Position numbers and translations under genes: made by a program
Part shown: positions 1 through 47,405 of the stretch, in pieces
Position numbering within the stretch: the stretch's first letter is position 1
Layout of the letters: each line of letters starts with the position of its first letter
The notes under the pieces: generated by a model
Told to the model about the DNA's origin: nothing
Seen by the model: only the letters and a program-made list of their open reading frames with translations
The model's database searches: none
NCBI GenBank assembly: GCA_029934835.1
Contig: JAOZLL010000007.1
Coordinates: 1-47,405, forward strand
Source: Flavobacteriaceae bacterium
GTDB lineage: Bacteria > Bacteroidota > Bacteroidia > Flavobacteriales > Flavobacteriaceae
Direction: 5' to 3'
DNA: 47,405 nucleotides

Positions 1-56
1 TGTTTATGTGTTTATGTGTTTATGTGTTTATGTGTTTATGTGTTTATGTGTTTATG
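1..56. repeat. 8-bp tandem repeat, seven copies
   Basis: The window opens with seven perfect head-to-tail copies of TGTTTATG, ending where the sequence changes to CTAAAATAC. The array may continue to the left, beyond the window. The unit is 8 bp, so copy-number change would shift a reading frame if it were coding, but no open frame of note crosses it. It lies about 255 bp upstream of the tryptophanase gene. Such arrays can change length by slipped-strand mispairing. Confidence 0.95.
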
Positions 57-310
57 CTAAAATACTAAATTTTATAAAAATCCTTATTAAATTGTCTAAT
101 CAATAAAATATTTTTTTCTTAAATTTGAAGCATGCAAATATCAAACCTACCTTTTCAAGATTTGTATCTTAACATCAAACGACCTTTATTCAAAGGTATT
201 TTGTAGTTTATCCCAATAGTATATCAAATCATAATAATCTACCGACAACAAAGATTCTAGCTTGTTTATTTCTTTGTGACTTAGTGTCTTAGCGGTAAAA
301 TCAATTCCAA
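57..310. other. Non-coding leader upstream of tryptophanase
   Basis: I see no gene here. The stretch is very AT-rich. Its last part (about 272-300) contains TTTGTGACTTAG and GTCTTAGCGGTAAA, which resemble the reverse complement of the dispersed repeat at 26355-26380. I found no perfect TAnnTTTG promoter element and no tna-type leader peptide, so how tryptophanase is transcribed is not visible. Confidence 0.6.
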
Positions 311-1687
311 ATGAAACTTCCATACGCAGAACCTTATAAAATAAAAGTAGTAGAAAAACTATATAGATCTACACAAGAAGAACGTACAAAATGGCTTAAA
401 GATGCTAATTATAATTTATTTAACCTTAAATCAGAACAAGTATTTATCGATTGCCTAACCGATTCAGGTACAGGAGCTATGAGTGATGAACAATGGGCAG
501 AAATGATGCGTGGCGATGAGAGCTATGCAGGCTCACGTTCGTTTGTAAAACTTAAAAATACAGTACAAAAAATCACAGGATACAAATACTTTCTACCAAC
601 TCACCAAGGTCGTGCCGCAGAAAATGTACTTTTCTCTGCCTTAGTAAAAGAAGGTGATATTATACCTGGAAACACCCATTTTGATACGACAAAAGGTCAT
701 ATCGAATTTCGCAAAGCACACGCCATAGATTGTACTATTAATGAAGCTTTTGACACCAGTGTTTATCATCCTTTTAAGGGAAATGTCGATTTAAAAAAGC
801 TTGAAAAAGTTTTTAAAGAGAATCCTAAAGAGAAAATTCCATTTATTGTAGTGACAATTACCTGTAATTCAGCAGGTGGACAACCCGTTTCTATGGAAAA
901 TGTGAAAGGCATTTCTAAACTTTGTAAAGAATATGGTATTCCATTATATTTTGATTCTGCTCGCTTTGCTGAAAATGCCTATTTTATCAAAAAAAGAGAA
1001 AAAGGCTACGAAAACAAAACCATTAAAGAAATTGCGTTAGAACTCTTTTCTTATGGTGATGGTATGACTATGAGTGCCAAAAAAGATGGTTTAGTGAATA
1101 TGGGTGGCTTTATAGCATTAAATGATGAGAAGGTTTATAAAGAAGCTACGGTTTACAATATTATGTTCGAAGGATTTATTACTTATGGTGGAATGAACGG
1201 ACGTGATATGGGCGCTTTAGCAGTTGGTTTAGACGAAGCTACCGAATTTGACTATCTAGAAAGTCGTATTGAGCAAGTTGCCTATCTCGGACAACGATTA
1301 GCTGATTTTGGCGTACCTGTACAACAACCCTTTGGTGGTCATGCTATTTTTCTAGATGCTAATAAATTTGTTCCTACTATCCCACAAGAGGAATTTAGAG
1401 CATGGTCTTTAGCCATGGAATTATACATTATTGGTGGCATAAGAGGTGTTGAGATTGGTACCATTCTAGCCGACAGAGATCCAGATACTAGAGAAAATCG
1501 TTTTCCTGAGTTAGAGTTTGTTCGATTAGCAATTCCAAGACGAACATATACAAACCATCATATGGATTATATTGCTGTTGCTTTAAAAAATATTTTTGAT
1601 ACACGAGCTAATGCTAAACATGGATACCGCATTATTGATGAAGCGCCTATTATGAGACATTTTACTGTAAAAATGGCAAAAATTTAA
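311..1687 (+). CDS. tnaA: Tryptophanase (L-tryptophan indole-lyase)
   Basis: PLP-dependent cytosolic enzyme that splits L-tryptophan into indole, pyruvate and ammonia. The 458 residues span the whole beta-eliminating lyase fold, close to the usual length of the family. The motif MSAKKD at residues 254-259 holds the PLP lysine, by family analogy the second of the pair (K258). THQGR and DSARFAENAYF are also characteristic. The main alternative is tyrosine phenol-lyase. Two positions argue against it: the C-terminal RHFT has His450 as in tryptophanases (Phe in tyrosine phenol-lyase), and VEIG has Ile382 where tyrosine phenol-lyase has its substrate-binding Arg. It stands alone, 354 bp before the nos genes, with no tryptophan permease next to it in this window. 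Confidence 0.9.
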   Translation: MKLPYAEPYKIKVVEKLYRSTQEERTKWLKDANYNLFNLKSEQVFIDCLTDSGTGAMSDEQWAEMMRGDESYAGSRSFVKLKNTVQKITGYKYFLPTHQGRAAENVLFSALVKEGDIIPGNTHFDTTKGHIEFRKAHAIDCTINEAFDTSVYHPFKGNVDLKKLEKVFKENPKEKIPFIVVTITCNSAGGQPVSMENVKGISKLCKEYGIPLYFDSARFAENAYFIKKREKGYENKTIKEIALELFSYGDGMTMSAKKDGLVNMGGFIALNDEKVYKEATVYNIMFEGFITYGGMNGRDMGALAVGLDEATEFDYLESRIEQVAYLGQRLADFGVPVQQPFGGHAIFLDANKFVPTIPQEEFRAWSLAMELYIIGGIRGVEIGTILADRDPDTRENRFPELEFVRLAIPRRTYTNHHMDYIAVALKNIFDTRANAKHGYRIIDEAPIMRHFTVKMAKI

Positions 1688-2041
1688 GTACATTTTAGAA
1701 TACCTTTTGACACGATTTACATAGAGAACTCTAATAAAAAGACTATTTCATCTTTTGTGTGCTTGTTTGCATTACATAATTGTAATCATTTTTGCTATTT
1801 TTAAAAAATATTTGATTTTTTTATCAACTATTTCAAACTAAATTGTTAATAATAATTCTACAACATAACTGTATATCAATTACTTAAGGTTTAAATAATT
1901 TTAAAATCCAGTAACATCTATTACATAAAAGATAAGATAATCTTTTACTAACTGATAATGACATTTTTCATGTTTTTTTACGTTGTTTTTTTTGCTATAT
2001 TTGTACTAATTTAACTAGATCATTAATTAATTATTCACAAA
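1688..2041. other. Intergenic region upstream of the nos cluster
   Basis: This 354-bp gap contains no credible gene. It should hold the end of the tnaA transcript and the nos promoter. Visible features are a TATATTTG element (1996-2003), a TTGAT-N6-ATCAA dyad at 1812-1827 whose spacing is 2 bp longer than an FNR box, and a short ACAT-N5-ATGT dyad at 1961-1973, about 41 bp before the predicted start site. No convincing intrinsic terminator for tnaA was seen. Confidence 0.6.
1996..2003 (+). promoter_or_regulatory. Candidate -7 promoter element for the nos operon
   Basis: TATATTTG matches the Bacteroidota -7 consensus TAnnTTTG and lies 38 bp before the first nos start codon. No clean TTTG -33 box is present about 20 bp upstream. 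A weak upstream box with an activator site is possible. This is a consensus match only. Confidence 0.5.
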
Positions 2042-4228
2042 ATGAAAAAATCCAATTGGTTTATTAGAGTTTTTGTTGGTATTATGTTAGTAGCTTTAGG
2101 TGCTACTGATGCAATGGCACAACAAACTCTCGACGATGTAAAAAAGGCACGTGGTTTAAATGACAACGATGTGCTATCTGCTGTTAAAACTTTCATGCCA
2201 CGTGGTGGTCGTGATGAGTATTTTTCAATTGTAGGAACTGGTAACTCTGGTACTATGATTGTATATGGAATTCCATCTATGCGTATTTATAAATATGTAG
2301 GTGTCTTTACACCTGAACCTTGGCAAGGTTATGGTTTTGATGATGAATCATCATTAATGCTTAAAAAATCTTCGCTAGACAACAGAATTAGTACTTATGG
2401 AGATATGCGTTTCCCTGCCTTTTCTGAAAAAGGAGGAAATTATGACGGGCACTTTGCCTTTTTCTCTGATGGTGCGAACTCTCGTATCGCCCTTATGGGA
2501 TTAGATGATTTTGAAACCAAACAGGTTTTATCAAATCCGTTATACATAAGCACCTATCCTGGTGTTGCCGTAACTCAAAATACAGAGTATGTAATCCAAT
2601 CAAGTCAATATCCTGCACCATGGGATAACAAAACTACTTCTGAAATGAAATCTGGAGTTACTTTCTGGAAATTTGTAGAAGGTGAAAATATCCACAAAAG
2701 TAGAATGATTAAAGAAAAATCATTTACTGTAGAAATGCCTGCTTATAATATGGATTTCTTTGATGCTGGTAAAAGCTCAAGTGATGGTCTTATGGTCGGT
2801 CTTGCTGATAAAGATGGTAAAAGCTATATATATGTCTTAGACTATACCAAATTGGCTAAAGCTCCTTCGAAAAAAGTAAACGACTTTAATGTAGTTTCTT
2901 TTGCTGATGCTAAGAAAAATAATGCAGTTGGGTTTATCGAAATTCCTGCTACTGGCAAAATACTTAGAGTATCTCCTAATGGAAAAAGCTTTTTAGTACC
3001 TGCTGAAAATAATGTAATTGTTTTTGACTTTGCAAAAGTAAAATCTGCTTTAGCGAAAGGAGATGTTATTGCATTAGCAGATGTACAAAAATCAAGTATT
3101 GCTATTGGAAAAGATGTAATTGATGTAGCTTTTGACCAACGTAAAAACACGGCCTATGCTTCTGCACACGGTGACAGCAAAATAGTTCGTTTTAACTACG
3201 AATCAGGAAAAACAGGAAATGAAATAAAATTGAGTTTTAAACCAAGTTTCTTAATGGTTCCTCAAGGAAATTCTGCTTCGCCTCACTCTAACTACTTAAC
3301 TGCAGTTAATAAAGAAGCTTTATATGATAATTATCCTAATGTAGGTCCAATTCGTCCAAGTTTTCAACATCTAATCGATATTTCATCTGATGACATGACT
3401 GATGTTTATACCATGTCTTTACCTCAGGCTAACGTTTATGGTTCAGTTGGCGTGTTACGTACAACAATTAAACCCGTAATTCGTTACCCAGTAGGTACCA
3501 ATACTCGTACTGGTGAGATTTCTCGTTATAAAACGGTTGCTGGTCAAGAAAAAATTGAAAGAGACCCTGAAACAAAAAGAGTACATATATTTGGAACTTT
3601 AATTCGTTCACATATTACACCAGAAATCGTAACAGTTAATGAAGGTGATGTGGTTACATTCCATCTTACTAACTTAGAACGTGCAGAGGATGAAACGCAC
3701 GGATTTACAGTTGACACCTATGGTGTTCATGGTAGTTTTGAGCCTGGTAAAACAGCTTCTGTTACCTTTACAGCTGATAGACCTGGTGTATTCCCTTACT
3801 ATTGTACTGAATTCTGTTCAGCTTTACACCTTGAGATGGAAGGAATCTTATTAATTCGTCCTACAGGTTATGTTGATGTAGCACAAGAAGATGTTGTGTT
3901 AACAGAGGAACAATTGGCAGGTTATAAGAAAAACTACGAAGACAAACTAGTTGTTATTGATCAAACTCAAGATGTTATCAATAGTGTAGTAACTTTCTTA
4001 AAAGAAAATAATTTTGGTGACTATCCTTATGTTGCTGCTTTAGTTGACGATGCATTCGACCAATTGAAAAAAGCAGAAACTTCAAAAGCAAACCATGAAA
4101 AGTATGCCAAAGAAGGAAAATATAAAGATGCTTTCTTATGGGCAGAACAATACTGGCAATATCAAGTGAAAACTGCTGATGTTGGTTTACGTGCTAAAAA
4201 ACTCTTAGAGGAAAAAATCAATAAATAA
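2042..4228 (+). CDS. nosZ: NosZ paralogue carrying CuA but lacking all CuZ ligands
   Basis: A 728-residue exported protein with a Sec signal peptide (cleavage after about A26), a NosZ-type propeller, a cupredoxin domain (about 515-615) and a helical tail of about 115 residues ending the protein. The CuA site is complete: H553, C588, E590 (backbone), C592, H596 and M599 in CTEFCSALHLEM. The CuZ site is gone. Aligned with the neighbouring gene, the HH pair is R123-F124, the NHG histidine is Y172, and the SPHG, GPLH, GHL and EPH histidines are K, D, F and Y. Homology to the neighbour is plain (GLNxxDVLSA, PSMR, SQYPAP, LIDIS). It should accept electrons and pass them on, not reduce N2O itself. 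The gap to the next gene is 40 bp. The frame is intact over 728 codons, so decay is unlikely. Confidence 0.88.
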   Translation: MKKSNWFIRVFVGIMLVALGATDAMAQQTLDDVKKARGLNDNDVLSAVKTFMPRGGRDEYFSIVGTGNSGTMIVYGIPSMRIYKYVGVFTPEPWQGYGFDDESSLMLKKSSLDNRISTYGDMRFPAFSEKGGNYDGHFAFFSDGANSRIALMGLDDFETKQVLSNPLYISTYPGVAVTQNTEYVIQSSQYPAPWDNKTTSEMKSGVTFWKFVEGENIHKSRMIKEKSFTVEMPAYNMDFFDAGKSSSDGLMVGLADKDGKSYIYVLDYTKLAKAPSKKVNDFNVVSFADAKKNNAVGFIEIPATGKILRVSPNGKSFLVPAENNVIVFDFAKVKSALAKGDVIALADVQKSSIAIGKDVIDVAFDQRKNTAYASAHGDSKIVRFNYESGKTGNEIKLSFKPSFLMVPQGNSASPHSNYLTAVNKEALYDNYPNVGPIRPSFQHLIDISSDDMTDVYTMSLPQANVYGSVGVLRTTIKPVIRYPVGTNTRTGEISRYKTVAGQEKIERDPETKRVHIFGTLIRSHITPEIVTVNEGDVVTFHLTNLERAEDETHGFTVDTYGVHGSFEPGKTASVTFTADRPGVFPYYCTEFCSALHLEMEGILLIRPTGYVDVAQEDVVLTEEQLAGYKKNYEDKLVVIDQTQDVINSVVTFLKENNFGDYPYVAALVDDAFDQLKKAETSKANHEKYAKEGKYKDAFLWAEQYWQYQVKTADVGLRAKKLLEEKINK

Positions 4229-4268
4229 TAAGGAGTAATATTAATTACAAAACAAAATTTTCAAAACA

Positions 4269-6971
4269 ATGAAAAATATAGTAAATAAAAAATATGGCTC
4301 ACTATTTATGATGGGCTTGTTTATCGTCACTTTAGGCTTACTTATGGTAAGTTGTGGTGATGGTGAAAAAAAAGGCGGTGATGAATACGCCGGTGGAACA
4401 AATATTTCCGGGAAACCTTTCGGAAAAGAATCTTTTGGTGATGTGGTAAAACGTAGAGGTTTAAATGCACAAGATGTATTATCTGCCGCAAAAACCTATA
4501 CGCCAGATAATCTAAAAGATGAGTATGTGGCAGCAAACTCAGGTGGACAAGAAGGTAACTTACCTATGTACACTGTACCTTCTATGCGTATGTTAAAATA
4601 TGTACCATTAAATACACGTCAACCTTATACTGGTTTTGGCTATAGTGAAGAAACTATGGATTTGATAAAGACTGGTTTTATTGAAGGTCAAGAAATTTTA
4701 TGGGCAGATACTCACCATCTTGGTTTTTCTGAAACTGAAGGTGTTTATGATGGAAAATGGGGTGTGATTAATGATAAAGCAAATCCAAGATTATTTGTAT
4801 GGGATTTAAAAGACTGGCAAGGAAAACAAACTGTTAATAGTCCTATTTTTAGGTCTAATCACGGTGGCTGTTTCTTTACTCCAGATTCTAAATACTTTAT
4901 GGAAGCCTCACAATATCCAGCTCCGCTAGATTGGAAATATCACGAATTAAGTGAAGCCAATTTTGAAAAGTACTGGAGAGGTGGATTAACCTATTGGAAA
5001 TTTGATAATGATAAAGGTAGAATTATTGAAAACGAATCTTTTACCTTTGAATTTCCTCCATATACACAAGATTTATCAGATGCTGGTAAATTAGATTCTT
5101 ATGGATGGGGTTTTACCAACTCATTCTGTACAGAAATGTATTATGGTGGTATCGAAAGCGGTCGCCCTCCATTTGAGGCAGGTTGTTCTTCAAGAGATGT
5201 GGATTACTTACATGTAACCAACTGGCTTAAAGCAGAGAAATTATTAAAAAACGGGACAATCAAACCTATGATGGTTCGTGGTCATAAAGTTATTAAGATT
5301 GCAGATGCTGTTAAACATGATTTATTATTCTTAGTTCCTGAACCAAAATCACCTCATGGTGTTGACGTTGACCCAACGGGTAAATATATTGTGGTTGCAG
5401 GTAAATTAGATTCTCATGCTTGGGTTTACAAGTTTGATAAAATTATGAAGGCCATTGACGAGAGAAAATTTGAAGGTAAAGATAAGTATGGTATCAATAT
5501 TATTAAAATTGAAGATGCACTACATGGAAGTGTAGAAGTAGGTTTAGGTCCACTACACAATCAATACGACAGTAAGCCAGGTGTAATCTATACCTCTATT
5601 TATGTTGATTCACGTATTACTAAATGGGATTATATCAATCTTAAAGTATTAGGTTATGTACCTTCTCATTATAATGTTGGTCACTTAGTATCTGCATCTG
5701 GAGATACACAAAAACCTCATGGAAAATACTTGATTTCATTAAACAAATTATCTATTGACCGTTTTAACCCAGTAGGTCCTTTGCATCCACAAAATCACCA
5801 GTTAATTGATATTAGCGGAGATGGAGACCCAGTAGTAATATATGATTTACCCTTACCAATGGGTGAACCACATTATACAACTTTAATTCATGTAGATGAG
5901 TTTGAATCAGAGGAAATTTACCCTGTAGGTACTAATATAATTACAGATAAAAAGTCCAAACATTTCACCGCTTTAGGTGCTGAAGGTGTAAAAGGTAACC
6001 ACGTTTATGGAACGATAAAAGATGGCAAAGTAACGCCAACAGATTTAAATTTCAAACAAGGGGAAACCATTTACATTCACCTTACCAATCATGGTCAAAC
6101 AAAAGGAGATCATTATGTATATGAGATCGCTTCTTATGATAAAATGTATGCGTTTGCTCCTGGTGAAACAGCAACTATCAAGTTTAAAGCTGAAAAAGCA
6201 GGTATGTATCCAATCTTATTTGATGCACAAAAAACACCCTCCAAACGTCAATTAATTGGCTATTTGGCTGTTGAATTTGATCAAATGGCAGATAATGATA
6301 GAGTATTAGCTTATACAGATCGTATCAACTATGATATGAAAATGCAATCCTTTAAACCATCAGCAATTGAGTTAGCAAACTTACTACCAGGTGAATTAGA
6401 ATTTTTAAACTATGGTTGTAGTGCTTGTCATAAATTTGGTAGGGAATTTAATGGCCCTGATTTAGCGATGATTGAATTGCGTAGAAAAGACAAATGGTTA
6501 GAAGAATGGATTTTGGATCCAGATTCTAAAATGAAAGATGATGATATCGAAGCCATGCGACAACATTATAAGTTAGCCATGCCTAACCAAAATGTATCTA
6601 AAGAAGATGCTACTAAGATAATTGCTTATATGAAAGCAAAATCTAAAGAAGTAATGGATGAAAAAGCAAAAGATGCTCCTGCAGAAACTGCAGCAACGGG
6701 TGACTTCGGCAACGGAAAAGCAACTTATGATACTAAATGTATGGCTTGCCATGCAACAGGTGTTACAGGTGCTCCTAAGTTAGATGAAAAAGATCGTTGG
6801 GCAACTATTGGAGCTCAAGGTATGGAGGTACTTCTCAAACACACAATCAATGGATTCCAAGGAGAAATCGGTGTAATGCCTCCAAAAGGTGGATTTACTG
6901 ATTTATCTGATGAAGACATGGAAAATGCTGTTAAATATATGCTAAGTGCCGCAGGTACTTCTGCAAAATAA
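4269..6971 (+). CDS. nosZ: NosZ with CuZ site, degenerate CuA and two C-terminal haem c domains
   Basis: A 900-residue lipoprotein (lipobox cysteine C29) and the likely catalytic chain of N2O reductase (N2O to N2 in the periplasm). All seven CuZ histidines are present: H149, H150 (DTHH), H198 (SNHGG), H363 (SPHG), H430 (GPLH), H472 (VGHL) and H535 (GEPH). The cupredoxin domain (about 575-675) keeps a histidine (H615), but the segment that should hold CxxxCxxxH is PILFDAQKTPSKRQ, with no cysteine, so CuA cannot form. Two class I cytochrome c domains follow: C717-S-A-C-H721 with candidate axial M771, and C824-M-A-C-H828 with M870. Wolinella-type cNosZ has one such domain and its own CuA. Loss of CuA is compensated by the upstream paralogue, so the two are probably one enzyme. 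Confidence 0.9.
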   Translation: MKNIVNKKYGSLFMMGLFIVTLGLLMVSCGDGEKKGGDEYAGGTNISGKPFGKESFGDVVKRRGLNAQDVLSAAKTYTPDNLKDEYVAANSGGQEGNLPMYTVPSMRMLKYVPLNTRQPYTGFGYSEETMDLIKTGFIEGQEILWADTHHLGFSETEGVYDGKWGVINDKANPRLFVWDLKDWQGKQTVNSPIFRSNHGGCFFTPDSKYFMEASQYPAPLDWKYHELSEANFEKYWRGGLTYWKFDNDKGRIIENESFTFEFPPYTQDLSDAGKLDSYGWGFTNSFCTEMYYGGIESGRPPFEAGCSSRDVDYLHVTNWLKAEKLLKNGTIKPMMVRGHKVIKIADAVKHDLLFLVPEPKSPHGVDVDPTGKYIVVAGKLDSHAWVYKFDKIMKAIDERKFEGKDKYGINIIKIEDALHGSVEVGLGPLHNQYDSKPGVIYTSIYVDSRITKWDYINLKVLGYVPSHYNVGHLVSASGDTQKPHGKYLISLNKLSIDRFNPVGPLHPQNHQLIDISGDGDPVVIYDLPLPMGEPHYTTLIHVDEFESEEIYPVGTNIITDKKSKHFTALGAEGVKGNHVYGTIKDGKVTPTDLNFKQGETIYIHLTNHGQTKGDHYVYEIASYDKMYAFAPGETATIKFKAEKAGMYPILFDAQKTPSKRQLIGYLAVEFDQMADNDRVLAYTDRINYDMKMQSFKPSAIELANLLPGELEFLNYGCSACHKFGREFNGPDLAMIELRRKDKWLEEWILDPDSKMKDDDIEAMRQHYKLAMPNQNVSKEDATKIIAYMKAKSKEVMDEKAKDAPAETAATGDFGNGKATYDTKCMACHATGVTGAPKLDEKDRWATIGAQGMEVLLKHTINGFQGEIGVMPPKGGFTDLSDEDMENAVKYMLSAAGTSAK

Positions 6972-6980
6972 ATAGTTATA

Positions 6981-7014
6981 ACCCGAGTAAGAAAATTTCT
7001 TACTCGGGTTTTTC
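6981..7014 (+). terminator. Intrinsic terminator or attenuator after the CuZ chain
   Basis: A perfect 14-bp inverted repeat (ACCCGAGTAAGAAA and its complement, one base between) is followed by TTTTT. It starts 10 bp after the stop codon of the haem-bearing NosZ and 60 bp before the next nos gene. Since the accessory genes follow in the same direction, it probably terminates part of the transcripts and keeps accessory expression below that of the two structural genes. Confidence 0.85.
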
Positions 7015-7073
7015 TAAAACCTACTCTGATCATTCAGAAAAACAACTAAAAACTAAAACAAAATATTTATCTA

Positions 7074-7904
7074 ATGGAAAATAAATCCAATAAATTTGGA
7101 CTTCTTTACAAACTATTTGGTGTAATAGGAGTTCTGTTAATTATTGCTGTATACTTTATGCCAATTTGGTGGGTAGCTTTGCAAAGTCACCAATATCCTA
7201 AATCAATGTATCCAAAAGGTATTCGTATTGAGTTTAAGTATGATGGTGTATATAATGGTTGTGAAGGTGTTCAAGAAAGAGCAGAAATTACTACTAATGA
7301 GGGTGCAGATTGTCTAATGGAAATGACTGCTATTAACCATTATATAGGGATGTATCCTATTGTACAAGGAACTAACAGTCGTGTCTTTGAAGAACTAAAA
7401 GAAGGACAGATTAAACCTGTTCCAGAATATTATGTATTTGATACAAAAAGAGATGCAAATGGTGAAGATATTATCGATCCTAAAACAGGTAGTCCTGAAC
7501 AAATAAATGTGACACCTCAATATCTAAAAGTATTAAATGGCATTTTAGTGTATTCAAAATATATTTTTTCTTTTTTAATACTCTTGCTACTCTATTTTAT
7601 TGTTACACCTAAAAAACAGAATTCGGTATTTGCTTTTTTACCAGCATTATTACCTTTCTATTTCTTATTCCTATACATGTATTCTATGTATTGGTATGGA
7701 CACCATCTAGATTTACATGGAGGAGGCGCTTTTGCAGGAATAAAGCCATTTATGCCAACTATTTTTGGTCATGGTAAAGTTGCTCAGTTTGAAACAGTAG
7801 CTTATCCATATTATGGTTTCTTGGTAGATTTTATGGTATTTGTGGTACTTATATTTGCCATATTATTTAAAAGAAAATCTATAGCATTGCAAGGTAACAA
7901 ATAA
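7074..7904 (+). CDS. nosB: NosB-like membrane protein of clade II nos clusters
   Basis: A 276-residue inner-membrane protein with an N-terminal anchor (about 13-33), a periplasmic region of some 120 residues, and three further hydrophobic segments (about 157-178, 184-208 and 247-268). I name it NosB mainly from position: in the Wolinella-type cluster nosB lies between nosZ and nosD, as here. The periplasmic region has two Cys and a Met/His-rich stretch, CLMEMTAINHYIGM, and a later loop has HHLDLHGG, both plausible copper sites. No enzymatic motif was recognised. It lies behind the strong hairpin at 6981 and 138 bp ahead of nosD. The role in clade II NosZ maturation or electron supply is not established from sequence. 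Confidence 0.6.
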   Translation: MENKSNKFGLLYKLFGVIGVLLIIAVYFMPIWWVALQSHQYPKSMYPKGIRIEFKYDGVYNGCEGVQERAEITTNEGADCLMEMTAINHYIGMYPIVQGTNSRVFEELKEGQIKPVPEYYVFDTKRDANGEDIIDPKTGSPEQINVTPQYLKVLNGILVYSKYIFSFLILLLLYFIVTPKKQNSVFAFLPALLPFYFLFLYMYSMYWYGHHLDLHGGGAFAGIKPFMPTIFGHGKVAQFETVAYPYYGFLVDFMVFVVLIFAILFKRKSIALQGNK

Positions 7905-7918
7905 CAAATTTAATACTC

Positions 7919-8012
7919 AGCTGTCTCTTTGAATTCATTTGTGAATAGTTAATGATTTTCCATACTTTCATTATTCGAGTTGTAGTGTTTATTTAAAGAG
8001 ACAGCTTTTTTT
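7919..8012 (+). terminator. Long-loop inverted repeat with T-run between nosB and nosD
   Basis: AGCTGTCTCTTT (7919-7930) and AAAGAGACAGCT (7995-8006) form a perfect 12-bp stem around a 64-nt interior. The 3' arm runs straight into seven T. The interior can fold further (AATGA with TCATT). The T-run suggests a terminator or attenuator, though such a long loop is unusual. Confidence 0.55.
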
Positions 8013-8041
8013 ATCAATCTAAAACTAAAAAACTTATTATT

Positions 8042-9343
8042 ATGAGAAACTATTTCCTCATATTGATACTACTATTACAATGGAATGTTTTTTCACAAAA
8101 CAAAGCCACAGAAACTTTTGGTTTACTCACCGAAATCACCCCTTTTACTTCGGATGAAAATCAAGTATTCCTCAATACCTTACTTAGAAATCTTAAGCCT
8201 GGCGACACCCTAAAATTAAAACCTGGGTTTTATACTGGACCTGCTACAATTACAATTCCAAATGTAGTAATTGATGGAGGTGGAAAAGCAACTATTTCTG
8301 GTATGGCTAACGAATCGGCTATTTACGTGAAAGCAGCTAATGTAACCATCAAAAACCTACACATTACCAATTCTGGAGATTCTCCCGACCGACTAGATGC
8401 TGGTGTAAAAGTCTTAGAAGCAAACAATACACTAGTTCAAAATTGTCTTATTGAAGAATGTCTTTTTGGAGTGGACATCTTTAAATCAGATGGTGTTGTT
8501 GTTGAACACTGCGACATTACCTCTATTTCAACCAAACCTTTGGCCTTGAAAGGTGATGCCATCAGACTTTGGTATTCTACCAATAATAAGATCCAATTTA
8601 ACTACTGGCACGGCGTACGTGATATGGTAGTGTGGTATTCCTCAGGGAACCATTTTGAGGGAAATAAAGGTGTCGGCAATCGATATAGTATTCACTTTAT
8701 GTATGCCCACAATAACCGAATACATAAAAATGAATTTTATAATAACTCCGTAGGTGTATTTTTAATGTATAGTGAACAGACTATTCTTTCAGAAAATTTG
8801 ATTCAAGGATCCGTAGGGTCAACAGGTATGTGCTTGGGACTCAAAGAAACATCATCTAACCAAATATTAAACAATCGATTTCTGTATTCTGCTTATGGTA
8901 TCCACTTTGATGTATCGCCATTTGTAACAGAAAAAATAAATACAGTAGTAGGTAACGAAATTGCTTTTTGTAACGTAGGCATGCTCTTTCATTCTGACCT
9001 TGAAGGAAACTTAATTAAAAAAAACTACTTACATGATAATTTAACGCAAGTTTATGCACGTGGTAAAACTGCAAATGGCAACAAATTTGAAGGGAATTAT
9101 TGGAGCGATTATCAAGGTTATGATAAAGATGAAGATAATGTTGGTGATGTACCTTATAGCTTATATAGCTACAGCGAACACCTATGGGCTTTTAATAGAG
9201 ATGTAAAGTTCTTTTATGGAGCACCAATCTTAGAGGTCCTAGATTTCTTAGAAAGACTAGCCCCTTTTTCAAAACCAAAATTCGTATTAAGAGACAAAAA
9301 ACCAATTTACAAGTGGGAACAAAATAAAGAACGAGAATATTAA
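8042..9343 (+). CDS. nosD: NosD, periplasmic copper-site maturation protein
   Basis: A 433-residue exported protein. The Sec signal peptide ends near residue 19 (VFSQ). The body is a right-handed parallel beta-helix of the CASH type, with repeated turns such as VTIKNLHITNSGD, NTLVQNCLIEEC and NRIHKNEFYNNSVG. NosD works with the NosFY ABC transporter in building the CuZ cluster of N2O reductase. The length is normal for NosD, and the C-terminal part (EGNYWSDYQGYDKDEDNVGD) is typical of the family. It stands 138 bp after nosB and 102 bp before nosG; its upstream gap holds the long inverted repeat. Confidence 0.93.
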   Translation: MRNYFLILILLLQWNVFSQNKATETFGLLTEITPFTSDENQVFLNTLLRNLKPGDTLKLKPGFYTGPATITIPNVVIDGGGKATISGMANESAIYVKAANVTIKNLHITNSGDSPDRLDAGVKVLEANNTLVQNCLIEECLFGVDIFKSDGVVVEHCDITSISTKPLALKGDAIRLWYSTNNKIQFNYWHGVRDMVVWYSSGNHFEGNKGVGNRYSIHFMYAHNNRIHKNEFYNNSVGVFLMYSEQTILSENLIQGSVGSTGMCLGLKETSSNQILNNRFLYSAYGIHFDVSPFVTEKINTVVGNEIAFCNVGMLFHSDLEGNLIKKNYLHDNLTQVYARGKTANGNKFEGNYWSDYQGYDKDEDNVGDVPYSLYSYSEHLWAFNRDVKFFYGAPILEVLDFLERLAPFSKPKFVLRDKKPIYKWEQNKEREY

Positions 9344-9445
9344 AAAAATTAAGAATTTAGAATTAATGAATGTTAAGTTTTAAATATTGAATAGTTAACA
9401 ATAAACTTTTCAGCTCTAATAACTTTAAACTTTAAACTAAGAAAA

Positions 9446-10279
9446 ATGGGACAATCAAAATCAGACATTAACAGAAGGCAATTTCTAAGAAATGGAGCTG
9501 TAGCTGTAGTTGCTTTAAGTGCAGTTGGTGTAGGTGCTAACTATTTAAAAAAACTAAATGTTGAAAATGCGGAAACATTATTAAGACCACCAGGTGCTAT
9601 AAATGAAGAAGAGTTTATTTATGCCTGTATAAAATGTGGTCTTTGTGTACAAATTTGTCCAATCGAAGCAATAAAATTAGCAGGTATTTCAGATGGTTTA
9701 TCTTATGGCACACCCTATATAGATCCACGTGCACAAGCCTGCGATTTTTCTTGTGATGCCATGCAGTGTATAGAAACTTGCCCAACTTCTGCATTGAATT
9801 TTATTCCTTTTAAAACGGCAGGAGAAGAAGCTTATGTAGCTTATAATAAAGCTAATCCTACACCTGGTCCCGATTATAATCCTATTGCTATACAGTCTAA
9901 AGCAATGAAAGCCAATACCAAAATGGGAAAAGCAATTATTAATAGTAGTACTTGTTTGGCCGTTCAAGGAAAAGGATTTAAAGGAGCTCCTAGGGAAGAA
10001 GGTTTTGAAGGCATCTATCGTTCTCCAAACCCTAAACTTAAAGAACGTAAGGCAAGTCCTGTAAATGATCATTTATTCAATAGTGAAATTTGTAATTTAT
10101 GTGTAACCGAATGTCCGATTGGAGATACTGCAATTATAATGGATGAAAGCATTGGAAATGATGGAGTAAAATATTGGAAACCAAAAATTTTAGATGGATG
10201 TACTGGATGTGGAGTTTGTGTAATGGTTTGCCCATCTACACCTGACACCATAATTATTGAAAAATTAGAAACCGCCTAA
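9446..10279 (+). CDS. nosG: NosG, NapG-like periplasmic ferredoxin
   Basis: A 277-residue iron-sulfur protein exported by the Tat system: the twin-arginine motif NRRQFLRNG is near residue 10, followed by a hydrophobic stretch. Four cysteine clusters for [4Fe-4S] centres are visible: CIKCGLCVQICP, CDFSCDAMQCIETCP, CNLCVTECP and CTGCGVCVMVCP. It resembles NapG and, with NosH, is thought to form a quinol-linked electron route in nos clusters that lack NosR. The gap to nosH is 11 bp, so the two are certainly co-transcribed. The upstream spacer carries an AACTTTAAACTTTAAAC repeat. Confidence 0.92.
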   Translation: MGQSKSDINRRQFLRNGAVAVVALSAVGVGANYLKKLNVENAETLLRPPGAINEEEFIYACIKCGLCVQICPIEAIKLAGISDGLSYGTPYIDPRAQACDFSCDAMQCIETCPTSALNFIPFKTAGEEAYVAYNKANPTPGPDYNPIAIQSKAMKANTKMGKAIINSSTCLAVQGKGFKGAPREEGFEGIYRSPNPKLKERKASPVNDHLFNSEICNLCVTECPIGDTAIIMDESIGNDGVKYWKPKILDGCTGCGVCVMVCPSTPDTIIIEKLETA

Positions 10280-10290
10280 ATTCTTGACTA

Positions 10291-11223
10291 ATGATAAATA
10301 TAAAAAAATTAGAACCCTTACCAGCTAAACGTCGAGAAGAAATGCCTAATTCAAAATTAGGAATTACCTTTAAAGAATGGAAAGCTAACAAGCCAAACAA
10401 AAATAAATGGCGTAACAAACGTTGGGCTGTACTACTTTTCTTTAATTTCTTATTTTGGGCATCTTTTGCCTTTGACATAGGTGTTTTAGAAGGTTCACTC
10501 AGTGGTTCACGTTTCTTTGGTATCTATTTGATGGATCCCTTTAACGCCTTACAAGAAATGTTTATTGCTAGCAGAACTGGATATTTTGCCATGTTAACAA
10601 CCAACTTCTTTATCGGATTTTTTATAATACTAATGTTTTACTTCCTTATGGGTGGTCGTACTTTTTGTTCATGGCTTTGCCCCTACCATTTCTTAGCTGA
10701 AAATGCAGAAAAACTACACAACTATTTAGTTAAAAAGAAAAAAATAAAAGAACATTCCTATAATATTGCTATAAAATATATCTTTTGGATAGGTTTCCTT
10801 CTTTTAGCATTTTTTACTAAAACACTAGTTTTTGAAACCATAAATCCTGTTGGTATTATATCAAGAGCTATAATTTATGGCCCTGGATTATTACTTTTAT
10901 GGGTTGTTGCTTTGCTGTTATTTGAAATCGTATACTCTAAACGATTTTGGTGTCGCTATGTATGCCCAATCGGAGTAACATATAGCGTATTAAAAAAAGT
11001 ATCACCCGTAGGTGTTGAGTTTGATTTAAGTAAATGTGGACATTGTAGAGATTGCCAAGATGTATGTTTGGTACCTCACGAATTGTGGTTTGTAAAACGT
11101 GGCGAAGCAACAAAAGAGTTTCATACAACAGGCGCAGATTGTACCAATTGTGGACTTTGCGTAGATGTATGTTATGGTGATGCCTTAACACTTAAAATAA
11201 AAGGATTTGATAAGATCCTTTAG
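10291..11223 (+). CDS. nosH: NosH, NapH-like membrane iron-sulfur protein
   Basis: A 310-residue membrane protein with about four transmembrane helices. The two cytoplasm-facing motifs typical of NapH/NosR are CSWLCPYHF and CRYVCPIGV. The C-terminal ferredoxin-like part has CGHCRDCQDVC and CTNCGLCVDVC. It should oxidise menaquinol and hand electrons to NosG across the membrane. In the Wolinella-type cluster two small cytochrome genes (nosC1, nosC2) separate nosG from nosH. Here the two genes are 11 bp apart and both cytochromes are absent. Confidence 0.92.
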   Translation: MINIKKLEPLPAKRREEMPNSKLGITFKEWKANKPNKNKWRNKRWAVLLFFNFLFWASFAFDIGVLEGSLSGSRFFGIYLMDPFNALQEMFIASRTGYFAMLTTNFFIGFFIILMFYFLMGGRTFCSWLCPYHFLAENAEKLHNYLVKKKKIKEHSYNIAIKYIFWIGFLLLAFFTKTLVFETINPVGIISRAIIYGPGLLLLWVVALLLFEIVYSKRFWCRYVCPIGVTYSVLKKVSPVGVEFDLSKCGHCRDCQDVCLVPHELWFVKRGEATKEFHTTGADCTNCGLCVDVCYGDALTLKIKGFDKIL

Positions 11224-11365
11224 GGACAGATGACGGATAACAGGTGAATGTTATAATAATTAACTAATAGAATATATTGAACAAAGAGTAAAGAAAACCT
11301 TAGTACTTTCTTACTTAGCACCTTTGCAACTTTGCGAGAAACAATCAACTAAAAACTAACTAATA

Positions 11366-12019
11366 ATGGAAAATTCTGAGACATTAATCTCGGTTCAAAA
11401 ATTAACTAAATCTTTTAAAAAGACTTCAGTTATTGAAAATCTTAGTCATGATTTTAAAGCAGGTGAACGTATTGCCTTGGTAGGTCAAAATGGCGCTGGG
11501 AAAACTACTTTAATCCGTAGCATCTTAGGCTTATATAAATATGAGGGAAGTATAGATGTACTTGGTATGAATCCAAGAACTGAACGTGAAAAAATACTAC
11601 ATCATATCGGCTTTGTGCCACAAATACCACCTCCAATTAAAATGACCGTTGCAGAAATGCTTGAATTTTTTGGTACTCTAACCAATACTGACAAACAACA
11701 GTTTATTGATATCAGTGAAAAACTAGGTTTAGATGTTCAAGCAAATCTAGATAAACCTTTTATGAAACTTTCGGGTGGAATGAAACAAAAATTACTAGTT
11801 TCATTTGCCTTAGGTAGAAATCCTAAAATCTTATTGATGGATGAGCCAGCAGCCAATCTTGATCCTACTGCAAGAAAAATCTTATTTGAATATTTACATA
11901 ATTTTGATAAAGATGCCCTGATGATAATCAGTAGTCACCGAATCGATGAGGTTGAGGGCTTGGTAAATCGCTTAATTGAAATGGATTTAGGAAAAATAGT
12001 AGTAAACAAAGAAGTATAA
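11366..12019 (+). CDS. nosF: NosF, ABC transporter ATPase
   Basis: A 217-residue cytoplasmic ATPase with Walker A GQNGAGKTT (about residue 40), signature LSGGMKQ, Walker B ILLMDEP and the H-loop histidine in SSHR. With NosY it forms the ABC transporter that, together with NosD, serves CuZ assembly. It is somewhat shorter than many NosF proteins but contains every functional motif. A 142-bp spacer separates it from nosH and includes one copy of the dispersed CGCAAAG-type repeat (about 11309-11342). Confidence 0.93.
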   Translation: MENSETLISVQKLTKSFKKTSVIENLSHDFKAGERIALVGQNGAGKTTLIRSILGLYKYEGSIDVLGMNPRTEREKILHHIGFVPQIPPPIKMTVAEMLEFFGTLTNTDKQQFIDISEKLGLDVQANLDKPFMKLSGGMKQKLLVSFALGRNPKILLMDEPAANLDPTARKILFEYLHNFDKDALMIISSHRIDEVEGLVNRLIEMDLGKIVVNKEV

Positions 12020-12090
12020 TTAAGTAGAAAGGTTAAAATCTTTATGGACTTTCAACTTTAAGAACTTTATAAACTATAAAACTAAATACA

Positions 12091-12669
12091 ATGAAAAAAC
12101 TAATATTACTACTCGGATTTTTAATCCTCTTAAGTTCTTGTAAACAAGAGGTAACTTATGAAGCTCGTGATATAAACTTTGATCGAGATGTATGTTATGT
12201 TTGCCTTATGGGGTTAACAGATCAACGATATAACGCACAAGCCATTAATGAATATGGCGAAGTACATTGGTATGATGACATAGGATGTTTAGCTGAAGAA
12301 ATGAGAGATACGGCAATATGGAATACATGGAAAGGGAACAAAGTGAAATTTTGGATTGGTGATGTCAGCAAAGGAAATGACCCATCAAACTGGATTGATG
12401 CAGAAACTGCCTATTATGATTATGGAAAACATACGCCCATGGGATATGGATATTCGGCTTATGCTACAAAACCAGATGTAGATTCGGTATTCACTTTCGA
12501 AGAAGTTTTAAAACGCATCAATGAAGGAAAAACAATGCGTGAAAACTTTATTCAAGAAAAAATGTTGATGATGAAAGACAATCCTAAGAAAATGAAAAAA
12601 TTAAAGGAAAAACTAAAAAAAGAACAAAAAAAAAGTGATTCAACCTCTCATGTAGGGCATAATCACTAA
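12091..12669 (+). CDS. nosL: NosL copper-binding lipoprotein
   Basis: A 192-residue lipoprotein (lipobox LLSSC, C17). NosL delivers Cu(I) to apo-NosZ. The metal motif is C35-x2-C38-x-M40 (CYVCLM), followed by the conserved WYDDIGC segment. The C-terminal third is unusual: a very Lys-rich helix (about 155-182) ending in SHVGHNH, a possible extra metal-binding tail. Gene order here is F-L-Y, while many clusters have F-Y-L. It lies 71 bp after nosF and 32 bp before nosY. Confidence 0.9.
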   Translation: MKKLILLLGFLILLSSCKQEVTYEARDINFDRDVCYVCLMGLTDQRYNAQAINEYGEVHWYDDIGCLAEEMRDTAIWNTWKGNKVKFWIGDVSKGNDPSNWIDAETAYYDYGKHTPMGYGYSAYATKPDVDSVFTFEEVLKRINEGKTMRENFIQEKMLMMKDNPKKMKKLKEKLKKEQKKSDSTSHVGHNH

Positions 12670-12701
12670 TTATTTAAAATCAATCTAAAAACAATAATTC
12701 A

Positions 12702-13538
12702 ATGAAGAGTTTTGATAGTTTAAAACAAATCGTTCATTCAGATATTCGACAAAACTTGCGGTCAGCTTGGTTTTGGGCATATAGTATCTTATTTGGTGGT
12801 TTTGTAGCCATAATGTTTACCTCAGGAATTACTGAATCACAAATTATCGGATTTGTAGGTTTAAGTCGCCTAATGGTAACTTTTATGCAAATTAGTATGG
12901 CAATATTACCAATCTATGTCCTTATTTCAACTGTCCGGTCGGTAGTTGGTGATCGTGAAAATTCTGTAATGGAATATATCTTATCCTTACCCATATCATT
13001 CTCCAGTTATTTTTGGGGAAAACTTATAGGGAGATTTTTCATCATATACACACCCGTTTTTATTGCTTTATTAGGTTCCGTTATTTGGGCTCTACTAACC
13101 AAAATTGATGTTCCTTGGGATTTATTTTTCCTATACAGTGCCTTATTGGCATCTTTAGTATTTTTCTTTTTAGGATTGAGTATGTATATTTCAGCGAGAG
13201 CTACATCACAAGATATTGCGGTAAGTACCGCTTTCATTATCTGGTTATTTCTAGTAGCTTTTATAGATTTAATACTCATCGGAATTATGTTGCGCATGCG
13301 TGGAAATCCAAGCTTAATTATTGGCTTAGGGATGCTAAATCCATTGCAGGTTTTTAGAACAGGAAGTTTAATTCTGTTTGACCCACAATTAACGGTAATG
13401 GGTACTGCTTCATATTATATATTAGACACTGTAAATAGAAGTGTTTTCATTGCCTTTTCAATTCTTTACCCTATTGGTTTAGGTTTTTTGTTTGCCTATT
13501 TTGGAAATAGATATTTTAATAGAAATGATGTGGTTTAG
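12702..13538 (+). CDS. nosY: NosY, ABC transporter permease
   Basis: A 278-residue inner-membrane protein with six predicted hydrophobic segments, of the ABC-2 permease type (STVRSVVGDREN and YILSLPISFSSYFWGK are typical). It partners with the NosF ATPase. Length and position match NosY. It is the last recognisable nos gene: the next gene follows after a 131-bp spacer that contains TTAAAGTTATAAAGTTG-type repeat sequence and no clear terminator. Confidence 0.92.
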   Translation: MKSFDSLKQIVHSDIRQNLRSAWFWAYSILFGGFVAIMFTSGITESQIIGFVGLSRLMVTFMQISMAILPIYVLISTVRSVVGDRENSVMEYILSLPISFSSYFWGKLIGRFFIIYTPVFIALLGSVIWALLTKIDVPWDLFFLYSALLASLVFFFLGLSMYISARATSQDIAVSTAFIIWLFLVAFIDLILIGIMLRMRGNPSLIIGLGMLNPLQVFRTGSLILFDPQLTVMGTASYYILDTVNRSVFIAFSILYPIGLGFLFAYFGNRYFNRNDVV

Positions 13539-13669
13539 AGTTAAAAGTTTTTAAAGTTATAAAGTTGAAAGTATATAGTTTATGAAACAAACAAGTACGG
13601 TTTTGCCACTAAAGGGAATGATTAATAGAGGACATCGTGTGTCATCTATAAAAATAAGATTTTAGATAC

Positions 13670-14590
13670 ATGAAACATTTAATTTCTTTAATTGGATTAT
13701 TGGTGATAAGTAGTTTATACTATTCATGTGGATTCACCACTGCTGCTCCTGTTAGTAAGTTGTTTCCAAACGATCCTGATACTACAAACCTTCCTGAATT
13801 GGCCGTGTTTTTAGAAGCTGATCAGTTGGAAAAAATTATTAATGAGGAAACCACACTTTCTAATGGAAAAAAAAGATACAAAGGCATTATTTCCATTCCT
13901 CAAGATGGTGATGATTTTAGAAATGATTCTTTAGATGAGGTGTATTGGCCAAGAGTGAGTGTTATCGAAGGTGATTTTAGGGGTGCTTCTATACGTTCAG
14001 GTAGATGTCAGGATGGTAACTATCGAAAATCTGATTTTAGAGTAGCTGATGTTCGTTGGTCTATATTTAATAATGCAATTTTGGATAGCATCAATTTTAG
14101 TCAAAGTAGGTTGTTTCATGTCAAAGTTAACTATGCTAAATTATCAAACTCAAACTTTAAAGGAGCTAATATGTTTGGAATGGAAGGTCATTTTACTAAG
14201 ATGCGAAATTGTGATTTCTCTGGTGCTTTGATGAAAGATTCTGAATTTTTAGAAAGTGATTTAACTGGTTCAATCGCTGTAAAAGCAAAACTTTTCAGAG
14301 CGGTTTTGTTAAATTCCAAATTAGACTCTTGTGATTTTTCCTATGCTGATTTTACGGGTGCTGGACTAGAAGAATCCTCGTTTGTTAACTCAAGACTTTG
14401 GCATGCTAATTTTCAAGGAGGGCATTTGCAAGGCACAAACTTTCAAGGAGCTGATTTAAAAGGCTGTAACTTCTTTGGTACTGAATTTGAAGGAACTAAT
14501 TTCAATGGAGCAATAAACATTCCAGATGAAATTAAATCTTTTATCAATGAAGAAGGTTTAGCTACAGGTATTTGGCAAGACCCAAAATAA
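13670..14590 (+). CDS. Pentapeptide-repeat lipoprotein
   Basis: A 306-residue lipoprotein (lipobox YYSC, C20). After a non-repetitive region (about 21-90), residues from about 94 to 280 are pentapeptide repeats of the A(D/N)FxG type (EGDFRGASI, NFKGANMFG, SDLTGSIAV, GTNFQGADLKGCNF), predicted to form a right-handed quadrilateral beta-helix outside the cytoplasm. I do not know its function. Lying directly behind nosY in the same direction, it could belong to the nos operon or start a new unit. It is followed after 38 bp by the YceI-like gene. Pentapeptide proteins are otherwise known for DNA mimicry, which a lipoprotein is unlikely to do. Confidence 0.8.
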   Translation: MKHLISLIGLLVISSLYYSCGFTTAAPVSKLFPNDPDTTNLPELAVFLEADQLEKIINEETTLSNGKKRYKGIISIPQDGDDFRNDSLDEVYWPRVSVIEGDFRGASIRSGRCQDGNYRKSDFRVADVRWSIFNNAILDSINFSQSRLFHVKVNYAKLSNSNFKGANMFGMEGHFTKMRNCDFSGALMKDSEFLESDLTGSIAVKAKLFRAVLLNSKLDSCDFSYADFTGAGLEESSFVNSRLWHANFQGGHLQGTNFQGADLKGCNFFGTEFEGTNFNGAINIPDEIKSFINEEGLATGIWQDPK

Positions 14591-14628
14591 ATTTAAGACA
14601 AAAGACTAAAAGTAAGAATATAGATAAG

Positions 14629-15285
14629 ATGCAATTAATTATAAGAATCATACTAATAATAAGTGTTTTAGGACTTTTTGTTTTTGCTTCAAAACCAAAT
14701 GGTATTAAGAATTTTAACAATCAAAAAATTAGCTTTAGTACCTATGTTATAGATACAGCAAAAAGTAAAATACATTGGAATTGTCATCACTTAGGTCAAC
14801 TAAAATTTAATCGAGGTTCTATAATTATGCAAAACAACGAACCTAATGAAATCAATTTGACTATTGATATGACGAGTATAACCAATTCAGATATTGATAA
14901 CAAATTACTACAAGGGACTTTAGAAAATGTCTTAAAATCAGTTGAATTCTTTAATACCGAGAAATATCCAGAAGCATATTTTGAATCACATCTAATTACT
15001 AAAATTGATAAGAATAACTACAACTATGAAGGTGATTTTATCATTTTTGAAAACGGCATATGTCAAAATTTTAAAGGAAGCATTAAAATCGTTGAGGATA
15101 CCCTATATTTCAATACTAAAACAATCACATTAGACCGAACTGATTGGGGAATTTTTTACCTATCTGCAAACAATCCGAGTCCAAAAGACGAAGAAGACAG
15201 CTTTGCTGTTACGGATACATTACTAATAGATGCACACATTATTGCGTATAGAAAAAATAAGTTTACACACTATAGTGTCTTCTAA
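14629..15285 (+). CDS. YceI-like lipocalin-fold exported protein
   Basis: A protein of 218 residues if started at 14629, where an N-terminal hydrophobic segment (LIIRIILIISVLGLFVFA) begins directly. An in-frame ATG at 14572 would add 19 polar residues and overlap the upstream gene, so I reject it. The body matches the YceI domain: VIDTAKSKIHWN at the start, then FFNTEKYPEAYFES and a final DTLLIDAHIIAY strand. YceI proteins bind isoprenoid-type lipids such as polyprenyl quinones. A link with quinone-fed N2O reduction is possible but unproven. Confidence 0.8.
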   Translation: MQLIIRIILIISVLGLFVFASKPNGIKNFNNQKISFSTYVIDTAKSKIHWNCHHLGQLKFNRGSIIMQNNEPNEINLTIDMTSITNSDIDNKLLQGTLENVLKSVEFFNTEKYPEAYFESHLITKIDKNNYNYEGDFIIFENGICQNFKGSIKIVEDTLYFNTKTITLDRTDWGIFYLSANNPSPKDEEDSFAVTDTLLIDAHIIAYRKNKFTHYSVF

Positions 15286-15306
15286 AAATGTAATAATTCT
15301 CTTTTG

Positions 15307-15380
15307 TGACCGCGAGAGGACTCGAACCCCCAACCCTCAGAGCCGAAATCTGATATTCTATCCAGTTGAACTACGCGGCC
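15307..15380 (-). tRNA. tRNA-Arg (anticodon TCG)
   Basis: The reverse strand folds into a complete cloverleaf: acceptor GGCCGCG with CGCGGTC, D-arm GTTC/GAAT, anticodon stem TCAGA/TCTGA with loop TTTCGGC, a 5-nt variable region, and T-arm GGGGG/CCTCT around TTCGAGT. The anticodon TCG reads CGA arginine codons. The discriminator is A and the CCA end is not encoded. It lies 13 bp after the YqeY gene on the same strand and converges with the YceI-like gene. Confidence 0.95.
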
Positions 15381-15393
15381 TTATAATAATAAA

Positions 15394-15849
15394 TTAATTA
15401 TTATTCATTAAATATAATCTTACAATACTTGAAATGGTTTTACCATCAGTTTTTGCTCCTAATTCCTTACTTGCTATTCCCATCATTTTCCCCATATCTG
15501 CCATTGTCTCTGCACCTATTCTTTGAGCAATTTCTATTATAGCTGTTTCTACTTCTTCTTTACTCATTTGTTCTGGCAAAAATGTAGCTATTACTGTAGC
15601 TTGTGCTAACTCAGGATCTGCTAAATCACTTCTATTCTGTTCTAGATACAAAGCAGCACTATCTTTACGTTGTTTAACTAATTTTTGCAAGATTTTAAGC
15701 TCCTGTTCCTCAGTTATAGTAACATCTCCACCACCCGTTTCTAATAACAATAATTCTGATTTTATTGCTCTTAATGATTCTAATGCTACCTTATCTTTAC
15801 TTTTCATAGCAGCTTTAATCTGCTCCATTACTTGTTGTTTCAAACTCAT
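15394..15849 (-). CDS. YqeY/GatB C-terminal-domain protein
   Basis: A 151-residue protein made of the YqeY domain, which is related to the tRNA-binding tail of the GatB amidotransferase subunit. Typical family sequences are AMKSKDKVALESLRAIKSEL, LVKQRKDSAALY, FLPEQMSKEEVE and MGKMMGIASKELG. The molecular role is unknown; a function linked to tRNA or amidotransferase is suspected. It is the last gene of the minus-strand run and has its own promoter-like element 22 bp upstream, with tRNA-Arg just downstream. It often follows ftsZ in flavobacteria. Confidence 0.9.
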   Translation of the reverse strand: MSLKQQVMEQIKAAMKSKDKVALESLRAIKSELLLLETGGGDVTITEEQELKILQKLVKQRKDSAALYLEQNRSDLADPELAQATVIATFLPEQMSKEEVETAIIEIAQRIGAETMADMGKMMGIASKELGAKTDGKTISSIVRLYLMNNN

Positions 15850-15870
15850 TTCACTTTTATTTTAAGAGTA

Positions 15871-15878
15871 CAAAAATA
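15871..15878 (-). promoter_or_regulatory. Candidate -7 promoter element for the YqeY-domain gene
   Basis: On the minus strand the sequence is TATTTTTG, a match to the Bacteroidota TAnnTTTG element, 22 bp before the start codon. It suggests a transcript separate from ftsZ. No good -33 TTTG is visible. Confidence 0.45.
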
Positions 15879-15955
15879 GCCATTCCAATTAAAGAAACAG
15901 CTATTTCGTGACGGTAATTTAAGATTGTTAAAATTTATTATTATAGTCTATCAAG

Positions 15956-17971
15956 CTAATCTACATTATCATGTAAAAATGAATTATTAGAACGCAATTG
16001 AATACCGTCATTTTCATCCATATCAATTGTTGTTCTAGATTGAGAATTATCTGCTGATGAAGGTGTATCATCTAACTCAATTTTTTGCCTTTTATAAGCT
16101 GGTTCTTTCTCTATCTCATCAATATTTGACGGATTTTTATGAAATGTATAATTATGCTTTTTTAAATGCATTTTTCTTGCTTCAGTAGTCTTTTTAAACT
16201 CTTCAATTGATGCATTTAATGGAGATATTATCTCATCATTTATTATTTTATCATTTCCTTCTAATTTGCTAATAACTTCTTTCTTTACTATTGTTTTTAA
16301 TTCAAATTGTAAATCTATATCTTCCTCAATTGGTTTTACTTCAGACTCAATTTCTAGATTTAATTCACTTGATTCCTCTAAAAACTCCCCTAAATCGTGT
16401 CTTGTTGCTTCATTACTCTCTACCTGTATTTCAACCTCATCTACAACTTCTATTTCTTTTATTTCATCTGATAATTCAACTTCCATACTATCCTCATCAC
16501 TAATAGGAAAATCAAAAGTTAATGCCATCTGTTTATAAGGTTCAATTGGTTTTTCTAAGACCTCTTCCTTCTCTTCATCAATAGTATTAATAATAAATTC
16601 TTCATCAGAAATACTTGATAAAACTTCATCATAAACCACCTCAATATTTTTTATAATATCAGATGTTGGAATCATTTCAAAAATTGATTCCATATCCTCA
16701 TCTAGAGCCTCATTTTCTTCTGATGTATTCTCGTTAGTATTAATTTCATCAAATGTTACCTCAATATCTTGAATTATATCAAAAGAAGGAGAAAAAGCAT
16801 TATTTTCTTGTATATCATCCTCTTCTAGGGTATGTATTATTTTATCCTGAATTGACGTTTCCTCGGTATCCAAAGGATTTTTTGAAGTAGGTGTTTCCTT
16901 TTTATCAGAGAAATCAAACTGCAATTCTTGATTATCTTCTAAAGAATGAACAATCTTTTTTACTTCTGTTTCAGTTATTTCGTTTTGTTGACCAGATGAA
17001 AAACCTGTTGCTATTATGGTAACCGCAATAGAATCACCTATAGATTCATCATCGCCAATTCCTAAAATAATATTTACATCATAACCTGCTTCATTTCTTA
17101 TGTGATCATTGATTTCACCTATTTCATCAATCGTTACTTCATCTGTACCCGAAACAATTAATAACAATACGTTTTTAGCACCAGTAATTTTATTGTCATT
17201 TAGCAAAGGAGAATCTAAGGCTCCTTCGATAGCTTTTTGAGCTCTATCTTCACCAAAAGCAGCACTTGAACCCATTATGGCTGTACCACTATTAGATAGA
17301 ACAGCTTTTGCATCATTTAAATCAATATTCTGTTTGTAATGATGTGTGATTACTTCAGCTATACCTCTAGCGGCTGTAGATAAGACCTCATCTGCTTTGG
17401 AGAATCCAGATTTATACCCTAAATTTCCATAAACTTCTCTTAGTTTATTATTATTTATTACAATTAACGAATCTACTTGCTCTCGTAATGCAGAAATTCC
17501 TTTTTGTGCTTGTTGCATTCTAGATATTCCTTCAAATTCAAAAGGCATAGTAACAATACCAATAGTTAAAAGATCTAATTCTTTTGCAATTTTAGCAATT
17601 ATTGGTGCGGCACCTGTTCCGGTTCCTCCACCCATTCCTGCTGTAATGAAAACCATTTTGGTATTAGTAGCCAACAATTCTCTTAATTCATTATAAGATT
17701 CTTCAGCAGCTTTTGCCCCAATTTCGGGATTTGCTCCAGCTCCCATTCCATCAGTCAAATCAGCACCTAATTGTATTTTATTAGGAATAGGTGAATTATC
17801 TAATGCCTGAGCATCTGTATTGCAGATTACAAAATCAACACCTCTAATTTCTTGAAAGAACATGTGATCAACTGCGTTACTACCACCACCGCCAACACCA
17901 ATTACTTTTATAGCATTAGATCTATTTTTCGGCATTTCAAAAGCTATATCATTTATCATTTTATCGCTCAT
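15956..17971 (-). CDS. ftsZ: Cell division GTPase FtsZ
   Basis: A 671-residue tubulin homologue that forms the cytokinetic ring. The GTPase part (about 1-330) has GGGGSNAVDHM and the tubulin signature GGGTGTGAAP, plus NxDxxD (NIDLNDAKAVL). A long acidic linker follows (about 340-600), much longer than in E. coli FtsZ but usual in Bacteroidota. Within it a motif resembling IIxxIEVxxDE recurs (about residues 394, 436 and 503). The C-terminal peptide is GIQLRSNNSFLHDNVD. It lies 32 bp downstream of ftsA, at the end of the dcw run. Confidence 0.96.
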   Translation of the reverse strand: MSDKMINDIAFEMPKNRSNAIKVIGVGGGGSNAVDHMFFQEIRGVDFVICNTDAQALDNSPIPNKIQLGADLTDGMGAGANPEIGAKAAEESYNELRELLATNTKMVFITAGMGGGTGTGAAPIIAKIAKELDLLTIGIVTMPFEFEGISRMQQAQKGISALREQVDSLIVINNNKLREVYGNLGYKSGFSKADEVLSTAARGIAEVITHHYKQNIDLNDAKAVLSNSGTAIMGSSAAFGEDRAQKAIEGALDSPLLNDNKITGAKNVLLLIVSGTDEVTIDEIGEINDHIRNEAGYDVNIILGIGDDESIGDSIAVTIIATGFSSGQQNEITETEVKKIVHSLEDNQELQFDFSDKKETPTSKNPLDTEETSIQDKIIHTLEEDDIQENNAFSPSFDIIQDIEVTFDEINTNENTSEENEALDEDMESIFEMIPTSDIIKNIEVVYDEVLSSISDEEFIINTIDEEKEEVLEKPIEPYKQMALTFDFPISDEDSMEVELSDEIKEIEVVDEVEIQVESNEATRHDLGEFLEESSELNLEIESEVKPIEEDIDLQFELKTIVKKEVISKLEGNDKIINDEIISPLNASIEEFKKTTEARKMHLKKHNYTFHKNPSNIDEIEKEPAYKRQKIELDDTPSSADNSQSRTTIDMDENDGIQLRSNNSFLHDNVD

Positions 17972-18003
17972 TTTTTTCTTTTTTATCCTTTAACTCAATA
18001 TTC

Positions 18004-19323
18004 TTATTCTGCATTTTCTAAAAAATCTTTTAACTTATCTGTCCAACGTTCAAAAATTCCTCTACGTTGTTTCGATTCAGTTTTTACTTCCTCTTCAGTG
18101 TTATCCTCAGAATCTGTTGTAGTTTTAGTTTGGGCATCTTCATCAAGTCTTTTTTGAGCTTCTAATTGATTTAATCCACTCATTAACAAGCCAACAGATG
18201 TTGCGTAAATAGGACTGGACAGCTCTTCATCGGAATCTCCTGCAAGATGCTCGTTTGGATAGCCTATGCGGGTATCCATTCCTGTAATATATTCTACTAA
18301 CTGTTTCAAATGTTTAATCTGTGAACCGCCACCTGTTAAGACGATACCTGCAATCAATTTTCCGTGTTTAGTATCATGACCATACTTTTTAATTTCCTGA
18401 AAAACTTGTTCAACAATCTCCGTAATTCTTGCATGGATAATCTTTGATAAATTTTTAAGTGTTATTTCTTTGGGATCACGACCACGTAATCCAGGAATTG
18501 ATACAATTTCACTATCTTTATTTTCGGCAGGCCAAGCAGATCCAAATTTCACTTTTAAAAGTTCTGCTTGTTTTTCGATAATAGCACATCCCTCTTTTAT
18601 ATCCTCGGTAACCACATTACCTCCAAATGGAATTACGGCTGTATGACGAATAATCCCATCTTTAAAAATAGCCAAATCTGTAGTTCCACCTCCTATATCA
18701 ATTAGCGCTACACCTGCTTCTTTTTCTTCTTCACTTAAAACAGCATCTGCTGATGCTAAAGGCTCTAAGGTTATATTTGAAAGTCTCAACCCTGCACTTG
18801 TAATACAACGGCCAATATTTCTGATACTAGCAACTTGACCAACCACTACATGAAAATTAGCTTCTAAACGACCACCATACATCCCAACTGGTTCACTAAT
18901 ATTTGGTTCACTATCCACTTTATAATCTTGTGGAATTACATGAATAATCTCTTCACCAGGCATCATTCCTAACTTATGAACTTGAGAGGTTAAATTTTCA
19001 ATATCATCATCATCAATTACTTTATCTGAGTCTGGCCTTGTGATATAATCACTGTGATGTAAACTCCTAATATGTTGTCCAGCAATACCAACTGAAACTT
19101 TTGATATCTTGTATCCAGATGCAGCTTCTGCTTCTTCTATAGCTTGCTGAATAGACTGTATTGTTTGCGTAATATTTGTTACGACTCCTCGTTTAACGCC
19201 AATGCTTTTAGAGCGTCCAGAGCCTATAACTTCTAGTTTCTGAAATTCGTTTTTACGTCCAATCATGGCAACAATTTTAGTTGTTCCAATATCTAAACCA
19301 ACAGCTATTTTATTATCTTCCAT
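18004..19323 (-). CDS. ftsA: Cell division protein FtsA
   Basis: An actin-like ATPase that anchors FtsZ to the membrane. I choose the start at 19323 (MEDNKIAVGLDIGTTK), because the phosphate-1 motif GLDIGTTK normally lies within the first 20 residues. An ATG 27 bp further upstream would run into the end of ftsQ. Phosphate-2 is ALIDIGGGTTDLAIF and the adenosine motif is GIVLTGGGSQIKHL. The SHS2 (1C) domain region precedes residue 180. The end, RRGIFERWTDKLKDFLEN, is the amphipathic membrane-targeting helix. Length (440) is normal. It sits 10 bp after ftsQ. Confidence 0.95.
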   Translation of the reverse strand: MEDNKIAVGLDIGTTKIVAMIGRKNEFQKLEVIGSGRSKSIGVKRGVVTNITQTIQSIQQAIEEAEAASGYKISKVSVGIAGQHIRSLHHSDYITRPDSDKVIDDDDIENLTSQVHKLGMMPGEEIIHVIPQDYKVDSEPNISEPVGMYGGRLEANFHVVVGQVASIRNIGRCITSAGLRLSNITLEPLASADAVLSEEEKEAGVALIDIGGGTTDLAIFKDGIIRHTAVIPFGGNVVTEDIKEGCAIIEKQAELLKVKFGSAWPAENKDSEIVSIPGLRGRDPKEITLKNLSKIIHARITEIVEQVFQEIKKYGHDTKHGKLIAGIVLTGGGSQIKHLKQLVEYITGMDTRIGYPNEHLAGDSDEELSSPIYATSVGLLMSGLNQLEAQKRLDEDAQTKTTTDSEDNTEEEVKTESKQRRGIFERWTDKLKDFLENAE

Positions 19324-19333
19324 TCGTCTTACT

Positions 19334-20053
19334 TTATTTTGAACAAACAACCTGATGGTTGAATTTCAAATTTATTAGTTTATACTTTTTTAAATTATCA
19401 GATTCCCATTCTTTTTTATAGAAAACTTGTAATTTCTTTAATTTATTATCTACATTATCTAAATTTCCTAATAAAACTTTATGCCTACCGATTCTTGTGT
19501 TCAATAAATAATCTCCATTTATTTTACGATGAATACCAATAATTTGCTTTTTATAAAACTCATTTTGATCCAATTTTTGGATTAAAAAGAATACTTCATT
19601 TTCCATTTCCCTATTAATAACTCCTGTTACAAGAGGTACTCGCGTTGAATAATTTGCAGACAATGGCATTGCTACTCCTTGTCTATCAAGATAATATGCC
19701 TTTATTCCATTATTTAAACGTGCAACTGGCACTCTTTGTGTTATGCTAGCCTTCAGCTTACCACTAGGTGTAATAAAAAGCTCTGCATTTTCTATCATCT
19801 TATTTTTGCGAACTTCTTGTTCCACTTGGTGTAAATTTATTAATGTTTTTTGCTTGTTGAGTAGGTTTGTTTCACTTTGTATCAACAATTTATTAACCAT
19901 TTCAACACTTAAAAATGTATGTTGATTCTCTACAAATTCTACCTCAATTTCCTTAATATTATGTTGCTGATTTTTATGCTGGGCAAACGCATATAGAAAT
20001 ACAATTCCAGCAATTAATAATAGTACTTGTATATATAAAATTAATCTTTTCAT
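19334..20053 (-). CDS. ftsQ: Cell division protein FtsQ
   Basis: A 239-residue single-pass membrane protein: a short cytoplasmic start, a transmembrane helix (about 4-22) and a periplasmic POTRA-like domain (about 30-110), followed by the FtsQ/DivIB region (KAYYLDRQGVAMPLS, RVPLVTG). It links the early divisome to FtsL and the septal wall synthase. The primary sequence is poorly conserved, so the call rests on topology, these motifs and its place between murC and ftsA. It overlaps the murC stop by 4 bp. Confidence 0.88.
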   Translation of the reverse strand: MKRLILYIQVLLLIAGIVFLYAFAQHKNQQHNIKEIEVEFVENQHTFLSVEMVNKLLIQSETNLLNKQKTLINLHQVEQEVRKNKMIENAELFITPSGKLKASITQRVPVARLNNGIKAYYLDRQGVAMPLSANYSTRVPLVTGVINREMENEVFFLIQKLDQNEFYKKQIIGIHRKINGDYLLNTRIGRHKVLLGNLDNVDNKLKKLQVFYKKEWESDNLKKYKLINLKFNHQVVCSK

Positions 20054-21408
20054 AGCCTAATTCTATTTAGATTCTTTTTAACAACAGTAACTAATTCTCC
20101 AATATCACCAGCTCCCATCATTAAGACAATTCTTTTCTCTGATTCGATTATTTTTCGAGTAACATCTCTTGGAAGCACTAGTTCTACATTAGGATTTATT
20201 TTTTCTATTTTACGCACTAAAACATCAGAGGACACACCTACTATAGGATATTCTCTTGCAGGATAAATTGGCAAAACAACTACCTCATCGAATTGTGCTA
20301 AACTCGTTACAAAATCCTTCTCAAAGTCACGAGTCCTACTATAAAGATGTGGTTGAAAAACAGCTAATACTTTTTCGTTAGGATACATTTCTTCAACAGC
20401 ATCATAGACTGCATTAATCTCTGTAGGGTGATGTGCATAATCATCAATTAGGATATAATCATCTGTTTGTAATCTGTAACTAAAACGACGGTGAACTCCC
20501 CTATATGAAAATAAAGCTTTGGCAATGTCTTGAAGTGAAACTCCAATTGTAGTAGCCATTGCCAAAGCAGCCATTGTATTTAGCACATTATGTTGTCCTG
20601 GTAAAAATATTTTAAGGTTTTTTATGGAATCAATTGGTGTTTTTACATCAAATAAATAAGCTCCATTATCAATTCGAATGTTGCTCGCTTCATAATCAGC
20701 ATTATCATTTATACCATAGGTTTCAGCTTCAATAGGAATACCCTTACGTACTACTAATTTTTGTGATACTAACTCTCCAAATTCTTTAAAAGTTGCTACC
20801 AAATCATTGGCATTCCTATAAATATCTAAATGATCGGCATCTACTGAAGTGATGCATGCTACATCTGGTTTTAGTTGTAAGAAAGAACGATCAAATTCAT
20901 CTGCCTCAACTACGGAATACTTATCACCTCCTAAAATTAAATTAGAGTTGTAATTTTCAGTAATTCCACCTAAAAAGCTCGTTGCGGAAATACTAGCTTC
21001 TTTTAATATATGTCCTAGAATACTACTCGTTGTGGTTTTGCCATGTGTTCCTGCAACCGCAAGGCAAATAGTATTTTCAGTAATACGGCCTAAAAACTCT
21101 GCTCTTTTTATTACTTTATATTCATGAGATAAAAAATAATCTAATAGCTTATTTTCATTTCTTTTTACCGCTGGCGTATAAACAACTAAAGTGTTTTCAA
21201 TATTTAAATAATCTGTTAGAATTTCTTTAAAATCATCATTAAATTGAATCTTAATTCCTGATTCAGATAAATCTTGTGTTATAAGTGATGGCGTACGATC
21301 ATAACCAGCTACATCTTTTCCCAAATGCTGCATATAACGTGCTAATGCACTCATCCCGATACCACCGATACCTATAAAATATATTTTATGTATGTTGTTA
21401 ATATTCAT
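20050..21408 (-). CDS. murC: UDP-N-acetylmuramate--L-alanine ligase MurC
   Basis: A cytosolic ATP-dependent ligase adding L-Ala to UDP-MurNAc, the first amino acid of the stem peptide. The 452 residues show an N-terminal Rossmann domain (FIGIGGIGMSALA), the Mur ATP-binding loop AGTHGKTTTSS, and central-domain residues EADEFDRSFL and DHLDIY. The C-terminal domain has DDYAHHPTEI. Length is normal. It overlaps ftsQ by 4 bp and lies 46 bp after murG, so transcription is surely shared. Confidence 0.96.
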   Translation of the reverse strand: MNINNIHKIYFIGIGGIGMSALARYMQHLGKDVAGYDRTPSLITQDLSESGIKIQFNDDFKEILTDYLNIENTLVVYTPAVKRNENKLLDYFLSHEYKVIKRAEFLGRITENTICLAVAGTHGKTTTSSILGHILKEASISATSFLGGITENYNSNLILGGDKYSVVEADEFDRSFLQLKPDVACITSVDADHLDIYRNANDLVATFKEFGELVSQKLVVRKGIPIEAETYGINDNADYEASNIRIDNGAYLFDVKTPIDSIKNLKIFLPGQHNVLNTMAALAMATTIGVSLQDIAKALFSYRGVHRRFSYRLQTDDYILIDDYAHHPTEINAVYDAVEEMYPNEKVLAVFQPHLYSRTRDFEKDFVTSLAQFDEVVVLPIYPAREYPIVGVSSDVLVRKIEKINPNVELVLPRDVTRKIIESEKRIVLMMGAGDIGELVTVVKKNLNRIRL

Positions 21409-21454
21409 TTTTTTAACCCTAAAAAAACTTAAAACTCTTGCAAGGCTTATTACA

Positions 21455-22546
21455 TTATTTTATTAATTTTTCTACTTCATCAACAATATGTAATGTTGCT
21501 TCTGGTAATTCTAATTTTTTAATATTTATACTCAATTTGCTCTGTAGATCAATATCATTTATCAACTCTCCAAAAACTATTTGGAATGTTTCTAACTCAG
21601 CTTCTCTTAATAGAAGTGCCGCATTTTTCTCCACTACAGCAAGTGCATTCTTTGTTTGATGATCTTCAGTTACATTAGGTGATGGTACAAAAATTACTGG
21701 CTTTCCAACCATACATAATTCCGAGATAGAACCTGCTCCTGCTCTACTGATAATAAAATCTGCCGCTGCATAGGTTAAATCCATTCTATTTAAGAAAGCA
21801 TGTGTTTGAACTGACTCTTTAGCATCATATTTCTGAAATTCATCAATATATAATTTACCTGTTTGCCATATAAGTTGGATGTTTTGTGCTAGTATCCAAT
21901 CTAGATTTTTTTCTATCAAACGATTAATTGCTCTAGCTCCCAAACTTCCACCTAATACTAAAAGTGTCTTTTTATTCGTCTCCAACTTAAAGAAATCTAG
22001 TGCTTCTACTCTTTTAGTTGAGATTTCTAATAAATCTTGACGAACAGGATTTCCTGTTTTTAAAATTTTATTTTTTGGAAAAAATCGAGCTAATTTATCA
22101 TAAGCAACACAAATTTTATCCACCTTTTTACTCAATAATTTATTGGTAATTCCAGGATAAGAATTTTGCTCCTGAATTAATGTTGGAATATTTTTTAAAG
22201 CTGCCACATACAAGGTAGGACCACTTGCAAAACCTCCTGTTCCGATAACTACATCTGGCTTAAAAGCGTTAATAATTTTATGAGCATTCCATAAACTACT
22301 GATTAGTTTAAAAGGAAATAGCAAATTTTTAAGTATTAATTTTCTTTGAATTCCCGTTATCCACAAGCCTTTGATGTCATAGCCTGATTGTGGCACTTTC
22401 TCCATTTCCATTCTATCTTTTGCACCTACAAAAAGAAAACTTGCATCGGGATAACGTTTCTTCAACTCATTGGCTATGGCTACAGCAGGATAAATGTGAC
22501 CACCTGTTCCGCCGCCACTTAATAGTATGTTAGTCGACTGCTTCAT
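21455..22546 (-). CDS. murG: MurG, lipid II-forming N-acetylglucosaminyltransferase
   Basis: A peripheral inner-membrane GT28 enzyme that transfers GlcNAc from UDP-GlcNAc to lipid I. The nucleotide-fold loop [14 protein letters not shown] stands at the N-terminus. The second domain has [10 protein letters not shown], and [14 protein letters not shown] with [15 protein letters not shown], the donor-sugar site. I prefer the start at 22546 (MKQSTNILL). An ATG three codons upstream at 22555 is equally open. Either way the start lies inside the end of ftsW (17-26 bp overlap). Confidence 0.95.
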
Positions 22547-23723
22547 ATAATACATCTAAAGGGTTTTCATCATCCAAGTTTTGATTTATATCAATATCTG
22601 ATTCTGTTGCACTTACACTTAAAACTATACCTATTGCGATACAGGTCATCCATATTGAAGTTCCTCCACTGCTCAATAAGGGCAAGGTTTGTCCCGTTAC
22701 GGGCATTAAATTACTGGCTACTGCCATATTAATTATGGCTTGAAATATTATGGGAAAACCTACACCAATAACTAAAAGTGTAGCATAAACCGTTGTTGCT
22801 TTTTTAGCAACTACATATATTCTATATAGCAACCACATGTATAAAAAGATGATTCCGATACCACCAACTAAACCCCATTCTTCAACAATGATGGCAAAAA
22901 TAAAATCAGAGGATGACTGTGGTAAGAAATTCTTCTGAACACTTTTTCCTGCTCCACGTCCAAAAATGCCACCGGTTGCAATGGCAATCTTTGCTTTTTC
23001 AACTTGATAAGTATCACTTGGGTTTTTATCCTGAAAATTAATAATCCTGTTTTTCCAAGTATCTGTTTTGTTTTTTAATCCTGTAGAAAAACTACGTCCT
23101 ACAAAAATAAAAAGAACTAAAGCAATAAAACCAATTCCTATTATATTTCCAATATATTTTAATGGATAACCACCCAACATACTCAATACAATTACCGATA
23201 GAAATAAGAGTGCTGCTGTTGAAAAATTAGCGGGTAAAATCACCATAATAATAGCACCAACGGGCACCCATAATTTCCAAAAACTTTCTTTAAACTCAAT
23301 TACCTTATCCTTTCTCCTTGAAAAATACCGAGCTACATACATCATTAATACCACACCTGCCAAAGTAGAAGTTTGAAAACTTATCCCAACTATTGGAATA
23401 CGGATCCATCTACTTGCTGTGGCACCGCCTATGGTTGTACCTTTTGATAAAGTATAAACTAACATAAGAAAAACAAAGGGTAATATCAAAGTCGAACTAC
23501 CACTAAAATAACGATAGGGAATTTTATGAACTAAATATAAAAGGATAAAACCCAATAGAATAATCAATGCATGTTTAAAAAGATAACCTGATGTAGAACC
23601 TACTCCAATTACATTAGCTAAATTGGAACTAGCACTATACATGGGTAAAAATGAAATCATAGCGAGTAGTATAAATACTCCCCAAATTCCTCGGTCTCCT
23701 TTTATGTTTTTTAGTATTGACAT
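22530..23723 (-). CDS. ftsW: FtsW, septal SEDS peptidoglycan polymerase
   Basis: A 397-residue polytopic membrane protein of the SEDS family that polymerises lipid II at the septum together with FtsI. About ten hydrophobic segments are visible. Family motifs include [33 protein letters not shown] and [16 protein letters not shown] near the C-terminus. The acidic C-terminal tail ([13 protein letters not shown]) overlaps the murG start. The spacer to murD upstream carries a CGCAAAG-type repeat (23737-23761). Confidence 0.95.
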
Positions 23724-23736
23724 TCTATTCGTTTAT

Positions 23737-23761
23737 CTCGCAAAGACGCGAAGGCGCCAAA
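23737..23761. repeat. Dispersed CGCAAAG-type intergenic repeat
   Basis: CGCAAAGACGCGAAGGCGCCAAAC fills most of the 39-bp gap between murD and ftsW. Related sequences lie at 26355-26380, 33980-34024, about 11309-11342 and, reversed, at about 272-300. The GC-rich words contrast with the AT-rich surroundings. Confidence 0.7.
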
Positions 23762-23762
23762 C

Positions 23763-25106
23763 TTATAATTTTAAAATTGCTTCTTTAAACTGATTACCTC
23801 TATCTTCGTAGTTTTTAAATAAATCAAAACTGGCACAGGCTGGTGATAACAATACATTATCTCCTTTATCTGCTAATTTATAAGCTACTTTTACGGCTTC
23901 TTCAGCACCTCTAGTTTCTACAATAATTGGCATTACATTTTGATAGGTTTCAATAATTTTAGAATTATCGACGCCTAAACACACGATTGCTTTAACTTTT
24001 TCTCGAACTAAGGGCATCAATTCCATATAATCATTGCCTTTATCTTCACCACCAACAATCCAGACTGTTGCTTTTCTCATAGTATCTAATGCATAGTATG
24101 TCGCATTGATATTGGTTGCTTTGGAATCATTGATAAATTGCACACCTCGTATGGTTAAAACTTTTTCAAGACGATGTGGTGCCCCTTCAAAATCCTCCAT
24201 ACTCTCACGAATCGTATCTTTACGCACTTTAAGAAGTGTAGCAGCTAATGATGCTGCCATCGTATTTTTGATATTGTGGTTTCCCTGAACTGCTAATGTG
24301 GCTAAACTCATAATATATTGGTTATTTTCTAGATTTATTACTATGTTATTTTCTTTTAAATAAGCTCCTTCTTTTATTATTTTCTGAATTGAGAAAGGAA
24401 CTAATTTTGCTTTAGTTTTATGGTTTGATATCCATTTTGTAATTACAATATCATCAGCATCATATATTAAATAGTCAGTTGCTGTTTGGTTCATTGTTAT
24501 TCTAAATTTAGAAGTGATATAGTTTTCAAATTTATTCTCATACCTATCTAAATGATCAGGTGTTATGTTAGTTATGATGGCAATATGTGGTACAAAATCC
24601 AGAATCCCATCTAATTGAAAACTACTCAACTCTAACACATAATGATTAAAACTTTCTTGGGCTACTTGCTGTGCAAAACTGTAACCAATGTTGCCTGCTT
24701 CCCCAACATCAAATCCTGCTTTTTTAAGGATATGGTATAACATCATTGTTGTGGTTGTTTTACCGTTGGATCCTGTAATGCCAGCTATAGTTGCATTAGT
24801 GAACTTTGCTGCAAATTCTATTTCAGAAATAATGGATATTCCTTTTTCAACTAGTTGTTGAACTATGACAATATTATCAGGAATTCCAGGGCTTTTCATC
24901 ACCATATCTGCCTTTAAAAGATACTCTATCGAATGTCTACCTTCTTCAAATTTGATATCATTCTGCAACAAGACATCCTTATATTTTTTCTGTATCAAAC
25001 TACTATCAGATACAAAAATGCTATAACCCATTTTTTGAGCTAAGATTGCCGTACCAACTCCACTTTCGCCAGCTCCTAAAATCACTATGTTTTTTTTAGT
25101 TGCCAA
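23763..25106 (-). CDS. murD: UDP-N-acetylmuramoylalanine--D-glutamate ligase MurD
   Basis: A cytosolic ligase adding D-Glu to UDP-MurNAc-L-Ala. The 447 residues include an N-terminal nucleotide-fold (IVILGAGESGVGTAIL), the ATP loop GITGSNGKTTTTMM, the central motif ITPDHLDRYE, and the C-terminal domain with NDSKATNINATYYAL and LLSPACASFDLFKNYEDRG. These are diagnostic of MurD rather than MurC, E or F. The start codon is 1 bp from the mraY stop, pointing to translational coupling. Confidence 0.96.
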   Translation of the reverse strand: MATKKNIVILGAGESGVGTAILAQKMGYSIFVSDSSLIQKKYKDVLLQNDIKFEEGRHSIEYLLKADMVMKSPGIPDNIVIVQQLVEKGISIISEIEFAAKFTNATIAGITGSNGKTTTTMMLYHILKKAGFDVGEAGNIGYSFAQQVAQESFNHYVLELSSFQLDGILDFVPHIAIITNITPDHLDRYENKFENYITSKFRITMNQTATDYLIYDADDIVITKWISNHKTKAKLVPFSIQKIIKEGAYLKENNIVINLENNQYIMSLATLAVQGNHNIKNTMAASLAATLLKVRKDTIRESMEDFEGAPHRLEKVLTIRGVQFINDSKATNINATYYALDTMRKATVWIVGGEDKGNDYMELMPLVREKVKAIVCLGVDNSKIIETYQNVMPIIVETRGAEEAVKVAYKLADKGDNVLLSPACASFDLFKNYEDRGNQFKEAILKL

Positions 25107-25107
25107 T

Positions 25108-26337
25108 CTATCTTACTTTTAAGGTAACAATGGTTAATACGGCTAACATGATCCCTATAATCCAAAAACGAACTACTAACTTACTTTCGTGATAACCTTT
25201 CTTTTGATAATGATGATGTAATGGTGACATTAAAAATATACGTCTACCTTCTCCGTACTTTTTGCGTGAATATTTGAAATATGCGACTTGAATCATCACA
25301 GATAAAGTCTCTGCAAAAAAGACTCCTGCTAAAATTGGAATTAACAATTCTTTACGTACTGCAATTGCAAGAACTGCTATAATTCCACCAATGGTTAAGC
25401 TTCCTGTATCACCCATAAATACTTGAGCAGGAAATGTATTGTACCATAAGAATCCTACTAAAGCTCCAGCCAAAGCACTTACAAAAACAGTCATCTCACC
25501 GGAATTTGGGATGTACATCACGTCGAGATAATCAGCGAATATGATATTACCAGATATCCATGTGAAAATCCCTAAGGTTATGACAATGATTGCTGAAGAA
25601 CCTGCGGCTAAGCCATCTATTCCATCGGTAAGGTTCGCTCCGTTTGAAACTGCAGTTATTATAAAAATTACAAAAGGAATAAAAATTAACCAAGCATAGT
25701 TTTGATAATCATCGCCTATAAAACTAACGAAATATGCATAATCTAACTGGTTTCCTTTTATAAAAGGAACGGTTGTTTTTACCGACTTTTCTGCTTCACC
25801 AAAAACTTTTGGTTTCTTATTTGTATTTTCAATTGCTATTTGATTAGTTGGTAATTCCTCTTTCATCTGCACTTGTGGATGAAAATATAGCATGGTTCCA
25901 ACAAATAACCCTAAACTAACTTGTCCTAATATTTTAAAACGACCTTTAAGACCATCTTTATTCTTTTTATAGATTTTGAGATAATCATCTGCAAAACCAA
26001 TTGCACCCATCCAAAGAGTAGTTACTATTAGAATAATAATGTAGATGTTATCCAACTTTGCAAGTAACAGCACAGGGATTAGTGTTCCTAAAATGATAAT
26101 GAGTCCACCCATTGTTGGTGTACCTGATTTTTCTAACTGACCACTTAAACCTAAATCACGAACTGATTCACCAATCTGTTTTTTACGCAAATAGTTGATA
26201 ATTTTTTTTCCAAAAAGCATCGATATAATCAAAGAAAAGACAAAAGCCATAGCAGATCGGAACGTGATAAATTGAAATAATCCTGCACCTGATAAGTGAT
26301 AATGTTGTTCTATGTATTCAAATAGGTAGTATAGCAT
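25108..26337 (-). CDS. mraY: MraY, phospho-MurNAc-pentapeptide transferase
   Basis: A 409-residue polytopic membrane enzyme that makes lipid I from UDP-MurNAc-pentapeptide and undecaprenyl phosphate. Typical residues are [15 protein letters not shown] with its catalytic Asp pair, [26 protein letters not shown] and [13 protein letters not shown]. Compared with E. coli MraY (about 360 residues) there is an extra hydrophilic stretch of about 55 residues near position 150-205, usual in Bacteroidota. It lies 58 bp downstream of murE, with a repeat in between. Confidence 0.96.
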
Positions 26338-26354
26338 AATGCTCTTGTTTATTC

Positions 26355-26380
26355 ACCGCTAAGACGCAAAGGCGCTAAGC
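26355..26380. repeat. Dispersed CGCAAAG-type intergenic repeat
   Basis: ACCGCTAAGACGCAAAGG followed by CGCTAAGC occupies the murE-mraY gap. It is related to the copy in the ftsW-murD gap and is similar, in the opposite orientation, to the sequence just before tryptophanase (about 272-300). Confidence 0.7.
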
Positions 26381-26395
26381 TGACTTGTTTATGGT

Positions 26396-27853
26396 TTATT
26401 TTAAATTAAATATTTCTTTTGCTATTTTATAATCATCAAAATCAAATCGTTGTCCATTTATTTCTTGATAGGTTTCGTGTCCTTTTCCTGCAATTAGCAC
26501 TATATCTCCTTTATTTGCCAATTTTCCTGCTGTTTTTATCGCTTGTTTTCTATCTAAAATGGATAGTGTCTTTTTGTAATTTTCTGGTGAAACTCCAACT
26601 TCCATCTCTTCAATGATAGTTTGAGGATCTTCGGTTCTAGGATTATCAGATGTAAAAATGGCTTGATTACTTAACTGGGAAGCAATATGTGCCATTTTGG
26701 GCCTTTTTGTTTTATCTCTATCGCCACCACATCCAACAACCGTTATTAATGTTTCGTTATTGGTACGGATATCGTTAATTGTTTGAAGTACGTTTTTTAA
26801 TGCATCTGGCGTATGTGCATAGTCTACAATAGCTGTTACACCATCATCTGATATAAAATATTGAAAACGACCTGCTACACTTTCTAATACACTGATAATT
26901 CTTAGAATCTCTAATTTATCTAAGCCTAATTGATTGGCAATTCCATAAATTGCTACTAAATTATAAGCATTAAAAGAACCGATGAGTTTAGACCAAACTT
27001 CTTGTCCGTTAATATTTAACAACAAACCCTCAAAACGATTTTCAATAATTTTTGCTTTATAGTCTGCTCCTGTCTTTAAGGCATAGGTTACTTTCTTTGC
27101 ATTTGTATTTTGAAGCATCACCATCCCATTTTTATCATCTACATTTACAAGGGCAAAAGCCGTTTTGGGTAGTTGATCAAAAAATGTCTTTTTAACATCT
27201 CGGTATTCTGCAAAGGTGTTGTGATAATCTAAATGATCGTGCGTAAGGTTGGTAAAAACACCACCTACAAAATGCAAGGATTCTATACGTTTTTGATGAA
27301 TTCCATGTGAACTCACTTCCATAAAACAATGACTTACACCTGCATTAACCATCTCTGCTAAATAGCGATTTATGGTAAGTGCATCTGGTGTTGTATGCGT
27401 TGCTGGAAATGTATTATTTCCTATTTTAATCTCAACAGTTGACAATAATCCTGAAGGAAAACCTGCTCGTTGAAATAAATCATACGACAAACTTGCCAAG
27501 GTAGTTTTACCATTGGTACCTGTGATACCAATCAAGTTTAATTTTTGTGAAGGATTATCATAAAAATTAGCTGCTGCATAAGATAAAGCTACATTGCTGT
27601 CTGACACTTTAATATAGCTTATATTCTCTCTTAAATTTTTTGGTATAATCTCACAGATTACAGCAGTTGCTCCTAATTCAATAGCTTTATCAATAAATAT
27701 ATGTCCGTCTGTTATTACTCCTTTTTGAGCTATAAACAAGGTGCTATCACTCACTTTACGCGAATCGAATGCAATTGCATCAATACTCATATCAGTACTG
27801 CCAATTGCATCTAAAATTGGCACTTTATATAATATGTCTTTTAAATTTTGCAT
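26396..27853 (-). CDS. murE: UDP-MurNAc-tripeptide synthetase MurE (meso-DAP type)
   Basis: A cytosolic ligase that adds the third stem residue to UDP-MurNAc-L-Ala-D-Glu. The 485 residues have the ATP loop GITGTNGKTTLAS, the central HDHLDYHNTF and the C-terminal VGCGGDRDKTKRPKMA. The substrate-selecting motif is D403-N-P-R406, which in this family indicates meso-diaminopimelate and not lysine. The start codon shares its last base with the ftsI stop, suggesting coupled translation. Confidence 0.96.
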   Translation of the reverse strand: MQNLKDILYKVPILDAIGSTDMSIDAIAFDSRKVSDSTLFIAQKGVITDGHIFIDKAIELGATAVICEIIPKNLRENISYIKVSDSNVALSYAAANFYDNPSQKLNLIGITGTNGKTTLASLSYDLFQRAGFPSGLLSTVEIKIGNNTFPATHTTPDALTINRYLAEMVNAGVSHCFMEVSSHGIHQKRIESLHFVGGVFTNLTHDHLDYHNTFAEYRDVKKTFFDQLPKTAFALVNVDDKNGMVMLQNTNAKKVTYALKTGADYKAKIIENRFEGLLLNINGQEVWSKLIGSFNAYNLVAIYGIANQLGLDKLEILRIISVLESVAGRFQYFISDDGVTAIVDYAHTPDALKNVLQTINDIRTNNETLITVVGCGGDRDKTKRPKMAHIASQLSNQAIFTSDNPRTEDPQTIIEEMEVGVSPENYKKTLSILDRKQAIKTAGKLANKGDIVLIAGKGHETYQEINGQRFDFDDYKIAKEIFNLK

Positions 27854-29832
27854 TAGGTTAATAATAGATAAACTGTTTTTCCTTTTTTGATTTTCTCACC
27901 TGCATGAATCGATTGTGTTCTGACTGCACCTGTCCCCGAAAACTGAACAGATAAGCCTAAATTTTCTAACAAACTAACTGCATCCATTCCAGACATCCCT
28001 TTGACATTAGGCATAGTTTGATAAGATTTTTGAGCTTGTTTATCATATTTATTAAAATGATTATCTAGTTTAGAATAAGCTCTACTCGCATTATCAACTG
28101 TGAAAATCTCAGGAGTTGCCGTATAAATCTTTTGAGCGATTTTTTTAAATGCTGGTGCTGCCACTATATTACCGTAATATCCATTTCTTGTCGGCTTATG
28201 AATCACTACTGTACAGGAATACTCTGGCTTATCTACAGGAAAAAACCCTGTAAATGATGCGATATAGTACAAAGAATCGGTCCAGTATTGCGCTTGACAG
28301 GTTCCTGTTTTCCCCGCAATTGAATATTCTTTAGAATGAATATTTGTTGCGGTACCACGTTCTACCACATTTCGTAACATTTCCTTTGCTTTTTCAACTG
28401 TTGATTTAGAGCAAATTCTTTTGTTGATTACTTCAGTCTTAAATACTATATTTCCTTTTGAGCTATTTTGATAACGAATTTCTTTTACAAATTTTGGCTT
28501 TACCATTTTACCATCATTAGCTATAGCATTGTAAAAAGTTAAATTTTGTAAAGGTGTTAATTGTACACCATATCCATAAGACATCCATGCAAGTGATGTA
28601 CCACTCCAAGATTTATCATCAGGATGTGGAATGATTGGTTTTCCTTCACCTCTAATAGGTAAACCCAGAGTTTGATCTAAATTCATACGACGTAAACCCT
28701 TGACAAACTTCTTAGGATTGTCTTTATAATTATCATAAATCAATTTAGAAATCCCAACATTTGACGAAACCTCTAGGGCTCGTGCCGATGAGATTATACC
28801 ATAACCCTTTCTATTTGAATCTTTTATCTTACGTTTATAAAGTGACCATGAACCTTTCCCTGTATCCACAACCGTACTGGTATCTATCACCTTATCCTCT
28901 AAAGCGACAATCATACTCATCAACTTAAATGTTGATCCTGGTTCATGAGATTCACCGACTGCATAGTTTAATTTTTCATAATATTTTCCATCAGCTGTTC
29001 TCCCTAAATTGGCTATTGCTTTAACCTCTCCTGTTTTAACTTCCATCAACACTACAGAACCGTGATCGGCTTGAAATTTTTCTAGTTGCTCTAGCAAAGC
29101 TTCGTGTGCAATATCTTGCATGTTGATATCAATGGTCGTAATGACATCCATTCCATCTTCAGGCTCAACTTCATTATTATCATTGATAGGTTTCCACTGT
29201 CCTTTGGCGATTTTTTGCTTGAGTCTTTGTCCGTTTTTTCCTTTAAGATCATTTGCAAAAGCACCTTCGATACCTGGTCGACCACGATAATCAGCATAAC
29301 CAATTGTTCTTGCAGCTACTTTACCCAAGGGATGCTCCCGTACTGTTTTTTGAATGGCAATAAAACCACCTCGATTGGCTCCTAGTTTAAAAATAGGGAA
29401 GCTTTTAATTTTTTTATAATCAGGATAACTTAGATTTCTTGCTATGAATAAATACCTGTTTTTATGACGTTTAGCATCATTAATTCTTTTGGTGTAATAA
29501 GAAGGTGGATTCCCTAATAATTTGGATAATTCTTTGGCAAGCACTGGTAATTCTTTCTGAATGATTTTATTGTCAACTGTAAGCACATCCATTCTTATTT
29601 CATAACGAAACATAGAAGTTGCTAATAAACTTCCATCTGCTGCATACACATTACCTTTATTGGCATAGATAGTATCAATTTTCTCTGTTATTTGTTCAGA
29701 TAAATCTTGATATTTAGCTCCATCAATAATTTGAATATAGATTATTCGTGCTGCCACACCTATCATTAAAACAAGTAGTAATGCGAATAAAAAACTCGCT
29801 TTTCTAACAATATGTTGGCGTTCTACTGACAC
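27853..29832 (-). CDS. ftsI: FtsI/PBP3, septal transpeptidase with PASTA domain
   Basis: A 659-residue class B penicillin-binding protein. A transmembrane anchor (about 12-30) is followed by the pedestal domain and the transpeptidase domain with the three active-site motifs: STFK (in EPGSTFKLMS), SSN (in VSSNVGISK) and KTG (in IAGKTGTCQ). The last 60 residues are a single PASTA domain (MPNVKGMSGMDAVSLLENLG). It cross-links septal peptidoglycan as partner of FtsW. It lies 8 bp after the ftsL-like gene and abuts murE. Confidence 0.95.
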   Translation of the reverse strand: MSVERQHIVRKASFLFALLLVLMIGVAARIIYIQIIDGAKYQDLSEQITEKIDTIYANKGNVYAADGSLLATSMFRYEIRMDVLTVDNKIIQKELPVLAKELSKLLGNPPSYYTKRINDAKRHKNRYLFIARNLSYPDYKKIKSFPIFKLGANRGGFIAIQKTVREHPLGKVAARTIGYADYRGRPGIEGAFANDLKGKNGQRLKQKIAKGQWKPINDNNEVEPEDGMDVITTIDINMQDIAHEALLEQLEKFQADHGSVVLMEVKTGEVKAIANLGRTADGKYYEKLNYAVGESHEPGSTFKLMSMIVALEDKVIDTSTVVDTGKGSWSLYKRKIKDSNRKGYGIISSARALEVSSNVGISKLIYDNYKDNPKKFVKGLRRMNLDQTLGLPIRGEGKPIIPHPDDKSWSGTSLAWMSYGYGVQLTPLQNLTFYNAIANDGKMVKPKFVKEIRYQNSSKGNIVFKTEVINKRICSKSTVEKAKEMLRNVVERGTATNIHSKEYSIAGKTGTCQAQYWTDSLYYIASFTGFFPVDKPEYSCTVVIHKPTRNGYYGNIVAAPAFKKIAQKIYTATPEIFTVDNASRAYSKLDNHFNKYDKQAQKSYQTMPNVKGMSGMDAVSLLENLGLSVQFSGTGAVRTQSIHAGEKIKKGKTVYLLLT

Positions 29833-29840
29833 GTTTCTGA

Positions 29841-30170
29841 TTATTTTTTACTTTGTATTTCTCTAATTACTTGCGCTGGTCTATCGGATGGCTTCAATCC
29901 CATGTCTTTCACTTTAGCCACAACACTTGATTCTAATTTCAACTTCATTGACTGTGATCTCAAAGCAATATATTCTGCTCTTAACTCACGTTCTTGATTA
30001 CTTAACTTTGTTATTCTCATCACCTTTTCATCGGTTATATGTCCGCTTCGCACCATTAGCATTAATAGAAAAATAACAAATACAACCATTCTCCAATTCT
30101 TAAAAGCATCTGCATCAAGCAGGAATTCTCCTCGTAGAAATTTGAATATATTTTGTTGTATGTTGACCAT
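29841..30170 (-). CDS. ftsL: FtsL-like division protein
   Basis: A 109-residue single-pass membrane protein: a cytoplasmic part of about 28 residues, a transmembrane helix (about 29-42, VVFVIFLLMLMV) and an extracytoplasmic helix with leucine-type spacing (about 50-90), ending in a charged segment. It belongs to the FtsL-like group found between rsmH and ftsI in Bacteroidota. Sequence conservation is low, so the call leans on topology and position. It probably bridges FtsQ to FtsI and FtsW. Confidence 0.82.
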   Translation of the reverse strand: MVNIQQNIFKFLRGEFLLDADAFKNWRMVVFVIFLLMLMVRSGHITDEKVMRITKLSNQERELRAEYIALRSQSMKLKLESSVVAKVKDMGLKPSDRPAQVIREIQSKK

Positions 30171-30209
30171 TTATAGTATTTATTCTTTTTATTTAAAAGA
30201 TTATTCTAT

Positions 30210-31118
30210 TTAAATTTTCTCTGCTATTCTTAACTTAGCACTTCGCGCTCGGTTGTTTGTTTTAATTTCTTCAAAAGTTGGGATGATTAGTTTCCCTACT
30301 TTTTTAAGAGGCACTTCAAAATTTCCAAACATATCACGTTCGGGTTCTCCTTCAAATAACCCATTTCTGATGAATCGTTTCACCAATCTATCTTCTAAGG
30401 AATGGTAAGATATTACACTCAACCGCCCATTTTTATTTAATATTTCTGGCACTTGATTTAAAAATTCTTTTAAAACGGCCAACTCTTGATTTACCTCAAT
30501 GCGAACCGCTTGAAAAACTTGCGCTAAAATTTTATTTTCTCGACCTAAAGGCAAAAACTTTGCTATTGCAATTTTCAAATCAAAAGTTGTCTCAACAGGA
30601 TTCTCTAAACGTGCCTTTATGATATCGCTTGCAATTCCTTTTGCTGTGCGTAACTCTGCATATTGAAACAGAATGCTAGCTAACTTTCCTTCTGCATATT
30701 CATTTAATACTTGATATGCTGACAAAATATTTTCTTGATTCATACGCATATCTAATTTCCCATCAAATCGAGTTGAAAAACCTCTATCTGCACTATCAAA
30801 CTGATGTGATGAAACACCTAAATCAGCTAAGATTCCATCTACTTTTATAATCCCATAAAAACGTAAAAACTGTTTGAGATATCTAAAATTCTCAGGAATT
30901 AAGATAAAACGTTCATCATCAATCTTATTCTTTTGTGCCTCAGCATCCGTATCAAAAGCAAACAATTTTCCTTCTTTACCTAATTTCTCTAAAATCAATT
31001 TAGAATGACCTCCGCCACCAAAAGTGACATCTACATAAACACCATCTGGTTTAATTGCTAAACCATTGACACTTTGCTCTAAAAGGACTGGATTATGATA
31101 TTTCTTCTGTGTTTTCAT
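30210..31118 (-). CDS. rsmH: 16S rRNA (cytosine-1402-N4)-methyltransferase RsmH
   Basis: A 302-residue SAM-dependent enzyme that methylates C1402 of 16S rRNA. Motifs include YHNPVLLEQSV at the start, VDVTFGGGGHSKLIL (SAM loop), ILADLGVSSHQFDSADRGFS, and at the end SVISYHSLEDRLVKRF and NNRARSAKLRIAEK. The start codon lies within mraZ (26-bp overlap), the usual dcw arrangement, and a 39-bp gap leads to the ftsL-like gene. Confidence 0.96.
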   Translation of the reverse strand: MKTQKKYHNPVLLEQSVNGLAIKPDGVYVDVTFGGGGHSKLILEKLGKEGKLFAFDTDAEAQKNKIDDERFILIPENFRYLKQFLRFYGIIKVDGILADLGVSSHQFDSADRGFSTRFDGKLDMRMNQENILSAYQVLNEYAEGKLASILFQYAELRTAKGIASDIIKARLENPVETTFDLKIAIAKFLPLGRENKILAQVFQAVRIEVNQELAVLKEFLNQVPEILNKNGRLSVISYHSLEDRLVKRFIRNGLFEGEPERDMFGNFEVPLKKVGKLIIPTFEEIKTNNRARSAKLRIAEKI

Positions 31119-31566
31119 TGTCGTTACCCATTACTTCTTCTGCTAAATCTGCAAAGCCATCAATCGCATCATTCACTGCTGTTTCATATTTGGTTTTATC
31201 CCAAATTTCAATGATATTAACTGCTGATGACAAGACTAGTTCTTTACCGATACCGGCAAAACTTATCAAATCTTTAGGTATGAGTATGCGCCCTGAAGCA
31301 TCCACTTCTACCACCTTAACTCCTGCGGTAAATAAGCGTATAAAATCATTATTTTTCTTGCGAAAGCGATTCAGCTTATTAATCTTTTGCATCATGGCAT
31401 TCCATTCTTGCATCGGATATAATTCTAAACACTCTTGAAAAACAGAACGCTTTAACACAAAACCATCCTGCAGGGCAGGAAGTAGTTGTCTTTTCAGCGG
31501 TGCTGAAAGCATTACTCGCCCCTTTACGTCGGCTTTACATTCGTATGTTCCAATTAAGCTTATCAC
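31093..31566 (-). CDS. mraZ: MraZ transcriptional regulator
   Basis: A 157-residue DNA-binding protein with two AbrB-like MraZ half-domains: GTYECKADVKGRVMLSAPLKR near the start and VVEVDASGRILIPKDL at about 80-95. It regulates the dcw operon, of which it is the first gene. The start is GTG at 31566; it places GTYE at the normal distance from the N-terminus. Three 10-bp-spaced GTGG boxes just upstream look like its own binding site. Confidence 0.95.
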   Translation of the reverse strand: MISLIGTYECKADVKGRVMLSAPLKRQLLPALQDGFVLKRSVFQECLELYPMQEWNAMMQKINKLNRFRKKNNDFIRLFTAGVKVVEVDASGRILIPKDLISFAGIGKELVLSSAVNIIEIWDKTKYETAVNDAIDGFADLAEEVMGNDNENTEEIS

Positions 31567-31587
31567 AATGTTTCACTTATATGAGTT

Positions 31588-31595
31588 CAAAAGTA
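31588..31595 (-). promoter_or_regulatory. Candidate -7 promoter element of the dcw operon
   Basis: On the minus strand the sequence is TACTTTTG, matching TAnnTTTG, 21 bp before the mraZ GTG. The MraZ boxes lie directly upstream, over the expected -33 region. Confidence 0.6.
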
Positions 31596-31602
31596 TAAAA
31601 TA

Positions 31603-31632
31603 TTTACCACATTTTACCACATTTTGCCACAT
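31603..31632 (-). promoter_or_regulatory. MraZ operator: three 10-bp direct repeats
   Basis: The minus strand reads ATGTGGCAAA, ATGTGGTAAA, ATGTGGTAAA in tandem, giving GTGG boxes at exactly 10-bp spacing. MraZ is known to bind short G-rich direct repeats spaced by one helical turn upstream of its own gene. The array abuts the -7 element, so binding should block the promoter (autorepression). Confidence 0.8.
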
Positions 31633-31800
31633 TGTTAATAACTTTTAGTTAACTATGAATGAGTAGCTTATATTATTATCCCATATATGACGTTATTAAA
31701 ATGATTTCATAGATCTCCATTTTTAAATAGTAACACAAAACCAATTTCCATAATCATCTTTGAGATTTCTTTCAAATGGTAGAATTCGTTATTTATTGGT

Positions 31801-31808
31801 TATCTTTG
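31801..31808 (+). promoter_or_regulatory. Candidate -7 promoter element for hydrolase-engB
   Basis: TATCTTTG matches TAnnTTTG and lies 25 bp before the start of the alpha/beta hydrolase gene, in the divergent region opposite mraZ. No clear -33 box. Confidence 0.5.
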
Positions 31809-31833
31809 CAGCTTAACCAAATAACCAACTTTA

Positions 31834-32598
31834 ATGAAACCAAAACTAATAACAGAAGGCAACTTTAGTTACTGGGAAAAAGGAGAAGGACAACCCATTA
31901 TCGTTTTACACGGTTTAATGGGAGATTTGAGTAATTTTGGAGAGCTTTTTGATTATTTTTCTGAACATGATTATAGAGTGATTATACCTCAATTGCCTAT
32001 TTATACACTACCCATTCTTAAAACAAATGTTAAGAATTTAGCCCTATATACTAGAGATATAATAAAACATTTAGGTTTAAAAGATGTAGTCTTATTAGGA
32101 AACTCTTTAGGAGGTCATGTGGCACTATATTTCACAAAGCATTATCCAAAATTAGTAAAGGCTCTTGTATTAACAGGAAGCTCAGGTCTGTATGAAAAAT
32201 CTTTAGGAAGCACCTATCCCAAAAGAAGTAATGAAGAGTATATTAGAGGAAAAGTCGAGGAGGTTTTTTATGACCCTGCAATTGCTACTGATGAATTGGT
32301 TGCTAATATAATGGATACCGTAAATAATCGTGGTAAAGTAATCAGAACACTTGCTTTAGCAAAAAGTGCCATTAGACATAATATGGCTGACGATATACCC
32401 AATATGACAATGCCAACTTGTGTTATCTGGGGAAAAAACGATTTAGTAACTCCTCCTGAAGTAGGTGAAGAATTTCATGAATTATTACCTGATTCTGATT
32501 TATATTGGGTAGATAAATGTGGCCATGCTGCCATGATGGAACATCCTGATGAGTTTAATCAAATACTTCATCGATGGTTCAAAGAACGTAACATCTAA
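31834..32598 (+). CDS. Alpha/beta hydrolase
   Basis: A 254-residue cytosolic hydrolase. The oxyanion region is VLHGLMGDLSNF, the nucleophile elbow is GNSLGGH (Ser), the acid is probably in WGKNDLVTPPEVG (Asp), and the catalytic His is in CGHAAMMEHPDEF. The substrate cannot be told from sequence. The stop codon overlaps the engB start by one base (TAATG), so the two are translationally coupled; a hydrolase in front of engB is common in flavobacteria. Confidence 0.9.
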   Translation: MKPKLITEGNFSYWEKGEGQPIIVLHGLMGDLSNFGELFDYFSEHDYRVIIPQLPIYTLPILKTNVKNLALYTRDIIKHLGLKDVVLLGNSLGGHVALYFTKHYPKLVKALVLTGSSGLYEKSLGSTYPKRSNEEYIRGKVEEVFYDPAIATDELVANIMDTVNNRGKVIRTLALAKSAIRHNMADDIPNMTMPTCVIWGKNDLVTPPEVGEEFHELLPDSDLYWVDKCGHAAMMEHPDEFNQILHRWFKERNI

Positions 32599-33206
32599 TG
32601 AAAATAAAAACAGCTCACTTTGTAATTAGTAATACTGATGTTGCAAAATGTCCACCTGAAGCCTTACCCGAATATGCTTTTATCGGACGATCTAATGTTG
32701 GAAAGTCCTCATTGATAAATATGTTGATGGGACGAAACAAGCTAGCTAAAACTTCTGGAAAGCCTGGAAAAACACAACTTATTAATCATTTTATTGTAAA
32801 CAATAATTGGTTTTTGGTAGATTTACCTGGCTATGGTTATGCAAAGACTTCAAAAACAACACGTGCCGTATTTCAGAGTTTTATTACGAAATATTTCTTC
32901 AAAAGGAAACAACTTTCTTGTGCTTTTGTGTTAATTGACATCAGACTTAAACCTCAAAAAATTGATTTAGATTTTATGCAAAAACTAGGTGAAAATGCCA
33001 TTCCTTTTTGTATCATTTTTACTAAAGTTGATAAAATCAAATCAAATCAAATCAATAAAAATATTGCCATTTACCAAGAAACTATGATGGAAACTTGGGA
33101 AGAAATGCCCACCTATTTTATTACATCTGCGACAAAAAAAACAGGGAGAGACGAAGTTTTACATTTTATTGGGCAGATTAATGAAGAGGTGAATAATAGC
33201 AAGTAG
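32598..33206 (+). CDS. engB: Ribosome biogenesis GTPase EngB (YsxC/YihA)
   Basis: A 202-residue essential-type GTPase for large ribosomal subunit assembly. G1 is GRSNVGKSS, G2 lies in KTSGKPGKTQLIN, G3 is DLPGYGYAK and G4 is TKVDK. The C-terminal FITSATKKTG holds G5. Length is typical. Its start codon overlaps the hydrolase stop. Confidence 0.96.
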   Translation: MKIKTAHFVISNTDVAKCPPEALPEYAFIGRSNVGKSSLINMLMGRNKLAKTSGKPGKTQLINHFIVNNNWFLVDLPGYGYAKTSKTTRAVFQSFITKYFFKRKQLSCAFVLIDIRLKPQKIDLDFMQKLGENAIPFCIIFTKVDKIKSNQINKNIAIYQETMMETWEEMPTYFITSATKKTGRDEVLHFIGQINEEVNNSK

Positions 33207-33263
33207 CTGTTGGCTGTTGGCTGTTAGCAAAATAAAATTTTCAACAAACAAACAGCCAATAGC
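33206..33263. repeat. GGCTGTT short repeats with partial inverted copy
   Basis: GCTGTTGGCTGTTGGCTGTTAGC follows the engB stop, and AACAGCCAATAGC lies 22 bp further on. The outer copies can pair as a 13-bp stem with one mismatch. Related GCTATTGGCTATT occurs at about 44711. It could act as a weak terminator but no T-run follows. Confidence 0.6.
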
Positions 33264-33290
33264 GTAAAGCATAAAGCAAATTTAACAAGA

Positions 33291-33974
33291 ATGCACTCCA
33301 CTAAAAGCACTTTACAAGTACTATATGAGGACAATCATTTGATTGTAATCAATAAAAGAGTTGGTGATATTGTTCAAGGTGATAAAACTGGAGATACCCC
33401 ATTAAGTGAAGTTGTTAAAAGCTATATCAAAGACAAATACAACAAACCTAGCAATGTGTATTTAGGAGTTGTACATAGATTGGATCGCCCTACAAGTGGT
33501 ATTGTTATTTTTGCTCGCACCTCTAAAGCACTTTCAAGATTAAATAAATTACTTAGAGATAAAACCATTCAAAAAACCTATTGGGCAGTTGTTAAACATA
33601 GCCCAGAAAAAGAGGCTGACACACTTATTAATTACTTGATAAAGAACCCAAAGAACAATAAATCAACTGCTTATAATTCCGAAAAAAAAGATACCAAAAA
33701 AGCTATTTTACATTATAAACTTTTAAGAAAATTCGACAACTATTCTCTTTTAGAGGTTGATTTAGAAACTGGGCGACATCATCAAATAAGAGTACAATTA
33801 GCTAAGATTGGATCGCCAATTAAAGGTGATTTAAAATATGGTTTTGATCGTAGCAACAAAAATGGCGGGATTCACTTGCATGCACGAAAAATTAAATTTA
33901 TTCATCCTGTTTCAAAGGAAGTGATTGAAATTGAGGCTCCTGCTCCTGATGATGTACTTTGGGATGCATGTTGA
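33291..33974 (+). CDS. RluA-family pseudouridine synthase
   Basis: A 227-residue enzyme of the RluA family converting uridine to pseudouridine in rRNA or tRNA. The catalytic motif HRLDRPTSGIVIFA holds the essential Asp at about residue 66. Other family motifs are LYEDNHLIVINK at the start and LETGRHHQIRVQLA. There is no N-terminal S4 domain, so it resembles the short RluA/RluC-like forms. The exact target base cannot be assigned. It is probably co-oriented with but independent of engB (84-bp gap). Confidence 0.92.
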   Translation: MHSTKSTLQVLYEDNHLIVINKRVGDIVQGDKTGDTPLSEVVKSYIKDKYNKPSNVYLGVVHRLDRPTSGIVIFARTSKALSRLNKLLRDKTIQKTYWAVVKHSPEKEADTLINYLIKNPKNNKSTAYNSEKKDTKKAILHYKLLRKFDNYSLLEVDLETGRHHQIRVQLAKIGSPIKGDLKYGFDRSNKNGGIHLHARKIKFIHPVSKEVIEIEAPAPDDVLWDAC

Positions 33975-33979
33975 TTTTT

Positions 33980-34024
33980 TTAACCGCAAAGAGCGCAAAG
34001 TTTTTCGCAAAGGTCGCAAAGAGT
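33980..34024. repeat. Four CGCAAAG units in an intergenic repeat
   Basis: CGCAAAG occurs at 33985, 33994, 34006 and 34015, with spacings of 9, 12 and 9 bp, just after the pseudouridine synthase. It is the longest member of the dispersed family noted at 23737 and 26355. Confidence 0.75.
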
Positions 34025-34043
34025 TTGTGCTGAAAATGGGAAA

Positions 34044-34074
34044 CAAAAAACCCCATCAGAATTTGACAGGGTTT
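34044..34074 (-). terminator. Intrinsic terminator of the sus/amylase transcript
   Basis: Read on the minus strand, AAACCCTGTCA and TGATGGGGTTT form an 11-bp stem (two G-U pairs) around AATTC and run into TTTTTT. It starts 22 bp after the amylase stop codon. The same stem is followed by AATTTTTT on the plus strand, so it may also stop transcripts from the pseudouridine synthase. Confidence 0.85.
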
Positions 34075-34096
34075 AGAATTTTTTAAATATTTATTT

Positions 34097-36955
34097 TTAT
34101 TCTATAACTAATCGTTGTGTACTTATCCCTTTATTTGTTTCTATTCTAACAAAATACAATGCTGGACTTAAATCAGACACATTATAACTATTGTTCGCAT
34201 TTGTGTTAAACGACTTTACTAACTTGCCTGTTAGATCAAAAACACTAACTTTACTAGCTTTTGTATTAAGAATGAATATCTCTGAAGCAGGGTTTGGATA
34301 AATTGTTATAATATTCTGTAAAGCTTCAGTATCGACTGCTAAAACTACTTCTTGATTTCCAAAAATTTTAAATTCTCCTGGCTCTAAGTTTATTGGACTA
34401 GCCGTATTTGTTACATTAAATGATGTATCATCCATTAAGTTATACCATGTTCCTGTGTTAGGAAAATCTGGTATAATACCTTGTGCTGTTACATCAAAGT
34501 TTGCTAGGATTACTACATTCTTTAAATCAGAACTTGGTAGTGTAGTATCATAAATATATATACGTGGTGTTAGACTACCAGACTCTATTGTATAATCTCC
34601 TTCAAAAACATCCTCCTGTTGTTTTAAGGCATTGATTTTTGCCCAATCATTATATATTTGAGCTCGATCAGTATCTGCCAGCCAATCATTAACCCATTGC
34701 GGTTGTGGTTTAGTGGCTAATTTACAATCATAAGGAATCGTACTAGATTCATCATTATAAGAACCATCTGTACAAGTAAAGATGGAATTCTCCATACCTA
34801 ATTCACCAAAGTGCCAAATCATTTTTGGTCCTGGTATTGGAATAGTCACGGCACCCAAAGCCGACATTCTAGATAATGCTACTGCTAATTCTGTAACATT
34901 ATGACCTGAATTAGAGGTATTTCCATATTGTAGGTTTTTATACATCAAACGTTCTTCATCATGACTTTCGGCATAACCTACTAATCTTTTATCCGTAAAA
35001 CCATGACTTTCATATCCCATTCTGTCAAAGTTTTTATTGCCATTTTGTCCCATGGTTAATTCGTTATACGGATCTCCCATTTTTCCCCACATCATAATAC
35101 CTTTTCCTTCGCCTATTCTATAATTTGCCCACTGTTGCTCTTCATTATCTGCTCCTAAATGTTCAAATATCACATAATGTGTCGGGTCAACTGACCAAGA
35201 ATAATCTGCATATTCTTTGAGTATTGCTACTCTATCTGGTTGATATGAATTAGTACATCCTTCATCACCTTCACATTCTTGTGTAAATCCTTTGGTTAAA
35301 TCCCAACGGAATCCATCGATATGAAATTCTTCAATCCAATGTTTAATAACACGTTTTGTATAGGCTTTTGTCAAAGGTTGTTGATGGTTAAAATCAGAAC
35401 CAACACTATATGAATGTGTTGCTTCTTCATTGAAATATGGATTTTCAGAACTTGGTTCTCCCCAACCATCACCATCATCATCAACCATCCACATTCTATT
35501 CATTGGGTTGCGACCAAAGGCATGATTTAGGGCAATATCTAAAATAACTGCAATATCATTTTGATGACAAACATCAACCAGTTCTTTAAATTTATCAGCT
35601 GTACCGTAATACTTATCTAATGCCATGTGAAACGCAGGATTATAACCCCAACTTTCATTGCCTTCAAATTCCATTATGGGTAATAATTCAATAGCATTAA
35701 TATTCAAGTTTTTAAAATAGTCTATACGATCAATTAAATCTTGAAAATTACGATTGGCATCAAAATCTCTGATTAGGACTTCGTAAATCACTAAATCCTC
35801 TTTTTTAGGTTTTACAAAATTGGCCACTTGCCAATTATAGGCTGACTGTCCCGTTTGTAGTACCGTTACTTCTCTTTCTTGACCATCAGGATAAACAGGC
35901 ATATTTGGGTAAGAAACTGCAGGAATCCAAGGATCATCAAAGGGTGATAAAACTAGTGTTGAAAAAGGATCGGCTGTTTTGACCAATTCTGGTGAATCGT
36001 CAAGTGCTGTTTCTTCTGCAACCCAATATTGATAGGTATAAATTGTACCTGCTGTTAAACCAGTTAGTTCTAGCCAATACTTTCCAGTTGTAGCATCTTT
36101 TTTCATAGCATAACTAGCGGTAGGTTCCCAATTATTAAAACTACCCGAAACATAGACAAAATCTTTAAGAGGTGCATCTAGTACCAAAGTAGCTTTGGTT
36201 GAATCAGAAGCATTATAGTTAATTCCATCCTCTAGACCTGAAGGTAAACTTTGTGAGCTTGTATTATTAACTAATATGACAAATGATTTAGTTATACTTG
36301 AACTTCCTTGCGTAACCACCAAATCACAATATTGGTTTTCAGTTAAGTTTGTGAAATTATAACCGTTATAAAATGTTGTACCATTTTGAGTATGAACGCT
36401 TGAACCATTTGCAAATAATTCATAATCTGCTGGACCATTGGTATTTTGAGCAATAATTTGTGTACCTCCACCTGAGGCAACCAAAATAAAATCAACTGCA
36501 TTTGGATTGATCATCTGAACTTGAAATGCACCTACATTAAAGAAAAAATCTGTACATCCATTATCTTTAAGTTCTTCTGAGCCATCTTCACTACGAAATA
36601 CCATTCCCATTTTGGTTATTTCTGAAGCCTCTGTACTTGATAGACCATAATAAGTTTCTGGGACAAAGGTGATACTCCATAAACCGCCACCTATATCGGT
36701 CATTTCACCTACACCATCATCCAGTCCCCAATTACCTATAGTATGTTCCCAAGGATCTGCATCAGCTCCAACACCTGAATGTAGATACACTTTTGTTGGG
36801 CTACTAAACCCATTACAATCGGTATCACTACTATTTGTGTCAACGGTAATAGTTACTGATTGATCGACTTCCATTGGATCTGGATTTGTAACAACCGCTT
36901 GTCCCATACTGGATAGGGTAAATAAATATACTAATATTAGTAGAATTTTTTTCAT
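34097..36955 (-). CDS. Secreted GH13 alpha-amylase with T9SS sorting domain
   Basis: A 952-residue extracellular enzyme acting on starch-like alpha-glucans. A signal peptide (about 1-19) is followed by two N-terminal beta-domains; the second (VYVSGSFNNWEP, about 265-335) resembles a CBM48-type fold. The (beta/alpha)8 domain (about 380-790) has GFRWD (nucleophile D552), the acid/base E598 in FEHLG and D666 in ESHDEE. The final 70 residues (IYPNPASEIFIL to the end) are a type A C-terminal sorting domain, so it leaves the cell through type IX secretion. It lacks the lipoprotein signal of the classical SusG. It lies 112 bp behind the SusE-like gene, with a hairpin in the gap. Confidence 0.93.
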   Translation of the reverse strand: MKKILLILVYLFTLSSMGQAVVTNPDPMEVDQSVTITVDTNSSDTDCNGFSSPTKVYLHSGVGADADPWEHTIGNWGLDDGVGEMTDIGGGLWSITFVPETYYGLSSTEASEITKMGMVFRSEDGSEELKDNGCTDFFFNVGAFQVQMINPNAVDFILVASGGGTQIIAQNTNGPADYELFANGSSVHTQNGTTFYNGYNFTNLTENQYCDLVVTQGSSSITKSFVILVNNTSSQSLPSGLEDGINYNASDSTKATLVLDAPLKDFVYVSGSFNNWEPTASYAMKKDATTGKYWLELTGLTAGTIYTYQYWVAEETALDDSPELVKTADPFSTLVLSPFDDPWIPAVSYPNMPVYPDGQEREVTVLQTGQSAYNWQVANFVKPKKEDLVIYEVLIRDFDANRNFQDLIDRIDYFKNLNINAIELLPIMEFEGNESWGYNPAFHMALDKYYGTADKFKELVDVCHQNDIAVILDIALNHAFGRNPMNRMWMVDDDGDGWGEPSSENPYFNEEATHSYSVGSDFNHQQPLTKAYTKRVIKHWIEEFHIDGFRWDLTKGFTQECEGDEGCTNSYQPDRVAILKEYADYSWSVDPTHYVIFEHLGADNEEQQWANYRIGEGKGIMMWGKMGDPYNELTMGQNGNKNFDRMGYESHGFTDKRLVGYAESHDEERLMYKNLQYGNTSNSGHNVTELAVALSRMSALGAVTIPIPGPKMIWHFGELGMENSIFTCTDGSYNDESSTIPYDCKLATKPQPQWVNDWLADTDRAQIYNDWAKINALKQQEDVFEGDYTIESGSLTPRIYIYDTTLPSSDLKNVVILANFDVTAQGIIPDFPNTGTWYNLMDDTSFNVTNTASPINLEPGEFKIFGNQEVVLAVDTEALQNIITIYPNPASEIFILNTKASKVSVFDLTGKLVKSFNTNANNSYNVSDLSPALYFVRIETNKGISTQRLVIE

Positions 36956-37006
36956 TTTTTGATTATTTTAGGTGTGTAAATATAGTATTTTCATCCTTTT
37001 ATAAAG

Positions 37007-37047
37007 AATAAATCTGTACTTAACAAAAAGTTAAGTACAGATTTATT
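37007..37047 (-). terminator. 18-bp hairpin between SusE-like and amylase genes
   Basis: AATAAATCTGTACTTAAC and its exact complement flank an AAAAA loop. On the minus strand it follows the SusE-like stop by about 20 bp. The T content after the stem is only moderate (TTATTCTTTAT), so it may act as a partial terminator or 3'-end stabiliser for the susCDE messenger. Confidence 0.7.
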
Positions 37048-37067
37048 AGTTAAATTATATTAATAAC

Positions 37068-38396
37068 CTACCAAGCATAAAGATTGATAGTTGGTGGAGT
37101 AACTGCAAAATTAACTTCTACATTATATGTCCCTGCAACTACAGGAATATCTGATCCACCTTCTTCAAGTGTTCCATCATTACCAGTATCACCATAATTT
37201 AAACCCCATGCATCATTTTGTCTTACTTTAATAAAACCATCAACTAGTGTGATTCCATTAACATAATAAGTTCCTTCATTAATACCAAAGTCTGGAGTGA
37301 ATTTAGTGTCTGGGCCATCCCAAGAATTTGGAGTAGCATTACCAACAAGACCCCAAACATCCATCTGCTCGAGAGTATACTCATTATCATTTAAATCTAA
37401 TGTAACTAGATAATGACCTGCAGTCACTGCAATATCTGCTCCACCACTTTCTAAAGTACCGTCAACGCCATCATCACCTAAATTAACTCCCCAATCGTTG
37501 TTAAATCTAAATTTGATAAAACCATCAGTAATTGTAATTACGCCTTTCCAATTATCTTGATAAGAGTTATATTGTAATTTAAAATCAGGTAATGTACCCC
37601 ATCCATTTGCAGTTCCATCTCCAACAAGACCCCAAGTAAATGGTTCCATTGTCCAAGTTAAATCATTTAGATTAAACATTATTTTATAGGTTCCTGCAGT
37701 TACAGGGATATCAGATCCACCTTCTTCTAATGAACCATCATTGTCTGTATCACCATAATTTAGCGTCCATGAATTATCTTGTCTAAATTTAATCATACCA
37801 TCACGTAAAGTTACATAAGCTACATGTAAACCTGGCGTATCAGTTGTATAGAAAGGTAAATCAGGAATATTTGGGTTACCCCAAGATCCTGGTGTTGCAC
37901 TTCCCACAACTCCCCAATTTGTAGATAAATCTAATAATGAAGAATAGGCTGTTACATTTAAAGTAACAGGTTCAGAATTCATGGTTTGAAAATCACTCAA
38001 TCTAGTTTGAACCATTACAGCAATATCGGTTGCAACATCTGTTTCAACACCCAATGATAACAATTTACTATTTAAGGTCCCTTCTGTAAAGGTTTTAGAC
38101 ATATCTGTTCCAACAGGTATTGTTTGTGCTGTACTAAAATCTCCACCTACAAAATCTAATAAAATTTTATAAGTAGGTGCTGCATTAAAACCAAATTCTG
38201 GTTCTGTCCAAGATACTGTAACCGCATCATCAGCCATGGTGTCTTCAGTTAAAACAACTGAATCAATTGACAGACTAACAACTGTGTTAGCATCTGGATT
38301 AAGTTCGATTAATTCTTTTTCTTCACAAGCTCCTAATATCAGAAGAAAGCTCAGCAAGAAAATTGACTTGTTTACTATATTTTTCATGTTGTTCAT
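37068..38396 (-). CDS. SusE/SusF-like outer-membrane glucan-binding lipoprotein
   Basis: A 442-residue surface lipoprotein (lipobox ILGAC). The N-terminal region resembles the SusE Ig-like domain. Three tandem modules of about 95 residues follow, each opening with WG(L/V)VGxxTxxxW and containing IKFRxxxxWxxNxG and LExGGxDI. These are the SusE/F-type starch-binding modules, with conserved Trp and Asn for sugar contact. The start at 38396 is 3 bp after susD; an ATG three codons later is also possible. It probably captures alpha-glucan and passes it to SusCD. Confidence 0.88.
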   Translation of the reverse strand: MNNMKNIVNKSIFLLSFLLILGACEEKELIELNPDANTVVSLSIDSVVLTEDTMADDAVTVSWTEPEFGFNAAPTYKILLDFVGGDFSTAQTIPVGTDMSKTFTEGTLNSKLLSLGVETDVATDIAVMVQTRLSDFQTMNSEPVTLNVTAYSSLLDLSTNWGVVGSATPGSWGNPNIPDLPFYTTDTPGLHVAYVTLRDGMIKFRQDNSWTLNYGDTDNDGSLEEGGSDIPVTAGTYKIMFNLNDLTWTMEPFTWGLVGDGTANGWGTLPDFKLQYNSYQDNWKGVITITDGFIKFRFNNDWGVNLGDDGVDGTLESGGADIAVTAGHYLVTLDLNDNEYTLEQMDVWGLVGNATPNSWDGPDTKFTPDFGINEGTYYVNGITLVDGFIKVRQNDAWGLNYGDTGNDGTLEEGGSDIPVVAGTYNVEVNFAVTPPTINLYAW

Positions 38397-38399
38397 ATA

Positions 38400-40289
38400 T
38401 TAATAACCTGAATTTTGAGTCAGGTTAGGATTAACTGATAATACATTTGTTGGTAACGGGAATATATTTAAATGATCTGATACCGATACACCATCTTGAG
38501 CATTACCTTTAAATGGCCACATATAAGAATCAGTTGTAAAGTAACTATAACGTATTAAATCTGTACGTCTTTGTCCTTCCCAATATAATTCTTTTGCTCG
38601 TTCATTAATTATAAATTCTTCATTAACATCTCCACTTGTAATATTTCCACTATTGCTTCCATAAGCTCTTTCACGTAATTCGTTTATCTTATTTGTGGCT
38701 GTTCCAAGATCTCCACCACCACCGTTTACAACGGCTTCAGCATAATTCAAATAGATTTCTGCTAAACGGATAATTGGTAAATCTGTATCTGCAAAATTAT
38801 CAGAATCACTTCCATCATTACCAGAAGAATCAATATTTCTAAATTTGCTTACTGCAAAACCATCACCAAATTGAGCCATGTCTTCAATCTCTAAATTTTG
38901 TCCTTCTGAATGGAACATTCCACGTTTATCACTTGAAAATGGTGCCAATGTATAAGTTAAGGCATCAATATCTAAGGTAATATAATAAGTACCTGTGCTT
39001 GGTATTACAATATTTGTTCCTCCAGATTCTAACGTATTATCAGCATCATTATCTCCATAATTCTGTCCCCAATCTTCATTAAAACGGAATTTTATTTCTC
39101 CTGCTACTAATTCAGCATAAATTGCATATTGGTCTGTTGTAGTCTCAAACATTTCCATATCAGGTCCACCCCATTCGTTTGGTGTTGCACTACCTACAAG
39201 TCCCCAATCACTTTGTGTTCCTAAAGCAGCATTTAAAGCATCAATATCAACAGCAAATTGATTGACTAGGTTTTTAGTTGTGCGTAGTCCAAACCAACCA
39301 CCATTAATCCCGAAATCATCAGGGTTCATTGAACCACCAACTGAAGCATGAATTAAAAAAGTAGTACCACCATAAGTTTGTGAATGCATACCATCAAAAT
39401 TTAAAGCAAAAATAAATTCATTTTGCGCACCATTTGTATCATTATCTGCCAAAAATAATTCATCATAAGCTGTCCCGTTTCCATTAGCATCGTTAGTATT
39501 AATACTATAAGATGAATTCATTACTCTCTCTGAATATGTAACACAATCAGTATATCTTGATATTCCTGTCCATACATCAGCATTGAGATACAATCTAGAC
39601 AATAATGCCCAAGATGCTACTCTATCAACACGACCATATTCGTTAGATCCACTTTCTTTTAAAATATCTTGGATTTCTAATAATTCTGATTCAACAAAAT
39701 TAAAAATCTCTACACGATTGCTTTGTGTTGGTAAATCTGATGTAACTACGGTTACTAAAGGTACATTTGCATATAAATCTATAAGATTATAATAGGCATA
39801 TGCTCTAATAAAACGTGCTTCAGCAATAAAAGCAATAACTTCATCATCAGTATTTAGTGCCTCTGCATTTTCAATAAAAGCATTAGAAAACGATACTACT
39901 TGTGCTAATCTATAATACATAGCATCTGTAAAATCATTACCTGCTGCCCAATACATACCATGTAAATCTTGCAAACCGGCATCTCCCCATGCAACAACTG
40001 CATTATCTGTTGTTAATTCATTCAAGTTAAATAACATACGAGTAAACTGAGAAAAACCTTCATCAATATCTGAAATATCTGGATCACCTGCAGGTCCTCT
40101 TTGTCCAGTTAAAGCCAAACTTGCATATACTTTAGCCAAAGCTCCTTTTGCTTCTGCTGCATTTGCAAAAACATTTTCTTCAGTAAAACTGTCTGGATCA
40201 ATAGGTAATTGGTCTAAATCTTTATGACAAGACATCACCATTAGCGTGATCACCGAAAGAATTACTATTTTGTTAATAATATTTTTCAT
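38400..40289 (-). CDS. susD: SusD-family glucan-binding lipoprotein with inserted SusE-type module
   Basis: A 629-residue lipoprotein (lipobox VMSC) that forms the lid of the SusC channel. SusD hallmarks are the N-terminal DLDQLP, the TPR-like helices (FIAEARFIRAYAYYNLIDLY) and the C-terminal INELRERAYG and RAKELYWEGQRRTDLIR. Residues about 360-450 are an insertion, WGLVGSATPNEW to TYTLAPF, closely like the modules of the neighbouring SusE-like protein. Classical SusD is about 550 residues without it. The insertion sits in the loop before the conserved DKRGMF segment. The gap to susC is 16 bp. Confidence 0.93.
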   Translation of the reverse strand: MKNIINKIVILSVITLMVMSCHKDLDQLPIDPDSFTEENVFANAAEAKGALAKVYASLALTGQRGPAGDPDISDIDEGFSQFTRMLFNLNELTTDNAVVAWGDAGLQDLHGMYWAAGNDFTDAMYYRLAQVVSFSNAFIENAEALNTDDEVIAFIAEARFIRAYAYYNLIDLYANVPLVTVVTSDLPTQSNRVEIFNFVESELLEIQDILKESGSNEYGRVDRVASWALLSRLYLNADVWTGISRYTDCVTYSERVMNSSYSINTNDANGNGTAYDELFLADNDTNGAQNEFIFALNFDGMHSQTYGGTTFLIHASVGGSMNPDDFGINGGWFGLRTTKNLVNQFAVDIDALNAALGTQSDWGLVGSATPNEWGGPDMEMFETTTDQYAIYAELVAGEIKFRFNEDWGQNYGDNDADNTLESGGTNIVIPSTGTYYITLDIDALTYTLAPFSSDKRGMFHSEGQNLEIEDMAQFGDGFAVSKFRNIDSSGNDGSDSDNFADTDLPIIRLAEIYLNYAEAVVNGGGGDLGTATNKINELRERAYGSNSGNITSGDVNEEFIINERAKELYWEGQRRTDLIRYSYFTTDSYMWPFKGNAQDGVSVSDHLNIFPLPTNVLSVNPNLTQNSGY

Positions 40290-40305
40290 TATTCTTATTT
40301 TTTTA

Positions 40306-43233
40306 TTAAAAATCTAAATTAAATCCGAAAGTAAATATTCGTGGTCTAGGATAAAAATTATTATCTATTCCTCCACTAAGTTCAGGATCTAAACCTGAAT
40401 ATTTAGTAAACGTGGCTACGTTTTGTACTGTCCCAAAAACTCTAACATCTGCACTTTTCAAGAAATCAGGAAAACTCACTCCTAAAGTAATATTATCTAT
40501 CTTAATAAAAGATGCATCAGTAACATAATGATCACTTAACAGATTAGTTTCTGAATCAGTCTGAAATCCTGTATCAAAATAATCTGTATGTATATTACTT
40601 AAAAATGGATAAGTCGTCAAATCTGAAGGAACTCCTCTACTTGAAGCAATATTGTTATAAATATAATTTCCAATATTTGCTCTACTAGTAACAGAGAAAT
40701 CCACATTATCTACTTTTAAAGTAGTACTTAATCCCATTTGAATATCAGCCATTGGATCTTTGTAATAATATTTATCATTGTTGTTGATAATGCCATCATC
40801 GTTTCTATCAACATATACACCTTCAATTGGTTTTCCATCTTCATCATATACTTGCTGATATACATAGAAACTATAAGGTGTTTCACCTTCTAAATGGCTT
40901 TGAACAGTATTCCCTACACCACCTTCAATACCTCCTGTAGATTGCTCAAATGGCATATAGGTTACTTCATTATCATTAAAAGCAATATTATAGTTAAGAT
41001 TCCAATTTACATTATCACTTTGCACTACAATACCATTTAATTCAAACTCGATACCTCTATTGACCATATCACCTACATTTTTCTCTACACGATTTGAAAA
41101 ATTGGTAAAAGGATCGACTAATGCCCAAATTATTAAATCTTTGGTTTCTTTTTGATAGACATTTACAGATCCTGACAAGCGTCTATTAAACAAACTGTAA
41201 TCTAGACCTATGTTGGTTGTTCTACCAACTTCCCAACGCAAATCTTTATTGATTCGTTCGGGTCTATAGGTTTGATAAAAAGAAGGAATATCTCCTGTTT
41301 CATACCCAAATTGGTATTCTGCAGTAGAAGTACTACCATTATATCTTGTTAAAAATCTATAAGGAGCTAATCCATTTACATTTCCTACTTCTCCATAACC
41401 TACTCTTAGTTTTAATTCATCAAATTTTGAATTATCCATAAAAGCCTCTTCATGAATATTCCAAGCCAAAGCCGCAGAAGGGAATAAGCCCCATCTATTA
41501 TTAGGATTTAATTTAGAAGAAGCATCTGTTCTAAGCGAAGCAGTTAAAAGATATTTATTATTAAATTTATACTTTAATCTTCCGAAATATGAAATTAAGA
41601 CATCTTTTGATAAATCAATAGTCTCATAGTCATTTCCTTGTTGAAAATTCCAATCATCATAACTAAAATCATCTGGGCTAAAGGATTGATATGAATAACC
41701 TGCCAATATTTTTATATTGTGTTTTTCAAGATCTTTTGAATACGTAAGATAAGTATCTAGAAGCTTATTATCTCTCTTATTTTTGTAAGTGTCATGTGTA
41801 CCTATCCAACCTGTATTAGTTGAAGCATATACTTCTGATATTATCTTACCACCATTACTTTTTGATTTATCTAGACCTAAATTTAATGTTGCAGTAACAT
41901 CAGAAAAGAAATGTAATTTATAATCAATTTTTGCATTAGCAATAGTTCTATTGACAAAAGAAAAATCTTTATACTGATTTAATTTAGCAAGAGGATTTGC
42001 TGGCGATAAACTATTTGGGTTTCCAGATATTGGGTCAATCCAAGTATAATAGCCACCATATTCAGACATTCCACTATAAACTGGTTGTGTTGGATCAAAA
42101 GCTATAGCAGCACCTATGGCTTCACGATTAGCAAATTCATTTTCAACATACATTATTCTAGCATCTATCCCAATAGTCAAATGATCATCTAACAAACTAG
42201 GCTTTAAGCTAATAGAAGCAGTAGTTCTCTCAAAATTATCATTTTTTAAAATTCCATCCTGATTCGAATAACCTACAGACGCTCTTAAAGGAATGCCAAA
42301 AGCACTACCTGTTGCACTTAAATTATGTTCTGTTCCTGCAGCAGCTTTATAAATCTCTTTTTGCCAATCAGTTTCTGCATTACCTAACATCGCTATTGTA
42401 GCAGCATCTTCTGTTGCCATTACTACTTCTCTAAACTCTTCAGCATCCATCATTTCCACCATTTTATAGGGACGATAAAAGGAAGATTTGGTGCCAAAAT
42501 TAAAAGTAAAATCTTTGTCCTTCCCTTTTTTTGTGGTAATCATAACCACTCCATTTGCTGCACGTGAACCGTATATTGCAGTAGCAGAAGCATCTTTTAA
42601 AATAACCATACTCTCAATATCATTAGGATTAATAACATCTAGAATATTTCTTGACCCGCCAACTCCTTCATTACCTAACGGAATTCCATTAACTACATAT
42701 AATGGTGAATTTGTTAAGCTAAGTGAACTTAATCCACGAATATTTATAGTCCCTCCTTCTCCAGGAGCTCCACTTGGTGCTGTCACAGTAACTCCTGCAA
42801 TCTTCCCTGTAATTAAATCTTGAGCAGAAGATACAGAACCTTTGTTAAAATCTTTAGTTGTTACTTTGTTAACTGAGCCTGTCATATCCTCTTTTTTAGC
42901 GGTACCATACCCAATAACAATAACTTCATCCAGAGATTCTGCACTTTCTAATAAAGCCACATTAATAGTATTCGAAGTAACGGATACTGTTTGTGTCATA
43001 TATCCCATATAGGAAAACTCCAACACACTAGCATCTTTTACATTATCAATCATGTACTTACCGTCAAAATCGGTAGTAGTACCTTGTTGAGTTCCTTGAA
43101 TCTGAATACTTACACCTGGTAAAGGATCACCAGATGATTGCTCTGTTACTGTACCACTTACGGTGCGTTGTGCCACCATAAGCATTGGAATCAAGAATAA
43201 GATACTTACAATAAATAATCTTAATTTGTTCAT
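40306..43233 (-). CDS. susC: SusC-family TonB-dependent transporter
   Basis: A 975-residue outer-membrane receptor. After the signal peptide (ending near VAQ) comes the carboxypeptidase-like domain (RTVSGTVTEQSSGDPLPGVS), then the TonB box region DEVIVIGYGTAKKEDMTGSV, the plug (GKIAGVTV to SAIYGSRAANGVVMITTK) and a 22-strand barrel ending in aromatic F (GFNLDF). It imports maltodextrins across the outer membrane with SusD as its lid. It is the first gene of the minus-strand sus operon and diverges from the LacI-type regulator. Confidence 0.95.
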   Translation of the reverse strand: MNKLRLFIVSILFLIPMLMVAQRTVSGTVTEQSSGDPLPGVSIQIQGTQQGTTTDFDGKYMIDNVKDASVLEFSYMGYMTQTVSVTSNTINVALLESAESLDEVIVIGYGTAKKEDMTGSVNKVTTKDFNKGSVSSAQDLITGKIAGVTVTAPSGAPGEGGTINIRGLSSLSLTNSPLYVVNGIPLGNEGVGGSRNILDVINPNDIESMVILKDASATAIYGSRAANGVVMITTKKGKDKDFTFNFGTKSSFYRPYKMVEMMDAEEFREVVMATEDAATIAMLGNAETDWQKEIYKAAAGTEHNLSATGSAFGIPLRASVGYSNQDGILKNDNFERTTASISLKPSLLDDHLTIGIDARIMYVENEFANREAIGAAIAFDPTQPVYSGMSEYGGYYTWIDPISGNPNSLSPANPLAKLNQYKDFSFVNRTIANAKIDYKLHFFSDVTATLNLGLDKSKSNGGKIISEVYASTNTGWIGTHDTYKNKRDNKLLDTYLTYSKDLEKHNIKILAGYSYQSFSPDDFSYDDWNFQQGNDYETIDLSKDVLISYFGRLKYKFNNKYLLTASLRTDASSKLNPNNRWGLFPSAALAWNIHEEAFMDNSKFDELKLRVGYGEVGNVNGLAPYRFLTRYNGSTSTAEYQFGYETGDIPSFYQTYRPERINKDLRWEVGRTTNIGLDYSLFNRRLSGSVNVYQKETKDLIIWALVDPFTNFSNRVEKNVGDMVNRGIEFELNGIVVQSDNVNWNLNYNIAFNDNEVTYMPFEQSTGGIEGGVGNTVQSHLEGETPYSFYVYQQVYDEDGKPIEGVYVDRNDDGIINNNDKYYYKDPMADIQMGLSTTLKVDNVDFSVTSRANIGNYIYNNIASSRGVPSDLTTYPFLSNIHTDYFDTGFQTDSETNLLSDHYVTDASFIKIDNITLGVSFPDFLKSADVRVFGTVQNVATFTKYSGLDPELSGGIDNNFYPRPRIFTFGFNLDF

Positions 43234-43431
43234 TTGATCATTTGTTTAATATTATTAATAAATAAAACTTTCATTGATTTATTGATTATACTTTTATAAA
43301 TCAATTAGTTACATCTTTTTTTCTTTATGTAATAGCTGTTTTTTTTTGAAAATTAAACAATAAGCTTAACATTCACATTTCACAGGGTTAAAATTAAGAT
43401 AATATTGGTATTAAGAAACTGACAAATAACA

Positions 43432-43456
43432 GTTTTCGCTACGAAAACGTTTTCGT
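43432..43456. promoter_or_regulatory. LacI-type operator between susC and the regulator gene
   Basis: ACGAAAACGTTTTCGT (43441-43456) is a perfect 16-bp palindrome with the central CG typical of LacI/GalR operators. A third half-site GTTTTCG (43432-43438) precedes it, giving alternating half-sites spaced for overlapping dyads. It lies 63 bp before the LacI-type gene and 208 bp before susC, so both divergent transcripts could be controlled. Confidence 0.8.
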
Positions 43457-43518
43457 GTTAAAAACTTTTTGTATTTTGTGAAACAGATTTTAATACTATT
43501 TTATCATTAAATGTTAGG

Positions 43519-44535
43519 ATGCCAAAAAAAGTAAACATTAAAACAATTGCTTCAGAATTGGGCGTATCCCCTTCAACTGTTTCAAAAGCTTTAAAGGATA
43601 GTCACGAGATTAGTGAAGAAACACGTTCTAAAATTCAAGCTTATGCTAAATTTTATCATTATAAACCTAATACGTTAGCCCTTGGATTACGTAATCAAAA
43701 AACAATGGCTTTAGGTGTAATTGTTCCTGAAATTGTACATCATTTTTTTTCAAGAGTTATTAGTGGAATTGAAAATACAGCCTCACAAAATGATTATAAT
43801 TTAATGATCTGTCTCTCTAAGGATCAACTTTCAAAAGAGATTCAAAATATTGACATGCTTACCAATGGTAGCGTTGATGGTCTATTAGTGACCGTCGCAA
43901 AAGAATCACTTGAAAAATGTAATTTTGAACATTTTGAACGCTTAATAGCTCAGGATTTTCCAATTGTTTTTTTAGATAGAGTTCCTCCTAATTTACAGAT
44001 TGATAAAGTCATCATTGATGATTCTGCTGGTGGTTACAAAGCTGCCAAACATCTGATTGAGAAAGGATATCGAAAATTAGCCATCTTAACTACTCCTCAG
44101 CATGTGACTGTTGGTGTTGATCGAGAAATGGGGTTTTTGAAAGCGCTAAAAGAATCTGGACTAACCATTTATCCAAAATTTGATATTAAAGTGAATGAAA
44201 ATGAACCAATAGATTCTCAAATTGAAAAATTATTTAGTCAAAAAGAACTCCCTGATGGTATTTTTGCTGTTAACGAAAACTATGCCTCTATCGCTCTTAA
44301 AATAGCTCAAAAAAGGGGATTGAAAGTTCCTGATGATATAGCAATAATTGGTTTTACTGATGGACTTATTTCTAAAACTACTAATCCAACTCTCACCACA
44401 GTTGCCCAACATGGGTATACTATGGGATCACAGGCTACAGAGATTCTATTAAATAGAATTTATAATAAAAACGAGGCAATTCCCAACCAAACAATTGTTA
44501 TTTCTACCAATGTTGTGGAACGAGAATCTACTTAG
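43519..44535 (+). CDS. LacI-family transcriptional regulator of the maltose locus
   Basis: A 338-residue regulator. The N-terminal helix-turn-helix is IKTIASELGVSPSTVSKALK, with the hinge helix KPNTLALGLR at about 54-63 and a periplasmic-binding-protein-like sensor domain (about 64-335). Its palindrome-containing upstream region suggests autoregulation. By context the effector is probably maltose or a related sugar. Unlike the SusR of Bacteroides thetaiotaomicron, this is a LacI-type factor, as is usual in flavobacterial alpha-glucan loci. Confidence 0.93.
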   Translation: MPKKVNIKTIASELGVSPSTVSKALKDSHEISEETRSKIQAYAKFYHYKPNTLALGLRNQKTMALGVIVPEIVHHFFSRVISGIENTASQNDYNLMICLSKDQLSKEIQNIDMLTNGSVDGLLVTVAKESLEKCNFEHFERLIAQDFPIVFLDRVPPNLQIDKVIIDDSAGGYKAAKHLIEKGYRKLAILTTPQHVTVGVDREMGFLKALKESGLTIYPKFDIKVNENEPIDSQIEKLFSQKELPDGIFAVNENYASIALKIAQKRGLKVPDDIAIIGFTDGLISKTTNPTLTTVAQHGYTMGSQATEILLNRIYNKNEAIPNQTIVISTNVVEREST

Positions 44536-44595
44536 AATAGACAAAAGGCAAAAGGCGAAAAATACAAGAATAATTTTCAAACAAAAAAAATATCC

Positions 44596-44603
44596 TACCT
44601 TTG
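44596..44603 (+). promoter_or_regulatory. Candidate -7 promoter element for the maltose uptake genes
   Basis: TACCTTTG matches TAnnTTTG. It would give a leader of about 160 nt before the transporter gene. No operator-like palindrome is seen beside it. Confidence 0.45.
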
Positions 44604-44770
44604 TGGCTTGTTAGTCAAACTTAGACTTAGCATTTCACACTTCACAATACAGCAAACTTGGTTTGTTGCACAAAATTTTTATTGGATACAATGCATGCAT
44701 TACTAATGATAGCTATTGGCTATTGTATATGTTTGTCTTGTACATTTCAATTAATTATAAAAACTAATTA

Positions 44771-46258
44771 ATGATGAAAAAAAGACATCTCAGTTTTTGG
44801 GAAATTTGGAACATGAGTTTTGGTTTTCTAGGAATTCAATTTGGATTTGCTTTACAAAATGCTAATGTTTCAAGAATTTTTGAAACATTAGGTGCTAGTA
44901 TTGATGAAATACCCATTTTATGGATTGCTGCACCACTTACAGGCTTAATTGTTCAACCCATCATAGGTTTCTTTAGTGATAAAACTTGGACTCGATTAGG
45001 AAGAAGAAGACCTTACTTTTTGGTTGGGGCAATTTTAGCTACTGCAGCTTTATTCTATATGCCAAATTCTCCAGCACTTTGGGTAGCTGCTATTATGCTT
45101 TGGATTTTAGATGCATCAATTAATATCTCTATGGAGCCCTTTAGAGCATTTGTTGCAGATAATCTAGATAATGAACAACGTACAGAAGGTTTTGCTATGC
45201 AAAGCTTTTTTATAGGAATTGGTGCTGTTGTTGGCTCTATTCTACCTTGGATGCTTACTAACTGGTTTGGCATAAGTAATACAGCTGCGGAAGGAATAAT
45301 TCCTAATTCTGTAAAATGGTCTTTCTATTTAGGAGGTATTGTTTTTTTACTCGCTGTTCTTTGGACAGTTTTCAAATCAAAGGAATACTCACCTGAAGAA
45401 ATGGATGCATTTCACGAAGAGGAACCTAAAGACACCTATATTTCTGAAAAAATTAATGATAAAAAACAACTAAATATTGGTTTTATCATGATACTAATAG
45501 GTACATTGTTTACTTTTTTCTTAATACAAAAAGAATTAGATAAAGCACTATACATCTTAGCTTATGGTATTATCGCTACAGGTTTACTTTTTGTAATCGC
45601 GGCAGTATTAAGAAAAAAAGGAGTTCAAAGTAGTTTTGTAACAATCACATCCGATTTACTCAATATGCCCAAAACAATGAAACAACTCGTTTGGGTTCAG
45701 TTCTTTTCTTGGTTTGCTTTATTTTCTATGTGGATTTATACCACACAAGCGGTAACTGGACATATTTATAATACGTCTGATACTACTTCAGAACTCTATA
45801 ATAAAGGAGCAGATTGGGTTGGAGTTTTATTTACAGTATATAATGGAGTTGCAGCATTAGTTGCCTTCTTATTACCTGTAATTGCTAAAAAAACAAGTAG
45901 AAAGATCACCCATCTTATCGCTTTAGTTTTAGGTGGTATAGGATTAGTTTCTATATATTTTATTACAAGTCCAAATATGCTATTATTATCTATGGTAGGA
46001 GTTGGTATTGCTTGGGCAAGCATTCTATCCATGCCATATGCTATGCTATCAGGAGCATTACCTGCAAAAAAAATGGGCTATTTTATGGGCGTATTTAACT
46101 TCTTTATTGTGATTCCACAATTAGTAGCTGCCACAATACTCGGATTTATTGTTAAAACACTTTTTGATGGTCAACCAGTATATGCTTTAATCGTTGGTGG
46201 TTTTGCCATGATTTTAGCAGGAATATTAACTTTACGTGTACAAGATACTAATGGCTAA
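44771..46258 (+). CDS. MFS sugar transporter, probably maltose
   Basis: A 495-residue inner-membrane carrier with about twelve transmembrane helices, related to the sucrose/maltose-type MFS carriers (GFLGIQFGFALQNANVSRIF at the start, then GFFSDKTWTRLGRRRPYFLVG, the typical loop 2-3). An additional hydrophilic segment separates the halves. In this setting it should bring maltose or short maltodextrins from the periplasm to the cytoplasm, for the phosphorylase encoded downstream. It overlaps the next gene by 8 bp. Confidence 0.88.
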   Translation: MMKKRHLSFWEIWNMSFGFLGIQFGFALQNANVSRIFETLGASIDEIPILWIAAPLTGLIVQPIIGFFSDKTWTRLGRRRPYFLVGAILATAALFYMPNSPALWVAAIMLWILDASINISMEPFRAFVADNLDNEQRTEGFAMQSFFIGIGAVVGSILPWMLTNWFGISNTAAEGIIPNSVKWSFYLGGIVFLLAVLWTVFKSKEYSPEEMDAFHEEEPKDTYISEKINDKKQLNIGFIMILIGTLFTFFLIQKELDKALYILAYGIIATGLLFVIAAVLRKKGVQSSFVTITSDLLNMPKTMKQLVWVQFFSWFALFSMWIYTTQAVTGHIYNTSDTTSELYNKGADWVGVLFTVYNGVAALVAFLLPVIAKKTSRKITHLIALVLGGIGLVSIYFITSPNMLLLSMVGVGIAWASILSMPYAMLSGALPAKKMGYFMGVFNFFIVIPQLVAATILGFIVKTLFDGQPVYALIVGGFAMILAGILTLRVQDTNG

Positions 46259-46901
46259 AAAAGCAATCATATTCGACCTTGATGGTGTCATCGTTGATAC
46301 CGCAAAATACCATTACATCGCATGGCGTAAAATTGCCAATGACTTAGGCTTTGATTTTTCAGAAAAAGAAAATGAAGCATTAAAAGGAGTAAGTCGTGTA
46401 CAATCCTTAGAGTATCTTTTAGAAAAAGGAGATATCGACCTATCACAAACAGAAAAAGATAAATTATTAGTTTCTAAAAACGAACAGTATCTATCGTTAA
46501 TATCTGATATGGATGAGTCTGAGATGTTACCAGGTATTCAAGAATTACTATTTGCATTACATAAAGCAAAAATTTCCTTTGCGTTAGGTTCTGCTAGTAA
46601 AAATGCAAGACGAATTTTAGAAGCATTACATCTTACGGATCTATTTTCAGCTATCGTAGATGGAACAAATGTTAGCAAAGCAAAACCTGACCCTGAAGTA
46701 TTTGTAATTGCAGCTCGTAAAATATGTTATGTACCTAAGAATTGTATCGTTATTGAAGATTCTAAAGCTGGTATTGAAGCAGCTAATTCTGGCAACATGA
46801 TTAGTGTTGGGATAGGAAGCGAAGAAGTATTAGGAACAGCAGATTACGTATTGAAAGATACCAGTGAATTGACAATGAAATTTTTAAAATCCTTGATGTA
46901 G
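46251..46901 (+). CDS. pgmB: Beta-phosphoglucomutase
   Basis: A 216-residue HAD-superfamily enzyme converting beta-glucose 1-phosphate to glucose 6-phosphate. The motif FDLDGVIVDTAKYHYIAW has the nucleophile and acid Asp pair and the cap-domain signature of this enzyme. GSASKNA (motif II), KPDPEVF and IEDSKAGIEAA (motif IV) follow. I use ATG at 46251, which starts MAKKAIIF; a GTG five codons upstream is open but unlikely. Its partner is the maltose phosphorylase that follows. Confidence 0.94.
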   Translation: MAKKAIIFDLDGVIVDTAKYHYIAWRKIANDLGFDFSEKENEALKGVSRVQSLEYLLEKGDIDLSQTEKDKLLVSKNEQYLSLISDMDESEMLPGIQELLFALHKAKISFALGSASKNARRILEALHLTDLFSAIVDGTNVSKAKPDPEVFVIAARKICYVPKNCIVIEDSKAGIEAANSGNMISVGIGSEEVLGTADYVLKDTSELTMKFLKSLM

Positions 46902-46905
46902 AATA

Positions 46906-46938
46906 AACCCTGCAAGGGTTTGAAACCCTTGCAGGGTT
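46906..46938. repeat. 16-bp perfect inverted repeat, nested hairpins
   Basis: AACCCTGCAAGGGTTT and its exact complement are separated by one G. Each half is itself a 6-bp hairpin (AACCCT/AGGGTT around GCA). No T-run follows, so a terminator is unlikely. It fills the 56-bp gap between pgmB and the phosphorylase. Confidence 0.8.
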
Positions 46939-46957
46939 GTAAAACAAAAAGAACAAC

Positions 46958-47405
46958 ATGAATCACAATTATATAGTACCGAACGAATGGTCGATTATCG
47001 AAGAAGGATTCGATGCTGAACGTGTTACCGCTTCAGAAAGCTTATTCAGCATCGGGAATGGTTATATGGGGCAACGTGCTAACTTTGAGGAATCCTACTC
47101 AGGAGATACGCTACAAGGTAGTTATATCGGTGGTATTTATTATCCTGACAAAACTCGTGTGGGTTGGTGGAAAAATGGGTATCCTGAATATTTTGCAAAA
47201 GTCTTAAATGCTCCCAATTGGATTGGTATTAACATTAAAATAAACGGGCAAGAACTTGATTTAAACACCTGTAAAGTTGTTGATTTTTATCGTGAATTAA
47301 ATATGAAAGAAGGTTGGTTAAAACGTTCTTTTAAAGCCACACTTCAAAATGGAAACCAAGTAGCTATTCAAAGCACTCGATTCTTAAGTTTATCTCATAA
47401 AGAAA
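46958..47405 (+). CDS. GH65 maltose phosphorylase, N-terminal part (cut by window end)
   Basis: The first 149 codons of a glycoside hydrolase family 65 enzyme, open to the window edge. The N-terminal domain is recognisable: NEWSIIEEGFDAERVTASES, then LFSIGNGYMGQRANFEE and GGIYYPDKTRVGWWKNGYP. Family members phosphorolyse maltose to glucose and beta-glucose 1-phosphate, which fits the adjacent beta-phosphoglucomutase. Trehalose or kojibiose phosphorylase activity cannot be excluded without the catalytic domain, which lies beyond the window. Confidence 0.88.
   Translation, partial: MNHNYIVPNEWSIIEEGFDAERVTASESLFSIGNGYMGQRANFEESYSGDTLQGSYIGGIYYPDKTRVGWWKNGYPEYFAKVLNAPNWIGINIKINGQELDLNTCKVVDFYRELNMKEGWLKRSFKATLQNGNQVAIQSTRFLSLSHKE

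Follow-up and report, generated by a model that had tools for sequence, protein, structure and literature searches.

How could a nitrous oxide (N2O) reductase work if its two copper sites, CuA and CuZ, were carried by two different proteins? The question is raised by the window (the whole stretch of Flavobacteriaceae DNA analysed here, 47,405 nt), in which two adjacent genes of the NosZ family, here called A and B, have each retained the ligands of one site only. According to PMC11573801, the N2OR/NosZ of M. nauticus is a head-to-tail dimer in which the CuA of one protomer faces the CuZ of the other. Our comparisons are consistent with a model, to which we give a probability of roughly 0.85, in which the locus encodes a two-gene clade II-type N2O reductase that would work as an A·B heterodimer and would derive from tandem duplication of a complete NosZ.

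The two NosZ chains and the nos operon

ORF B lies downstream of ORF A, and 40 nt separate them. The features of the two genes are:

2042..4228, + strand: NosZ-A (728 aa), with a signal peptide-like start (judged by eye), a propeller without CuZ ligands, a cupredoxin with the complete CuA set and a helical tail
3569..3865, + strand: NosZ-A cupredoxin domain, aa 510-608, with CuA ligands H553 (3698-3700), C588 (3803-3805), C592, H596 and M599 (to 3838)
3875..4225, + strand: NosZ-A C-terminal helical tail, also present in eight complete NosZ from Pseudomonadota/Myxococcota, no match being found in B
4269..6971, + strand: NosZ-B (900 aa), with a lipoprotein-type signal, a propeller with seven CuZ His, a cupredoxin without CuA and two c-type haem domains
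4269..4355, + strand: NosZ-B lipoprotein-type signal, ending at Cys29 (pattern match only)
4491..5948, + strand: NosZ-B propeller, aa 75-560, with CuZ His from 149/150 (4713-4718) to 535 (5871-5873) and with the Ca-clamp carboxylates and the E488 equivalent kept
5991..6269, + strand: NosZ-B cupredoxin remnant, aa 575-667, without CuA ligands
6417..6752, + strand: NosZ-B haem motifs CSACH (6417-6431) and CMACH (6738-6752), the CxxCH at residues 717-721 and 824-828

In a MAFFT alignment with complete NosZ (164 proteins), R-F-Y-K-D-F-Y replaces the seven CuZ His in the window's A, which has H553, C588, E590, C592, H596 and M599 at the CuA positions; B has His at all seven CuZ positions (149, 150, 198, 363, 430, 472 and 535) and Y-F-A-K-K-L at those of CuA. 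The alignment confirms the initial annotation, which had claimed that the first gene keeps the CuA ligands and loses every CuZ His and that the second keeps the seven CuZ His and has no Cys at CuA, and it agrees with the residue numbers given there for both chains. The two haem motifs and the lipoprotein-type signal on B, the helical tail on A and the nos operon downstream are features beyond that annotation.

The Pfam domains of A are the NosZ propeller repeat and a COX2/cupredoxin domain; B combines the propeller repeat and a cupredoxin with cytochrome c domains. Against TIGR04246, the model of Sec-dependent clade II NosZ, A scored 409.3 bits and B 618.3 bits, both below the NCBIfam cut-off of 625, and no gene in the window's genome exceeded that cut-off; B passes it in many other loci that carry the pair. 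The window's two chains covered positions 1-578 and 1-574 of the 578 in this profile, in keeping with a clade II propeller and cupredoxin on each, and the presence of both ligand sets on one chain, which also characterizes clade II NosZ, is found in neither gene and only in A and B taken together. With the model of clade III lactonase-type NosZ (NF052460, cut-off 700), the chains scored 70.5 and 100.1 bits, which points to distant homology only.

An AlphaFold-type prediction of A alone (51 rows) reached a pLDDT of 84 and a pTM of 0.77. Among the 50 matches listed, the predicted A aligned with solved NosZ chains over both domains at TM-scores of 0.75-0.79 by target length and 0.59-0.64 by query length, with an rmsd of 4.3-5.5, and A is thus predicted to have the two-domain NosZ fold. 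A fused chain, read contiguously from the cupredoxin of A through the stop codon into B, was of low confidence (pLDDT 66.8, pTM 0.62); L003 served as the modelled locus and 20 others as alignment rows, which together make up all of the 22 in-frame loci except L071; loci in which B was cut or masked, eight in number, had been set aside earlier.

Downstream of the pair, the genes follow in the order A, B, NosB-like, nosD, nosG, nosH, nosF, nosL, nosY:

7074..7904, + strand: NosB-like membrane protein, presumptively named by position; no Pfam or NCBIfam match
8042..9343, + strand: nosD (TIGR04247, 360 bits against a cut-off of 300)
9446..10279, + strand: nosG (NapG-like ferredoxin), named by position, the NapG models scoring below their cut-offs
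10291..11223, + strand: nosH (NapH-like ferredoxin; TIGR02163, 234 bits against 213)
11366..12019, + strand: nosF (ABC ATPase), named by sequence reading and synteny
12091..12669, + strand: nosL-like lipoprotein, 26-35% identical to the gene in the same place in seven of eight complete-NosZ loci (the eighth contig ends earlier); no family match
12702..13538, + strand: nosY-like permease, 46-54% identical to the gene in the same place in seven of the eight complete-NosZ loci; no NCBIfam match

The genes nosD, G, H, F, L and Y, the last three named by sequence and synteny, give the window the nos operon expected of clade II NosZ. In loci with more than 2.5 kb of sequence after B, the NosB-like gene is next in 47/47 and nosD is present in 46/47. 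Two loci have an odd order of best matches (B before A in one, nosF before A in the other), which we take for cross-matches. Directly after the window's operon lies a gene for a pentapeptide-repeat-like lipoprotein of 306 aa (13670-14590), named by reading.

B sequences of at least 700 aa carry one haem motif (52/63) or two (11/63), and 53 of the 63 have a lipobox-like Cys within their first 45 residues. Both forms occur in one MAG, where loci L004 (1-10626) and L007 (1-6497) encode one B with one haem motif (801 aa) and one with two (903 aa). Some 100 residues form a C-terminal tail in each of the eight complete relatives, and the corresponding tail of A, which the predicted model shows as helical, matches all eight of them (phmmer E 3e-24 to 9e-31); phmmer found no tail match in the B sequences.

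In the two complete-NosZ loci read for this, L074 (6286-7482) and L081 (2546-3777), genes for a monohaem and a dihaem cytochrome stand between nosZ and the NosB-like gene. The window has no cytochrome gene between B and the NosB-like gene, and no CxxCH was found in its other ORFs of at least 150 aa. The simplest reading of these gene contents is that the haem of B took over the role of the separate mono- and dihaem cytochromes. A derivation of the B haem from the neighbouring nosC genes was considered and is not supported: the best pairwise BLAST match had an E-value of 1e-4 (the L074 dihaem protein), and the monohaem protein gave no convincing match.

Distribution of the pair

We scanned genome contigs with A as the query and retained, out of 450 candidate stretches, the 80 best, among which were 72 A-type genes (73 with the window) from 70 other MAGs and eight complete-NosZ loci. 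All 72 carrier records are titled as MAGs or as uncultured; they include Flavobacteriaceae (with Lutibacter), Saprospiraceae, Bacteroidales, Lentimicrobiaceae, Melioribacteraceae, Chlorobiota-labelled genomes and one labelled Cloacimonetes, among others. A second A-B pair, on a contig of its own, is present in at least two genomes (L004/L007 and L068/L069).

The division of ligands seen in the window is maintained throughout this set. The CuA set H-C-E-C-H-M is intact in 72/72 A sequences that reach it (one is cut), and at the seven CuZ places, all readable in 70 of them, 60/73 A sequences have no His and 13/73 have one. B has the seven CuZ His in 65/69 sequences, and the remaining four, cut or N-masked, have His wherever a ligand place is readable; Cys at either CuA Cys position is absent from all 64 readable B sequences. 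B directly follows A in 69/73 loci, at a distance that runs from -50 to 100 nt with a median of 29. The A gene sits at or near a contig end in the remaining four, of which L016 and L067 still reach into fragments of B. The search for the gene pair proposed with the initial annotation shows the split in 70 other MAGs as well, which makes chance or sequencing error a very unlikely origin.

Genome sets drawn by taxonomy gave a sparser picture. Among relatives of the window's genome, the A gene was found in 5/59 other genomes at 83-94% identity: in four of the six in the same genus (one as a fragment) and in one in the same order. An even draw across the phylum (395 genomes, 370 of them at least 90% complete) yielded an A-type CuA domain only in the window's own genome, the best other identity being 58%. 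There was no A-type match beyond the centre genome in 197 genomes of the class of L015 or in two of the phylum of L038, and in 235 genomes of the phylum of L079 none of 44 matches exceeded 47% identity, the level of complete NosZ.

The initial annotation had named a third, complete NosZ elsewhere in the genome, with the pair unexpressed, as a finding that would undermine its proposal. We looked for a third NosZ in the window's genome, an assembly of 2.47 Mb and 88% completeness, and found none, A and B being the sole matches. By score, the pair is likewise the only NosZ found in 65 of the 70 other carrier genomes (matches of at most 697 bits), and a complete NosZ of more than 900 bits stands beside it in the other five (the genomes of L006, L008, L009, L064 and L066). 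The eight outgroup genomes gave one match each, above 840 bits, and none of 14 known control genomes exceeded the NosZ score cut-off. Matches below 45 bits, in many genomes and in 6/14 controls, are confined, where they could be placed, to the CuA end of the model and are probably oxidase subunits. Because all carriers are MAGs, the lack of a third NosZ is provisional.

Constraint, ancestry and the subunit interface

Conservation of the two chains is arranged as a mirror image. Mean pairwise identity within A is 65% in the propeller and 90% in the cupredoxin, and within B 76% and 67% (means that skip low-overlap pairs and so cover, for A, 2556 of the 2628 possible pairs and, for B, 2080 of 2211). 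Compared with the eight complete NosZ of Pseudomonadota and Myxococcota, A is 40% identical in the propeller and 72% in the cupredoxin, and B 58% and 33%. In maximum-likelihood domain trees of 75 rows, A forms one clade and B another (SH-aLRT 99-100), with stems of 1.26 (A) and 0.47 (B) in the propeller tree and of 0.23 (A) and 1.23 (B) in the cupredoxin tree; these are quick searches with few cupredoxin columns, for which the program warns of long branches. The trees used 24 of 36 representative A-B pairs and left out rows L103, L108 and L113, where the longest ORF taken was not NosZ. Another row set held 45 A rows and six of the eight complete outgroup rows.

Both A and B branch within the complete NosZ from Pseudomonadota and Myxococcota, apart from the complete Bacteroidota NosZ sampled. 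In the free propeller tree they also fall apart from one another, A grouping with L074/L075 and B with L076. Constraining A and B to one clade raised the likelihood by 33 (propeller) and 21 (cupredoxin) and was not rejected (p-AU 0.85 and 0.81), so a single duplication origin is allowed by these sequences and not proved. The distances of A and B in the propeller tree are correlated (r 0.68 over 24 pairs, with 0/2000 permutations as high), a result that joint inheritance alone would also give. Values of dN/dS were 0.018-0.185 in 26 of 28 domain comparisons from seven pairs, the other two having saturated dS, and were below 0.08 for the propeller and cupredoxin of A where computed; neither A nor B looks like a decaying gene.

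The residues that join two NosZ protomers offer a closer view of the proposed partnership. In the M. nauticus enzyme, as described in PMC11573801, a Ca-bound propeller loop clamps the cupredoxin of the partner, and F617, E488 and K450 link CuA and CuZ. We mapped these residues onto our alignment, using the numbering of that source. The Ca ligand D274 is D in 66/66 readable B sequences and in 0/72 of A. E488, which bonds to F617 of the partner, is E in 66/66 B sequences, N in 73/73 of A and E in all 22 complete NosZ, and F617 itself is F in 72/72 A sequences and in 1/64 of B. With D274, E488 and F617 partitioned in this way, most of what a working interface needs is left only in the combination of B propeller and A cupredoxin. 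E260 is E in 66/66 B sequences and deleted in 73/73 of A; because it is also a gap in 14/14 complete flavobacterial NosZ, its loss says little, and D274 and E488 carry the argument. K450, near CuZ, is kept in every readable sequence of A (73/73) and of B, so not every feature of the CuZ side is partitioned.

The sites that have lost their copper ligands are themselves conserved. In the former CuZ pocket of A, R132 is present in 68/70 sequences and D378, R463, N488 and Y490 in 73/73 (M. nauticus numbering), which suggests a pocket plugged by a fixed set of residues, perhaps with a salt bridge or aromatic plug in place of copper. In the CuA-less cupredoxin of B (5991-6269 in the window), Y replaces a CuA His in 64/65 sequences, R stands at M623 in 61/64 readable ones, and the second CuA Cys position is His in 32/64; this domain possibly has a new structural or single-metal role.

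Duplication followed by division of labour, as the initial annotation had proposed, is strongly supported by the gene order, by the one clade formed by each chain, by the mirror-image constraint and by the complementary cross-subunit residues.

A proposed heterodimeric N2O reductase and its alternatives

Our data point to the following model. An ancestral complete NosZ would have been duplicated in tandem. Copy A would have retained the CuA domain and the helical tail while its CuZ pocket was filled by other residues; copy B would have retained the CuZ propeller and acquired a lipid anchor together with one or two c-type haem domains, while losing both CuA and the tail. In a head-to-tail A·B dimer, the working interface would set the CuA of A against the CuZ of B, and the second interface, between the empty cupredoxin of B and the plugged propeller of A, would be dead, leaving one active site per dimer versus two in the homodimer. 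Electrons from the quinol side would probably enter by way of the NosG/NosH module and reach the haem of B, then CuA of A and CuZ of B. We strongly infer from the sequences that A and B depend on each other obligatorily. The fuller reading also seems likely to us: a single-active-site obligate heterodimer that arose once by tandem duplication and spread through Bacteroidota, Ignavibacteriota and their neighbours, with A supplying only CuA, B only CuZ and the B haem feeding in electrons.

Clade II NosZ is, as we take it from the name of the TIGR04246 model, exported by Sec, and Sec-exported clade II NosZ folds outside the cytoplasm. Two separately exported chains could therefore meet in the periplasm, where B would be held at the membrane. 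Clade I NosZ is Tat-exported and already folded as a dimer at export, according to PMC11573801. In Wolinella, NosG, C1, C2, H and NosB are required, according to PMC11102522 and its reference list.

An arrangement in which B acts as a self-sufficient homodimer, its own c-type haem replacing CuA, and A serves as a separate CuA electron shuttle or scaffold has some appeal, since the B sequences carry one (52) or two (11 of 63) haem motifs and a fused haem is already known in cNosZ (PMC11102522). We nevertheless consider it unlikely. D274 and E488, residues for contact with the cupredoxin of a partner, are kept in the propeller of B, yet the cupredoxin of B itself lacks the CuA loop and, in 63/64 sequences, F617; the matching partner residues are kept in the cupredoxin of A, at 90% mean identity, and A retains a whole propeller under selection. 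B was also not seen without A, a weak argument because the scan started from A.

The propeller of A is far diverged from complete NosZ (stem 1.26), as might befit a degenerate duplicate, or an assembly or regulatory subunit, whose retention has nothing to do with electron transfer; intact CuA ligands in 72/72 sequences, dN/dS below 0.08 in both domains where computed and a place directly upstream of B in 69/73 loci make this the least credible of the alternatives. Reduction of a substrate other than N2O would fit the failure of either window chain to reach the NCBIfam cut-off of 625 bits (409 and 618), and is nonetheless highly improbable: B has lost none of the seven CuZ His and retains K450 and E488 of the second sphere, a nosD-G-H-F-L-Y maturation operon lies downstream, and in many other carrier loci B passes the cut-off.

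If the heterodimer is as proposed, its reaction, fold and operon are already known, and the new part is the splitting of the copper sites over two partner proteins. The initial annotation knew of no published description of such a division, and we found none in our searches of the open-access literature, bioRxiv preprints lying outside them. The nearest complete NosZ in the set studied is that of the Sulfuricella/Hydrogenophilales/Myxococcota type (L074-L079, L081 and L082). Its loci resemble the split loci in the nos gene order behind nosZ and in a helical tail like that of A; unlike the pair, this NosZ has both copper sites in one gene, and, unlike the window, the two loci read (L074 and L081) have separate c-type cytochrome genes before the NosB-like gene. 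The canonical clade II NosZ of Flavobacteriales relatives (L089-L102) share family and fold with A and B but have both sites in 14/14 sequences, and their mean identity to A or B is 26-44% by domain. The cNosZ of Wolinella and Campylobacter also carries CuA and CuZ on one chain, whereas in the pair the haem is on the CuA-less chain B and CuA is on A, which sets the pair outside cNosZ. Its likeness to the pair lies in a C-terminal c-type haem on a NosZ and in nosB/D/G/H-type genes (PMC11102522). Heterodimeric photosynthetic reaction centres, in unrelated proteins, follow the same theme of homodimer to heterodimer. There, a symmetric homodimer became a heterodimer with one working branch.

The split form bears on how N2O reducers are counted. 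One survey dropped NosZ sequences that lacked the right CuZ and CuA residues (PMC9188126), and any filter for both ligand sets on one protein would discard both A and B. In PMC11409646, 15 MAGs are reported to have two nosZ genes, which never lie within 45 genes of each other. Because the pair is the only NosZ found in most carriers, these organisms could be miscounted as non-reducers or as bearers of two enzymes. The split form is also a natural separation of CuA from CuZ: loading, mutation and measurement could be carried out on one site at a time, and the path of electrons and protons between the sites would be open to separate measurement as well. If our reading is true, it appears that in many uncultured bacteria the greenhouse gas N2O is destroyed by two mutually dependent proteins, and not by identical copies of one.
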